Positions 1-39,416 of a DNA stretch of 39,416 bases are shown here, piece by piece. A program made the position numbers and the translations under genes. The notes under the pieces were generated by a model. It was not told the origin of the DNA, did not search any database, and was given only the letters and a program-made list of their open reading frames with translations. This DNA comes from Bdellovibrionales bacterium. GTDB taxonomy: Bacteria > Bdellovibrionota > Bdellovibrionia > Bdellovibrionales > UBA1609. Location of the stretch: the NCBI GenBank assembly GCA_023299885.1, contig JALZUS010000040.1, positions 1 through 39,416 on the forward strand, given 5' to 3'. Within the stretch, counting starts at the first letter, position 1, and every line of letters begins with the position of its first letter.

Positions 1-263
1 CCATTTACTCTTTTAGAGAACTTAGTATTTGATGGAATTACCACTTTATCGCCAGCTCTTAAAAGTAATTTGTTGCCTGTTACATCCAGCAAAAGTTCGC
101 CTTCAGCCACTATAATAATATTATCAAAAGGGTGCTTCAGGTTCTTAAAATGGGCATTAGCTTTAAGGATCTCTTTAGAGGCTGTAAGGCCTTCTTTTTC
201 AAACCATTGGTGCATTTGCTCGGGTTTAGGGACCAGTGGGGCCAACCATCTTGTAACAATCAT
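1..263 (-). CDS. Cupin-domain protein, partial (runs off the left edge)
   Basis: The minus strand is open from ATG at 263 to base 1, about 87 codons, and is cut by the window edge so the C-terminus is unseen. The visible part ends in a cupin-like beta stretch: HPFDNIIIVAEGELLLDV followed by LLRAGDKVVIPSNTKF. This matches the first cupin half-motif, where a G..L.GD.v.iP pattern lines the barrel. Such proteins bind small ligands or metals, and no substrate can be named. A TAA lies four codons upstream of the ATG, which fixes the start region. The gene is divergent from the next one. The cupin assignment comes from motif shape only. Confidence 0.6.
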   Translation of the reverse strand, partial: MIVTRWLAPLVPKPEQMHQWFEKEGLTASKEILKANAHFKNLKHPFDNIIIVAEGELLLDVTGNKLLLRAGDKVVIPSNTKFSKRVN

Positions 264-486
264 GTATAAAACTTATTCACTTATGGCCAATAAGGCAATG
301 CACTCTGTTTCAAATTGAAATTAAGCAAGACCAAGACCTAAATAATATCAGTTTTCGTAAAGAATTCTGGCTTATTAGACGAATAGTATTTTGTAAGCAG
401 GATAGGCATTTGGGCTGTACCTGAGCATTAATTAAAGCTGTAAAGAGATGAGCGGCTAGCAAGTAGAAAATACGGAGAATAAAACA

Positions 487-987
487 GTGGAAGATCAAAA
501 ATTACTAGCTAAAGAAATTTACGGGTATGTTAACTCAGCCAAAGGATTAGACTTGGAGAGCCCTGTAGATGGTTCTTTCACAATCCGCCAAAAAACAGAT
601 GGTAAAAAAATAACTGTAGACACTTGGTCATTAGAAAGTGTTTTAGATAGAGTGGATCACCTTAATAACTCATTTTTACAGGTTAACTTTGTAGACGGCA
701 GAAAAATCTTAGTAACAGAAGCTTTGATAGGTTTTAAGCCTTCTAAGGTTGTCCCTGTAGACTTATCAAAAGTTCCTAAGGTAGTTACAACGCCAGATCT
801 TATTAGTGTGTTAGAGGCATTAGAAGAGACTTTAAGTAGTGAGTATGTAGATACGGCTGACTTTAGAGTTTTAAAGAGACTTTACGAGTCTATTTTATTA
901 GGTGGTGAGGAGATAGGTTTTGATTTATCTCGCGAAAAAACTTGGGTTTATAAATTGAGCTCAGCTAATAATAAAGCCTCTGCTTAG
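487..987 (+). CDS. Conserved hypothetical protein, cytoplasmic
   Basis: This is a 166-residue protein starting with GTG, with an SD-like CGGAGAA about 10 nt upstream; no in-frame ATG fits better. There is no signal peptide or membrane segment. The composition is acidic and soluble. The middle (about residues 35-95) looks like a small beta-rich domain (ITVDTWSLESVLDRV, QVNFVDGRKILVTEALIG) and the C-terminal part is mainly helical. I do not recognise the family. The gene stands alone, followed by a clear intrinsic terminator and then tRNA-Ala. Codon use and base composition match the neighbours, so it is probably a resident chromosomal gene. Confidence 0.75.
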   Translation: MEDQKLLAKEIYGYVNSAKGLDLESPVDGSFTIRQKTDGKKITVDTWSLESVLDRVDHLNNSFLQVNFVDGRKILVTEALIGFKPSKVVPVDLSKVPKVVTTPDLISVLEALEETLSSEYVDTADFRVLKRLYESILLGGEEIGFDLSREKTWVYKLSSANNKASA

Positions 988-1008
988 TCATATAAGTAGC
1001 AAGATATC

Positions 1009-1038
1009 AAAAAAGCAGCATCTAATGCTGCTTTTTTT
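1009..1038 (+). terminator. Intrinsic terminator after the 487-987 gene
   Basis: AGCAGCA (1014-1020), a five-base loop and TGCTGCT (1026-1032) form a perfect stem, extended by flanking A/T pairs and followed by a run of seven T. It lies about 25 nt past the stop codon. Confidence 0.85.
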
Positions 1039-1079
1039 GTTTTTGTGCTTAATTAATAGGTTTGGGGAGCTTATTCGCC

Positions 1080-1107
1080 TTGACCATTTTAGAGAAATAA
1101 TTCAAAT
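1080..1107 (+). promoter_or_regulatory. Possible sigma-70-type promoter of tRNA-Ala
   Basis: TTGACC (1080-1085) is a good -35 hexamer. A weak -10 candidate, TCAAAT (1102-1107), follows at 16 nt, about 26 nt before the mature tRNA 5' end. The -10 matches the consensus at only four of six positions, so this is tentative. Confidence 0.3.
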
Positions 1108-1133
1108 TGGTTCTTCGACCTAGTAAATATTGT

Positions 1134-1209
1134 GGGGGTGTAGCTCAGTTGGGAGAGCACTTGATTTGCATTCAAGAGGTCGCAGGTTCGATCCCTGTCA
1201 CCTCCACCA
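1134..1209 (+). tRNA. tRNA-Ala (anticodon TGC)
   Basis: The full cloverleaf can be folded by eye. The acceptor arms are 1134-1140 (GGGGGTG) and 1199-1205 (CACCTCC), with one G-T pair. The D stem is GCTC/GAGC and the anticodon stem is CTTGA/TCAAG, with loop TTTGCAT placing the anticodon TGC at 1167-1169. The T stem is GCAGG/CCTGT with loop TTCGATC. The 3' CCA is encoded (1207-1209). The gene is directly followed by a GC-rich 20-mer that recurs inverted at 13519-13538, and a small antisense gene reads into its 3' half. Confidence 0.97.
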
Positions 1210-1429
1210 ATCCAATCGCCACGCGCACCGGCGACCTCCAAATTTCTTTATTTTTAGACTCAAATTTAAAGGCCTGAGCGGCTTTGAATAAAGGGATTAC
1301 TGTTTCTGGGGTAATTGTCTTGGATTGTGAGGAAGAAGCCTCAACTATTACTATGTCTTCATCGCATTTATTGCTTGCATAAGCGCCAACACATGCAAGA
1401 GAGATTATAATTGATATTAAATTTTTCAT
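1172..1429 (-). CDS. Small secreted protein whose 3' end runs into tRNA-Ala (probably truncated)
   Basis: This is an 85-codon frame starting at ATG 1429, with AAGGAAA as SD. Residues 1-19 are a typical signal peptide (MKNLISIIISLACVGAYAS). The mature part starts NKCDEDIVIVEASSSQ and looks genuine to about residue 67. The last 18 residues (VRVAIGLVEVTGIEPATS) are only the antisense of the tRNA 3' half and the GC-rich 20-mer, so the natural C-terminus has been replaced. It is the third gene of a minus-strand operon, one base after the stop of 1431-1700. Most likely a secreted-protein gene cut by an event at the tRNA. Its function is unknown. Confidence 0.5.
   Translation of the reverse strand: MKNLISIIISLACVGAYASNKCDEDIVIVEASSSQSKTITPETVIPLFKAAQAFKFESKNKEIWRSPVRVAIGLVEVTGIEPATS
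1211..1230 (+). repeat. GC-rich 20-bp tRNA-flank repeat, copy 1 (possible attachment-site half)
   Basis: TCCAATCGCCACGCGCACCG begins two bases after the tRNA-Ala CCA end. The same 20 bases occur exactly, in inverted orientation, at 13519-13538, and a shortened variant is at 8288-8318 beside the integrase. The repeat is far richer in G+C than its surroundings. Its position at a tRNA 3' end suggests an integration site. Confidence 0.6.
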
Positions 1430-1430
1430 T

Positions 1431-1700
1431 TTATTTCCTTTTGTTTATCGTACATTTAAATAACTGTTTTATTGCATAAGCATGATAACTTTCTTCAGAG
1501 TCTATTAGCTGAGCACCTTTAAATCCTTTTTCAATGCAAGATTCTTTTGCCCCTTCTAAAAAAGAATCTTCAATCCCTGTAGGGGGCCAGCAATGAAGGC
1601 AGCTATAGCTCTTTGTAACTATAGTATAGCCGCCATTTGTTTCACAGGTGTCGGCGTAGGTATTTGTTGTTAAAAAAATCATTAATAATAGTTTTTTCAT
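1431..1700 (-). CDS. Small secreted cysteine-containing protein
   Basis: An 89-residue protein with SD GGAG upstream of ATG 1700 and a signal peptide at residues 1-16 (MKKLLLMIFLTTNTYA). The mature region has several cysteines (DTCETNGG, SYSCLHCWPP, ESCIEKGF, LFKCT), which suggests disulfides in the periplasm or outside the cell. The segment SFLEGAKESCIEKGFKGAQL resembles NALEIAKVECGEKGFELKEE in the next gene upstream, so the two are probably diverged paralogs. It is the middle gene of the 2004-to-1172 operon. I recognise no family. Confidence 0.7.
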   Translation of the reverse strand: MKKLLLMIFLTTNTYADTCETNGGYTIVTKSYSCLHCWPPTGIEDSFLEGAKESCIEKGFKGAQLIDSEESYHAYAIKQLFKCTINKRK

Positions 1701-1713
1701 TTTAATCTCCAGG

Positions 1714-2004
1714 CTAATTACATATGAATGTTATTGCTACAACAGCTCCTGACGGTGTTCCAGCCCAGCAGCTTCCTCGGTGTGATTCAATAACTCTAGT
1801 TTCTTCTTTGAGCTCAAAGCCTTTTTCGCCACATTCTACTTTAGCAATCTCTAAAGCATTTTCTTCAGCCTCTTTTATTCCATTAGACATGCATCCTAGG
1901 CTAATGAAAGATGATCCATAAGCCTGGGCTCTAAAGCCAAAGTGCTGAGCTGATGATGTTGTTGATATTAATCCTAGTGCAAGGATTAGACTTAGTTTCT
2001 TCAC
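1714..2004 (-). CDS. Small secreted cysteine-containing protein, first gene of an operon
   Basis: A 96-residue protein starting with GTG at 2004, supported by a strong SD (AAGGAGG) five bases upstream. Residues 1-19 form a signal peptide ending SSA. The mature part has a helix-like stretch EAEENALEIAKVECGEKGF and four cysteines. It is similar in layout to the 89-residue protein at 1431-1700. It leads a three-gene operon and is divergent from the LysR gene at 2098, with 93 bp between the starts. This is the classical arrangement for a LysR regulator and its target, so regulation by that LysR protein is a reasonable inference. Confidence 0.7.
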   Translation of the reverse strand: MKKLSLILALGLISTTSSAQHFGFRAQAYGSSFISLGCMSNGIKEAEENALEIAKVECGEKGFELKEETRVIESHRGSCWAGTPSGAVVAITFICN

Positions 2005-2097
2005 GGCAACCTCCTTTTTAAATATTTGCTGTGTGAAGATTTTTTATCGAAATCTTTACTTGACTACAAATGATACTTTTTCATATATACATAACCT

Positions 2098-2964
2098 ATG
2101 GATATAGATAAACTTCGATACTTCTGCGCAATAGTTCAAACTGGATCAATGACAAAGGCAGCGGAAATATTACACATTTCGCAACCAGCGCTATCTAAGG
2201 CGGTGAAGTCTCTAGAAGAGGACTTTGGCGACAAGCTACTTGTAAAAGTAGGTAGAGGCTTAACCCCATCACCCTTTGGACAAAGGGTTGCGGATAAAGC
2301 ATCACACCTAATTGATGAAATCATGAATCTCCCTTTGCTTAAAGAAGATTTGGTAGAGGCCCCTCTAAGGGTTGCGACATTCGAGGTTTTTTCAACATAC
2401 TTTATGGGGCAGACGCTTTCTCAGAAGTTTGCTGACAGCAAAGTCAGTTTACTTGAACTAGTCCCTGGGAAAATAGAAGAAGCCATTTTAAATAATCATA
2501 CTGATATTGGTATTACATACCTTCCTGTGCCAAATCCTAATTTAGATATTAAAAAAGTCGCCTCAATTAAAATGGGTATATTTGGCGCTGGTTCCAATCT
2601 TAAAGGTAAAGAGGTTGAAGATCTTGATTTTGTTGTGCCCAACATTCCACTTTCTGGAAACCCAAGTAAGGTTAAAGGGCTTGATGGGTGGCCTGATCAT
2701 CTATTTCCGAGAAACATTAAGTATCAAGAATCTATGATGGAGTCTGCGCTCGATTTATGTAGAAGAGGGTTGTGTGTTGGTTACTTTCCAGAATTTGTTA
2801 TCAAAATTCATAATCTTTCTGTTAAAAAGATTTTTGGATTACAAGAAATTAGCTTGCCGAGTAAATTTAAATCTAAGAAACAAGATGTATTTTTAGTGAA
2901 AAGAAAGTCAGACAATAAAAACTCATACTATAAAAGCTTAGCTAGCGAGCTGTCTAAGCTTTGA
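2098..2964 (+). CDS. LysR-family transcriptional regulator
   Basis: 288 residues, the usual LysR length. The N-terminal winged helix-turn-helix is at about residues 4-62, with the recognition region AAEILHISQPALSKAVKSLE (21-40) followed by the typical LLVKVGRGLTPSPFG. The rest is the periplasmic-binding-like effector domain, including DIGITYLPVP. No clear SD precedes the ATG. It is divergent from the small secreted-protein operon (2004-1172), its most likely target. Its 3' end overlaps the convergent LysR gene by 11 bp. The effector is unknown. It might instead act on the distant tandem secreted genes at 3914-4722. Confidence 0.9.
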   Translation: MDIDKLRYFCAIVQTGSMTKAAEILHISQPALSKAVKSLEEDFGDKLLVKVGRGLTPSPFGQRVADKASHLIDEIMNLPLLKEDLVEAPLRVATFEVFSTYFMGQTLSQKFADSKVSLLELVPGKIEEAILNNHTDIGITYLPVPNPNLDIKKVASIKMGIFGAGSNLKGKEVEDLDFVVPNIPLSGNPSKVKGLDGWPDHLFPRNIKYQESMMESALDLCRRGLCVGYFPEFVIKIHNLSVKKIFGLQEISLPSKFKSKKQDVFLVKRKSDNKNSYYKSLASELSKL

Positions 2965-3817
2965 ACCTCTTTTTAAAATAACTAGTAACTTGCTCAATAA
3001 CAGCTTTCTCAAGCTCTGTATGATAAGAGTTATCATAATAAAGCAGGTAAAGCGAAACCCTTAGTTTAGTTTTTGGAAAAAGTACTTTTAAGTCTTTTTC
3101 GTTCTCTATTAAGTGGCTTGGCAGTACTGCGCGGCCCATACCAAGCTTTACTCCGTCAATAAGGCCGTAGACATCATCTAAGTATCTTTTTTGTATGTCA
3201 TTATTGAGCTTTGGCTTTAGTTTAAAATAAGAGCTTGTTGTGACATCTTTTGAGTCATGATCCAAGTAGCAGTTGTTAAACTCATACTTTGTGGATTCTA
3301 CTAAAACATTGTCCTCGTATCCTAAAAACTCAGCTTTAATAGATTTATTTTGAGGGTCCTTATTGCTAAGTACAAAATCAACTTTAGAAGTCCTTAGTAA
3401 TTCATAAAGCTCATCAATCTCAACAGAGGTCATACTCATGCTTAGCTTCGGGTTCTTTCTAAGTAGTGGAGCAAGTGCTGGCATAACAACAGATCTTAAA
3501 ACAGATGAGAAGCCGCCAATCCTGATAGAGCCTGCAAGCTGGCTAGAGCTACTATTATGCACTTTGCTCACAAACTCTTCTTCAAGCCTGTAAACCTTTT
3601 CGCAGTATCTTAATAAGCTTTCTCCAATATCTGTTAGCTGTATATTGCCTTTCTCGCGTATAAACAGGGTAGACTCTAGGTCTTTTTCTAGGTTCATAAT
3701 CCTGTGAGAAAAGGCTGACTGAGTAATAGCCAGCTCTGAAGCCGCTTTTGTGAAGTTTTTAGTCTGAGCGAGCTGATAAAAGGCCTTTAGGTATATAGAT
3801 GAGATATTCATAATCAT
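2954..3817 (-). CDS. LysR-family transcriptional regulator
   Basis: 287 residues, or 285 if the second ATG (3811) is used; neither has a strong SD. The helix-turn-helix is at residues 23-43 (TKAASELAITQSAFSHRIMN), followed by LFIREKGNIQLTDIGESLL. The effector domain follows, with SVLRSVVMPALAPLLRKNP and VDFVLSNKDP. It is convergent with the other LysR gene and shares 11 bp at the stops. Two bases of shared operon logic cannot be shown. It is divergent from the secreted-protein pair at 3914-4722, with about 100 bp between, so those genes are its likely targets. Confidence 0.88.
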   Translation of the reverse strand: MIMNISSIYLKAFYQLAQTKNFTKAASELAITQSAFSHRIMNLEKDLESTLFIREKGNIQLTDIGESLLRYCEKVYRLEEEFVSKVHNSSSSQLAGSIRIGGFSSVLRSVVMPALAPLLRKNPKLSMSMTSVEIDELYELLRTSKVDFVLSNKDPQNKSIKAEFLGYEDNVLVESTKYEFNNCYLDHDSKDVTTSSYFKLKPKLNNDIQKRYLDDVYGLIDGVKLGMGRAVLPSHLIENEKDLKVLFPKTKLRVSLYLLYYDNSYHTELEKAVIEQVTSYFKKRFKA

Positions 3818-3913
3818 TAATTATATCGATCACTCTATTAAATCAATCAATTTTACAAAAATAGAGGTATCAGGCACAACTGCCTTAAGGAAACAAAAAC
3901 AAGGGAGAAAAAA

Positions 3914-4288
3914 ATGAAGAAATTATTAATTTTACTAACAACAGGCCTTGCAGGCTTTCAAACTCAAGCTTCAGTAGAGTTTGTTTGCACGGATGGCGGG
4001 AAAAAAATATATGCTGAGGTTTCTCAAGATATAATATCTAACACAGGGGCTTTAACTATTTATGAAGAGCTTGATGGAGATATTAAGCTTAAGTCAAATT
4101 TTAAACTAAACTCTAAATCTTTTCCTACAAGGTGTGGACATATTTTTGAATCAAGTGGAATAGACATTCTTGGCAACAAATTTTCATACTACGCAGATGA
4201 CAAAGCGCCTGATTGTGGCTCTCAAATTCATGAGAGTGCTAGTCTGTCACTGTTAGGCTACGAAAAATGTGAGACTACAAAGAATTAA
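3914..4288 (+). CDS. Small secreted protein
   Basis: A 124-residue protein preceded by SD GGGAGA. The signal peptide covers residues 1-19 (MKKLLILLTTGLAGFQTQA). The mature chain is beta-rich and has four cysteines (VCTDGG, RCGHIF, DCGSQ, KCETT), which fits a disulfide-bonded periplasmic or secreted protein. No family is recognised. It is followed after 29 bp by another secreted-protein gene with a nearly identical SD and opening codons, so the two form an operon. It is divergent from the LysR gene ending at 3817. Confidence 0.75.
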   Translation: MKKLLILLTTGLAGFQTQASVEFVCTDGGKKIYAEVSQDIISNTGALTIYEELDGDIKLKSNFKLNSKSFPTRCGHIFESSGIDILGNKFSYYADDKAPDCGSQIHESASLSLLGYEKCETTKN

Positions 4289-4317
4289 ATTATTTTCTTT
4301 AAAAAAAGGAGAAAAAA

Positions 4318-4722
4318 ATGAAGAAATTATTATTTTTAATACCGTTACTTTCGTTCAACCTTTCATATGCAAGTAATTGGGTAGAATGTGTTAATACAAA
4401 TTTTCCTGAAGGAATTGGTAGTACTATTAAATTTACACTAGAAGATGGGGTGTTAGATGGAGAAGCTACCTTTGTTTTACACAAATCGTCAGGGGTTCTG
4501 AAGCCAACAGGATTTTTTACTGTAGGGAAACTGACTTATGATGAAAACTACTCTCCAATGCAGTATTTAAGATGGAACTCAGGCTATGGAACTAGTGATT
4601 ATGAAATTCCTAGTACAATAGTCGCATATTTAAATAAGACAAAAAAATACTTAACTCTTGGGTTTATTCAAAGAGTAGAGAATAAGAAAATAGAAGAGGG
4701 GCACGTATACAGCTGCGAATAA
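4318..4722 (+). CDS. Small secreted protein
   Basis: A 134-residue protein preceded by AAAGGAGA. The signal peptide is at residues 1-18 (MKKLLFLIPLLSFNLSYA). The mature part has only two cysteines (WVECVN near the start and YSCE at the end), which could join the termini. It alternates short beta-type segments, compatible with a small sandwich. No family is recognised. Second gene of the pair with 3914-4288. A perfect 9-bp hairpin follows at 4741-4765 but lacks a T-run. Confidence 0.75.
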   Translation: MKKLLFLIPLLSFNLSYASNWVECVNTNFPEGIGSTIKFTLEDGVLDGEATFVLHKSSGVLKPTGFFTVGKLTYDENYSPMQYLRWNSGYGTSDYEIPSTIVAYLNKTKKYLTLGFIQRVENKKIEEGHVYSCE

Positions 4723-4740
4723 CCTTCTAAAGTTAATACT

Positions 4741-4765
4741 GCTGGCTTCAATTCACGAAGCCAGC
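4741..4765. other. Perfect 9-bp inverted repeat with no T-tract
   Basis: GCTGGCTTC (4741-4749) and GAAGCCAGC (4757-4765) enclose a seven-base loop. The flank is CTCTTC on the plus side and no T-run on the minus side, so it is not a standard intrinsic terminator. The loop contains the stop codon (4753-4755) of the minus-strand gene remnant. Confidence 0.6.
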
Positions 4766-4866
4766 CTCTTCAATACCTCAATCTTACTCAATTCAGGCCA
4801 TTTTTCTTCCATAGCTTTAATCTTAGCCTTGTCGTTGCCGTCAGTTGTACAAATCCAGTAACTGAG
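4753..4866 (-). pseudogene. 3' remnant of a gene cut by the IS element
   Basis: From the IS boundary at 4866 to TGA at 4753 the minus strand encodes a protein-like 37-residue tail (LSYWICTTDGNDKAKIKA and then MEEKWPELSKIEVLKRLAS). There is no start or promoter on this side, and the flank on the other side of the IS (6126-6190) holds no matching 5' part. The gene therefore lost its front through insertion plus deletion. I cannot name it. Confidence 0.5.
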
Positions 4867-4906
4867 TGACCAGCCTGCATTCTTAATACCAGTATAATAG
4901 TTCAGA

Positions 4907-5766
4907 TTACACAGCAAGAAGCTTTAAGCTAGGCTGAAAAGTTTTCGGTACTGGCGGTCTTCCGTTTAAACTACTATGCGGCCTTACTGTATTATAGTGA
5001 TGCCTCCATCTTTCAATAATCACTTGCGCCTCTTTTAGAGTATAAAATATTTCTCCATCTAGTAACTCATACCTCATCTTGCCATTAAAGCTCTCACAGT
5101 AACCATTCTCCCAAGGACTCCCGGGCTGGATAAATAACGGCTTTACGTCTAAACTTTTAAGCCAACTTACTAACTTTTTTGCTATAAACTCTGGGCCATT
5201 ATCTGACCTTATATGCTCTGGTATCCCATGCTTTAAAAATAACTCTGACAAGGCTAAAATAACGTCTTGTGAGTGTATACGTCTCTGCACTAAGCTCATT
5301 AAGCATTCTTTAGTAAATTCATCTATTATGTTTAGTATCTTATAACTACGTCCATTATGAGTGCGGTCTGCCACAAAATCATAACTCCAGACATGGTTCT
5401 TATGCTCAGGCCGCTGCCTCACACAGCTCCCATCAGCAAGCCATAGCCTTCTTCTCTTAGCCTTCTTCTCTTAGGCTGCTTCTGCGGTACCTTTAAACCT
5501 TCTTCTCTCCAAATATCGTAAACTAAGTTTTTACCCACATCGTGGCCCTCATTATTTAAAAGATGATTCACTTGTCTATAGCCATACCTTCCGTAATCTT
5601 CTGCCTTAGCTATAACCAGTGGCCTAAAGTATTCTTTTCTAAAGTTTTGTTTTTTTATATATTTTTGTGTCGTTCGAGGCTGCCCGATAATCTTACAAGC
5701 GCGACGCTCACTAATACTATATTTAACCACAGCATTAGTTACTGCCTCACGCTTCTTATGCGGGCT
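4907..5766 (-). pseudogene. IS3-family transposase orfB (DDE integrase), broken by a 14-bp duplication
   Basis: The upstream part (about 5766-5447) encodes SERRACKIIGQPRTTQKY and QKQPKRRRL, typical of the orfB N-terminus. The downstream part (5446-4907) has the DDE core: WSYDFVADRT (first Asp), RSDNGPEF (second Asp), ENGYCESFNGKMRYELL (Glu), and RPHSSLNGRPP at the end. The frames are separated by a tandem copy of a 14-bp word (5447-5474). Removing one copy restores KRRRLWLADGSCVRQRPEH, the normal family sequence. As in other IS3 elements, orfB probably began by frameshift from orfA, so the true start is not defined. Confidence 0.9.
5447..5474. repeat. 14-bp tandem duplication inactivating the transposase
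   Basis: CCTTCTTCTCTTAG occurs at 5447-5460 and again at 5461-5474 with no mismatch. Fourteen bases is not a multiple of three, so the reading frame of orfB shifts exactly here. Confidence 0.95.
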
Positions 5767-6046
5767 TAGAAGTTTCCCTCGGCCACATCCTTCAGTACTG
5801 CACAGTCTAACACTAAATCTGCTACTGCCTTTTTAAGACGACCATTCTCTACCTCTAACTCCTTTAAACGCTTAGCCTGGTCGACCCCCGCAAGCCACCA
5901 TACTCTCGTTTCCAACGATTTATCGTCTGAAGAGTTACCCCTATCTTACGCGCCTACTCTTCATAACTTAAACCTTTACCTAAATTAAGCTCGTGGCTAC
6001 GTAAGTGGATTATTATCTGCTCTACCTTGTGGTGCTTCTTGGCCAT
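5766..6046 (-). pseudogene. IS3-family orfA (helix-turn-helix plus leucine-zipper protein), broken
   Basis: The frame starts at ATG 6046 after SD GGAGGAG and encodes MAKKHHKVEQIIIHLR and LGKGLSYEE. It then hits TAG where the family has a Gln codon, continues ARKIGVTLQTINRWKREYGG (the helix-turn-helix), and loses frame at an expanded G-run (CGGGGGTC). In the shifted frame VDQAKRLKELEVENGRLKKA and DLVLDCAVLKD, the zipper region, follow to the stop at 5766. At least one nonsense change and one frameshift are therefore present. Confidence 0.85.
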
Positions 6047-6190
6047 ATTATCTCCTCCTATGGCTTATGGGCACCACCTTAACAAATGAACATTAAGAGT
6101 GGTACCGGTTTAAGCAGGCAGGTCAAAGTGGGTTTTAAGAAGCTATATGAATTAAAATTTTAGTTTGGCTTATGTTTCTACTGTGAGCTA

Positions 6191-7816
6191 TTATTTTAAT
6201 GAGCTTTTACAGCTAGACTTAGGCGGTTTGATGATATTTTTGTTCTCAGGCCACTTAAGAAAACCAATAGGTAAGTTTTTGCTCAAATAATCTATACGCT
6301 TTACACGTGTGTCTTCGAAAGCCTCTTCATACGCCTTTTCATCTGTGTACCATTTAGTACGATCCTCTGTAATTTTCCAGTAATCTCTTTTGTGAACACC
6401 AGCTATACCAAGTGCGTCTAAGTAAGTATTCGCGATAGAGCTATTCACAGATTTGTACCATTCCAAAAACTGTATTAAGCCGGTAGTGGACCTAGATTCT
6501 TCGCCATCTTTATCTTTTTCAGATTCAGCCTCAGCAATCAGCTGAGCGAATGAAGGAAAACTTACTAGTTGATTAAATTCATTTTCCAGCGCATTTAATT
6601 TCTTACTTTTTGAATCTTCATCATAAATGTGTGAGTAAATAAACTGATTTATTACTTTGCTGCCAGCTTGAGCTCTGACTAATGCAGAAAACACTTTTTC
6701 TTTCATATCTACAATAGACTTATTAAGGCCTTCTTGTTTATATGTTTCTATTATTAAGCTTTGTCCAACACGAGTATTTGCCATAGCAGCTTTAAGCCAA
6801 AAGTCAGAGCCTTCATGGTTAAGCCAGCCATCATTAATAATAATTTTAGCAAGTTTTTCGGCATGATAATTCTTGGCTTCCCTCATAAGCCTGTAAATAA
6901 CTGCAGGGTTATCCATTGTTAGGCTATTACTGGCAATAGCAGTTAAAAATGCGTCTACATACATACCGTCTGTAGCAAAGTTTGGCTTCATATCTTTATG
7001 TATTAATATATCTATACTTGAATTAGCTCTGGCCATTAAATCAATTTCTTGAGCCTCTGTTAAGGCAGTGCCAGTGAGCTCTTTAACTAAAGCTGTTCTG
7101 TCATAAAGCCCTCTTTGGTCTCTCATTACCAAAAGAGGGTTTAATAGCTGATCAAATTTTTCTGATAAGTCTGAAACAGTGCCAGGCTCATACTTTAAAT
7201 ATCTAACAAATCCATTTTTTGGATTGATAGGTAAGGGTTTGTTATTAAAATTACTGGTATCTCTTAGCCAGCCCTTATCGTTCGAAGGGTTCCACTTCAT
7301 ACGAACGTCATAATCTTCGTATGTTCCACGGTCAGGATCAAATATCCAATTATCTTTAGTCTTGTAAGATCCAAAAAATGTATCTCGATAAGATCTTACT
7401 CCGGTTCTGTTGTCATAAAAACTCACTGATTCAGGATCAAAAGTCCAAACTGAGTTTGAGCTTTCCATAGCTCTTTTTATTGCGCGCTCATGCCTCTCAT
7501 CAGCTTCAGTATGACTGCTTCCTTCAGAGAAGCTTCCTGTTTTGTCGTATATTTGCCTTTTTTTAGAATCACTTAAAACTTTATAAGCATTTGTTACTCT
7601 TATAAATTTTTTGCTAGCTTCAGGATCGTCTGGATTTAAATCAGGATGAGTTTGCTTTGATAGTTTTCTGTAAGCAGACTTGACCTCCTGCTGAGAGGCC
7701 GACTTGTCAATTTCAAGAATATCATAAAGGTTATCAGAGTAGGCCGGATAGCCTACACTAAGAGTAAAAATAGTAATGCAAAGCAGTCTATATAAATGCC
7801 TAAATTTGTTATGCAC
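6191..7816 (-). CDS. Exported J-domain (DnaJ-like) protein
   Basis: 541 residues starting with GTG, supported by SD GGAG five bases upstream. Residues 1-27 form a signal peptide (basic start, hydrophobic LLCITIFTLSVGYPA, then AYS). The J-domain spans about 29-92: NLYDILEIDKSASQQEVKSA, the essential HPD motif at 57-59, and VTNAYKVLSDSKKRQIYDKTG. There is no Gly/Phe region, zinc finger or classic DnaJ C-terminal domain; the remaining 440 residues are mostly helical and unrecognised. J-proteins stimulate Hsp70 ATPases, which are normally cytoplasmic, so an exported one is unusual. If the N-terminus stays uncleaved it would be a membrane anchor. The gene is downstream of a 620-bp gap and upstream of the IS. 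Confidence 0.8.
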   Translation of the reverse strand: MHNKFRHLYRLLCITIFTLSVGYPAYSDNLYDILEIDKSASQQEVKSAYRKLSKQTHPDLNPDDPEASKKFIRVTNAYKVLSDSKKRQIYDKTGSFSEGSSHTEADERHERAIKRAMESSNSVWTFDPESVSFYDNRTGVRSYRDTFFGSYKTKDNWIFDPDRGTYEDYDVRMKWNPSNDKGWLRDTSNFNNKPLPINPKNGFVRYLKYEPGTVSDLSEKFDQLLNPLLVMRDQRGLYDRTALVKELTGTALTEAQEIDLMARANSSIDILIHKDMKPNFATDGMYVDAFLTAIASNSLTMDNPAVIYRLMREAKNYHAEKLAKIIINDGWLNHEGSDFWLKAAMANTRVGQSLIIETYKQEGLNKSIVDMKEKVFSALVRAQAGSKVINQFIYSHIYDEDSKSKKLNALENEFNQLVSFPSFAQLIAEAESEKDKDGEESRSTTGLIQFLEWYKSVNSSIANTYLDALGIAGVHKRDYWKITEDRTKWYTDEKAYEEAFEDTRVKRIDYLSKNLPIGFLKWPENKNIIKPPKSSCKSSLK

Positions 7817-7919
7817 GGCTTCTCCAGTTTCTTTGATATATTCTTGAAAATAAAATGCAATAACATAGCCAATGCTTCTATGCTCTCTAGCACTAATTAA
7901 TTAGACTTGAAGCTTAATG

Positions 7920-8048
7920 GCTGTTTATGCTTTTAACAGCAATAGTAATAATTACTATCGACAATTATTAGCTTCACCCAGCCAGCTCTGAGGCTTTATT
8001 TTTAATACCCTGCCTTTTAAGCTCAGGCTTAAGGTGCAGAGTATTTTT
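7920..8048. other. Three successive stem-loops in a non-coding stretch, last one with a T-run
   Basis: The stems are GCTGTT/AACAGC (7920-7940), ATAGTAA/TTACTAT (7942-7958) and a long imperfect stem at 8005-8044 (ATACCCTGCC.TTTAAGC against GCTTAAGG.GCAGAGTAT) followed by TTTTT on the plus strand. There is no gene just upstream on the plus strand that would need a terminator. This could be a small RNA, the structured leader region opposite the J-domain gene, or relics. The rest of 7817-8127 shows nothing I can name. Confidence 0.35.
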
Positions 8049-8127
8049 CTAAAAAATTATAGTTTGTCTATATGCCTGGCACTTTTTGTTTTTTATTTAC
8101 TTAAGGCATATCACGAGCCTTTAGACT

Positions 8128-8322
8128 CTAAGAATAGTCTAAATTTTTAAAGATCATCGATTTCGACGACCCTGAGAGTTCTGAAATCTCTCTGAGTGAT
8201 AAGCCAGAGTTTCTCATTTCGAAATATATCCGTTTATTAAGTCTAGGGTTGGTAATGAAATGTGTAGTAAATACAGACAGATGGCCTCGGTGCGCGTAGC
8301 CATTGTTGCTCCACCAAACTTT
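8128..8322 (-). pseudogene. Helix-turn-helix gene remnant, copy 1
   Basis: This minus-strand frame is open for about 64 codons but has no usable start. It encodes NPRLNKRIYFEMRNSGLSL and REISELSGSSKSMIF, the pattern of a recombinase-type or resolvase-type helix-turn-helix. Its closest relative in the window is the remnant at 13299-13485 (FYIEKGLSAKEIAEISGW). Its upstream end is the repeat variant at 8288-8318. It lies just before the integrase gene, on the opposite strand. Confidence 0.5.
8288..8318 (-). repeat. tRNA-flank repeat, copy 3 (diverged)
   Basis: Read on the minus strand it is TTTGGTGGAGCA, then ACAATGGCT, then ACGCGCACCG. The copy at 13519-13552 reads TTTGGTGGAGCA, GTCCAATCGCC, ACGCGCACCG, so both ends match and the middle differs by two bases in length. 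It sits about 120 bp upstream of the integrase start, where an attachment site would be expected. Confidence 0.5.
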
Positions 8323-8405
8323 TTAATAATTTCAATAACTTACAAGCCAAATATGTGCCCGATTCGGACACACCAGACACATTCTCAATCAGCATAAAAT
8401 ATTCC

Positions 8406-8435
8406 GAATACTTCTTATATTTAAAGGAAGTATTC
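8406..8435 (+). promoter_or_regulatory. Inverted repeat containing the integrase ribosome-binding site
   Basis: GAATACTTC (8406-8414) and GAAGTATTC (8427-8435) are perfect 9-bp arms around a 12-base loop. The SD AAAGGAAG (8423-8430) straddles the loop and the right arm, and ATG follows at 8437. It could be an operator for autorepression or, if transcribed, a hairpin hiding the SD. An imperfect palindrome (GTGCCCGATTCGGACAC) lies about 50 bp further upstream. Confidence 0.5.
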
Positions 8436-8436
8436 A

Positions 8437-9603
8437 ATGGGTTATTACGTAAGAAAACTAGAAAACAAAAAGTCTGTACCTAAATGGAAAGTCCAGTACA
8501 TTTCATGTAAAAAATCTGACCAAAAAGTTGAGTCTAAATCTAAGTTGCCGAGGCGCACTTGGGATATTTCAAAAGACAGATGGCGTGGACTTGGCTTTTA
8601 TAAAACAATGACAATTATTGAGGCTAAAGAAATTGCAAAATCTTTAAATGCTAAACAAAGATTAAAAAGACAAGAAGAGTCCTATCAAAAATTTCAAGAG
8701 CAAATGTCTAAGGAGAGATTAGAAAAAGAAGCTTTCTTGCCAGCTTCATTCATTGCTGAGTTTGAAGAAAGGTTTATCAGAAAGCGCAAGTGCAGAAATA
8801 AAAAAGATTTTAGAAAAATATCTAAATCACATGTCGCTTGGAGAACAGCACAAAGATTAATTAAAGATATTGGTTTGCCACCTAATGAGTGGTTTGAACA
8901 CACTTATGAAGTTTATGATTGGTTTTATCGCGAAGAGTGCAGTGTTGCTTATGCTGTGAGTATTTTAAAATTTATGAATATTTGGTGTTACTTTTTTTGC
9001 AAGAAGATGGGGAGGCCGTTTTTACAGGTGCCATATCCAAGAGGACATGAGAGAAGACGACTTATTGATAAGTACCATACAAGTCACAGGAATAAGAAAA
9101 AAGCTTCAAAACCGATTACTCCAGAAATGTTGATAAAAGCAAAAGGTAAAATAAATCAAGAAAATTTTAATTGGCTATTTATATCTGTATGGTTTGGGCT
9201 AAGGCCAAAAGAAGTAGACAGCTTGAAAAATGAAGAGCTATTTAAAATAGAAAAACTAAGTACTGGTAAAATAGTCTTATGGGTTTATCAGACTAAAATT
9301 ATTAGTTTGCCGCCAAGCGAGAGGTGGAAACTAATACCAGCACTTTTTGATGAACAAGAGTTTGCGCTAAGGACAATAGAGTCTGGAGTATTTAAGCGCC
9401 CCTTAGTTAAAACAATCAAAAAGCATGTTGGGCCAGAGGTAAGCACCTATGGTGGCCGCAAGGGGTTTACTGATTTAATGCTAGAAAAAGGTTTTAGCTT
9501 AGAAGCGATATCTCAATGGATGGGGCATACGACAATTAATAGGACCTGGAGGCATTATAAAAATAGGACTAATATTAAATTTACTTTGGTGAGGAATGTT
9601 TGA
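8437..9603 (+). CDS. Tyrosine recombinase (phage-type integrase)
   Basis: 388 residues, the usual size for a phage or island integrase. The N-terminal 230 residues hold the arm-binding and core-binding regions (basic, helical). The catalytic domain follows: box I Arg256 in FGLRPKEVDSL, a likely beta-hairpin Lys287 (YQTKI), box II STYGGRKGF with Arg341, His364 in WMGHTTINRTW, and the nucleophile Tyr374 in RHYKNR. The box II position normally held by His (HxxR) is Tyr338, a known variant in the family. It is intact. The nearby tRNA-flank repeats suggest it integrates at tRNA-Ala. The start is clear from the SD. Confidence 0.92.
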   Translation: MGYYVRKLENKKSVPKWKVQYISCKKSDQKVESKSKLPRRTWDISKDRWRGLGFYKTMTIIEAKEIAKSLNAKQRLKRQEESYQKFQEQMSKERLEKEAFLPASFIAEFEERFIRKRKCRNKKDFRKISKSHVAWRTAQRLIKDIGLPPNEWFEHTYEVYDWFYREECSVAYAVSILKFMNIWCYFFCKKMGRPFLQVPYPRGHERRRLIDKYHTSHRNKKKASKPITPEMLIKAKGKINQENFNWLFISVWFGLRPKEVDSLKNEELFKIEKLSTGKIVLWVYQTKIISLPPSERWKLIPALFDEQEFALRTIESGVFKRPLVKTIKKHVGPEVSTYGGRKGFTDLMLEKGFSLEAISQWMGHTTINRTWRHYKNRTNIKFTLVRNV

Positions 9604-9735
9604 GGGGTATCTATATGTTCATATACCACAGCTAGCTTTTGTAAGAAATACATGATGTAAATAATATTTTCTATTTGAAGCACTTTGCTGCAAATAATTT
9701 TGCTAAAGGTATTTGCTATTGATATAAGCTTTCTT

Positions 9736-10548
9736 ATGCAAGAGCAGTCATTATTTTATATTCAATACCTCAGAGAGTCTTATGCTAAGAAAAAGCAAAG
9801 AAATTCTAGTTATTCGCTGAGGTCGTTTGCGAATCACTTAGATATTGATAGTGGCTCGCTGTCTGCAATTATGAACAATAAAAGAGTACCTTCGTTAAAA
9901 TTAGCAAAGCGTATTTTAGATAAATTAGATTGCTCTGTAAAAGAAGAAGAGCAATTTTTGCTATCTATTGCTCATAAGCAAAGGCAGAGGAATCTTAAGC
10001 GTATAGACCCTGAAGTGCGTAAACTTGAAAAGCAAGGTTATAGTAAAACAACTCTACTTGATGAATCTGTGTACCAGACAGTCAGTGAGTGGCATCATGC
10101 TGCGATACTAGAGCTTACATATAAGTCTGATTTTAAAGGAACGCCTGGGTATATTGTTGATAAGTTAGGTATTAGCTACTTAGATGCTAAGACCGCTCTT
10201 GAGCGATTATTGGATTTAGGTTTACTTAAAAAAGAAGGCGAAAAAATTGTAAAAGCTGACCATCATCTTGATGGAAACAGCAAGGGTATAACTAGTAAAG
10301 CTTTAAGAAAAAAGCAAAAAGCGATACGTGAAAAAGCCATTGAGGCTATTGATAAGCAGCCATTAGCATCAAGATATATGACGACAGTTACCATGTGTAT
10401 TGATCCAGATTTTTTAAGTAAGGCTCAAAAATTAATTGATCAATTTAATGACTCGCTATGCTCTTTGTTGGAGTCGGGTGATCGTAAAGAAGTATACACA
10501 ATGGAAATAGGATTATTCTCTTTAGAAAATGGTATTAAACAAAAATAA
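9736..10548 (+). CDS. TIGR02147-family helix-turn-helix regulator, copy 1
   Basis: About 270 residues. The N-terminus has an Xre-like helix-turn-helix preceded by the family's opening (YIQYLRESYAKKKQRNSSYS, then LRSFANHLDIDSGSLSAIMN). The middle holds a predicted winged-helix segment (ILELTYKSDFKGTPGYIVDK and TALERLLDLGLLKKE). The C-terminus ends with the family pattern YMTTVTMCIDPDFLSKAQKLI and VYTMEIGLFSLE. ATG 9736 is chosen because it matches the family N-terminus; no good SD precedes it, and in-frame TTG codons lie upstream (9685, 9700). Only 10 bp separate it from a secreted-protein gene, so the two are coupled. The family's ligand is unknown. Confidence 0.85.
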   Translation: MQEQSLFYIQYLRESYAKKKQRNSSYSLRSFANHLDIDSGSLSAIMNNKRVPSLKLAKRILDKLDCSVKEEEQFLLSIAHKQRQRNLKRIDPEVRKLEKQGYSKTTLLDESVYQTVSEWHHAAILELTYKSDFKGTPGYIVDKLGISYLDAKTALERLLDLGLLKKEGEKIVKADHHLDGNSKGITSKALRKKQKAIREKAIEAIDKQPLASRYMTTVTMCIDPDFLSKAQKLIDQFNDSLCSLLESGDRKEVYTMEIGLFSLENGIKQK

Positions 10549-10558
10549 AGGACAAAAA

Positions 10559-12511
10559 ATGAAGAAGTTACTTATTATTATTTTATCAGCAACAGTTATG
10601 CAGGTGAGCGCAGGCACTAAAGATTCTGGCGGTGACCCTTATGCTCAAAACTTTATAGAAAGAGCTAAAAAAATTAGCCTTTACCTGATGGAGAACCCAA
10701 AAAATAGCCGCTTTAGTTTTGACGTAAAAGCTTTTGATGTAAAAGTGCGCGAGTATAGCAAATCAATAGAAGATGAATCTGTTAAAGATCTTGTAGAGTT
10801 TGTAAAAGATAAGCCTCAAGACCGCTTTGGTGTTGAAAAACCTGCGGTCTTTAATAGTGAGACAGGTCTTATAAAGGTTCATATAGGCTCTTGGGATGAA
10901 TACAAAAATGATGATGATCGTTTTATCCTAACTATGATGGAGTTTCTTGGGCTTATTGAGGCTGAAAATAGATACAAGGTTGCTGAATCTGTAATTGAAG
11001 AAGCGTCTTTATATTTAGAAAAAGTAAGTATTGATGTTTATAATAATCCTCAGTTTAAAGGTGCTGTTATAACTAGATCACTTTATAAAGATGTGACTGA
11101 AAATGATCTTTTAATTTATGTGGGAACTTTTGGTACAGGCAGTCAGAAAAATATTGATGCTGTAGAGTTTCTTAAAAACCCTGATTCTAATCCAAAGTTG
11201 CTAGAGCAAATTTATGATGGGCTACTTTCTCAAAAAAGAGTTTATCTTGTTTTTGGTGGAGTTCTTGCATCAGGTGCACTAAAAATAGGTTTTGATCTGC
11301 ATCTTAAAAATGGAGACTTAGCATTAAACGAGATGTCTATGGTGTATCATGTGCCTGTTAGTGAGTATGCGTCCTTAGACAAGTTTGCAGACTACAAAAG
11401 TTGCAAAATAGGTGAGTCACCAGATAATACTAAAGTTATTGAGTTTTTAAATAGATGTTTAGATAGCCATGAAAAAAAATCTCCAGCTTACTCTGGTGAC
11501 CATGTATTTTCAGCAAATAAAAATGCAGGCCTATCTCATATTTCAAAATATATCAGTGAACTTTATGCGCCAACTATAAGAGATTTCGCACTGTCATCGT
11601 TTCAAATAAGCTATAAAAATATGTCAGTAGAAATACCTACGACCCCGTTTGCTGAAAAAGTTCAGAGTGAAGAATTTAATGAAATTATGGTTAATGCGCT
11701 TTATGCGTTTGGGTTAAGACCAAGTTTGTCTCAGCCAACTGAAGTAAAGGAGGATGGCAGCATTGATGACCATTTACTGTATTGGAGTACAAATTCTGAG
11801 GGCGATAAAAAAAGTAGAAGGGCTATGAGATTAACTAGTCTAGCTATAGCAGCTGCAAAAAGTAACTTAGTTTATATAGATGGGCAGACGACTTGTGATA
11901 TTGCTGTTGGCGAAGAAAGCAAGGAGGTAGCGGGACCAAACCTTATTAAGAGGTCTTCCATAAATAGCTGCTCAAGTTATAGAATGTATTTTAGGCCCCA
12001 TTTTAGTTTAACAGTTCCAGGTTTTGCCTATAAGCAAGGGCTGGTAATGGATTTAGATGGAAAGTGGCTTGAACATATAATTACGCCGAGTGATGAAGCT
12101 GATGAAAGTTTTGAAGTTAAAAAACTTGAAATAGACTCTATACTTCTTTATTCAGACAGCTCTATCGGAGAGCAAATTGGAGGGGGCTTTACGGTACCCG
12201 AAAGAGGAGAGGCGGAGGCTTATGCGCATGAAGTCTACAGTGAGATAACAACAAGAAAACTGTCTAGTAAGCAGAGGCTTGATTTTATTTTAAAGCAAGT
12301 TGAAGGTGAGAGCGATAATTACACAGCTTATTATATTAAAGAAATCTTTGAGAGCTTTGGATCTATGGATTCAATAAAAAAAGTAATGAAAGATGATGAT
12401 GTAAAAAAACTTGTAGATGAGTCTATAAGTTTAATTAGAGATGCAAAAATTGATGGTTATCATATAATGCGTTTTTACCAAATTATTTATGAAGTTAAAG
12501 ATAGAAATTGA
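10559..12511 (+). CDS. Large secreted protein coupled to a TIGR02147 regulator
   Basis: 650 residues from ATG 10559, with SD AAAGGA overlapping the end of the regulator gene. The signal peptide is residues 1-19 (MKKLLIIILSATVMQVSAG). The mature N-terminus KDSGGDPYAQNFIERAKKI has the Gly-Gly-Asp pattern that I recall in many Bdellovibrionota exported proteins. ILTMMEFLGLIEAENRYKVAE resembles the HE(F/Y)LG segment of those proteins, but with Met where His is usual. It has few cysteines and no membrane segments after the signal. It is probably periplasmic or extracellular; the substrate and activity are unknown. A terminator follows. Confidence 0.85.
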   Translation: MKKLLIIILSATVMQVSAGTKDSGGDPYAQNFIERAKKISLYLMENPKNSRFSFDVKAFDVKVREYSKSIEDESVKDLVEFVKDKPQDRFGVEKPAVFNSETGLIKVHIGSWDEYKNDDDRFILTMMEFLGLIEAENRYKVAESVIEEASLYLEKVSIDVYNNPQFKGAVITRSLYKDVTENDLLIYVGTFGTGSQKNIDAVEFLKNPDSNPKLLEQIYDGLLSQKRVYLVFGGVLASGALKIGFDLHLKNGDLALNEMSMVYHVPVSEYASLDKFADYKSCKIGESPDNTKVIEFLNRCLDSHEKKSPAYSGDHVFSANKNAGLSHISKYISELYAPTIRDFALSSFQISYKNMSVEIPTTPFAEKVQSEEFNEIMVNALYAFGLRPSLSQPTEVKEDGSIDDHLLYWSTNSEGDKKSRRAMRLTSLAIAAAKSNLVYIDGQTTCDIAVGEESKEVAGPNLIKRSSINSCSSYRMYFRPHFSLTVPGFAYKQGLVMDLDGKWLEHIITPSDEADESFEVKKLEIDSILLYSDSSIGEQIGGGFTVPERGEAEAYAHEVYSEITTRKLSSKQRLDFILKQVEGESDNYTAYYIKEIFESFGSMDSIKKVMKDDDVKKLVDESISLIRDAKIDGYHIMRFYQIIYEVKDRN

Positions 12512-12537
12512 ATTTTATTAATATTGGAAAATAAACT

Positions 12538-12565
12538 AAAGCGACTACTCATTGGTCGCTTTTTA
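12538..12565 (+). terminator. Intrinsic terminator of the first TIGR02147 cassette
   Basis: AAAGCGAC (12538-12545) and GTCGCTTT (12555-12562) pair around a nine-base loop and lead into a T-run. It lies 27 nt after the stop of the 650-residue gene. Confidence 0.85.
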
Positions 12566-12663
12566 TTTGCCGCACTTGCAGCAGATAAGGTTAAGTCGTA
12601 GCTTTTAAGCCGACATTACAATGTTAAAGTTGAGCTCTAGATTGCAACCACGAAGGAGCTCAA

Positions 12664-13125
12664 ATGAAATCAATAGTAGTTTTAATAGCACTAACTTTTA
12701 CTTTTGGAGTATTTGCAGATGAGGTGCTTGAAGAAGTGTCATATATCTCTACTCAAAAATATGAAAAGTTTATATCAGTAGAAGATTTAACCCTATCTGA
12801 TAATGGATTTATTTTTAAGTATAAAGTGAGTGAGCCATCAAGTGTTTTTGATGAAAATGGCGTAAAGCATGGGGGCCGTTATAGCTTTTCAATTATTAAA
12901 AACCCAGGGATAAATGGTATTGCATGCGTAAGGCTTTCTACTGAAAGTGCGCAGCGATACATAAGGTCATGTACGACAGGGCCAGAGCCCGTTTGTACAA
13001 CTAGAACAACAGCATTGCCCATCGAAAGATACGCGGAAGGGTATGCAAAAGTATTAAATAGTGATTTAGTACATACATCAGAGAATTTAAATTCTGATAC
13101 ATGCTTTATATTGCCTTTAGAATAA
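12664..13125 (+). CDS. Small secreted protein
   Basis: A 153-residue protein with a strong SD (GAAGGAG) before ATG 12664. The signal peptide is residues 1-18 (MKSIVVLIALTFTFGVFA). The mature chain has a beta-rich first half (YSFSIIKNPG) and four cysteines clustered in the second (GIACVRL, RSCTTGPEPVCTT, DTCFILPLE). I recognise no family. It stands alone between the first cassette's terminator and a hairpin terminator at 13184-13216, so it is monocistronic. Confidence 0.75.
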   Translation: MKSIVVLIALTFTFGVFADEVLEEVSYISTQKYEKFISVEDLTLSDNGFIFKYKVSEPSSVFDENGVKHGGRYSFSIIKNPGINGIACVRLSTESAQRYIRSCTTGPEPVCTTRTTALPIERYAEGYAKVLNSDLVHTSENLNSDTCFILPLE

Positions 13126-13140
13126 AATTACGTACTTTTA

Positions 13141-13302
13141 TTAATTTGTCAGCTTTTGACTAAAAGTCTCTAAAGACCCGAGGCCCTTCGATACCTGTCG
13201 AAGGGTTTCTTTTTTGAATGGGGTAGTGGCAATCTTAAAGCCTCCAGCGCTAATAAATAGTGTAAATAGTACGGCTAGTAGTATTTTGATAACTACTTTC
13301 AT
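13141..13302 (-). CDS. Small membrane or exported peptide, 53 residues
   Basis: ATG at 13302 is preceded by a near-perfect SD (AAGGAGG). The protein has a basic start and one hydrophobic segment (VVIKILLAVLFTLFISAGG), then KIATTPFKKETLRQVSKGLG and SLETFSQKLTN. A decayed second copy at 17244-17368 keeps the tail (TLRQVSKG, LGSLESFSQKLT), which supports real coding. Its ATG overlaps the TGA of the upstream helix-turn-helix remnant (ATGA), so the two were once coupled. Inside the frame lies the hairpin used as terminator by the opposite strand. Function unknown; toxin-like peptides have a similar size, but nothing proves that here. Confidence 0.6.
   Translation of the reverse strand: MKVVIKILLAVLFTLFISAGGFKIATTPFKKETLRQVSKGLGSLETFSQKLTN
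13184..13216 (+). terminator. Terminator of the 12664-13125 gene, embedded in an antisense coding region
   Basis: CCCTTCGA (13184-13191), a six-base loop and TCGAAGGG (13198-13205) form a perfect stem followed by TTTCTTTTTT. The same bases encode part of TLRQVSKG on the minus strand. A close relative serves the next operon at 17288-17314. Confidence 0.85.
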
Positions 13303-13485
13303 TTTAAGTCCTCCTTGTTGGTTTTTCTTAAATTATGGGCTTTTAAGGCTCGTTTAACTTGGGTCAGGCCCCAGCCAGAGATTTCAGCAATCTCTTTGGC
13401 AGATAGGCCTTTTTCAATATAAAACTCTTTAAGGAGTTCCCTATTTTAGGAGGCTTGCGAAAAGAAATGAAAACTGAGTATACTT
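13299..13485 (-). pseudogene. Helix-turn-helix gene remnant, copy 2
   Basis: Two minus-strand frames carry consecutive parts of one protein: VYSVFISFRKPPKIGN (about 13485-13443), then after a frameshift RELLKEFYIEKGLSAKEIAE and ISGWGLTQVKRALKAHNL, ending TGA at 13299. The same order of motifs is seen in the remnant at 8128-8322 (SVFTTHFITNPRLNK, RIYFEMRNSGLSLREIS). The stop overlaps the ATG of the small peptide gene. It looks like a recombinase-type DNA-binding domain. Upstream lies the inverted tRNA-flank repeat. Confidence 0.55.
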
Positions 13486-13518
13486 AGGGAGAGCCAGGAG
13501 TAATGGTTTGGATCTAAG

Positions 13519-13538
13519 CGGTGCGCGTGGCGATTGGA
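13519..13538 (-). repeat. GC-rich 20-bp tRNA-flank repeat, copy 2 (inverted)
   Basis: This is the exact reverse complement of 1211-1230. It is followed in the same orientation relation by a tRNA-Ala-like segment at 13564-13589, just as copy 1 follows the real tRNA-Ala. Confidence 0.7.
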
Positions 13539-13563
13539 CTGCTCCACCAAATACCGTCCTGGG

Positions 13564-13589
13564 CGAACCCTGGACCTCGTCGATGCAAA
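13564..13589 (-). pseudogene. Decayed tRNA-Ala-like fragment (anticodon loop to T-loop)
   Basis: On the minus strand, TTTGCAT, four bases, GAGGTC, three bases and GGTTCG appear with the same spacing as in tRNA-Ala at 1165-1190. I count 20 identical bases of 26. The following bases form an imperfect hairpin (GTCC.GGG-TTCG-CCC.GGAC) and diverge from the tRNA acceptor end until the shared 20-mer resumes. It cannot fold as a full tRNA. Confidence 0.55.
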
Positions 13590-13684
13590 CCAAATTGTTA
13601 AAATATTAGACATGTAAGTAAAAAATATAAAGAGCTATCTTTTCTACAGAGCCCATCAGCATATAAGTATATAATCCCAAATAA

Positions 13685-14767
13685 ATGAAAGTCTTATTGA
13701 TTCTTATAGTTGTTCTTCAGAGCTTGCATCTTTATGCGGCTCAAGGCTGTATTGATTCATTAGTGAAAGATCAACATACAGAGGACAGTCAAAGCTTTAA
13801 TTTTATAATGCCACATAAAAATGGTTTTGTAGAAGTGCAAGAGTACAAAAGAGAAGGCTCTAACTTTACTGCCTTAGTTGTTAGGCCAACAAAGTACTCT
13901 GATAAAAAAGATCTAATTAACTCTAGTAACAAAAATGCTTTAGGCTCAGCAATGGATAAGCTGAGCTCATTTTTAAGTGAAAATTATAAAAGGCGAAAGT
14001 GGGATCATTCGTTTACTAAGAAAGTAACAAGCAGCAGTTCGCTTTTTGAAAGCCTAGAAAATACAACAAGGATTATAATATTTGATGAGTCAAAAAATAT
14101 AGTAGGCTCTTTTTCTATCATCTATTCTTTAGCTTCAGAAGATCAGTATAGTGGTCTGCTTCCAGTTGAAAATCATTTTGGAATTAAAATCAATCGAGAA
14201 GATAGTAGCACAAGCGGATCTTCAGATAGGCTACTAGTTGAACTAGGTAGCTTTGCTGTCGATCATAGTCATCAAAACCGTAGGCAGATTCTTGAGGAAA
14301 TATATTTTAATTTTTTGATTCAATCTTATCATGCTCCTTTTAAGTCATCGGGTTATAGTCAGGGCAAGTCTATATATTCTGAAACGCTTTTTAAAAAGGG
14401 TAAGCCCTTTTTCTTTACCTATGCCGATAGAGTGGGCCAGTTAATGTATCGTGAATTTGGCTTTTCAAAAGATAATAGAATTACAAGTGACTCCTATAAT
14501 GTCAGCTGGAACTTATTGGCTAATGATTCTACGGCAGCAATGGCCCCGCTTAAAAGGTCAGGCATGAAAAGTGCTGCTAAAGATGCATTTGAATTTATTG
14601 AAAGCAGGCTTTTTGTGAGTAACTCTTCTGGTGCAAGTTGGATGGGTCTATCTGTTGCAGAAGAAATGTCTGATTCCTTTAAAGTTGATAAGTTCAGAAG
14701 GTATTTTTTTTCTGAATATGAAGAAAATATGTCTGATGTCTTTTTTGATTATACTGTTGCTGACTAA
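13685..14767 (+). CDS. Secreted protein, faint resemblance to GNAT or autoinducer-synthase folds
   Basis: 360 residues, no clear SD before ATG 13685. The signal peptide is residues 1-18 (MKVLLILIVVLQSLHLYA). The middle contains TTRIIIFDESKNIVGSFSI, RLLVELGSFAVDHSHQNRR with QILEEIYFNFLIQSY, and YADRVGQLMYREFGF. The order recalls the GNAT core found in acyltransferases and LuxI/FeeM-type synthases: a strand, then an E(L/I).R.AVD stretch, a helix, then Y...GF. This is my reading of a weak pattern and may be wrong. It is convergent with the TetR gene, with overlapping stops. Otherwise unrecognised. Confidence 0.65.
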   Translation: MKVLLILIVVLQSLHLYAAQGCIDSLVKDQHTEDSQSFNFIMPHKNGFVEVQEYKREGSNFTALVVRPTKYSDKKDLINSSNKNALGSAMDKLSSFLSENYKRRKWDHSFTKKVTSSSSLFESLENTTRIIIFDESKNIVGSFSIIYSLASEDQYSGLLPVENHFGIKINREDSSTSGSSDRLLVELGSFAVDHSHQNRRQILEEIYFNFLIQSYHAPFKSSGYSQGKSIYSETLFKKGKPFFFTYADRVGQLMYREFGFSKDNRITSDSYNVSWNLLANDSTAAMAPLKRSGMKSAAKDAFEFIESRLFVSNSSGASWMGLSVAEEMSDSFKVDKFRRYFFSEYEENMSDVFFDYTVAD

Positions 14768-15414
14768 TGCTTTATAACTTTAGCAAGTAGGCTGTTTGCA
14801 AAGTTTTTATCTATTTTCTTAGATTTCTTATCCTTTGTTGTGTAGTAGTTTAATATGTAGCCTGTTAGAAAATTATTTATTACTTCAGGTAAGCCGTCGC
14901 TGCTCATAATAGAGCCTTCTTTAATGCATAGCTGAACAAGCTGTTCGACTCTTTCAGTACCAGTCTCTACCATGCGCTTGTTAAGTTCTATCAGCTCTTT
15001 GTCGAGACTTAGCTCATGCATAAATGAAAGCCAAAATTTTAGATTGTTCGGGAAGTATCCAGGCCATGAAACACTTGCGTGCATATAAGCTTTAAGTTTT
15101 TCACTGCCTGTAGATTGCTTATCAACTTCTTCGACAACATAAAGCTGGTATAGGTAGCGAGTGTACTTAATGCAAGATTCAAACAAAATATCTTTGCTTG
15201 AAAAGTGAGTCAAAAGAGTCGTTGGGGAGACGCCTGCATCCATAGATATTTTATTTATAGTTGAGGTTTTGAGACCGTGAGTGCCAAAGGTTTTAATGGC
15301 TGATTCTAATATATTAAAAGCTGTTTTTTTTCCTCTTTGGTTTTCAATAGTGTTAAAAAGATTAGAAAAAAGAGTAAATCTAATGTCAGCTTTAAGAAGT
15401 TGTCCTATAGGCAA
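14764..15414 (-). CDS. TetR/AcrR-family transcriptional regulator
   Basis: 216 residues. TTG at 15414 is the likely start: GGAGG lies four bases upstream and no in-frame ATG precedes the DNA-binding domain. The helix-turn-helix is at about residues 32-75 (AFNILESAIKTFGTHGLKTS, TINKISMDAGVSPTTLLTHF, then SSKDILF), typical of TetR proteins. The C-terminal ligand domain is helical and unspecific. The stop overlaps that of 13685-14767 by four bases. It is divergent from the secreted-protein operon starting at 15559 (145 bp apart), which it may control. Confidence 0.9.
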   Translation of the reverse strand: MPIGQLLKADIRFTLFSNLFNTIENQRGKKTAFNILESAIKTFGTHGLKTSTINKISMDAGVSPTTLLTHFSSKDILFESCIKYTRYLYQLYVVEEVDKQSTGSEKLKAYMHASVSWPGYFPNNLKFWLSFMHELSLDKELIELNKRMVETGTERVEQLVQLCIKEGSIMSSDGLPEVINNFLTGYILNYYTTKDKKSKKIDKNFANSLLAKVIKH

Positions 15415-15558
15415 GGGGCCTCCAAAATAAAAAAAGTTAATAAATTTAAGTACTTAATCTAAAAAGCTTGTGTGGACAGAAAAAAGTCTAATCCTTGGCT
15501 ACGATTAGATTATATACAATTAACAAGCCTCTTCAACAGAAGGCTTTGAGGGAGTGTT

Positions 15559-16263
15559 ATGAAAGTACTTATAGTTTTAATTTTATTAATATCAAACCCT
15601 TCATTTGCATCTGAGTGTATTGAGTCCCTACACTTCTATAGGGCGGATAAAGTCTCTAGTAATGTAATGAAACAGTTTGAAGAAAATGATTATTCAAGCG
15701 TTACTTTGGTTCTCAGTAGCCAGTTTAGTGATGAAGATTTAAATAAAGGCCTTAAAGAGCTAGTGAATAGCAATAGAGACGAATCGCATATAAATACTAT
15801 TGATTTAAAAAATAAATTCGCTTTTGTGTACCTTTCTAGGCAAAAAATGATCGAATTATCAAATAGTAAACTTATTGATAATTTATTAGAGGACTATAGC
15901 AGTTTAGATAATCATTTAAATTTTAGGTATATTTTAAAATTAAACGAAAAATTTGGTCGCTCAGTTTTAGAAGTTGAGGCTCGATATAAACTTTTGTCAG
16001 AAATAAAAGAAAATATTACTAAGTACTCAGAGTATAAAATTTCTGGAACTGGCATTAGCGTTATTGAGGGAAGGTTTTCGTTAAGTATTTATTATAGTGA
16101 AGACTTTGGTGGTGAGCACACAGGTGTTCCGGATGAGCTAAGTCTTTATAGTAAAAAAGATCAGGTTAAGTGGCTGGGTAGAGAGCTGAATATTAGCGAG
16201 TTACCTTATGACAGGCATTACTTTGTTGAGCAGAGGTTTATAGGCGAAGCTTCAAGTAATTAA
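15559..16263 (+). CDS. Secreted protein, first gene of a three-gene operon
   Basis: 234 residues; SD GAGGGAG precedes ATG 15559. The signal peptide is residues 1-17 (MKVLIVLILLISNPSFA). Its mature start, SECIESLHFYRADK, is comparable to the QGCIDSLVKDQH start of the 360-residue protein at 13685, which hints at distant kinship. Only one cysteine is present, and the composition is polar and mixed alpha/beta. No family is recognised. It leads an operon with 16293-16787 and 16789-17193 and lies divergent from the TetR gene. Confidence 0.75.
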   Translation: MKVLIVLILLISNPSFASECIESLHFYRADKVSSNVMKQFEENDYSSVTLVLSSQFSDEDLNKGLKELVNSNRDESHINTIDLKNKFAFVYLSRQKMIELSNSKLIDNLLEDYSSLDNHLNFRYILKLNEKFGRSVLEVEARYKLLSEIKENITKYSEYKISGTGISVIEGRFSLSIYYSEDFGGEHTGVPDELSLYSKKDQVKWLGRELNISELPYDRHYFVEQRFIGEASSN

Positions 16264-16292
16264 ATATTATATAAATAAAAGGGAGAAAAGTT

Positions 16293-16787
16293 ATGAAATT
16301 AGTAGTGATAATAAGTTTTATATGTGCAGTATTATTGCCAGGTATATCTAATGCCTGCACTGCAGATGTCGGTGAAAATTATGAAGTCGGTGTAGAGCTT
16401 CAGGTGGATGAGGGTTTTGAAGAGATTTCATCTGGTTTAATAGGTATTGGTGCTTTAGGTGAGTCAGTTTTGCGAGGCTCAGGCCATGGCTCAGTTTGTA
16501 TGGACAAAACAACTATCGACATTCAATTTTTTGATAAAGGTATAAGCGGTATTAGCTTTGATGATATTGATGTCTTTTACGCCTTAGAGAGAAAAGGTAA
16601 AATTGTAGAAATTGGTGCTGTTGATAAAGAAAGCCTAAAGAAAGTTAAAGTGGATGATCAGGAGTACTATAGATTAGTAAGCTACTCTGTATATAAAAAT
16701 GAAAGCAGTTTGTTTCTTTCTTTTCGTGGGCTGAGTGGTTATGTTTCTGAGACATATAAAATATCTGCTGTTGGCTTGGGTGATTAA
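16293..16787 (+). CDS. Secreted protein, second gene of the operon
   Basis: 164 residues; SD GGGAGAA before ATG 16293. The signal peptide is residues 1-21 (MKLVVIISFICAVLLPGISNA). The mature chain begins CTADVGENYEVGVELQV and is acidic and strand-rich, with VCMDKTTIDIQFFD in the middle and YKISAVGLGD at the end. This suggests a beta-sandwich. No family recognised. There is a 29-bp gap from the previous gene and one base to the next start, so it is surely cotranscribed. Confidence 0.75.
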   Translation: MKLVVIISFICAVLLPGISNACTADVGENYEVGVELQVDEGFEEISSGLIGIGALGESVLRGSGHGSVCMDKTTIDIQFFDKGISGISFDDIDVFYALERKGKIVEIGAVDKESLKKVKVDDQEYYRLVSYSVYKNESSLFLSFRGLSGYVSETYKISAVGLGD

Positions 16788-16788
16788 A

Positions 16789-17193
16789 ATGAAAAAACTG
16801 TTATCTGTTATTTTTTTAATTGGTATCATTCAGGTCTCTATAGTCTCATCTATACATGGGGCTCAGCTAGAGACAGGAGAATACAATCGTGATGGATATC
16901 CTTGTAAAGCTGTTGTAGCTCAAGGTGAAGACAGCATTATATTGCAGGTGTTTACTGCAAGTAATGAAAAGGCTAGGGCTTGTAAGCTATCTGCTGAGTC
17001 TATGTTTCTTAACAGCCTGAATAAGTGTAGAGACCATGGCAAGAACTATGTGTTTAGTCCTGTTGTAGAGTTTAGAGATATTTACAGCGATAATGGTACA
17101 TACTTGAAAGTTATTAATTCCAAGGCTTACATTGTGAGTAACTCAATAGAAAATATTATGAGTAATAAAGGCAACCTGTACATTATTTATTAG
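16789..17193 (+). CDS. Secreted protein, third gene of the operon
   Basis: 134 residues from ATG 16789, one base after the previous stop; the frame is open further upstream, but only this start places a signal peptide first (MKKLLSVIFLIGIIQVSIVS, cleavage near IHGA). The mature part includes YPCKAVVAQGEDSIILQVF and KARACKLSAESMFLNSLNKC, a Cys-containing helix that loosely recalls the small secreted proteins at 1431-2004. No family recognised. Terminated by the hairpin at 17288-17314. Confidence 0.75.
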   Translation: MKKLLSVIFLIGIIQVSIVSSIHGAQLETGEYNRDGYPCKAVVAQGEDSIILQVFTASNEKARACKLSAESMFLNSLNKCRDHGKNYVFSPVVEFRDIYSDNGTYLKVINSKAYIVSNSIENIMSNKGNLYIIY

Positions 17194-17243
17194 AGCTTTA
17201 GGCTGCGGAGCTTGTCTTTATTTGTTAGCTCGTAGAGTAATCA

Positions 17244-17368
17244 CTAATGAGTTAACTTCTGACTAAAGCTTTCTAGGCTTCCAAGGGCCTTTCGATACTT
17301 GTCGAAGGGTTTTTAAAAAAGGTGGCGTAGCTTTTAGGCCGCCAAAGTTTTTTGTAAATACTACATGG
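17244..17368 (-). pseudogene. Decayed second copy of the 53-residue peptide gene
   Basis: The minus strand encodes FTKNFGGLKATPPFLK, TLRQVSKG and, after one extra C shifts the frame, LGSLESFSQKLTH with TAG at 17244. This aligns with the intact copy at 13141-13302 (GGFKIATTPFKKETLRQVSKG, LGSLETFSQKLTN). The first 20 codons and the start are lost: the position homologous to the hydrophobic segment has a stop. It marks a segmental duplication that happened in this accessory block. Confidence 0.6.
17288..17314 (+). terminator. Terminator of the 15559-17193 operon
   Basis: CCTTTCGA (17288-17295) pairs with TCGAAGGG (17302-17309) with one G-T pair, followed by TTTTT. It is homologous to the terminator at 13184-13216 and lies in the decayed antisense peptide gene. 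Confidence 0.75.
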
Positions 17369-17457
17369 CCGTACATCAAAAAAGAACACTTTGTTCATCA
17401 AAAAATTGTAACTTAATATAATAAGCATTAAGGTCTCTTTATTGGAGAGGCTAATAG

Positions 17458-18300
17458 ATGTTAACGGTTTATGATTTTGATAGCACAAGAGACTTTTTAC
17501 GAGTCACTTGGGAAAATAAAAAGGCTAGAAACCCTAGCTTTTCTATTAGGGCATGGGCTCAGCAGTTAGGATTTAAATCACATAATTCTCTTTATCAAAT
17601 TATTAATGGCCAAAGAACAATGCCTAAAAGCATGATTCCTAAGCTTAAAAGCTCGCTTAAACTTGCTGCTAAAGAGGTAAGGTATCTTGAAGCATTGGTC
17701 GATCTTGAAAAATCAAAAACTCAAACAGAGAGTGAGATATATTTAGAGAGGCTTCAGAAGCTTTCTCCAAAATTAAATCATTCTTTTATTGAAATACAAA
17801 ACTATGAGTTTTTTAGGGACCCAGTTAAAGCGGCTATTGGTGAGTTGGCAACAACTAAAGGCTTTAAAGTGGATGCAAAATGGATTAAGCAACAGCTTGT
17901 TTTTGATGTGACCGTTTATGAAGTCAATAGGGCACTAGACTGCTTAAAAAATATAGGTCTGTTGGTGGAAAGCAAAGACGGAAAGCTTCAAAGAAGTAAG
18001 GCGAGGATTGCCAGCACTAATGATATTAAGAGTTTAGCTTTACAGGACTACCATAAAAAATTATGTACGTTGGCTGCAAAAGAGGTTTCAGAGCAGGATG
18101 TAGATAAAAGAGAATATCATGGCTTTTTATTTAATATTAAAAAAGAAGACATAAAAGATGCAAAACAAAAAATAAGAGAATTTATAAAAGAGTTTTCAAA
18201 TGAATTTGAAGCCCCGGTGGGAGTTAGCGCTGACACTTACTGCCTTCAGACAAATTTATTTTCATTAATTAAAGATAATACTAAGGAGAAGAAAAAATGA
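17458..18300 (+). CDS. TIGR02147-family helix-turn-helix regulator, copy 2
   Basis: 280 residues with SD GGAGAGG before ATG 17458. It has the canonical family opening VYDFDSTRDFLRVTWENKKA, then a helix-turn-helix: SFSIRAWAQQLGFKSHNSLY and QIINGQRTMPKSM. The winged-helix middle has YEVNRALDCLKNIGLLVES. The C-terminus has the signature (EYHGFLFNIKKEDIKDAKQK, then TYCLQTNLFSLIK). Its last four bases overlap the start of the secreted-protein gene (ATGA), the mark of translational coupling. The family is mostly uncharacterised; the coupling suggests it controls or senses the function of the protein made after it. Confidence 0.92.
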   Translation: MLTVYDFDSTRDFLRVTWENKKARNPSFSIRAWAQQLGFKSHNSLYQIINGQRTMPKSMIPKLKSSLKLAAKEVRYLEALVDLEKSKTQTESEIYLERLQKLSPKLNHSFIEIQNYEFFRDPVKAAIGELATTKGFKVDAKWIKQQLVFDVTVYEVNRALDCLKNIGLLVESKDGKLQRSKARIASTNDIKSLALQDYHKKLCTLAAKEVSEQDVDKREYHGFLFNIKKEDIKDAKQKIREFIKEFSNEFEAPVGVSADTYCLQTNLFSLIKDNTKEKKK

Positions 18301-19223
18301 GAAAGTTAATTTTATTGCTAAGTATTGTAATTTCACAAGTAGGCTTTGCACAAGATGATAAGGTTGGCGCAAGCTTACTCGAACTCATAGAGCAAGAGAC
18401 TGTATTAAAGGGGACTGACGGTGGTAATGGGCCTGACCAGTTTGGTAATGCAATACCTTTAGAGCTTGATAGGGCTGTAACAGAGGAAAGCCTTTTTGGG
18501 GCGCTTAATAGTTGTTATAAAGAGCAGTTTGCCGATCTTTTAACTTTTGTTGAAGGTGGTGATTGGAATCAAGATGTAATGGGTTGCGAAACCGTTTCTT
18601 ATAAAGAGAGAACTGAGCCTAAAGATTTAGACAGAGACATATCTGAAAAAGAGCGTAAAACAAATACTTTTTGTCGCTATAAAAGAGATTTAGGTGGGGA
18701 TGATTTATTTGAATCTCAGCCTACGGCTGGGCCAAAAAGAGTGAGAGCGGACAGTTATGGACGAAGAAACTCAATAGCAAATGCTACTCAAAATGAAATA
18801 TTATTAGGTTCTCATTTAAATAGAGGTACATACCTATATATAGCTAAAGGTGAATATAATAAAGGTAATGTAAAATTAGAAAATCGCCTGTCGTATGGTC
18901 TCAGGAACTCTTATTATAAAATGCCAATTATTGTTTACAGAACAGCCTATCCTAATAGGACCATTGATGAGTTTGGTCAGCGTGTATGGGGAGAAAAAAT
19001 AGTAAAGACGGCTTCAGTGCATTTTCCAACTCAATATAATAGTTATACAGAGCTAGAAGTAGATTTTAGAATTCCTGGTGCAGATGTCATTTATAAAGAA
19101 AAGCGAGATAAGCTCTTAAGTAAAGTTATGTACGGCAGTGAATATGGTGGCGGTGGACTTCTCGGCTACAGCTTTGAAGTTAATCAATTTAGAGGATGTA
19201 TGGATAGAGAGCTTTCAAAATAA
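18297..19223 (+). CDS. Secreted protein translationally coupled to a TIGR02147 regulator
   Basis: 308 residues, overlapping the regulator gene by four bases. The signal peptide is residues 1-18 (MRKLILLLSIVISQVGFA). The mature N-terminus has a Gly-rich motif (LKGTDGGNGPDQFGNAIPL), recalling the GG(D/N) motif of the first cassette's product. It carries four cysteines (NSCYKEQF, MGCETVS, TFCRYKR, FRGCMD) and a glycine patch near the C-terminus (EYGGGGLLGYS). The polar, strand-rich character suggests an extracellular or periplasmic protein. Function unknown. Its TAA shares a base with the next ATG. Confidence 0.85.
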   Translation: MRKLILLLSIVISQVGFAQDDKVGASLLELIEQETVLKGTDGGNGPDQFGNAIPLELDRAVTEESLFGALNSCYKEQFADLLTFVEGGDWNQDVMGCETVSYKERTEPKDLDRDISEKERKTNTFCRYKRDLGGDDLFESQPTAGPKRVRADSYGRRNSIANATQNEILLGSHLNRGTYLYIAKGEYNKGNVKLENRLSYGLRNSYYKMPIIVYRTAYPNRTIDEFGQRVWGEKIVKTASVHFPTQYNSYTELEVDFRIPGADVIYKEKRDKLLSKVMYGSEYGGGGLLGYSFEVNQFRGCMDRELSK

Positions 19224-20230
19224 TGACTAACCGACTGTCTTATTGCCTAAGAGCTTTAGCTCTTGGGCTATTTTTACTAACTGAGTCTTTATTGGCTGCA
19301 GATAATTGCAAAGTGCTGGAGGCCTTTAATTCCCAGCACTTGCAATATAAAAACTCTACGTCGCCACTATCAAGATCTAAAAATTTATCAAAATTAAAAA
19401 GGATTGAGACGGGCTTAGCTACAAGCATAGTTAGAGGTTTTTATAGTAAACAGGTAAGTAATAGTTTTTTTAAAAAGTGCATAAAAGATAATAAATATCA
19501 AAATTTAAAAGATAAAATTTCTGAAGAGTTTAAAGAGCAGTTTAAAAGTCAGCTCAGTTCAAGCCAAACAAAAGGTCTGCAAAAGCTTTCTAGCTTTGTT
19601 GAGGTTCTTGATAGAAAATTTGTTTTGTATGCCAAAGTAAGTGGTGAAAGAAATGAAAGAGTTGCCGAATATCATAGGATGAACAGGTCAATTTATTATA
19701 ATGTAGATAGGCTTCCTAGTAATGAATTGACCCTTATACAGATTCATGAAGTTTTACATAAGTATGATGAAGAAGTGCTATATAAGACATCTACAGATTA
19801 TTCGAATATTACTGTTATTGAATATCTGCATAGCCTGGCTCAATCTAATAGTTCTTTTGAAAGTTTAACGGGGCCTGAGAAAATTATAGTTAAGAGGTAT
19901 ATCCTTAATGGTCTCCGTAGGGGGCTTTTAGCTGAATTTAAAGTTTGGGCAGCCTCGTATCGTATCTATAATGAAATGTTAGCTTATAACGAAATTAAAA
20001 AAATATCTTGGGCAGATAATGTTTTGTTAGGCATGGAGAGGTCACAAAATTATCTTGATTATATTTTTAGTTATTATGAACCAAGATTTAAAAGGCCTGA
20101 GAAAAAGTATTTATTTCGTTGGGACCTATATCAAGAAGCTTATGATGTAGTTATTAAGGAGATATACAGCATTGAAAACAAATGCAGCTTAATGGATGAC
20201 TTATCAGTTTTTATTACTGAGTGTAATTGA
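19223..20230 (+). CDS. Secreted HExxH-containing protein, possible metallopeptidase
   Basis: 335 residues, starting at the last base of the previous gene (TAATG). The signal peptide is residues 1-26 (ending SLLAA). ELTLIQIHEVLHKYDEEVL gives a zincin-type HExxH motif (His175, Glu176, His179). A Glu-rich segment further on (GLLAEFKVWAASY) might supply the third ligand, though this is a guess. The remainder is helical and polar. If active it would cut proteins or peptidoglycan peptides outside the cytoplasm. It is the third gene of the second TIGR02147 cassette. No named peptidase family is recognised. Confidence 0.8.
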   Translation: MTNRLSYCLRALALGLFLLTESLLAADNCKVLEAFNSQHLQYKNSTSPLSRSKNLSKLKRIETGLATSIVRGFYSKQVSNSFFKKCIKDNKYQNLKDKISEEFKEQFKSQLSSSQTKGLQKLSSFVEVLDRKFVLYAKVSGERNERVAEYHRMNRSIYYNVDRLPSNELTLIQIHEVLHKYDEEVLYKTSTDYSNITVIEYLHSLAQSNSSFESLTGPEKIIVKRYILNGLRRGLLAEFKVWAASYRIYNEMLAYNEIKKISWADNVLLGMERSQNYLDYIFSYYEPRFKRPEKKYLFRWDLYQEAYDVVIKEIYSIENKCSLMDDLSVFITECN

Positions 20231-20386
20231 TAGGCTTGTGAAAAAAAATGAAAGCTGAGTATCTCACACTTAAAAATGAGGGCTCAACATTTTAGTGATG
20301 AAAATCCAGGCTACTATCATTTTTCAAATGAATCCAAAGAAGTCACAAGACAAGAGATTCTGGATTACTTTGCTTCTTTGGAATGA
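20231..20386 (+). pseudogene. Gene remnants between the cassette and hipBA
   Basis: 20231-20265 matches 13447-13485 (AGGCTTG.GAAAA.AAATGAAA.CTGAGTAT), so it is a scrap of the helix-turn-helix gene on the minus strand. The plus strand then holds a short frame (ATG 20276 to TGA 20386) reading RAQHFSDENPGYYHFSNESK and EVTRQEILDYFASLE, which looks like the C-terminus of some protein; in frame it is open only back to a TGA at 20249-20251 and has no SD. Confidence 0.35.
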
Positions 20387-20394
20387 TCTGAGTT

Positions 20395-20418
20395 TTTTTC
20401 CTACAATAATAGGAAAAA
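20395..20418. promoter_or_regulatory. Likely HipB operator 1
   Basis: TTTTTCCTA (20395-20403) and TAGGAAAAA (20410-20418) are perfect 9-bp arms with a six-base spacer. HipB proteins bind CC-spacer-GG palindromes upstream of hipBA (TATCC-N8-GGATA in E. coli). The half-site TTTTTCCTA recurs at 20456 and 20486. Confidence 0.65.
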
Positions 20419-20455
20419 TTACTAAATAACATAAAAAATCGCTTATTGTATGACA

Positions 20456-20470
20456 TTTTTCCTATTATCG
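20456..20470. promoter_or_regulatory. Likely HipB half-operator 2
   Basis: TTTTTCCTATTATCG repeats the operator half-site 61 bp after the first, without an obvious second arm. It may act as a weak site between operators 1 and 3. Confidence 0.4.
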
Positions 20471-20489
20471 AATGAATTTTTGCTATTTT

Positions 20490-20536
20490 TCCTACGATCA
20501 TGTATTTTAAAAGGATAAATTAACATGATCGTAGGA
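20490..20536 (+). promoter_or_regulatory. Long inverted repeat enclosing the hipB ribosome-binding site
   Basis: TCCTACGATCATGT (20490-20503) and ACATGATCGTAGGA (20523-20536) are perfect 14-bp arms around a 19-base loop. The right arm ends in the hipB SD (AGGA, 20533-20536), six bases before ATG 20542. It carries the same CCTA core as operator 1. It can be read as a third operator, or as an RNA hairpin that hides the SD if transcription starts upstream of 20490. Confidence 0.65.
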
Positions 20537-20541
20537 TTATT

Positions 20542-20778
20542 ATGGAAAAACTTATTGAAAACTCAATAGATAGGCTCTCAAAGCGTGTTCGAAAAGAAAG
20601 AAAGCTTCAGGGCCTTTCTCAAACAGAGCTAGGTCATTTAGCTGGTGTCAGTTTAAATTTTTTAAGCCAACTAGAGCAAGGAAAGCCAACTGTGCGAATG
20701 GATAAGCTCCTTGCCGTATTAATAGTCTTGGGGATTGAGTTTAAAATTAATTATGGTCGACAGGGTGTTAGTGAATGA
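20542..20778 (+). CDS. hipB: HipB-type antitoxin, Xre-family DNA-binding protein
   Basis: 78 residues, a single Xre helix-turn-helix: RVRKERKLQGLSQTELGHLA then GVSLNFLSQLEQGKPTVRMD (about residues 14-55) and a short tail (LGIEFKINYG). This is the length and layout of HipB. It neutralises and represses HipA by binding it and the operators upstream. ATG 20542 fits the SD. The stop overlaps hipA (ATGA), so expression is coupled. Symmetrical CCTA operators upstream support autorepression. Confidence 0.93.
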   Translation: MEKLIENSIDRLSKRVRKERKLQGLSQTELGHLAGVSLNFLSQLEQGKPTVRMDKLLAVLIVLGIEFKINYGRQGVSE

Positions 20779-21989
20779 GCTTTGTAAGTTTTAAGGATGT
20801 AGAAGAGCTCCAGATTTATCGCAACGGTTTTAAAGCTGGAAGGTTATTGCGGACAGATAAAGGCTGTCAGTTTGTATATGATGAAAGCTTTTTGAAAGAG
20901 GCTTTTTACGATGGGCTCTCTTATCAGGTAAAAAAAAATGCAAAGCCTATTCATTATAAAGGAGATAATTTACCTCCTTTTTTTGCTGGGCTATTGCCAG
21001 AAGGCTTAAGGCTTAAGGCTGTCATTAATCAACTAAAAACATCTGAGGATGACTTGTTTAGTTTGTTGGCTGCGACAGGCGCGAGCTGTATTGGAGATGT
21101 TTATGTAGGCGACCAAGAGTTTAAAGAGTTGCCCATAGAGTTGCCACAGGTAAAAAATATTAATTTTTATGATCAGTTTCAAAAAAGTATCAATCAGGAT
21201 TTAAAATTAAAAAGAGAAGATACCTTTTCGGGAGTGCAAGAAAAAATATCGGCATCTATGATTAGTTTCCCATTGAGGGCAGCTAAAAAAGGTAAGTCTT
21301 ATATATTAAAATTAAACCCAAAAGATAAGCCTAATTTAGTTAAAAACGAACACCTCACTCTTCGGTTAGCAAAAAAATGCGGAATTGAAGTGAATAATAC
21401 CCAGCTAGTTTATGATAAAAATAATAATGCTGGCTTGCTTGTAGAGCGCTTTGATCGAATAGCGGTAGAGGGCCATAAGAGTCCTTTAATGGTGCACCAG
21501 GAGGATGCTTGTCAGTTTCTTGATATGTACCCGGCTAATAAATACAGATTAAAGCTGAGTGATATTTGTGGTGGGGTGGAAAGGTTTGCGTCGGCTCCAA
21601 TAATTGAAATACAAAAATTAATCCTGCAGTACCTGTATTCTTATTTGGTAGGCAACGGAGATATGCATGCTAAAAATATTAGCTTACAAACTCACTTTGA
21701 AACGGGACAGGTACGACTAACGCCAGCCTACGACCTTATTTGCACCTATATATATAAGGATCGAAAAATGGCACTAAAAATGAATGCCTTTGATGACAAT
21801 ATAAAGAAAAAAACAGTCATTAATTTTGCAAGACGATTTAACATCTCAGAAAAGGCGATGGAAGCTTCCTTAAAAAAATTAGTTATGTCTTTTCAAAAAA
21901 ATAAAAATATTTTACTGGAAGCTTTTAGTGAGAGAGAAGGCGAGTTGTATTTAAAGATGACTAAAAAAAGAATTGCTGATTTGTCTTAA
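20775..21989 (+). CDS. hipA: HipA-type serine/threonine kinase toxin
   Basis: 404 residues. The N-terminal subdomain 1 has LPPFFAGLLPEGLRLKA (66-82). The kinase part follows: the Gly-rich FSGVQEKIS (151-159), the ATP-site region SYILKLNPKD, VERFDR (223-228), the catalytic loop GNGDMHAKN (293-301, Asp296) and PAYDL (317-321, Asp320) for metal binding. All key residues are present. E. coli HipA phosphorylates glutamyl-tRNA synthetase and causes growth arrest; HipB blocks it. The gene overlaps hipB, and its stop overlaps the helicase on the other strand by four bases. Intact and probably functional; the target here is not known. Confidence 0.94.
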   Translation: MSFVSFKDVEELQIYRNGFKAGRLLRTDKGCQFVYDESFLKEAFYDGLSYQVKKNAKPIHYKGDNLPPFFAGLLPEGLRLKAVINQLKTSEDDLFSLLAATGASCIGDVYVGDQEFKELPIELPQVKNINFYDQFQKSINQDLKLKREDTFSGVQEKISASMISFPLRAAKKGKSYILKLNPKDKPNLVKNEHLTLRLAKKCGIEVNNTQLVYDKNNNAGLLVERFDRIAVEGHKSPLMVHQEDACQFLDMYPANKYRLKLSDICGGVERFASAPIIEIQKLILQYLYSYLVGNGDMHAKNISLQTHFETGQVRLTPAYDLICTYIYKDRKMALKMNAFDDNIKKKTVINFARRFNISEKAMEASLKKLVMSFQKNKNILLEAFSEREGELYLKMTKKRIADLS

Positions 21990-23290
21990 GCTTTCTTTGG
22001 CGGGTGCTTTTTAGAGCGACTGCCTGGTTTAGCATTTCTGCGGCCACTGCCACCGCGGCTATTGCCCCCGCGACCTCCACCGCCACCACGCCGGCCTCTG
22101 CGTTGACCTTCAATCTTAGCTTTCATCTTGCTGGCCTTAATAGGGATAGCGTTCATAGCCTCTTCACAGTGGCAAGGTTGGTCTGTGATGACATCAATCT
22201 TTTGCTTAGTAGTCTTTTCAATATTTACTAAATATGATTTTTCTTCGGCTGTTACCATTGAGATAGCTTCACCCTTTGCGCCAGCGCGGGCGGTACGGCC
22301 AATCCTGTGTACATAGCTTTCTGCCATATTTGGTAACTGAAAGTTAATAACATGAGTGATGCCGTCAATATCTATCCCACGTGAGGCAATGTCAGTAGCT
22401 ACAAGTACTTTTACTTTGCCACTGGCAAACTCTTGGATAGCTCTTTGCCTAGCTCCTTGGCTTTTATTGCCATGAATAGCTGCTGCATTAATATCGTTTT
22501 TCATTAGTTTTTCAGTTACTTTGTTTGCGACATGTTTCATTTCAACAAAAACTAAAGTTTTTCCGCTACATCTATTTTTTATTAAATGAAGTAGTAACTT
22601 TAATTTATCAGACTTTTTTGTGTACATAGCCGTCTGGTTAATGCGCTCTACTGTTGTGGCTTGTGGTGTGACCTCTACTTTTTTAGGGTTCACTAAAATA
22701 CTTTGTGCTAACTTTTGAATAGTGGGCGGCATTGTTGCCGAAAAAAACAGGTTATGTTTTTGTTTTGGTAAAAGCGGCAATACTTTTTTAATGTCGCGTA
22801 AAAAACCCATGTCTAGCATGCGGTCAGCTTCATCAAGCACAAAGGCTTCTGCTTTGTCTAGGCGTAAATGTTTTTGCCCAATAAGGTCTAAGAGACGACC
22901 AGGTGTTGCTACCAGTACATCCACTCCTTTTTGTAGGGCTCGTACTTGCTTGCCTTGGCCAACGCCACCAAAAATAACAGCATAGTTTTGATTGAGCCCT
23001 TTGCCGTATTTCTCTAGGTTTTCATGTATTTGGATAGCAAGCTCTCGTGTAGGTGTAAGTATTAAGGCGCGTGGGCATTTAGAAATACGCTTATTGCGGC
23101 TGTTATAAAGAGAGTTTAAAAGAGGTAAACAAAAGGCAGCCGTTTTTCCTGTACCAGTTTGTGCAATACCTAGTAAATCATGGCCCTCAATAATGAGAGG
23201 AATGGCTTGCTCTTGAATAGGTGTTGGGTTTTTGTAAGTGATATTTTGCAGTATGGGCTTTGCTAGCTTTAGGTCTTTAAATTCAATCAT
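21986..23290 (-). CDS. DEAD-box RNA helicase, RhlE-like
   Basis: 434 residues with a Q motif (PTPIQEQAI), Walker A AQTGTGKT (43-50), PTRELA, TPGR, DEAD (153-156), SAT (184-186), VATDIASRGIDIDG and HRIGRTARAG. All helicase motifs are present. The tail (about 393-434) is basic and glycine-rich (GRRGGGGGRGGNSRGG), typical of RhlE-type proteins that act on ribosome assembly and mRNA decay. No strong SD precedes ATG 23290. The gene is convergent with hipA, and a second DEAD-box gene lies 1 kb away, so they may be old paralogs. Confidence 0.95.
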   Translation of the reverse strand: MIEFKDLKLAKPILQNITYKNPTPIQEQAIPLIIEGHDLLGIAQTGTGKTAAFCLPLLNSLYNSRNKRISKCPRALILTPTRELAIQIHENLEKYGKGLNQNYAVIFGGVGQGKQVRALQKGVDVLVATPGRLLDLIGQKHLRLDKAEAFVLDEADRMLDMGFLRDIKKVLPLLPKQKHNLFFSATMPPTIQKLAQSILVNPKKVEVTPQATTVERINQTAMYTKKSDKLKLLLHLIKNRCSGKTLVFVEMKHVANKVTEKLMKNDINAAAIHGNKSQGARQRAIQEFASGKVKVLVATDIASRGIDIDGITHVINFQLPNMAESYVHRIGRTARAGAKGEAISMVTAEEKSYLVNIEKTTKQKIDVITDQPCHCEEAMNAIPIKASKMKAKIEGQRRGRRGGGGGRGGNSRGGSGRRNAKPGSRSKKHPPKKA

Positions 23291-23370
23291 GACTATAGGT
23301 ACCTTAAGTAGGCCATAGAGTCTAAGTGTATGCTTTTATAGTTACTTTCTTAGAAGACTTTACAAAGGGC

Positions 23371-24111
23371 TTATAATTCTAGTTTTTTGATAATTTTTTT
23401 ACACTGGCTATTAGTGAGCTGATAGTTTTTTGTATCTTTAAGGTCGCTACTATTCATAAGGTTTGGCTCTTTTGTATGTACATGGCCTGAAACACCCAAG
23501 ACATGCACTAGTTCATGCGCTATTACAGAGTAGCTTGGCAAGGCATTTGGTGAATCCTTGTAGCTTTGAAAATCATCGGTAATCCATAGGGTGTCTTTGA
23601 GGTTAGATACATTTTGATTAATGCGGGCCATTCTTTCTATGAAGTCTTCGGTAAAAGCTTTAGCTGTGCTTAATTGCCTGCGCTCATTAAGTAAGAAAAA
23701 AGTAGGGTAATAAAATTGCTGATTTTTATGAAAAAGCTGAGTTTCAACAACAGGTGTTTTAGTAGACCTGCTTTTTAAAATTGAATTAAAGCCATTATTA
23801 GTTTTGATAATAACTTTGAGGTAGCCTTTTAGGTGTAGGCCGCAAAGGCTTAATGACTTTTTAAGCCTTTCAATATGAGAGTCAATGTTAGCTTTATTAT
23901 CCCATAAAGAGTCTTTTTCTGTAGTTAAGGTAATATAAATACCCTTTTTTTCTCTTGCGCTTTCAAGCTCTTTGAATTCAGAAGCTTGTATTTCCCAGTA
24001 CTTGCTTTGGCTTAGTTTAATGACTTCTTTTTGTATGTCATTGGCGTTCATAGCCTGCAAAGGTTTTGAAAGTAGCACTAAAAGGCAGAGTAAGATTTTT
24101 TGTATAGGCAT
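23371..24111 (-). CDS. Exported metalloprotease-like protein
   Basis: 246 residues. The signal peptide is residues 1-20 (MPIQKILLCLLVLLSKPLQA). SYSVIAHELVHVLGVSGHVH holds HExxHxxG with a third His at 210: H199, E200, H203, then His one residue later than the metzincin rule (HExxHxxGxxH). NLMNSSDLKD (Met219) looks like the Met-turn, and LTNSQCKKI closes the chain. Family-typical action would be zinc-dependent cleavage of proteins in the periplasm or outside. The gene sits alone between two helicases on opposite strands. Confidence 0.75.
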   Translation of the reverse strand: MPIQKILLCLLVLLSKPLQAMNANDIQKEVIKLSQSKYWEIQASEFKELESAREKKGIYITLTTEKDSLWDNKANIDSHIERLKKSLSLCGLHLKGYLKVIIKTNNGFNSILKSRSTKTPVVETQLFHKNQQFYYPTFFLLNERRQLSTAKAFTEDFIERMARINQNVSNLKDTLWITDDFQSYKDSPNALPSYSVIAHELVHVLGVSGHVHTKEPNLMNSSDLKDTKNYQLTNSQCKKIIKKLEL

Positions 24112-24269
24112 GCTTCTATTTTAAGAAGTTATAAAAAAAATACATTACTAGCCTTATGGCAGCTGGCTTGTGTGCGAGCTCAGTCTAATAGCTTTACGAA
24201 AGCCTTAGTACTTTAGTTTTATTTATAGACCTTAAAGACAAGTGCAGTAATTTTAGCTATACCCCTCTT

Positions 24270-25565
24270 ATGAAGTTTGAAAAATTTGATATATCTGATG
24301 AGATTAAAAAAAACTTAGCTAATATGGGTTTTGTTAATACAACAGATATACAGTTTAAAAGTATATATCCTATTTTAGAGGGCGAAGATGTTTTAGCTGT
24401 AGCTCAAACAGGCACAGGTAAAACAGCTGCTTTTGCTATCCCTATTATTGATAGAATTCATAAACAGAAAACAACTAAAAGTAGCCGGTGGATACATACA
24501 TTGGTACTTGTACCAACGCGTGAGCTAGCCCAACAAATTGGTAAGGTTTTTGCGAGTATTTCAAAAAATACTCGGGCTAGTAGCTATGCTGTTTACGGTG
24601 GGATTGATCAAAACCCTCAAATAAGGCAACTGGTGGGCGGGGTTGATGTTTTAATTGCAACGCCAGGGCGAATGTTTGATTTAATTTCTCAAGGTTTTAT
24701 TAATATTAATAAAGTGCAGGTATTGGTTTTAGATGAAGCCGACCATATGCTGGATTTAGGTTTTATTGAAGATATTGAAGCTATAAAAAGAAAGTTAACT
24801 CGCTACCATCAAACTTTATTTTTTTCGGCAACAATAAACCCTAAAATTAAAAAGCTTGCGTATAAGCAAATTAGGTCCAGCGCTATGAGGATACAGCTTT
24901 CTCCTGAAAATTTAGTTTCAAGAAATGTTAGCCATAGCTTAGTTAGAGTAGATATGGATAATAAACGCCATCTCTTAGTTAACTTTATTTCTGAAGATAA
25001 AAGTGTTGAGGCTGTGGCCACGGAACTAGAAGCTGAGCTTTCTGGAGAAGAGGTGAAAAGCGATGAAGCGCCTAAAAAAGTATTAATCTTTGTGCGTACA
25101 AAAGTAAGGGCAGGTAGAGTTCTGGCTCACCTTTCTAAAAATTCAATAAAAGCTGTTAGTCTTCATGGTGGCCTCGAGCAAAATCAAAGAGAAAAAAATT
25201 TAGATTTATTTAGAAAGTCAGAAGTATCTGTTCTGATAGCTACAGATGTCAGTGCAAGGGGTATAGATTTGCCTGGTATTACCCATGTTATTAACTATGA
25301 CTTGCCTGATGTTGCTGAAAACTATGTCCATAGGGTAGGGCGAACGGGGCGTGGCTTTGCAAAAGGTGATGCTATTAGCTTTTGTGCTCCAGAGGAATAT
25401 GAAAAACTTTATGATATAGAAGACTTTATCGGTACAGAAATAAAAGAAACAAAAATAGATAAGCTTTTACATAAAGAGGCTCTTAAACCTGGCGATATCG
25501 ACAGGCTTGAGATTGCAGAAATGTTAGAGTTTGAAGAAAGTTTATTTAGCAAAAAGAAAAAGTAA
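24270..25565 (+). CDS. DEAD-box RNA helicase
   Basis: 431 residues with AQTGTGKT (45-52), PTRELAQQI, TPGRMFDL, DEAD (155-158), SATINP, LHGGLEQNQRE, ATDVSARGIDLPG and HRVGRTGRG. The C-terminus lacks the Gly-rich tail of the neighbour and ends in a Lys run. A charged insert (about residues 248-268) lies between the two RecA domains. There is no SD upstream of ATG 24270, so the start or the translation mode is uncertain. It probably unwinds structured RNA during ribosome assembly or turnover. Its stop lies two bases from the convergent secreted gene. Confidence 0.94.
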   Translation: MKFEKFDISDEIKKNLANMGFVNTTDIQFKSIYPILEGEDVLAVAQTGTGKTAAFAIPIIDRIHKQKTTKSSRWIHTLVLVPTRELAQQIGKVFASISKNTRASSYAVYGGIDQNPQIRQLVGGVDVLIATPGRMFDLISQGFININKVQVLVLDEADHMLDLGFIEDIEAIKRKLTRYHQTLFFSATINPKIKKLAYKQIRSSAMRIQLSPENLVSRNVSHSLVRVDMDNKRHLLVNFISEDKSVEAVATELEAELSGEEVKSDEAPKKVLIFVRTKVRAGRVLAHLSKNSIKAVSLHGGLEQNQREKNLDLFRKSEVSVLIATDVSARGIDLPGITHVINYDLPDVAENYVHRVGRTGRGFAKGDAISFCAPEEYEKLYDIEDFIGTEIKETKIDKLLHKEALKPGDIDRLEIAEMLEFEESLFSKKKK

Positions 25566-25567
25566 AC

Positions 25568-26122
25568 TTACTTAATTTTTTGGTAGTAACAAGTTTTTTT
25601 AGAATCGTTATCTTTTTGTGAATATGTAATTTTAATAGCTGAGATGTTGTCTAAAGCTTCAACTTTAATTTTCCTCTCATTTATTTTGTCATGACTTAAA
25701 AGGCCGCATCTAGAAACATTAAATTTTTTAATTTTAACTTCTTTATTCTTAATGCTGTAAGAAGCTCTGTTGACAGTTCTAGAGAGGCCTAAATTAGGAC
25801 ATGCATTATCATCTTTAAAGCCTGCATTGGCGTACACAATTGATCTTCTTATATAGGCTCTGTCGGTGGCTCTGGCTTTTTCCAATTCTGAATCAAAAGA
25901 CTTATACATCATTATGTCGACACGAGTCCCTTCGTAGGCATCAAAAAAACTAATTTCTGAATCAATATGCTTAACACAGCTAGTGTCTGATATGGCCTCG
26001 GCAGAGTTCAGTAAGCTAAAGTTACCTGCAAACATGTGCTTATCTTCTTGAAGGTCACTAAGGCCAGCAAAAGCAAATTGCGATAAAGTAAGAGTTAAAA
26101 GTATAGTATTAATAAGTTTCAT
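25568..26122 (-). CDS. Exported protein of unknown function
   Basis: 184 residues from ATG 26122, chosen because GGAGA lies five bases upstream and it begins a signal peptide (MKLINTILLTLTLSQFAFAG). The mature part is polar, with several cysteines (TSCVKHI, NACPNLG, RCGLLSH, KTCYYQK). The C-terminal half is basic and strand-like. No family recognised. It follows the 508-residue gene on the same strand after 44 bp, so the two probably form an operon. Confidence 0.75.
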   Translation of the reverse strand: MKLINTILLTLTLSQFAFAGLSDLQEDKHMFAGNFSLLNSAEAISDTSCVKHIDSEISFFDAYEGTRVDIMMYKSFDSELEKARATDRAYIRRSIVYANAGFKDDNACPNLGLSRTVNRASYSIKNKEVKIKKFNVSRCGLLSHDKINERKIKVEALDNISAIKITYSQKDNDSKKTCYYQKIK

Positions 26123-26166
26123 AAGTATCTCCATTTAAAAGTTCATCAATTTATTATTATTATTAG

Positions 26167-27693
26167 TTAGTCTGTAGACTCCAAATCACTAAGAGATGAG
26201 CCTAAAGACTTTAGTAAGTTATTAAGTAAACCAGAGCTTTTGATAAAGGCTCTCATTGTGTCATTAATATAATTTTTTTGCGTTTGAGAGTCTTTGTCGT
26301 AAACGACACCTTGGTAGTATTTAATGAGTGTATCAATGGCTACGATTTGTGCTGCTTCAATTTTTTTAATTTTACTTTTAGAGTTAAAAAACAAAGGATG
26401 CGTTGCCCAATTAAAGAAGAGCATGCGAAGTTCGATATGCTGATTTGAGCCACTATTATGAAAGCTTGTATAGAGTAAATCAAAAAGTTGTATTCTTTTT
26501 TTACGATTTATATTCTCTAAGTTATAGTTATAAACAAAGCTATTGGATAATGCTCTAGAAATTTTCTCATTTTTTCTTAGGTAATTTTCTTTATTTGCTT
26601 TTACCTGCGGCTTAATAATGGTGTTAATATAGTTTTTACCGAGGTAGGTTTCCGGCAAATAGCTTTGCGTAAGCATAGAAGTTTGAATGATATCTAAGAC
26701 ATTATTGTTTACTTTTTGGTTATTTAAATCGGTAAGTAGCCTGTGTTCTAGCCCCCAAACCTTTTTTTGGTCATAAAAGCTTTCGCCATTCTTTCCAATA
26801 TAGCCTTTTTTTAATGAGTCTATATGTCCTGTTTTAAGAGTGTTATTTATTTCATGATATAATCGACCGGCCCCTAGATAATTAATCTCTTTATAAGAGG
26901 CTGTATGGCCGTAATTAAAGTAAATATTAACAAGCTCAACTAGTAAGTTAACCGCGCTATAATAGTAGGTCAGTGAGTATATATTTTGGACAGTCATTTT
27001 TGGTTTAGGTCCAACAATATGTACATGTTGATAGGGGAGTACTATCCCCAATAAATTCATCAACTTCCAAGTATCAGCAGAATTGGTAGAGGCTTTTTTC
27101 CCGGTTCTTATATGGAGCTCTAATAGAATCCTGTGGTTTCTAAGCTTGCCAATGGTTCTTTCAATTTCTACTTGGGGCTGAAGCATATCAAGGTCTAATT
27201 TTTGTAGGCCCGGTTTTAGCTTCTTTCCAAATAGGGTTATGGGTTTTTCAATATTAACTTCAATATTTTTCTTAACCTTTAGATTTACAACTGTTTTTCT
27301 GTTAAAAATACTTAATTGCTTATCACTATTTAGTTTAAAGAGGAGTTTAGACTTTACAGTGAAATCAATATCATCCCATAAAATTTTGCGTAGCTTTTGT
27401 ATCGGGTGATTTATGAGCGCATAGGTCTTAAACCATAATGGTATAGGTATTTCAAAGCCATATTCATCAATAAATAGGGCTCCAACTGTGCCATCAGATG
27501 TTGTTAGGATATTGGCGACAACAGGAGTAAAAGTTACTTCAGCCTCAACAGAAGAGTCATGCGTGGGGTCTGTAAGTGGATTGTTAGCATTATTGAGCAC
27601 AGTACCACACTGAGACGCGTAAATTGTTACACAACTGAAAAATACATATGCAAATAAGAGGGCTACAATGGCCCTGAGCTTAAAAGTTTTCAC
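26167..27693 (-). CDS. Exported protein of unknown function, 508 residues
   Basis: The start is GTG 27693 without a clear SD; a palindrome (AAGTATACTT) lies just upstream. The N-terminus is a signal peptide (KLRAIVALLFAYVFFSCV, then TIYAS). The mature protein is helical and basic after a strand-rich first 180 residues (EVTFTPVVANILTTSDGTVG, NLKVKKNIEVNIEKPITLF). The motif HILLELHIRTGKKAS and many tyrosines are seen; no catalytic motif is obvious. Probably periplasmic. It is followed by 25568-26122 on the same strand. Confidence 0.7.
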   Translation of the reverse strand: MKTFKLRAIVALLFAYVFFSCVTIYASQCGTVLNNANNPLTDPTHDSSVEAEVTFTPVVANILTTSDGTVGALFIDEYGFEIPIPLWFKTYALINHPIQKLRKILWDDIDFTVKSKLLFKLNSDKQLSIFNRKTVVNLKVKKNIEVNIEKPITLFGKKLKPGLQKLDLDMLQPQVEIERTIGKLRNHRILLELHIRTGKKASTNSADTWKLMNLLGIVLPYQHVHIVGPKPKMTVQNIYSLTYYYSAVNLLVELVNIYFNYGHTASYKEINYLGAGRLYHEINNTLKTGHIDSLKKGYIGKNGESFYDQKKVWGLEHRLLTDLNNQKVNNNVLDIIQTSMLTQSYLPETYLGKNYINTIIKPQVKANKENYLRKNEKISRALSNSFVYNYNLENINRKKRIQLFDLLYTSFHNSGSNQHIELRMLFFNWATHPLFFNSKSKIKKIEAAQIVAIDTLIKYYQGVVYDKDSQTQKNYINDTMRAFIKSSGLLNNLLKSLGSSLSDLESTD

Positions 27694-27731
27694 TAAGTAT
27701 ACTTAAGAGCAATATAGGGGCCACAAATCAT

Positions 27732-27766
27732 AAAAAAAAAGGATGCGCTAGGCATCCCTTTTTTTA
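27732..27766 (-). terminator. Terminator of the OmpA-like gene
   Basis: GGATGC (27741-27746) and GCATCC (27752-27757) pair around GCTAG, flanked by A- and T-runs on both sides. The T-run on the minus strand fits the OmpA-like gene, whose stop is 21 nt upstream. Confidence 0.85.
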
Positions 27767-27786
27767 TTTATAGTTTTTGTTTAAAA

Positions 27787-28563
27787 CTACTTAGCAGTTA
27801 CTCTTAAAGAAATTCTTCTGTTTTGAGCGCGGCCTTCAGGTGTATCGTTTGTAGCGATTGGGTTTTGAATCCCGTAACCTTCAGCATCTAAGCGTGAAGC
27901 ATCTACGCCTAAAGCAACTAAAGATGATTTTACAGAGTCAGCACGCTTTTGAGATAAAGCCATGTTTCCTTCTGCTGAACCAGTGTTGTCAGTGTATCCA
28001 CCAACTTTTAGTGTAACATTTGGGTAAGCTGTTAAGATTGAGCCAATGTTTGCAATTTGCTCTTGAGACTCAGCAGATAAAGCAGAGCTTCCTGTGTTGA
28101 AGTTGATTCTATCAAAATCAAACCATGTAGCATTATCAATAGCAGCATCACCTTTAATGAAGCTAATAAGCTTATTTTCAACACCAAACTTAGGGATGTT
28201 TAAGCTTAAACCACCAGGTAATTCAACTTTAAAAAAGTCACCTAATTTAGCTAAAGCTCCACCAACAGCACCGGCAGCACCAGCAGCTACGCCTGCAGTA
28301 TCCATAGCTTTGTCAGCCATTCCAGTTGCAGTGTCCATAGCTTTGTCAGCCATTCCAGTTGCAGTGTCCATAGCTTTGTCAGCCATTCCAGTTGCAGCGC
28401 CGGCAGCAGTATCCATAGCTTTATCGGCCATGCCTTTAGTAGCATCTAAAGCTGCTTGGCCAGGGTTTTCAATAGCACTTGTGATTTGATCTCTATCGCA
28501 AGACTTGTAGCCAAAAAAAGCTAGTACAGCGATGATAACAGTAACAATAATTCCTTTACTCAT
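27787..28563 (-). CDS. OmpA-family peptidoglycan-binding protein with 11-residue repeats
   Basis: 258 residues with SD AAGGAGAA. Residues 4-19 are a membrane segment or uncleaved signal. Residues 45-90 hold repeats of MADKAMDTATG (11 residues). Residues 148-258 are an OmpA C-terminal domain: INFNTGSSALS, GYTDNTGSAEGN (189-200), LSQKRADSVKSSL and RAQNRRISLRV. That domain binds diaminopimelate in peptidoglycan, so the protein probably ties the envelope to the wall, with the repeat as a stalk. The Cys at 22 is not in a lipobox. The repeat is also seen in the DNA (28298-28441). Confidence 0.9.
   Translation of the reverse strand: MSKGIIVTVIIAVLAFFGYKSCDRDQITSAIENPGQAALDATKGMADKAMDTAAGAATGMADKAMDTATGMADKAMDTATGMADKAMDTAGVAAGAAGAVGGALAKLGDFFKVELPGGLSLNIPKFGVENKLISFIKGDAAIDNATWFDFDRINFNTGSSALSAESQEQIANIGSILTAYPNVTLKVGGYTDNTGSAEGNMALSQKRADSVKSSLVALGVDASRLDAEGYGIQNPIATNDTPEGRAQNRRISLRVTAK
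28298..28441 (-). repeat. 33-bp tandem repeats inside the OmpA-like gene
   Basis: Three consecutive 33-bp units (28298-28330, 28331-28363, 28364-28396) differ at only one or two bases. A fourth, more diverged unit (28409-28441) follows after 12 bases. The period is 11 codons, so copy number can vary without frameshift. Confidence 0.9.
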
Positions 28564-28651
28564 ATTCTATTCTCCTTGTTGTAGAAAGTGAAATGTACTC
28601 CTTAGGCTGTTAGCCTTCAAGGGAGCGGGCTGTAAAGCTTTTACAATATGG

Positions 28652-29071
28652 TTATTTATACACTTTTATGCCATTTTCAGTGCATACAACTATAGCATTG
28701 TGTCTTTCTTCAACAGGTACAAGTATATGAAACTGGGAAATATACTCGGCAGTATCAAAGCTCTTGTACGTGGCTTTAATCCCTCTGCTTGCTAGAATTC
28801 CTATTATTTTATTGGCCCAGTTAAAATCATGACCCTCAAGAGTGCTTCCTCTAACTATTATACAGTAATCAGAGTTTTTAGTCTCTTCAAGATTATCATT
28901 AAGTGCTTTTTCTGCGGCCTCAAGCTTTTCAGTATCAATGGTGTCATGGATATAAGGCTTATTTTTTTTAAAGTAACGTTTTTTTATGATTATAAGACTG
29001 CAAAAGCCTAAAAGGCATAAAAGCACAAAAGAAAATAAATCTACAGAAATGCTAAAAATGTTAATCGACAT
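28652..29071 (-). CDS. Single-pass membrane protein, unknown
   Basis: 139 residues. A hydrophobic segment (SISVDLFSFVLLCLLGFCSL, then III, about 7-29) is followed by KKRYFKKNK, so the C-terminal domain should be cytoplasmic. That domain has YCIIVRGSTLEGHDFNWANK and YISQFHILVPVEERHNAIVV, an alternating beta/alpha pattern of small regulatory domains. No family recognised. It follows the 290-residue gene on the same strand after 17 bp and may be cotranscribed with it. Confidence 0.7.
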   Translation of the reverse strand: MSINIFSISVDLFSFVLLCLLGFCSLIIIKKRYFKKNKPYIHDTIDTEKLEAAEKALNDNLEETKNSDYCIIVRGSTLEGHDFNWANKIIGILASRGIKATYKSFDTAEYISQFHILVPVEERHNAIVVCTENGIKVYK

Positions 29072-29088
29072 AATTTAGCTTAGCCTTG

Positions 29089-29961
29089 TTATTTAATTAT
29101 GTCGATAACCTTCTTCCAAAGGCTTTGTGGTGCTTTTATATTTCTTTGCTTTGGCAGATATCTTTGGAGCTGGCCTGGGTGTTGTCCTTTTTCAACCAGA
29201 CTAATTTGATCCTGAGGGTCAATAATAATTCCACCAAGGTCCTCGATCTGTTTAAGAATATTAGCTTCATCCATAAATAGCTCACCAGAGTGAGTCTTTA
29301 AAATATTAATAACTTCAATGTCGCCGTAGTCAGCAAGTAATAAAAGTGCATAATTATACTTGAGTCTGTTTATTTTAATATCAGCAAGCTTTTCAAAAAG
29401 CTGCTCATTGCGTAGTTCGGCTTCTTTAAGAGCTATTGGTGCATCAAACCTGTAGTCTAGATTGCTAAAAAAATCAGTGAGGCTGGCCGCTAGTCTTTGA
29501 GCTTTCTTTGCATGCTGGCTGTTGCCTGATTTTTGTATCAATAAAAGGGTTCCAGTAAGTTTAAAGAGCTCTTCTCGGTCGCTTCGCCCATCATAAAGCT
29601 TACTTCTCATATAATTTTTGTAAGCAATACTTTGTTGCCTGTGAAATCTTAAGAGTTCACTGCTTGTGGCTTTTTGGGAAAAATTTAAAAGCAGGTCTAT
29701 ATGTGGTTCTAGTTTATCGAGTAAGTTTTTCTCTTTACTTTTTGAAGTTGTAAAATCATAAGTGAGCATTTTGTTAGAATTGTAAAGTTCAGTAATTCTA
29801 TCTATAGCATCACTAGCATGATGTGCGCTTACCTTCGTCTTTCCTAGATAGTAGCCGCAGCCGGGCTCTGCAGAAAAAGCTGTTGATGCCACAAAAATTA
29901 AAACTACTGTTATAGGTAGTGTTCGTAAACTTTTTAAACAAAGAGAGACGTAATTTGTCAT
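29089..29961 (-). CDS. Exported protein with a possible short helical-repeat region
   Basis: 290 residues. The N-terminal hydrophobic segment (TLPITVVLIFVASTAFSA) looks like a signal peptide after a slightly long n-region. The middle is helical and Leu-rich. Residues about 195-255 (NYALLLLADYGDIEVINILK and DEANILKQIEDLGGIIIDPQ) recall the spacing of ankyrin-like repeats, but not well enough to call. The C-terminus is basic. No SD is obvious. Function unknown; it leads the pair with 28652-29071. Confidence 0.7.
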   Translation of the reverse strand: MTNYVSLCLKSLRTLPITVVLIFVASTAFSAEPGCGYYLGKTKVSAHHASDAIDRITELYNSNKMLTYDFTTSKSKEKNLLDKLEPHIDLLLNFSQKATSSELLRFHRQQSIAYKNYMRSKLYDGRSDREELFKLTGTLLLIQKSGNSQHAKKAQRLAASLTDFFSNLDYRFDAPIALKEAELRNEQLFEKLADIKINRLKYNYALLLLADYGDIEVINILKTHSGELFMDEANILKQIEDLGGIIIDPQDQISLVEKGQHPGQLQRYLPKQRNIKAPQSLWKKVIDIIK

Positions 29962-30296
29962 AATAAAGGTCCTTTAAGTTTTGTAGAAGCCTTGCTTGAT
30001 AGTAAAAAGTAGACTTCGTTATTTATAGAAGCAAAGTGAGTGCCAACTGGGCAATTATCAAGATCAAGGTACTGAAATAAGCTTATTTTTCATCCAATAT
30101 CTAAGGTTTTCAGGACTAATGGTACTGAAAATAAACCTTTTTTATTGCGCCAGTAAGTGGTCCCTTTAGCATTAGAGTAAGCGCAACGGCATGTCTTTTG
30201 TTGATGAGGAGCTTTGGTCTTTGTTGTTGCGCTTTGATTTTTTTAACAAAGTAAAAAGATAAGTAAAAAGATAAACAAAACAACAAGGAGTAATCC
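29962..30296. other. Intergenic region upstream of the porin gene
   Basis: It holds a perfect palindrome AAATAAGCTTATTT (30075-30088), the 10-mer GGTACTGAAA twice (30068 and 30121), and a tandem 12-mer AAGTAAAAAGAT (30249-30272) just before the strong porin SD (AAGGAG, 30284-30290). Regulation by these is possible but not shown. An antisense open frame across the porin start appears fortuitous. Confidence 0.5.
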
Positions 30297-31628
30297 ATGA
30301 AAAAAATAATAAGCTTAATAGCGCTACTAGGTTTAGCGTTTCCAGCTGTAGCAGAAGACGTAGATGTAACCTTTAGCGGGGACTTCAGAACTCGCGGACT
30401 TTATGAAATGGTTCAAGGTTTTGATGACAATGGGAAGGCTAGAAATGACAACGCTTGGAGCGGTCAATTCAGAATAGGTTCTGCATTTAACGCTGGCGAA
30501 AAACTTTCTGGACAGGTTTCTTTTTTAGCAAATACTCGTTGGGGGCAGGATATCCAGGCTGGTGCTAATGGCTTGCCCGAGTCTGCGGTTAACTCTTCAG
30601 CTTTTGAAGTTTATGAAGCTTATGCTACATGGCTTATGTCAGACACAACTAAATTAAGAGTGGGTCGCGGTGTTTATACTGTTGCTGATGGGACTATCGT
30701 AGCAGAAAACTTATTTGAAGATTTGCCTTACTCTTTTGATGGCGCTATCTACACTAATGAGATGGACTGGGCTCGCATGGATGTTTTCTTTGCAAGAGTG
30801 GCTGACTTTAGAGGTCAGACTTTTACAGCTGGTAATTTAAATTTTGGTAATCAAGCGCGTGGTGACCAAGGTAATGTATTTGGTGCTAACTTTGATTTAA
30901 AAATACTTCCGGATATGTTTAACCTTGCAAATGTGCATGTAATGCAGATTAAAAGAGATGCTATCGCTGGGGCTCCTGGCTCTATGGATGCAGATCTTAT
31001 CAGGTACGGTTTAACTCTTGGTGGCGATGCTGCTGGTTTTGATTTCAGAGGGACTTACGCAGGCTACTCTGGAGATGAGGGTGCTGGTGACCTTGATGGT
31101 TCTATGATTGATTTAGAATTAGGTTATGAAATGACAGACCTTATGGGTGCGCGTTTACATGTTTTATATCATACAGACTCGGGTGATGAAGATACTGCTG
31201 GAGCTATCTCTAGTTCTGACGGTGATAACCAAACTTATGACAGCTTCTTTTATGATCAGCATCAAAATGCAGGTTTAATGGATGTTGTGAGGTGGGGTAA
31301 CTCAACTTACTTACAAGTGGGCTTAACTTTAGAGCCTAAGGACGACTTAACTTTAGATATCAGATATTTAAAGTTTGAAAAAACAGAGCAAGCAGATGCT
31401 GCTAGTTTAGCTAATATTGTTGTTGATCAAGCTGGTGCACCACTTACAAGTGCAGGTAGAAATTCTGATGACGACTTAGGTAGCGAGATTGATATTGAGC
31501 TAACTCAAAAATACGAGAGTGGTTTAGCGATCACTGCACGTTATGGTCTTTTTATGCCAGGCGATGCTTTTGGTCCTAATGCCGATAATTACTCACAATT
31601 TTGGTTACAGGCAAGCATGAGCTTCTAA
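30297..31628 (+). CDS. Outer-membrane porin-like beta-barrel protein
   Basis: 443 residues with SD AAGGAG and a signal peptide of 19 residues (MKKIISLIALLGLAFPAVA). The mature chain begins EDVDVTFSGDFRTRGLYEMV and consists of alternating amphipathic strands with aromatic girdles (WSGQFRIGSAF, FEVYEAYATWLM, LTLDIRYLKFEK). It ends in ...FWLQASMSF, the terminal Phe read by the BAM machinery. It is acidic with many Asp/Gly turns. Probably a general or nutrient-specific porin. The strong SD and terminator suggest abundant expression. Confidence 0.88.
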   Translation: MKKIISLIALLGLAFPAVAEDVDVTFSGDFRTRGLYEMVQGFDDNGKARNDNAWSGQFRIGSAFNAGEKLSGQVSFLANTRWGQDIQAGANGLPESAVNSSAFEVYEAYATWLMSDTTKLRVGRGVYTVADGTIVAENLFEDLPYSFDGAIYTNEMDWARMDVFFARVADFRGQTFTAGNLNFGNQARGDQGNVFGANFDLKILPDMFNLANVHVMQIKRDAIAGAPGSMDADLIRYGLTLGGDAAGFDFRGTYAGYSGDEGAGDLDGSMIDLELGYEMTDLMGARLHVLYHTDSGDEDTAGAISSSDGDNQTYDSFFYDQHQNAGLMDVVRWGNSTYLQVGLTLEPKDDLTLDIRYLKFEKTEQADAASLANIVVDQAGAPLTSAGRNSDDDLGSEIDIELTQKYESGLAITARYGLFMPGDAFGPNADNYSQFWLQASMSF

Positions 31629-31678
31629 TTGGTTAAGACCAGATGAGCTTCTAGAGCGAATCTAAACAAAATTGAATT

Positions 31679-31710
31679 AAAAAGCCGGTTTTAAGACCGG
31701 CTTTTTTTTA
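31679..31710 (+). terminator. Terminator of the porin gene
   Basis: AGCCGGT (31683-31689) and ACCGGCT (31696-31702) pair around TTTAAG, extended by A/T pairs and ending in T8. Confidence 0.9.
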
Positions 31711-31751
31711 TTTTATATTCAAATACAGTCTAATCATAAGAAAATAAATTC

Positions 31752-32525
31752 ATGAAATTACTAATTATTTTTTTATGCCTATTAATTTCCTCTGTTGGTT
31801 TTTCAAAAGAATATGTTGGAGATAAAATTCTTCAACTAGATGAGTATAGATTCACTCCTCATATTTCTGCTGATGCTGTAACTCGTAAACAATGGGGCAT
31901 GTCTTTTCAGCAGTCAGTGGGATCTAATTTAAACACTAATGCTTTTTTAAAATCTTTAACTGTAGCGGTTACAGATAGGGTTGAGCTTGGCACTGTCCCA
32001 GCTTACTATTTTGTTGAAAATCATATTTTTAATATCTCAGCTAAATATAATTTTTGGAGAACGCGAGAGTACGTATGGGCTGTTGGTTTCTCAACGGCCT
32101 TTTTTGATATTGAGGATGATGGCTTACAAGAGGATTCCTTAATTTATAATATTGGCGCTCTTCAGTTATTATTAAATTATTTTCCAGACTGGACTCATTT
32201 TAGCTTTGGTTTAAATCTTAATATTGTGAATGACACTGTTAGGGGGTTGGACGCTAACCAAAATACAGTATTGCAGGCCGGTGATGCTGTTTTAGAGCTA
32301 GGTGTTGATGTCTCTCATAGTATTGGCGACAACACTGACTTAACCTACGGTTTTGGTTTTTCAAGAGAGTCTGGCGTAACGACATTTGAAGAGGTTCATT
32401 TTGGATTGGGTGCGAGTGCGCGTTGGTATAGACCTGGAAAATTCTTCTCTACTCCGACTGTAGGGTTTCATTATACTCCAGAAATAGAAAATATAGAGCT
32501 TTTGATTTCTACAGCTATTTTTTAA
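31752..32525 (+). CDS. Outer-membrane beta-barrel protein
   Basis: 257 residues with a 18-residue signal peptide (MKLLIIFLCLLISSVGFS). It has repeated amphipathic strands (HIFNISAKYNFWR, FSFGLNLNIVND, AVLELGVDVSHSI, DLTYGFGFSRES) and ends in a strand with terminal Phe (IELLISTAIF). This is consistent with a small barrel of 8-12 strands. No family specifics. Its SD is weak. It stands alone between the porin terminator and 32578-33180. Confidence 0.8.
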   Translation: MKLLIIFLCLLISSVGFSKEYVGDKILQLDEYRFTPHISADAVTRKQWGMSFQQSVGSNLNTNAFLKSLTVAVTDRVELGTVPAYYFVENHIFNISAKYNFWRTREYVWAVGFSTAFFDIEDDGLQEDSLIYNIGALQLLLNYFPDWTHFSFGLNLNIVNDTVRGLDANQNTVLQAGDAVLELGVDVSHSIGDNTDLTYGFGFSRESGVTTFEEVHFGLGASARWYRPGKFFSTPTVGFHYTPEIENIELLISTAIF

Positions 32526-32577
32526 AAAGGTACCTTAGGTTAGTGCTGAGTCATTAAACCTAAAGTACTATAAAGCT

Positions 32578-33180
32578 ATGAAACCAATCACTCAGTGGTC
32601 AAAACCAGTTTTAGCTTTTTTAGCCATTAGCGCAGGTATTATATTAATTGTAGCTTCGGACCCGCCAAGAAATGAATGTGATGCCCAGTTGGAGGTTTTT
32701 CAAAAAAACCAACAGGGCTTTTTATATAAGCGTATAGAAAAAAAGAAATCTTATAAGCCACTTTATGAGCGCCTATTTAAGCATTGTGCTGGGTCTAACT
32801 CTGCAGGAGGTTGCTATGAGCTTTTTTCTAAAACAAGGCAGTTTTTGTTTGAAACCAGAAAAATACCAGTAGCTTGTAATGAAACTTTTAAAACAGAAAA
32901 AACAATTAAAAAAGCCTTAATGAATACTTACGACCTTATGGTTAGAATAGCTTGGGGGGATACTCCACCAGTAGATACTTATGATAAAAACGGCTGGTAC
33001 GATACTTCAGAGCTTGTATTGTTTTGTGACTTGCAAAAGCAGATAGAGGCTATCTATGGCTCAGAGTACATGGATAAAATTAAAAATAATTATTTAGAAA
33101 CTTTACCTGATGCCAGCAGCCTTAGCCGCACAGAGGCCTGGCAGAAATCATTACTATCAACCAATTGTAAAAGCCTTTAG
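32578..33180 (+). CDS. Membrane-anchored or exported hypothetical protein
   Basis: 200 residues. Residues 10-27 form a hydrophobic helix (VLAFLAISAGIILIVASD) after a short basic start, a signal or anchor. The remaining polar, Lys-rich, helical chain has several cysteines (NECDAQL, KHCAGSNSAGGCYEL, VACNETF, LFCDLQK, TNCKSL), suited to the periplasm. No family recognised. Its TAG overlaps the convergent membrane-protein gene. SD not clear. Confidence 0.7.
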   Translation: MKPITQWSKPVLAFLAISAGIILIVASDPPRNECDAQLEVFQKNQQGFLYKRIEKKKSYKPLYERLFKHCAGSNSAGGCYELFSKTRQFLFETRKIPVACNETFKTEKTIKKALMNTYDLMVRIAWGDTPPVDTYDKNGWYDTSELVLFCDLQKQIEAIYGSEYMDKIKNNYLETLPDASSLSRTEAWQKSLLSTNCKSL

Positions 33181-33590
33181 TTGATAGGTGCAGTCAGCTT
33201 TTTATAAAGCCCTTGATAGGTAAGTCTTGCTAAAATCAGCATATAATTAAGCTCTGATAATTGGTGTATATTTTTTAAAATTTTAATAGTTCCAAGAGAT
33301 TGCGGCTCTATAAAGGCTGAAACTAATAGTGGCAGCCCAAAGACAAAAGATTGTAGAAAACAAAAGACTAAAAGTATTTTAAGTCTGCGGCGTTCAGGCC
33401 ATATGGAAACCATTATTATAACAGCAGTAATTATAAAAAAGAGTCCTGCGCAAATAGCTGCTTGTTTCTTTGTGCTCATCATTTTAAAGCAAAAAAGAGC
33501 CCAAGCTCCTGACATCAAGTGTAGGGCAATTAGTTTAATCCAAGTATTTACTCTTAAAATATAAACTTTTGATTCCATGATATTAGACAT
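33177..33590 (-). CDS. Four-helix membrane protein, unknown
   Basis: About 137 residues from ATG 33590 (SD GAGGTGG five bases upstream); a longer start at 33641 has no SD. Four hydrophobic helices are seen: WIKLIALHLMSGAWALFCF, AAICAGLFFIITAVIIMVSI, ILLVFCFLQSFVFGLPLLVS, and a shorter one near LNYMLILARLTYQGL. Basic loops (ERRRLK) set the topology. No family recognised. The gene overlaps the convergent gene by four bases at the stops. Confidence 0.7.
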   Translation of the reverse strand: MSNIMESKVYILRVNTWIKLIALHLMSGAWALFCFKMMSTKKQAAICAGLFFIITAVIIMVSIWPERRRLKILLVFCFLQSFVFGLPLLVSAFIEPQSLGTIKILKNIHQLSELNYMLILARLTYQGLYKKLTAPIN

Positions 33591-33673
33591 TTCCACCTCA
33601 GCTATAAAAAATCCGTATTTTAGATAGGCCCATTTTTGCATTCTCTATAGTTGCAATCAACAAGGGAGAAAGT

Positions 33674-33865
33674 ATGGAAAACGCTCAATTAATAAAGCCA
33701 CAATTATCAGAATTTGGACTTAACCCAAAAGACTGGATTATTATGCCTCAGTCTATAAAAGGGGCTCAAAAAGAAATTAGTAGCGAAAAAGGTGTTGTTG
33801 CTAAATACCTTTGTGTCCATAAAACAGAACCATGGTTTCAGCTAGAGCTTGAAACTACTTTATAA
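33674..33865 (+). CDS. Small conserved-looking cytoplasmic protein
   Basis: 63 residues with a strong SD (AAGGGAG). The sequence includes PQLSEFGLNPKDWIIMPQ and WFQLELETTL, with no signal peptide or membrane helix. It is followed by a strong bidirectional terminator. The balanced composition and the good SD argue that it is a real gene. Function unknown. Confidence 0.65.
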   Translation: MENAQLIKPQLSEFGLNPKDWIIMPQSIKGAQKEISSEKGVVAKYLCVHKTEPWFQLELETTL

Positions 33866-33891
33866 GCGTAACATAATATTTATAAAAAGAT

Positions 33892-33939
33892 TAAAAAAAA
33901 GCAGCCCAGTAAATAAATACTGATAAGCTGCTTTTTTTA
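33892..33939. terminator. Bidirectional terminator between the 63-residue gene and rpsR
   Basis: AAAAGCAGC and GCTGCTTTT pair, with an inner CAGTA/TACTG stem. A-runs and T-runs flank both sides, so the hairpin works for both convergent genes. Confidence 0.8.
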
Positions 33940-33946
33940 TTAACGA

Positions 33947-34219
33947 CTAAATTTCGAAAGGTTTAGCAGAGATCTGCTCTGGGCGACCTGCTGTATCGTA
34001 GGCATGAGCTCCTAAAGGAAGAAGGGCCAAGGCTCTTGCTTGCTTTACGGCCTTAGAAACGCGTCTTTGTTGGCCTAAGCTTAATTTGCTGATTCTAGCT
34101 GGTACAATCTTGCCACCATCCATAATGAACTTCCTAAGAGTCACAGGATCTTTGTAGTCAAATTTGAATTCTACAGGGTATTCATTTCTAAACTTTGAAC
34201 GGCTGCCTTTTTTAAACAT
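33947..34219 (-). CDS. rpsR: 30S ribosomal protein S18
   Basis: 90 residues. EFKFDYKDPVTLRKFIMDGG, KIVPARISKLSLGQQRRVSK and AVKQARALALLPL are the core of bS18; the sequence binds the 30S platform with S6. It lacks cysteines and carries a 17-residue C-terminal extension (HAYDTAGRPEQISAKPF). rpsR normally sits between rpsF and rplI; here it stands alone, divergent from rpmB and an L24-like gene, so it may be a second copy or a relocated one. It is preceded by a 123-bp shared regulatory gap. Confidence 0.95.
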   Translation of the reverse strand: MFKKGSRSKFRNEYPVEFKFDYKDPVTLRKFIMDGGKIVPARISKLSLGQQRRVSKAVKQARALALLPLGAHAYDTAGRPEQISAKPFEI

Positions 34220-34342
34220 AATCTCTATCCTTATCGTATTCTTTCTAACGTAGTAAATAACCTAATATTGGGATATACGACAAATTCATGTTGCCAACAA
34301 GCCTATTTTTAGATAATTATTCTTTTTTTGAGGAGAATTAAA

Positions 34343-34645
34343 ATGGCACGTTGCGAACTATCAGGAAAAGGTCCTGTTGTTAAAAACCTAGTGAGTCACT
34401 CTAATATTAAGACTAAATCAGTGGCTCAGCCCAATATTCAGTCTAAGAAGCTATTTTGTCAGGCTTTAAACCAAACTGTGAGCTTTAAGATTGCGACAAG
34501 CACTCTAAGAGACATGGAGCATATGGGTGGTTTAGATAAATACATCCTTAGACAAGATGACGAAAAACTTTCAAAGCGTGCTTTGACTGTTAAAAATAGA
34601 ATCAAAAGAAAACTAGGCCAATCAAACAAGCCTAAAAAAGCTTAA
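34343..34645 (+). CDS. rpmB: 50S ribosomal protein L28
   Basis: About 100 residues from ATG 34343 (SD GAGGAG at 34330); an upstream in-frame TTG would use the SD as codons and is rejected. MARCELSGKGPVVKNLVSHS then NIKTKSVAQPNIQ is the usual L28 start, and LRDMEHMGGLDKYIL follows. There is no CxxC zinc site (single Cys at the CEL and FCQ positions). It has a basic C-terminal extension relative to the 77-residue E. coli protein. Cotranscribed with the L24-like gene, 25 bp downstream. Confidence 0.95.
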   Translation: MARCELSGKGPVVKNLVSHSNIKTKSVAQPNIQSKKLFCQALNQTVSFKIATSTLRDMEHMGGLDKYILRQDDEKLSKRALTVKNRIKRKLGQSNKPKKA

Positions 34646-34670
34646 TAAAAAGAAACTCGGAGTTTTAATT

Positions 34671-34916
34671 ATGAAATTATCAATTAGTCGTGGCGATACA
34701 GTAGAAGTTATATCTGGTGCAGATAAAGGTAAAACAGGTGCTGTTTTAGATTTAAAGCCAAGACATCTAGAAATATTAGTTCAAGGTGTTGCAATGAAAA
34801 CTCATTTTGATCGTGAAGAAGGCCAATCTGTAAGAGAAGGTTATATTCATTATTCAAATGTTAAGCTTAAAGCTAAGAAAGCTGCTGACAAAAAGAAAGC
34901 TGCTAAAAAGAAGTAA
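34671..34916 (+). CDS. rplX: 50S ribosomal protein L24-like (KOW domain)
   Basis: 81 residues. ISRGDTVEVISGADKGKTGA then VLDLKPRHLEILVQGVAMK contains the KOW motif of L24, and YIHYSNVKL matches the conserved HxSNV segment. It ends in a Lys/Ala tail. L24 normally lies in the S10-spc operon, so this could be a paralog or a moved gene; the assignment as rplX rests on KOW plus SNV. SD CGGAG precedes it. Terminator follows at 34946. Confidence 0.85.
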   Translation: MKLSISRGDTVEVISGADKGKTGAVLDLKPRHLEILVQGVAMKTHFDREEGQSVREGYIHYSNVKLKAKKAADKKKAAKKK

Positions 34917-34945
34917 CAAAAGACTTACTTAGTAAGTTTAAAGCG

Positions 34946-34979
34946 AAAGACTCTTTATTATATAAGGGTCTTTTTTTTG
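34946..34979 (+). terminator. Terminator of the rpmB-L24 operon
   Basis: AAAGACTCTT (34946-34955) and AAGGGTCTTT (34964-34973) pair with one G-T, ending in T8. Confidence 0.88.
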
Positions 34980-35031
34980 TCTTAAACCATAAATAGGTTG
35001 TCCGAAAGATTTAACAAGTTAAAATAGAGCT

Positions 35032-35268
35032 ATGAAAAAAATAATTATTATTGCAATCATTTTATCGGCTACGCCTTTTGTGTCAGCCCAAGAATCTAAT
35101 GTGTTGTCTTTAGATGCAGCTAAGTATTTATCGGCTAACAATGAGGCTAATAAAGAGCTGGAGTTTAAATTATTTGTTCAACCGGCCTTAGAAGACCCTA
35201 AGCGCAATATTGATTTACGTACTTTGCAGAATAAAATCCGCAACGAGTACAAAAAGAAAAAGCAGTAA
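35032..35268 (+). CDS. Small secreted protein
   Basis: 78 residues with a signal peptide at 1-19 (MKKIIIIAIILSATPFVSA) and a charged, helical mature part (SLDAAKYLSANNEANKELEF, then FVQPALEDPKRN). It ends in a Lys run. The gene ends three bases before the methyltransferase start, so it is probably the first gene of that operon. No family recognised; the mature part is only about 59 residues. SD not obvious. Confidence 0.65.
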   Translation: MKKIIIIAIILSATPFVSAQESNVLSLDAAKYLSANNEANKELEFKLFVQPALEDPKRNIDLRTLQNKIRNEYKKKKQ

Positions 35269-35271
35269 CTG

Positions 35272-36402
35272 ATGGCACGTTTTACAGCCATAACTTCAAG
35301 AGGCCTAGGTAAGGTTTTAGAGCAAGAGCTTAAAGATAAAAAATTTAAGGTACTTAGCACCAAGGGTGATAGTGTTATCTTTGAAGCCAATTGGAAAGAG
35401 ATGTATCGCGCTCATCTTCAGGTGAAAATTGCCACACGTATTATTTTGCCTATTTTAGATTTCCCAGCTTATGATGCAGAAGAGCTTTATAATAATATAA
35501 TGAAGCATGACTTCACTAAATACATAAAGCCAAGCCAAACTCTAAGTGTAGTTTCGACATTGTCAGATAGTTTACCGTTTAATAACTCTCACTTTATTTC
35601 TCAGAGGGTAAAGGATGCTGTTGTTGACCAGTTCATGGATAAATACAATAAGCGACCATCTGTAGACTCCAAAGACCCAAGCCTTAAATTAATGGTAAGG
35701 CTAAAAAACAATGCTTGTTCTGTAGCTTTAGATTTAACAGGAAAAAGTTTATCTTATAGAGGCTATCGTGAAGACGGTGCCCTGGCTGCTATGCGTGAGC
35801 ATTTAGCATCGGGCCTTATTGCTCATACGGGTTGGCAGGGTGAAGAGGTTTTAATAGACCCTATGTGCGGGTCAGGGACTTTGCTTATTGAGGCGGCTTG
35901 TCAGTTAAGAAACAGGGTGAAAGATAGAGATTTTGTTTTTAAACATTTTGTTAACTTTGATCATGAAAAATATGAAGAGCTTTTGGATAATCCGCCTATA
36001 AAGCGCAGAGAAACTCCATTGCTTTATGGTTATGACCAAGACCCTAGGGCGCTTGATGCTGCTCGGTCTAATGCTAAGCGTGCAGGTGTTACAGATTTAA
36101 TTGAGTTTAAGCAGCAGTCTTTAAATGATTTGCTAGTAAGTGTAGATAAAACACCAGAGGGTGTGGTTGTTATGAATCCGCCTTACGGTAAAAGAATTGG
36201 CCATATAGAAGAGTTAGCTGGTACCTATAAATTAATTGGAGACTTTATTAAAAAGCGCCCAGGTAATTTCAAGAGCTGGGTACTATCAGGGGAGCCTTCT
36301 CTCACTCAGTATTTAAAATTAAGGTCGTCTATGAAAATACCAGTATTTAATGGTGATATTGATTGTCGATGGATTTGTTACCAAAAAAAAGCTGACTCGT
36401 AA
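35272..36402 (+). CDS. THUMP-domain rRNA N2-guanine methyltransferase (RlmL-like)
   Basis: 376 residues. The N-terminal ferredoxin-like and THUMP region (about 1-160) is RNA-binding (ITSRGLGKVLEQELKDKKF, SHFISQRVKDAVVDQFM). The Rossmann-fold methyltransferase follows with DPMCGSGT (196-203), GYDQDPRALDAARSNA and the catalytic NPPYG (302-306), used for N2-G/N6-A methylation with SAM. This matches the N-terminal half of E. coli RlmL or the stand-alone B. subtilis YpsC type (m2G2445 of 23S rRNA). The second RlmK domain is absent. Its stop codon lies in the terminator loop. Adjacent ribosomal protein genes support a ribosome role. Confidence 0.9.
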   Translation: MARFTAITSRGLGKVLEQELKDKKFKVLSTKGDSVIFEANWKEMYRAHLQVKIATRIILPILDFPAYDAEELYNNIMKHDFTKYIKPSQTLSVVSTLSDSLPFNNSHFISQRVKDAVVDQFMDKYNKRPSVDSKDPSLKLMVRLKNNACSVALDLTGKSLSYRGYREDGALAAMREHLASGLIAHTGWQGEEVLIDPMCGSGTLLIEAACQLRNRVKDRDFVFKHFVNFDHEKYEELLDNPPIKRRETPLLYGYDQDPRALDAARSNAKRAGVTDLIEFKQQSLNDLLVSVDKTPEGVVVMNPPYGKRIGHIEELAGTYKLIGDFIKKRPGNFKSWVLSGEPSLTQYLKLRSSMKIPVFNGDIDCRWICYQKKADS

Positions 36403-36414
36403 GTCAGCTTTTTT
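36385..36414 (+). terminator. Terminator overlapping the methyltransferase stop codon
   Basis: AAAAAAGCTGACT (36385-36397) and AGTCAGCTTTTTT (36402-36414) pair around CGTA. TAA (36400-36402) lies in the loop. The A-run makes it usable on the minus strand by the convergent lipoprotein gene too. Confidence 0.88.
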
Positions 36415-36435
36415 ATTATTAGGATAGTTTTTAAA

Positions 36436-37425
36436 TTATAGATCACCCTTTGAGTAGTTTTGTGTTGGCTCTTCATCTACGATTACAGCAGACCCGTAAC
36501 GAATTTTTGGAGTTTCTACTTTAAGGATAAGGTTTTCACTAAGTTTTTCTAGTGATTTAGCATTAGTATCAGCTAATTTTTCTTCTAAGCTAGGGTCAGA
36601 AGATGGTTCAGCTTTATCTGCAAGCTGGTTATCATTTGTTTCAATGTTTTCTATGAAAACAAAGCTTCTTTTTGCTTTAGCTTCATTCATATGAGTATCA
36701 GTGATTACATCATAGATAGCAGATGTGTAGGCAGTAATTTCTTCATTGCCTTCTTCTTTTGTATCATCAGCGTTGTTGATAAAGTCTATCACTGAAATTC
36801 TTAATTTTTCTTCTGTATTGATTCCAGAGCTGTCCTCTGTATCAGAAACTGTAACAATAAGAGTAGGGTTGAATACTCTTAAATCGTCTGCTGTCACATT
36901 AAATAGTAATTCTAATTCGTTAGCTCTTTCTTCTGGGATGGCTTCTGATTCTTTTAAATCTTTAATAAGAGCTGCTTCAATATCTTTACGAGTAATAAAA
37001 GTTCTCATTACTAAGTCATCATTGGCATATTTGTTAGCATGTTTCTTGTAATAGCTAGTAGAGAATAAGCTTTCGATAGGCAGGCCAATTCTTAAGTCTT
37101 CAATATTTTGCTCTTTTAAAATTTCAGTACCTTCTTCTGTACCGATATCAGTTTCTAGTCTAATTTCAATACGAGTATCAGGGTCTAAGCCGATAACATC
37201 TGGGTCTAAATGGTCAGAAAGCGTGTTATTAAAATCAATAACAAAGTTTGTATCTTTTAAAACGCTTGCAGAATCTAATTCTAGCTCTGGGCTTACAGAG
37301 GGAGTAAGTTTTCCGTTTCCAGTATTTGCACTTTGTGCATCATCAAGAGATGAAGTATCACAGGCTGCAAGGCCAAGCATTGCAAATGTAGAAAATCCGA
37401 CAACTAATTTTTTAATATTTTTCAA
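36436..37425 (-). CDS. Lipoprotein, acidic, unknown
   Basis: 329 residues from TTG 37425, with SD GAGGAG. The signal peptide ends in a lipobox LAAC with Cys22. The mature part is strongly acidic (many Asp/Glu), with repeated strand-like segments (TRIEIRLETDIGTEEGTEIL, RVFNPTLIVTVSDTEDSSG, SFVFIENIETNDN). It is probably anchored in the inner or outer membrane facing the periplasm; Asp at +2 is absent (C is followed by D: CDTSS), which in E. coli would favour inner-membrane retention. No family recognised. Confidence 0.8.
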   Translation of the reverse strand: MKNIKKLVVGFSTFAMLGLAACDTSSLDDAQSANTGNGKLTPSVSPELELDSASVLKDTNFVIDFNNTLSDHLDPDVIGLDPDTRIEIRLETDIGTEEGTEILKEQNIEDLRIGLPIESLFSTSYYKKHANKYANDDLVMRTFITRKDIEAALIKDLKESEAIPEERANELELLFNVTADDLRVFNPTLIVTVSDTEDSSGINTEEKLRISVIDFINNADDTKEEGNEEITAYTSAIYDVITDTHMNEAKAKRSFVFIENIETNDNQLADKAEPSSDPSLEEKLADTNAKSLEKLSENLILKVETPKIRYGSAVIVDEEPTQNYSKGDL

Positions 37426-37622
37426 CTTAATACTCCTCAGTGTTAATAATTGATAAACCTATAAAGTTCATTAATTATGCCACTGTATGCCTGTTTATTT
37501 GGAGATGAGCATGCTGTGGCACACTGAATGACAAAAATTGTAACTAGAAAAAATAAGTTTTAATCATTTTGCTAGGATCAGGCTGCAAAGGCAGATTAAG
37601 TAGTTAGCTGCTAAGCTGCGAG

Positions 37623-38357
37623 TTATTTAGCCCGAGGTTCAAGTTTTTCTGTGCCCATAACCTTATCCCAAAATCTAAAGTAGACAGCATAGTTATGGGC
37701 ATACTCATGATGATGAATAGCATGTTGCCTGGCTGAATACATAATTTTTAAGGGTGGAAAGTAGCCACGCCACTTTTCAGGAATATCATAACCTAAGTGG
37801 ATGTATCCATTGTAAAGGATGCCCATAGTACCAAAAAATAAAAGCACAGCTGGATGAAAGGGAATCACTAAAACAAAAAAAGCATAAGAAAGCATGTTTA
37901 AAATAGCTTCTCCAAAATGAAAGCTATAGCTAGTTAAAGGATTTATATTATAAGACTTGTGATGAGTTTTGTGAAACTTCATTAATAGGGGAATAGTGTG
38001 CATGCCTCTATGTATCCAGTAAAACCAGGTATCAACAACAATCGCAAATAAAACAAAAGAAAAGTAAAAATAAAATTTCCCGTATTTATTAGGGTCCATA
38101 TACATTTTTGTATAGCCAAATTTAACTTGTAAGGCCATCATTAGGTATAAAGGAATCAGGTAGACAGAGAGCCCAAGCATAGTCAGTAAGAGCTCTTTTA
38201 GAAATAAAGGCTTTTTATCTACTGGCTGTTTGATTCTGAATTCTGAAAACCACTTAGGTTTAACAATCCAAAACACAAAAAACATTGGGCCTAATACATA
38301 TAATCCCTTAAGCATGATTTTTAACCAACGTCCCCATAGCCATTCAATGTTATCCAC
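37623..38357 (-). CDS. Fatty-acid hydroxylase / sterol-desaturase family membrane enzyme
   Basis: 244 residues from GTG 38357, with SD AAAGGAG. The three His motifs that bind the di-iron centre are all present: HRGMH (116-120), HKTHH (129-133) and HAIHHHEYAHN (212-222). Four or more hydrophobic segments frame them. The family hydroxylates or desaturates lipids at a di-iron site with O2; the substrate (a fatty acid, sphingoid-like lipid or sterol-like lipid) cannot be told. Bdellovibrionota lipids are unusual, so this could be a lipid-tailoring enzyme. No clear operon partner. Confidence 0.9.
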   Translation of the reverse strand: MDNIEWLWGRWLKIMLKGLYVLGPMFFVFWIVKPKWFSEFRIKQPVDKKPLFLKELLLTMLGLSVYLIPLYLMMALQVKFGYTKMYMDPNKYGKFYFYFSFVLFAIVVDTWFYWIHRGMHTIPLLMKFHKTHHKSYNINPLTSYSFHFGEAILNMLSYAFFVLVIPFHPAVLLFFGTMGILYNGYIHLGYDIPEKWRGYFPPLKIMYSARQHAIHHHEYAHNYAVYFRFWDKVMGTEKLEPRAK

Positions 38358-38422
38358 AATAGCTCCTTTGCTGGCTCTAAAGTAACAGCAAGTTTTGCTA
38401 TGTAAACTTAAAAGAACTTAAA

Positions 38423-38938
38423 TTATTTTTGCTTAGCTTTTTCTATAAAAGGCTTTATGTCTTGAGAGAGAGCGCCGTCTAGAATTGCATAAAAATCATC
38501 AGATAGTAGTAGTTCTTTAGCTTCTTTAAATTTAAGTCTGGCTAAGAGGTGAGATGCTCTTTCAGTAATTTTTGGATAATCAGGGTTAGGGTCTATTTCG
38601 TCACACTGATGAGTAATAGCTCTAGAGTATTCAGTATATTGGTGGCCTGTGCAGGTGTTTTTACAAAGGATTGTTTTGGGCAGAGCCTTGGAGAAAGCAG
38701 AAAGGAAAGCTGTACAGGCTGATTTCGTCTCTGCTTTTTCACAGGACTTGTATCCTTTAAATAAATTTTCACAAAGCGTGCGATCTAATTTGTCGCACTT
38801 GTATTCACATTTAATCTTTTGCTGGGTGGCAGCTGTGGGCTCTAAGGTATTGGTAAGCTTTTTGGGGTCATCACAAGAGCTTAAAAAAATAAGGCCACAC
38901 AGTAGTAGTGCGGCCTTAAGTAAAATATTTAATTGCAT
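38423..38938 (-). CDS. Cysteine-rich lipoprotein, unknown
   Basis: 171 residues. The lipobox LSSC (Cys22) follows a typical hydrophobic signal (ILLKAALLLCGLIF). The mature part starts DDPKKL and has at least nine cysteines (KCEYKCDKLDRTLC, KSCEKAET, SACTAF, LCKNTCTGHQ, HQCDEI), so disulfides are likely in the periplasm. The C-terminal 50 residues are helical. No family recognised. It follows the 120-residue membrane protein gene after three bases; the two are one operon. Confidence 0.78.
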   Translation of the reverse strand: MQLNILLKAALLLCGLIFLSSCDDPKKLTNTLEPTAATQQKIKCEYKCDKLDRTLCENLFKGYKSCEKAETKSACTAFLSAFSKALPKTILCKNTCTGHQYTEYSRAITHQCDEIDPNPDYPKITERASHLLARLKFKEAKELLLSDDFYAILDGALSQDIKPFIEKAKQK

Positions 38939-38941
38939 GAT

Positions 38942-39304
38942 TTAAAACGGTTTGTAAATAGCTAAGAAAGCCATAAAGGGAAACAAAAACAATACAGATC
39001 CAAGCACTGGTTTTGGGCTGATTGTTTTTTTGATAAGTGCGGGGCTCATAGAAAAGAAAACCCAAGCAGCTAATTTAAAATAAATCCATGTTGGTAGTCC
39101 ATGAGTCATTCCAAGTCTTGCTAGTAAGCCAAAACCACTTACTAAAACAAAAGCACTGGCAAAGCCATGTAGCCTTAATAGGTTTTTACGTCTTTGGCCT
39201 TCATACAAAGCATTCATTTGTAAAATACAAATACTAAATACTGAAACCATCAAATAAACGAAACATGAAATGTGAGCCACTTTATAGGCAGAGTATGAAA
39301 TCAT
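38942..39304 (-). CDS. Four-helix membrane protein, SirB-like
   Basis: 120 residues with SD AAGGAA. Four hydrophobic segments are seen (YKVAHISCFVYLMVSVFSIC, FASAFVLVSGFGLLARLGMT, WIYFKLAAWVFFSMSPALI, SVLFLFPFMAFLAIYKPF). The layout, with a His early in helix 1 and HG..TWIYFKL in the middle, recalls the small SirB/heme-associated type membrane proteins, but I am not sure of the family. It heads the operon with the Cys-rich lipoprotein. Positions 39305-39416 beyond it hold only the upstream region. Confidence 0.65.
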   Translation of the reverse strand: MISYSAYKVAHISCFVYLMVSVFSICILQMNALYEGQRRKNLLRLHGFASAFVLVSGFGLLARLGMTHGLPTWIYFKLAAWVFFSMSPALIKKTISPKPVLGSVLFLFPFMAFLAIYKPF

Positions 39305-39416
39305 AATTTTTTCCTTAAATTGTTTTAATCTTGTTTATCGTATTTTATGGATTCTGGTAGGTATAGGCAACGCAAAGAGTCAGTTTTGAACTAAAGATAG
39401 ACCTCTGTTGAGATGG

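What the first reader, a model, noticed from the sequence alone, without database searches (positions are those of the whole stretch)
6191..7816. J-domain protein with an export signal
A complete J-domain with HPD (residues 57-59) sits immediately after a convincing signal peptide, and the gene starts with a well-supported GTG. J-domains work with cytoplasmic Hsp70, so a periplasmic or translocated one has no obvious partner. In a predator the protein might even act in the prey. The remaining 440 residues are unrecognised and could hold the real activity.
Basis: partly seen in the sequence, partly recalled or inferred. Interest (0 to 1): 0.58.

Follow-up and report, generated by a model that had tools for sequence, protein, structure and literature searches.

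The report
Exported chaperone helper with cysteine tail
This bacterium makes a helper protein of the Hsp70 folding machine that carries an export tag and a conserved single-cysteine tail, a combination shared with other exported ATP-dependent enzymes in its relatives, so it may work inside another cell rather than its own.

Summary
Window 6191-7816 encodes, on the MINUS strand, a 541-aa protein: GTG start, Sec signal peptide (1-27), complete J-domain (29-91, HPD 57-59), about 440 unrecognised residues. Export is not an annotation artefact: the GTG is the only start codon before the J-domain, and signal peptide plus J-domain recur in a 69% paralogue, in a 33% homologue from another family, and in other J-proteins of the order with unrelated middles. 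The one DnaK in the genome is cytosolic; no exported Hsp70 was seen in ten genomes with exported J-proteins.

The unexpected feature is the C-terminus. 20 of 23 parsed exported J-proteins end in Cys-x-x-x-[Leu/Phe]; 0 of 71 non-exported J-proteins do. The same tail, usually holding the only mature Cys, is conserved in two other exported, ATP-dependent families: an AAA+/M41 protease (Cys in 27/27 tails) and an ABC1/UbiB-like kinase (29/29 complete). I found no description of it in the library searched.

Best reading: an exported co-chaperone recruiting an Hsp70 outside the producer's cytosol, probably prey DnaK, with the Cys tail as a sorting or tether signal. Export architecture: strong. Tail: strong. 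Prey target: inference. Organism unnamed; predation unverified.

The parts
6191..7816 (-). exported J-domain protein, 541 aa, GTG start
   Evidence: translation; ORF list; Pfam
7822..7825 (-). GGAG ribosome-binding site, 5 nt before the GTG
   Evidence: sequence read
7736..7816 (-). Sec signal peptide, residues 1-27 (PAYS|DN)
   Evidence: conserved in paralogue and homologue; rule-based script only
7544..7732 (-). J-domain, residues 29-91
   Evidence: Pfam PF00226 86.5 bits; dN/dS 0.10 between paralogues over residues 28-95
7640..7648 (-). HPD motif, residues 57-59
   Evidence: invariant in 9 of 9 rows of A5
7448..7531 (-). variable linker, residues 96-123
   Evidence: 50% identity, dN/dS 0.44 between paralogues
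7163..7447 (-). most conserved unrecognised part, residues 124-218; first half predicted beta-rich (low confidence)
   Evidence: 81% identity, dN/dS 0.08; models
6233..7162 (-). mostly helical part in the models, residues 219-528, fold unresolved
   Evidence: models (mean pLDDT 39.9 and 52.9); no significant fold match
6194..6211 (-). C-terminal cysteine tail CKSSLK, residues 536-541; only Cys of the mature protein
   Evidence: tail comparison

Best explanation
It is a Sec-exported J-domain co-chaperone. Shown by sequence: a signal peptide leads straight into an intact, selected J-domain, so the J-domain should be released on the far side of the inner membrane; the C-terminus carries a conserved single-cysteine tail (C-x-x-x-[L/F]). 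Inferred: the tail is a sorting or tether signal for a subset of exported proteins that need ATP or an ATP-using partner (here an Hsp70). Inferred: the J-domain then engages an Hsp70 that is not the producer's own, most probably the DnaK of another bacterium (prey cytosol, or prey lumen after lysis), and the helical region chooses the client. It thus probably helps unfold, disaggregate or hand over prey proteins, alongside exported AAA+/M41 proteases that bear the same tail.
For: Only start codon before the J-domain. Signal peptide and J-domain conserved in paralogue and 33% homologue. J-domain under purifying selection, dN/dS 0.10. Tail in 20 of 23 parsed exported J-proteins versus 0 of 71 non-exported ones, Fisher p 1.3e-17 (relatedness not corrected). 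In one genus, 11 of 11 orthologues have signal peptide, J-domain and a single mature Cys in the tail; an alignment of 6 of the 11 shows a conserved tail behind a linker that is hardly conserved. Same tail on an exported AAA+/M41 protease family, Cys in 27 of 27 closed ORFs, +4 L/F in 24, and on an exported ABC1/UbiB-like kinase family, 29 of 29 complete, +4 L/F in 27 and Y in 2. No exported Hsp70 seen in 10 genomes. Neighbours of the paralogue are exported proteins with the same motif near one end.
Against: No localisation, Hsp70 binding or predation data. In random genome samples the tail is rare and only weakly enriched in exported proteins: single-Cys tail in 5 of 458 signal-peptide versus 1 of 695 other non-J proteins, p 0.04; any tail in the own genome 5/209 versus 4/344 (own genome alone with J kept, p 0.11). 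Four giant exported J-proteins lack the tail. The untailed control set also held cytosol-type domains, at least partly because my signal-peptide rule has false positives. Exported J-proteins are scattered, not universal. How anything tailed would cross a prey membrane is unknown.
Confidence: 0.45

Rival explanations
1. It works in the producer's own periplasm or on its surface, without Hsp70: the J-domain is a binding module or holdase, and the tail cysteine fixes the protein to an envelope partner by disulfide or lipid.
For: A Sec signal alone leads to the periplasm; a single Cys near a terminus suits tethering; giant exported J-proteins with later hydrophobic stretches look envelope-bound.
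Against: HPD and the J-domain are under strong purifying selection, which a mere module would not need; the same tail sits on AAA+ and ABC1 proteins that need ATP, which the periplasm is held to lack (recalled).
Confidence: 0.33
2. The J-domain acts before export: it recruits the producer's own DnaK to the preprotein and keeps the long helical region unfolded for Sec.
For: J-domain directly behind the signal peptide; the own genome has a cytosolic DnaK.
Against: In the genus-g37 orthologues the part behind the J-domain is mostly low-complexity linker that would not need unfolding, yet J-domain and tail stay conserved; it does not explain the tail.
Confidence: 0.1
3. Uncleaved or inverted signal anchor with the J-domain in the cytosol, or a wrong start: an ordinary cytosolic co-chaperone.
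For: No cleavage data; DjlA-like proteins have an N-terminal membrane helix and a cytosolic J-domain (recalled).
Against: Positive residues before and acidic residues after the hydrophobic stretch, short h-region, A-x-S site in both paralogues; only start codon; J-proteins without signal peptide did not carry the tail, 0 of 71.
Confidence: 0.06
4. The cysteine tail only serves homodimerisation through a disulfide and has nothing to do with sorting (compatible with any of the readings above).
For: Usually one mature Cys, so only an intermolecular bond is possible.
Against: The L/F at +4 and hydrophobic +3 are kept across three unrelated families, more than a disulfide needs.
Confidence: 0.15

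Closest known systems
HopI1 of Pseudomonas syringae (J-domain effector; passage in PMC6802931)
   Same: A bacterial J-domain protein that acts in another organism's cell, where the J-domain is essential for engaging Hsp70.
   Different: HopI1 acts in plants; the present protein has a Sec signal, no shown delivery, a different C-terminal region and a cysteine tail.
Class C (type III) J-domain proteins; DnaJ and the CbpA-like protein of the same genome
   Same: Complete J-domain with HPD.
   Different: DnaJ (beside DnaK) and the CbpA-like protein have no signal peptide; this one has, and Pfam finds no G/F region, zinc finger or DnaJ C-terminal domain in it.
ER-luminal J-proteins and exported Plasmodium Hsp40s (recalled; PMC6389991 seen in a search listing only)
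   Same: J-domain behind a signal sequence, working across a membrane.
   Different: They have an Hsp70 in the target compartment supplied by the same organism; none was found here.
MYXO-CTERM sorting tag (abstract of PMC11980579)
   Same: C-terminal sorting tag with an invariant cysteine.
   Different: MYXO-CTERM has a transmembrane helix and an Arg-rich end after the cysteine; here only 4 to 13 residues follow.

Membership tests
J-domain protein (Hsp40), class C | J-domain of about 70 residues | tested here: met
   PF00226, model positions 1-63 of 63, 86.5 bits
J-domain protein (Hsp40), class C | HPD motif | tested here: met
   residues 57-59
J-domain protein (Hsp40), class C | stimulates an Hsp70 ATPase | not testable with these tools
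   needs the purified protein
DnaJ class A/B | zinc finger and DnaJ C-terminal domain | tested here: not met
   no such Pfam match at E up to 10; the DnaJ NCBIfam models match only the J-domain and its edge, far below cut-off
Sec / signal peptidase I substrate | basic n-region, hydrophobic core, small residues at -3 and -1 | tested here: met
   residues 1-27, PAYS|DN, conserved in paralogue; no dedicated predictor
Sec / signal peptidase I substrate | cleavage and export | not testable with these tools
   no experiment
bacterial lipoprotein | lipobox with Cys at +1 | tested here: not met
   no Cys at the cleavage site; the Cys at residue 13 is Trp in the paralogue
MYXO-CTERM protein | invariant Cys near the C-terminus | tested here: met
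   Cys 536
MYXO-CTERM protein | transmembrane helix and Arg-rich end after the Cys | tested here: not met
   in P0001 five residues (KSSLK) follow; 4-13 over all tails
HopI1-like delivered J-domain effector | found in, and acting on Hsp70 of, another cell | not testable with these tools
   needs localisation in a co-culture

The most novel reading that the evidence does not exclude
The short terminal motif [S/T/R]-C-x-x-[hydrophobic]-[L/F], placed at the end (or, in the own genome, also just behind the signal peptide) of Sec-exported proteins with a single cysteine, is an undescribed targeting signal. It marks a kit of ATP-dependent proteins (Hsp70 co-chaperones, AAA+/M41 proteases, ABC1 kinases) that the bacterium sends into the cytosol of its prey, where prey ATP and prey DnaK drive them. 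One possible mechanism is a disulfide tether to a carrier that is released in the reducing prey cytosol.
Probability: 0.25. Interest if true: 0.95.

Novelty: new variant of a known kind. Interest (0 to 1): 0.72.

Why it matters
How Bdellovibrio gains access to prey cytoplasmic contents is listed as an open question in a 2023 review (PMC10225642, passages). If the order to which this genome belongs is that of such predators, a tail shared by exported Hsp70 co-chaperones, AAA+ proteases and kinases gives a defined list of candidate prey-acting proteins and a one-residue test (tail Cys to Ser). Even without predation, exported ATP- and Hsp70-dependent proteins with a common C-terminal cysteine signal would be a new kind of bacterial sorting class.

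Tried and rejected
Homologues of the C-terminal region: none among 46 other genomes of the family and one other genome among 368 of the phylum; none in IMG/VR, phage or plasmid records; two scans of genome contigs gave nothing, so no named organism was obtained. Two further matches at E 0.05-0.06 were dropped as chance.

Structure of residues 97-541: two AlphaFold jobs (2 and 3 sequences) gave mean pLDDT 39.9 and 52.9. Foldseek against PDB: no match at E 0.001 or better, best 0.084; VIA-align best Z 7.7 to PUF-type helical repeats over model residues 163-282, which the tool warns may be only a common arrangement. I draw no fold from it beyond 'helical, possibly a solenoid'.

Relation of P0001's C-terminal region to its tailed neighbour P0003: the best local match is weak and covers only the last 38 residues (E 0.63). 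A weak SIL1 match in a window neighbour (E 0.089) was not followed. Promoter and terminator scan around the gene: no more sites than in shuffles to speak of.

Literature: ten searches in an open-licence library listed no paper, by title and abstract start, on a periplasmic bacterial J-protein or on this tail; most subscription papers are not in it. A B. bacteriovorus proteome paper (PMC12546842) holds none of six terms searched (DnaJ, ABC1, UbiB, AAA, prey cytoplasm, cysteine). PMC12622784 and PMC7529429 were read as passages only.

Limits of my counts: exported J-proteins were picked from search listings by match position and frame length, not from a full census. The tail motif was first seen in them and then tested on the two other families and on random samples. 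One search parsed 23 exported J-proteins: misses are L225 (one-residue insertion) and giants L043, L145; giants L051 and L146, seen, also lack the tail but were not parsed. Searches used a home-made gene caller and signal-peptide rule. In one search the ten J tails were typed in; L281 (fragment) was left out of the M41 set, and 27 of the 28 loci submitted gave a closed ORF (by the gene of L268 runs off its contig); in the ABC1 set L292, whose gene has an open end, is the one without the tail.

Full report
WHAT IS THERE. A GGAG lies five bases before the GTG. It is the only ATG/GTG/TTG before the J-domain in the 569-codon open frame, so the N-terminus cannot be trimmed to the J-domain by re-annotation. 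The only Pfam match above a cut-off is DnaJ, residues 29-91, complete, 86.5 bits; HPD is at 57-59. The first 27 residues are a plain Sec signal peptide by eye: basic start, short hydrophobic core, P-A-Y-S|D-N. No dedicated predictor was available.

CONSERVATION. The own genome (1.84 Mb, 86 contigs, 92% complete) has a second copy on contig C31, 69% identical over full length. A third, 33% identical, lies in a genome of another family of the order (G122, alignment). All three have signal peptide, J-domain, the same middle and a C-terminal cysteine. The middle was otherwise not found: 0 of 46 other family genomes, 1 other of 368 phylum genomes. Between the two paralogues dN/dS is 0.10 over the J-domain, 0.08 over residues 124-218, 0.19 overall: both parts are kept by selection.

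NO PARTNER INSIDE THE EXPORT COMPARTMENT. HSP70 hits in the own genome are one DnaK (next to the ordinary DnaJ) and one MreB-like protein. In ten genomes with exported J-proteins, each has one full-length DnaK; nine of the ten N-termini were printed and have no signal peptide (G035's was not parsed). G122 also holds a partial second DnaK. The seven shorter Hsp70-like loci whose N-termini were printed have no signal peptide either; I read them as MreB- or YegD-like from recall. Not every one of the 31 hits was read, and the own genome is 92% complete.

A RECURRENT ARCHITECTURE. Reading J-domain hits and fetched loci gave 12 distinct exported J-proteins of ordinary size with several unrelated middles, plus four giants (three of 1275-1694 residues, one in an open frame of 1538) that look membrane-bound further on. 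One search extended one of them to a group of orthologues in 11 genomes of one genus (g37). In the phylum-wide search the listed top rows show no clear further case outside the order (the list is cut).

THE TAIL. The ordinary-size exported J-proteins end alike although their middles differ: SSCKSSLK, STCGSSLK, QICKSLFRD, ITCKSLFGI, VTCEGLLK, VTCGEFLRKIFR, KTCKSALSPD and others. By script, C-x-x-x-[L/F] lies in the last 22 residues of 20 of 23 parsed exported J-proteins and of 0 of 71 J-proteins without signal peptide (Fisher p 1.3e-17; the sequences are related, so this is not an independent count). In genus g37, 11 of 11 orthologues have a signal peptide and exactly one mature cysteine, in the tail; 10 of 11 have F at +4. 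An alignment of 6 of these 11 shows a conserved J-domain, a low-complexity linker of 0.03-0.38 mean column identity per block and a conserved tail of about 0.66.

THE SAME TAIL ON OTHER EXPORTED PROTEINS. Scanning samples of the own genome and relatives for tailed signal-peptide proteins and then for domains turned up: a 1361-aa protein of the own genome with signal peptide, AAA+ matches in two regions and a peptidase M41 domain with HETGH, one mature Cys, tail SACARALK; in G047 a signal-peptide protein with an ABC1/UbiB-like kinase domain, tail RCEMVFN. Relatives of the first occur in 28 of 141 genomes of the class: Cys in the last 16 residues in 27 of 27 loci with a closed ORF, +4 L/F in 24, Y in 2, H in 1. 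Relatives of the second occur in 30 of 141: Cys in 29 of 30 (the gene of the thirtieth has an open end), +4 L/F in 27, Y in 2. By my rule a signal peptide was seen in 22 of 29 loci of the first (some of the others truncated; two of the 22 doubtful) and 28 of 30 of the second. Over 66 tails the consensus is [S/R/T]-C-[E/K/A/S/Q]-x-[L/V/A/I]-[F/L], with 4 to 13 residues after the Cys, most often five. In the own genome a similar motif also sits just behind the signal peptide of single-Cys proteins (CIDSL, CIESL, CADSL, CADAL, CSKFL): of 20 single-Cys signal-peptide proteins with the Cys near an end, +4 is L/F in 10 of 19, against at most 4 of 19 at the other downstream offsets; several of the 20 look like lipoproteins; G047 does not show this at the N-terminus. 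Two of these carry a peptidase M3 and a HIT-type (DcpS_C) domain.

RESULTS AGAINST. In random samples of three genomes the C-terminal motif with a single Cys is in 5 of 458 signal-peptide and 1 of 695 other non-J proteins (p 0.04), and the motif irrespective of Cys number is only slightly more frequent in signal-peptide proteins (own genome alone with J kept, p 0.11). So the tail is a rare feature kept within certain families, not a mark of all exported proteins. The 46 untailed control proteins also included cytosol-type domains, at least partly because my signal-peptide rule is loose; I therefore do not claim a statistical excess of ATP-dependent domains among tailed proteins, only that two large tailed families, besides the J-proteins, are of that kind. 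Ten further tailed proteins or more had no recognised domain.

MECHANISM. Shown: exported architecture, intact J-domain, conserved tail. From family knowledge: a J-domain works by stimulating an Hsp70, AAA+ and ABC1 domains bind ATP, and the Gram-negative periplasm is held to lack ATP (recalled). Inferred: these proteins act in a foreign, ATP-containing space, most simply another bacterium, and the tail sorts or tethers them. A disulfide tether that is released in a reducing cytosol is one possibility; lipidation is another.

COMPARISON. The closest functional parallel is HopI1 of P. syringae, a J-domain effector whose J-domain is essential for engaging Hsp70 (passage in PMC6802931). The closest tag is MYXO-CTERM (abstract of PMC11980579), which differs by its transmembrane helix and Arg-rich end. 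A review lists access to prey cytoplasmic contents as open (passages of PMC10225642). PMC2797640 (passages) names two strong DnaJ homologues of Bdellovibrio and, in those passages, no exported one.

Noticed in passing
L252:14178-18263:- (own genome C64): Exported 1361-aa protein with two AAA+ regions and a peptidase M41 domain, single mature Cys, tail SACARALK; relatives in 28 of 141 class genomes, own included.
   Followed up: yes
L091:7906-9993:- (G047): Signal-peptide ABC1/UbiB-like kinase with tail RCEMVFN; relatives in 30 of 141 class genomes nearly all tailed.
   Followed up: yes
window 13685-14767 +, 15559-16263 +, 26167-27693 -, 29089-29961 -: Signal-peptide proteins with a cysteine motif C-x-x-x-L just behind the signal peptide (CIDSL, CIESL, CGTVL, CGYYL); the first has a weak FeeM match (E 0.0004).
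   Followed up: partly
L001:4544-11276:-: The paralogue sits among exported proteins with the motif: 413 aa (CSKFL behind the signal peptide) and 513 aa (CKSSL near the end) upstream, 407 aa (CSNSL) downstream, none with a Pfam family above cut-off.
   Followed up: partly
window 4907-5730 -: IS3-like transposase in two ORFs downstream of the gene; part of its DNA matches annotated IS3 transposases of plasmids at about 70%.
   Followed up: partly
window 8437-10548 +: Integrase-like recombinase (Phage_integrase, below cut-off) and an HTH/DUF4423 regulator upstream of the gene, suggesting a mobile or once-mobile neighbourhood.
   Followed up: no
L043, L051, L145, L146: Giant exported J-proteins (1275 residues and more) without cysteine tail, in small genomes of the same family; apparently a separate class.
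   Followed up: partly
L154:12255-14324:+ and L159:5688-6626:+ (own genome): Exported peptidase M3 and HIT-type (DcpS_C) proteins with a single mature Cys in CADAL / CADSL right behind the signal peptide.
   Followed up: partly
L233:6997-8550:+ and L234:7375-8922:+: A 515-517 aa protein with N-terminal hydrophobic stretch, ending SGVCK/SGVCR, precedes and overlaps the exported J gene in two species of genus g37.
   Followed up: partly
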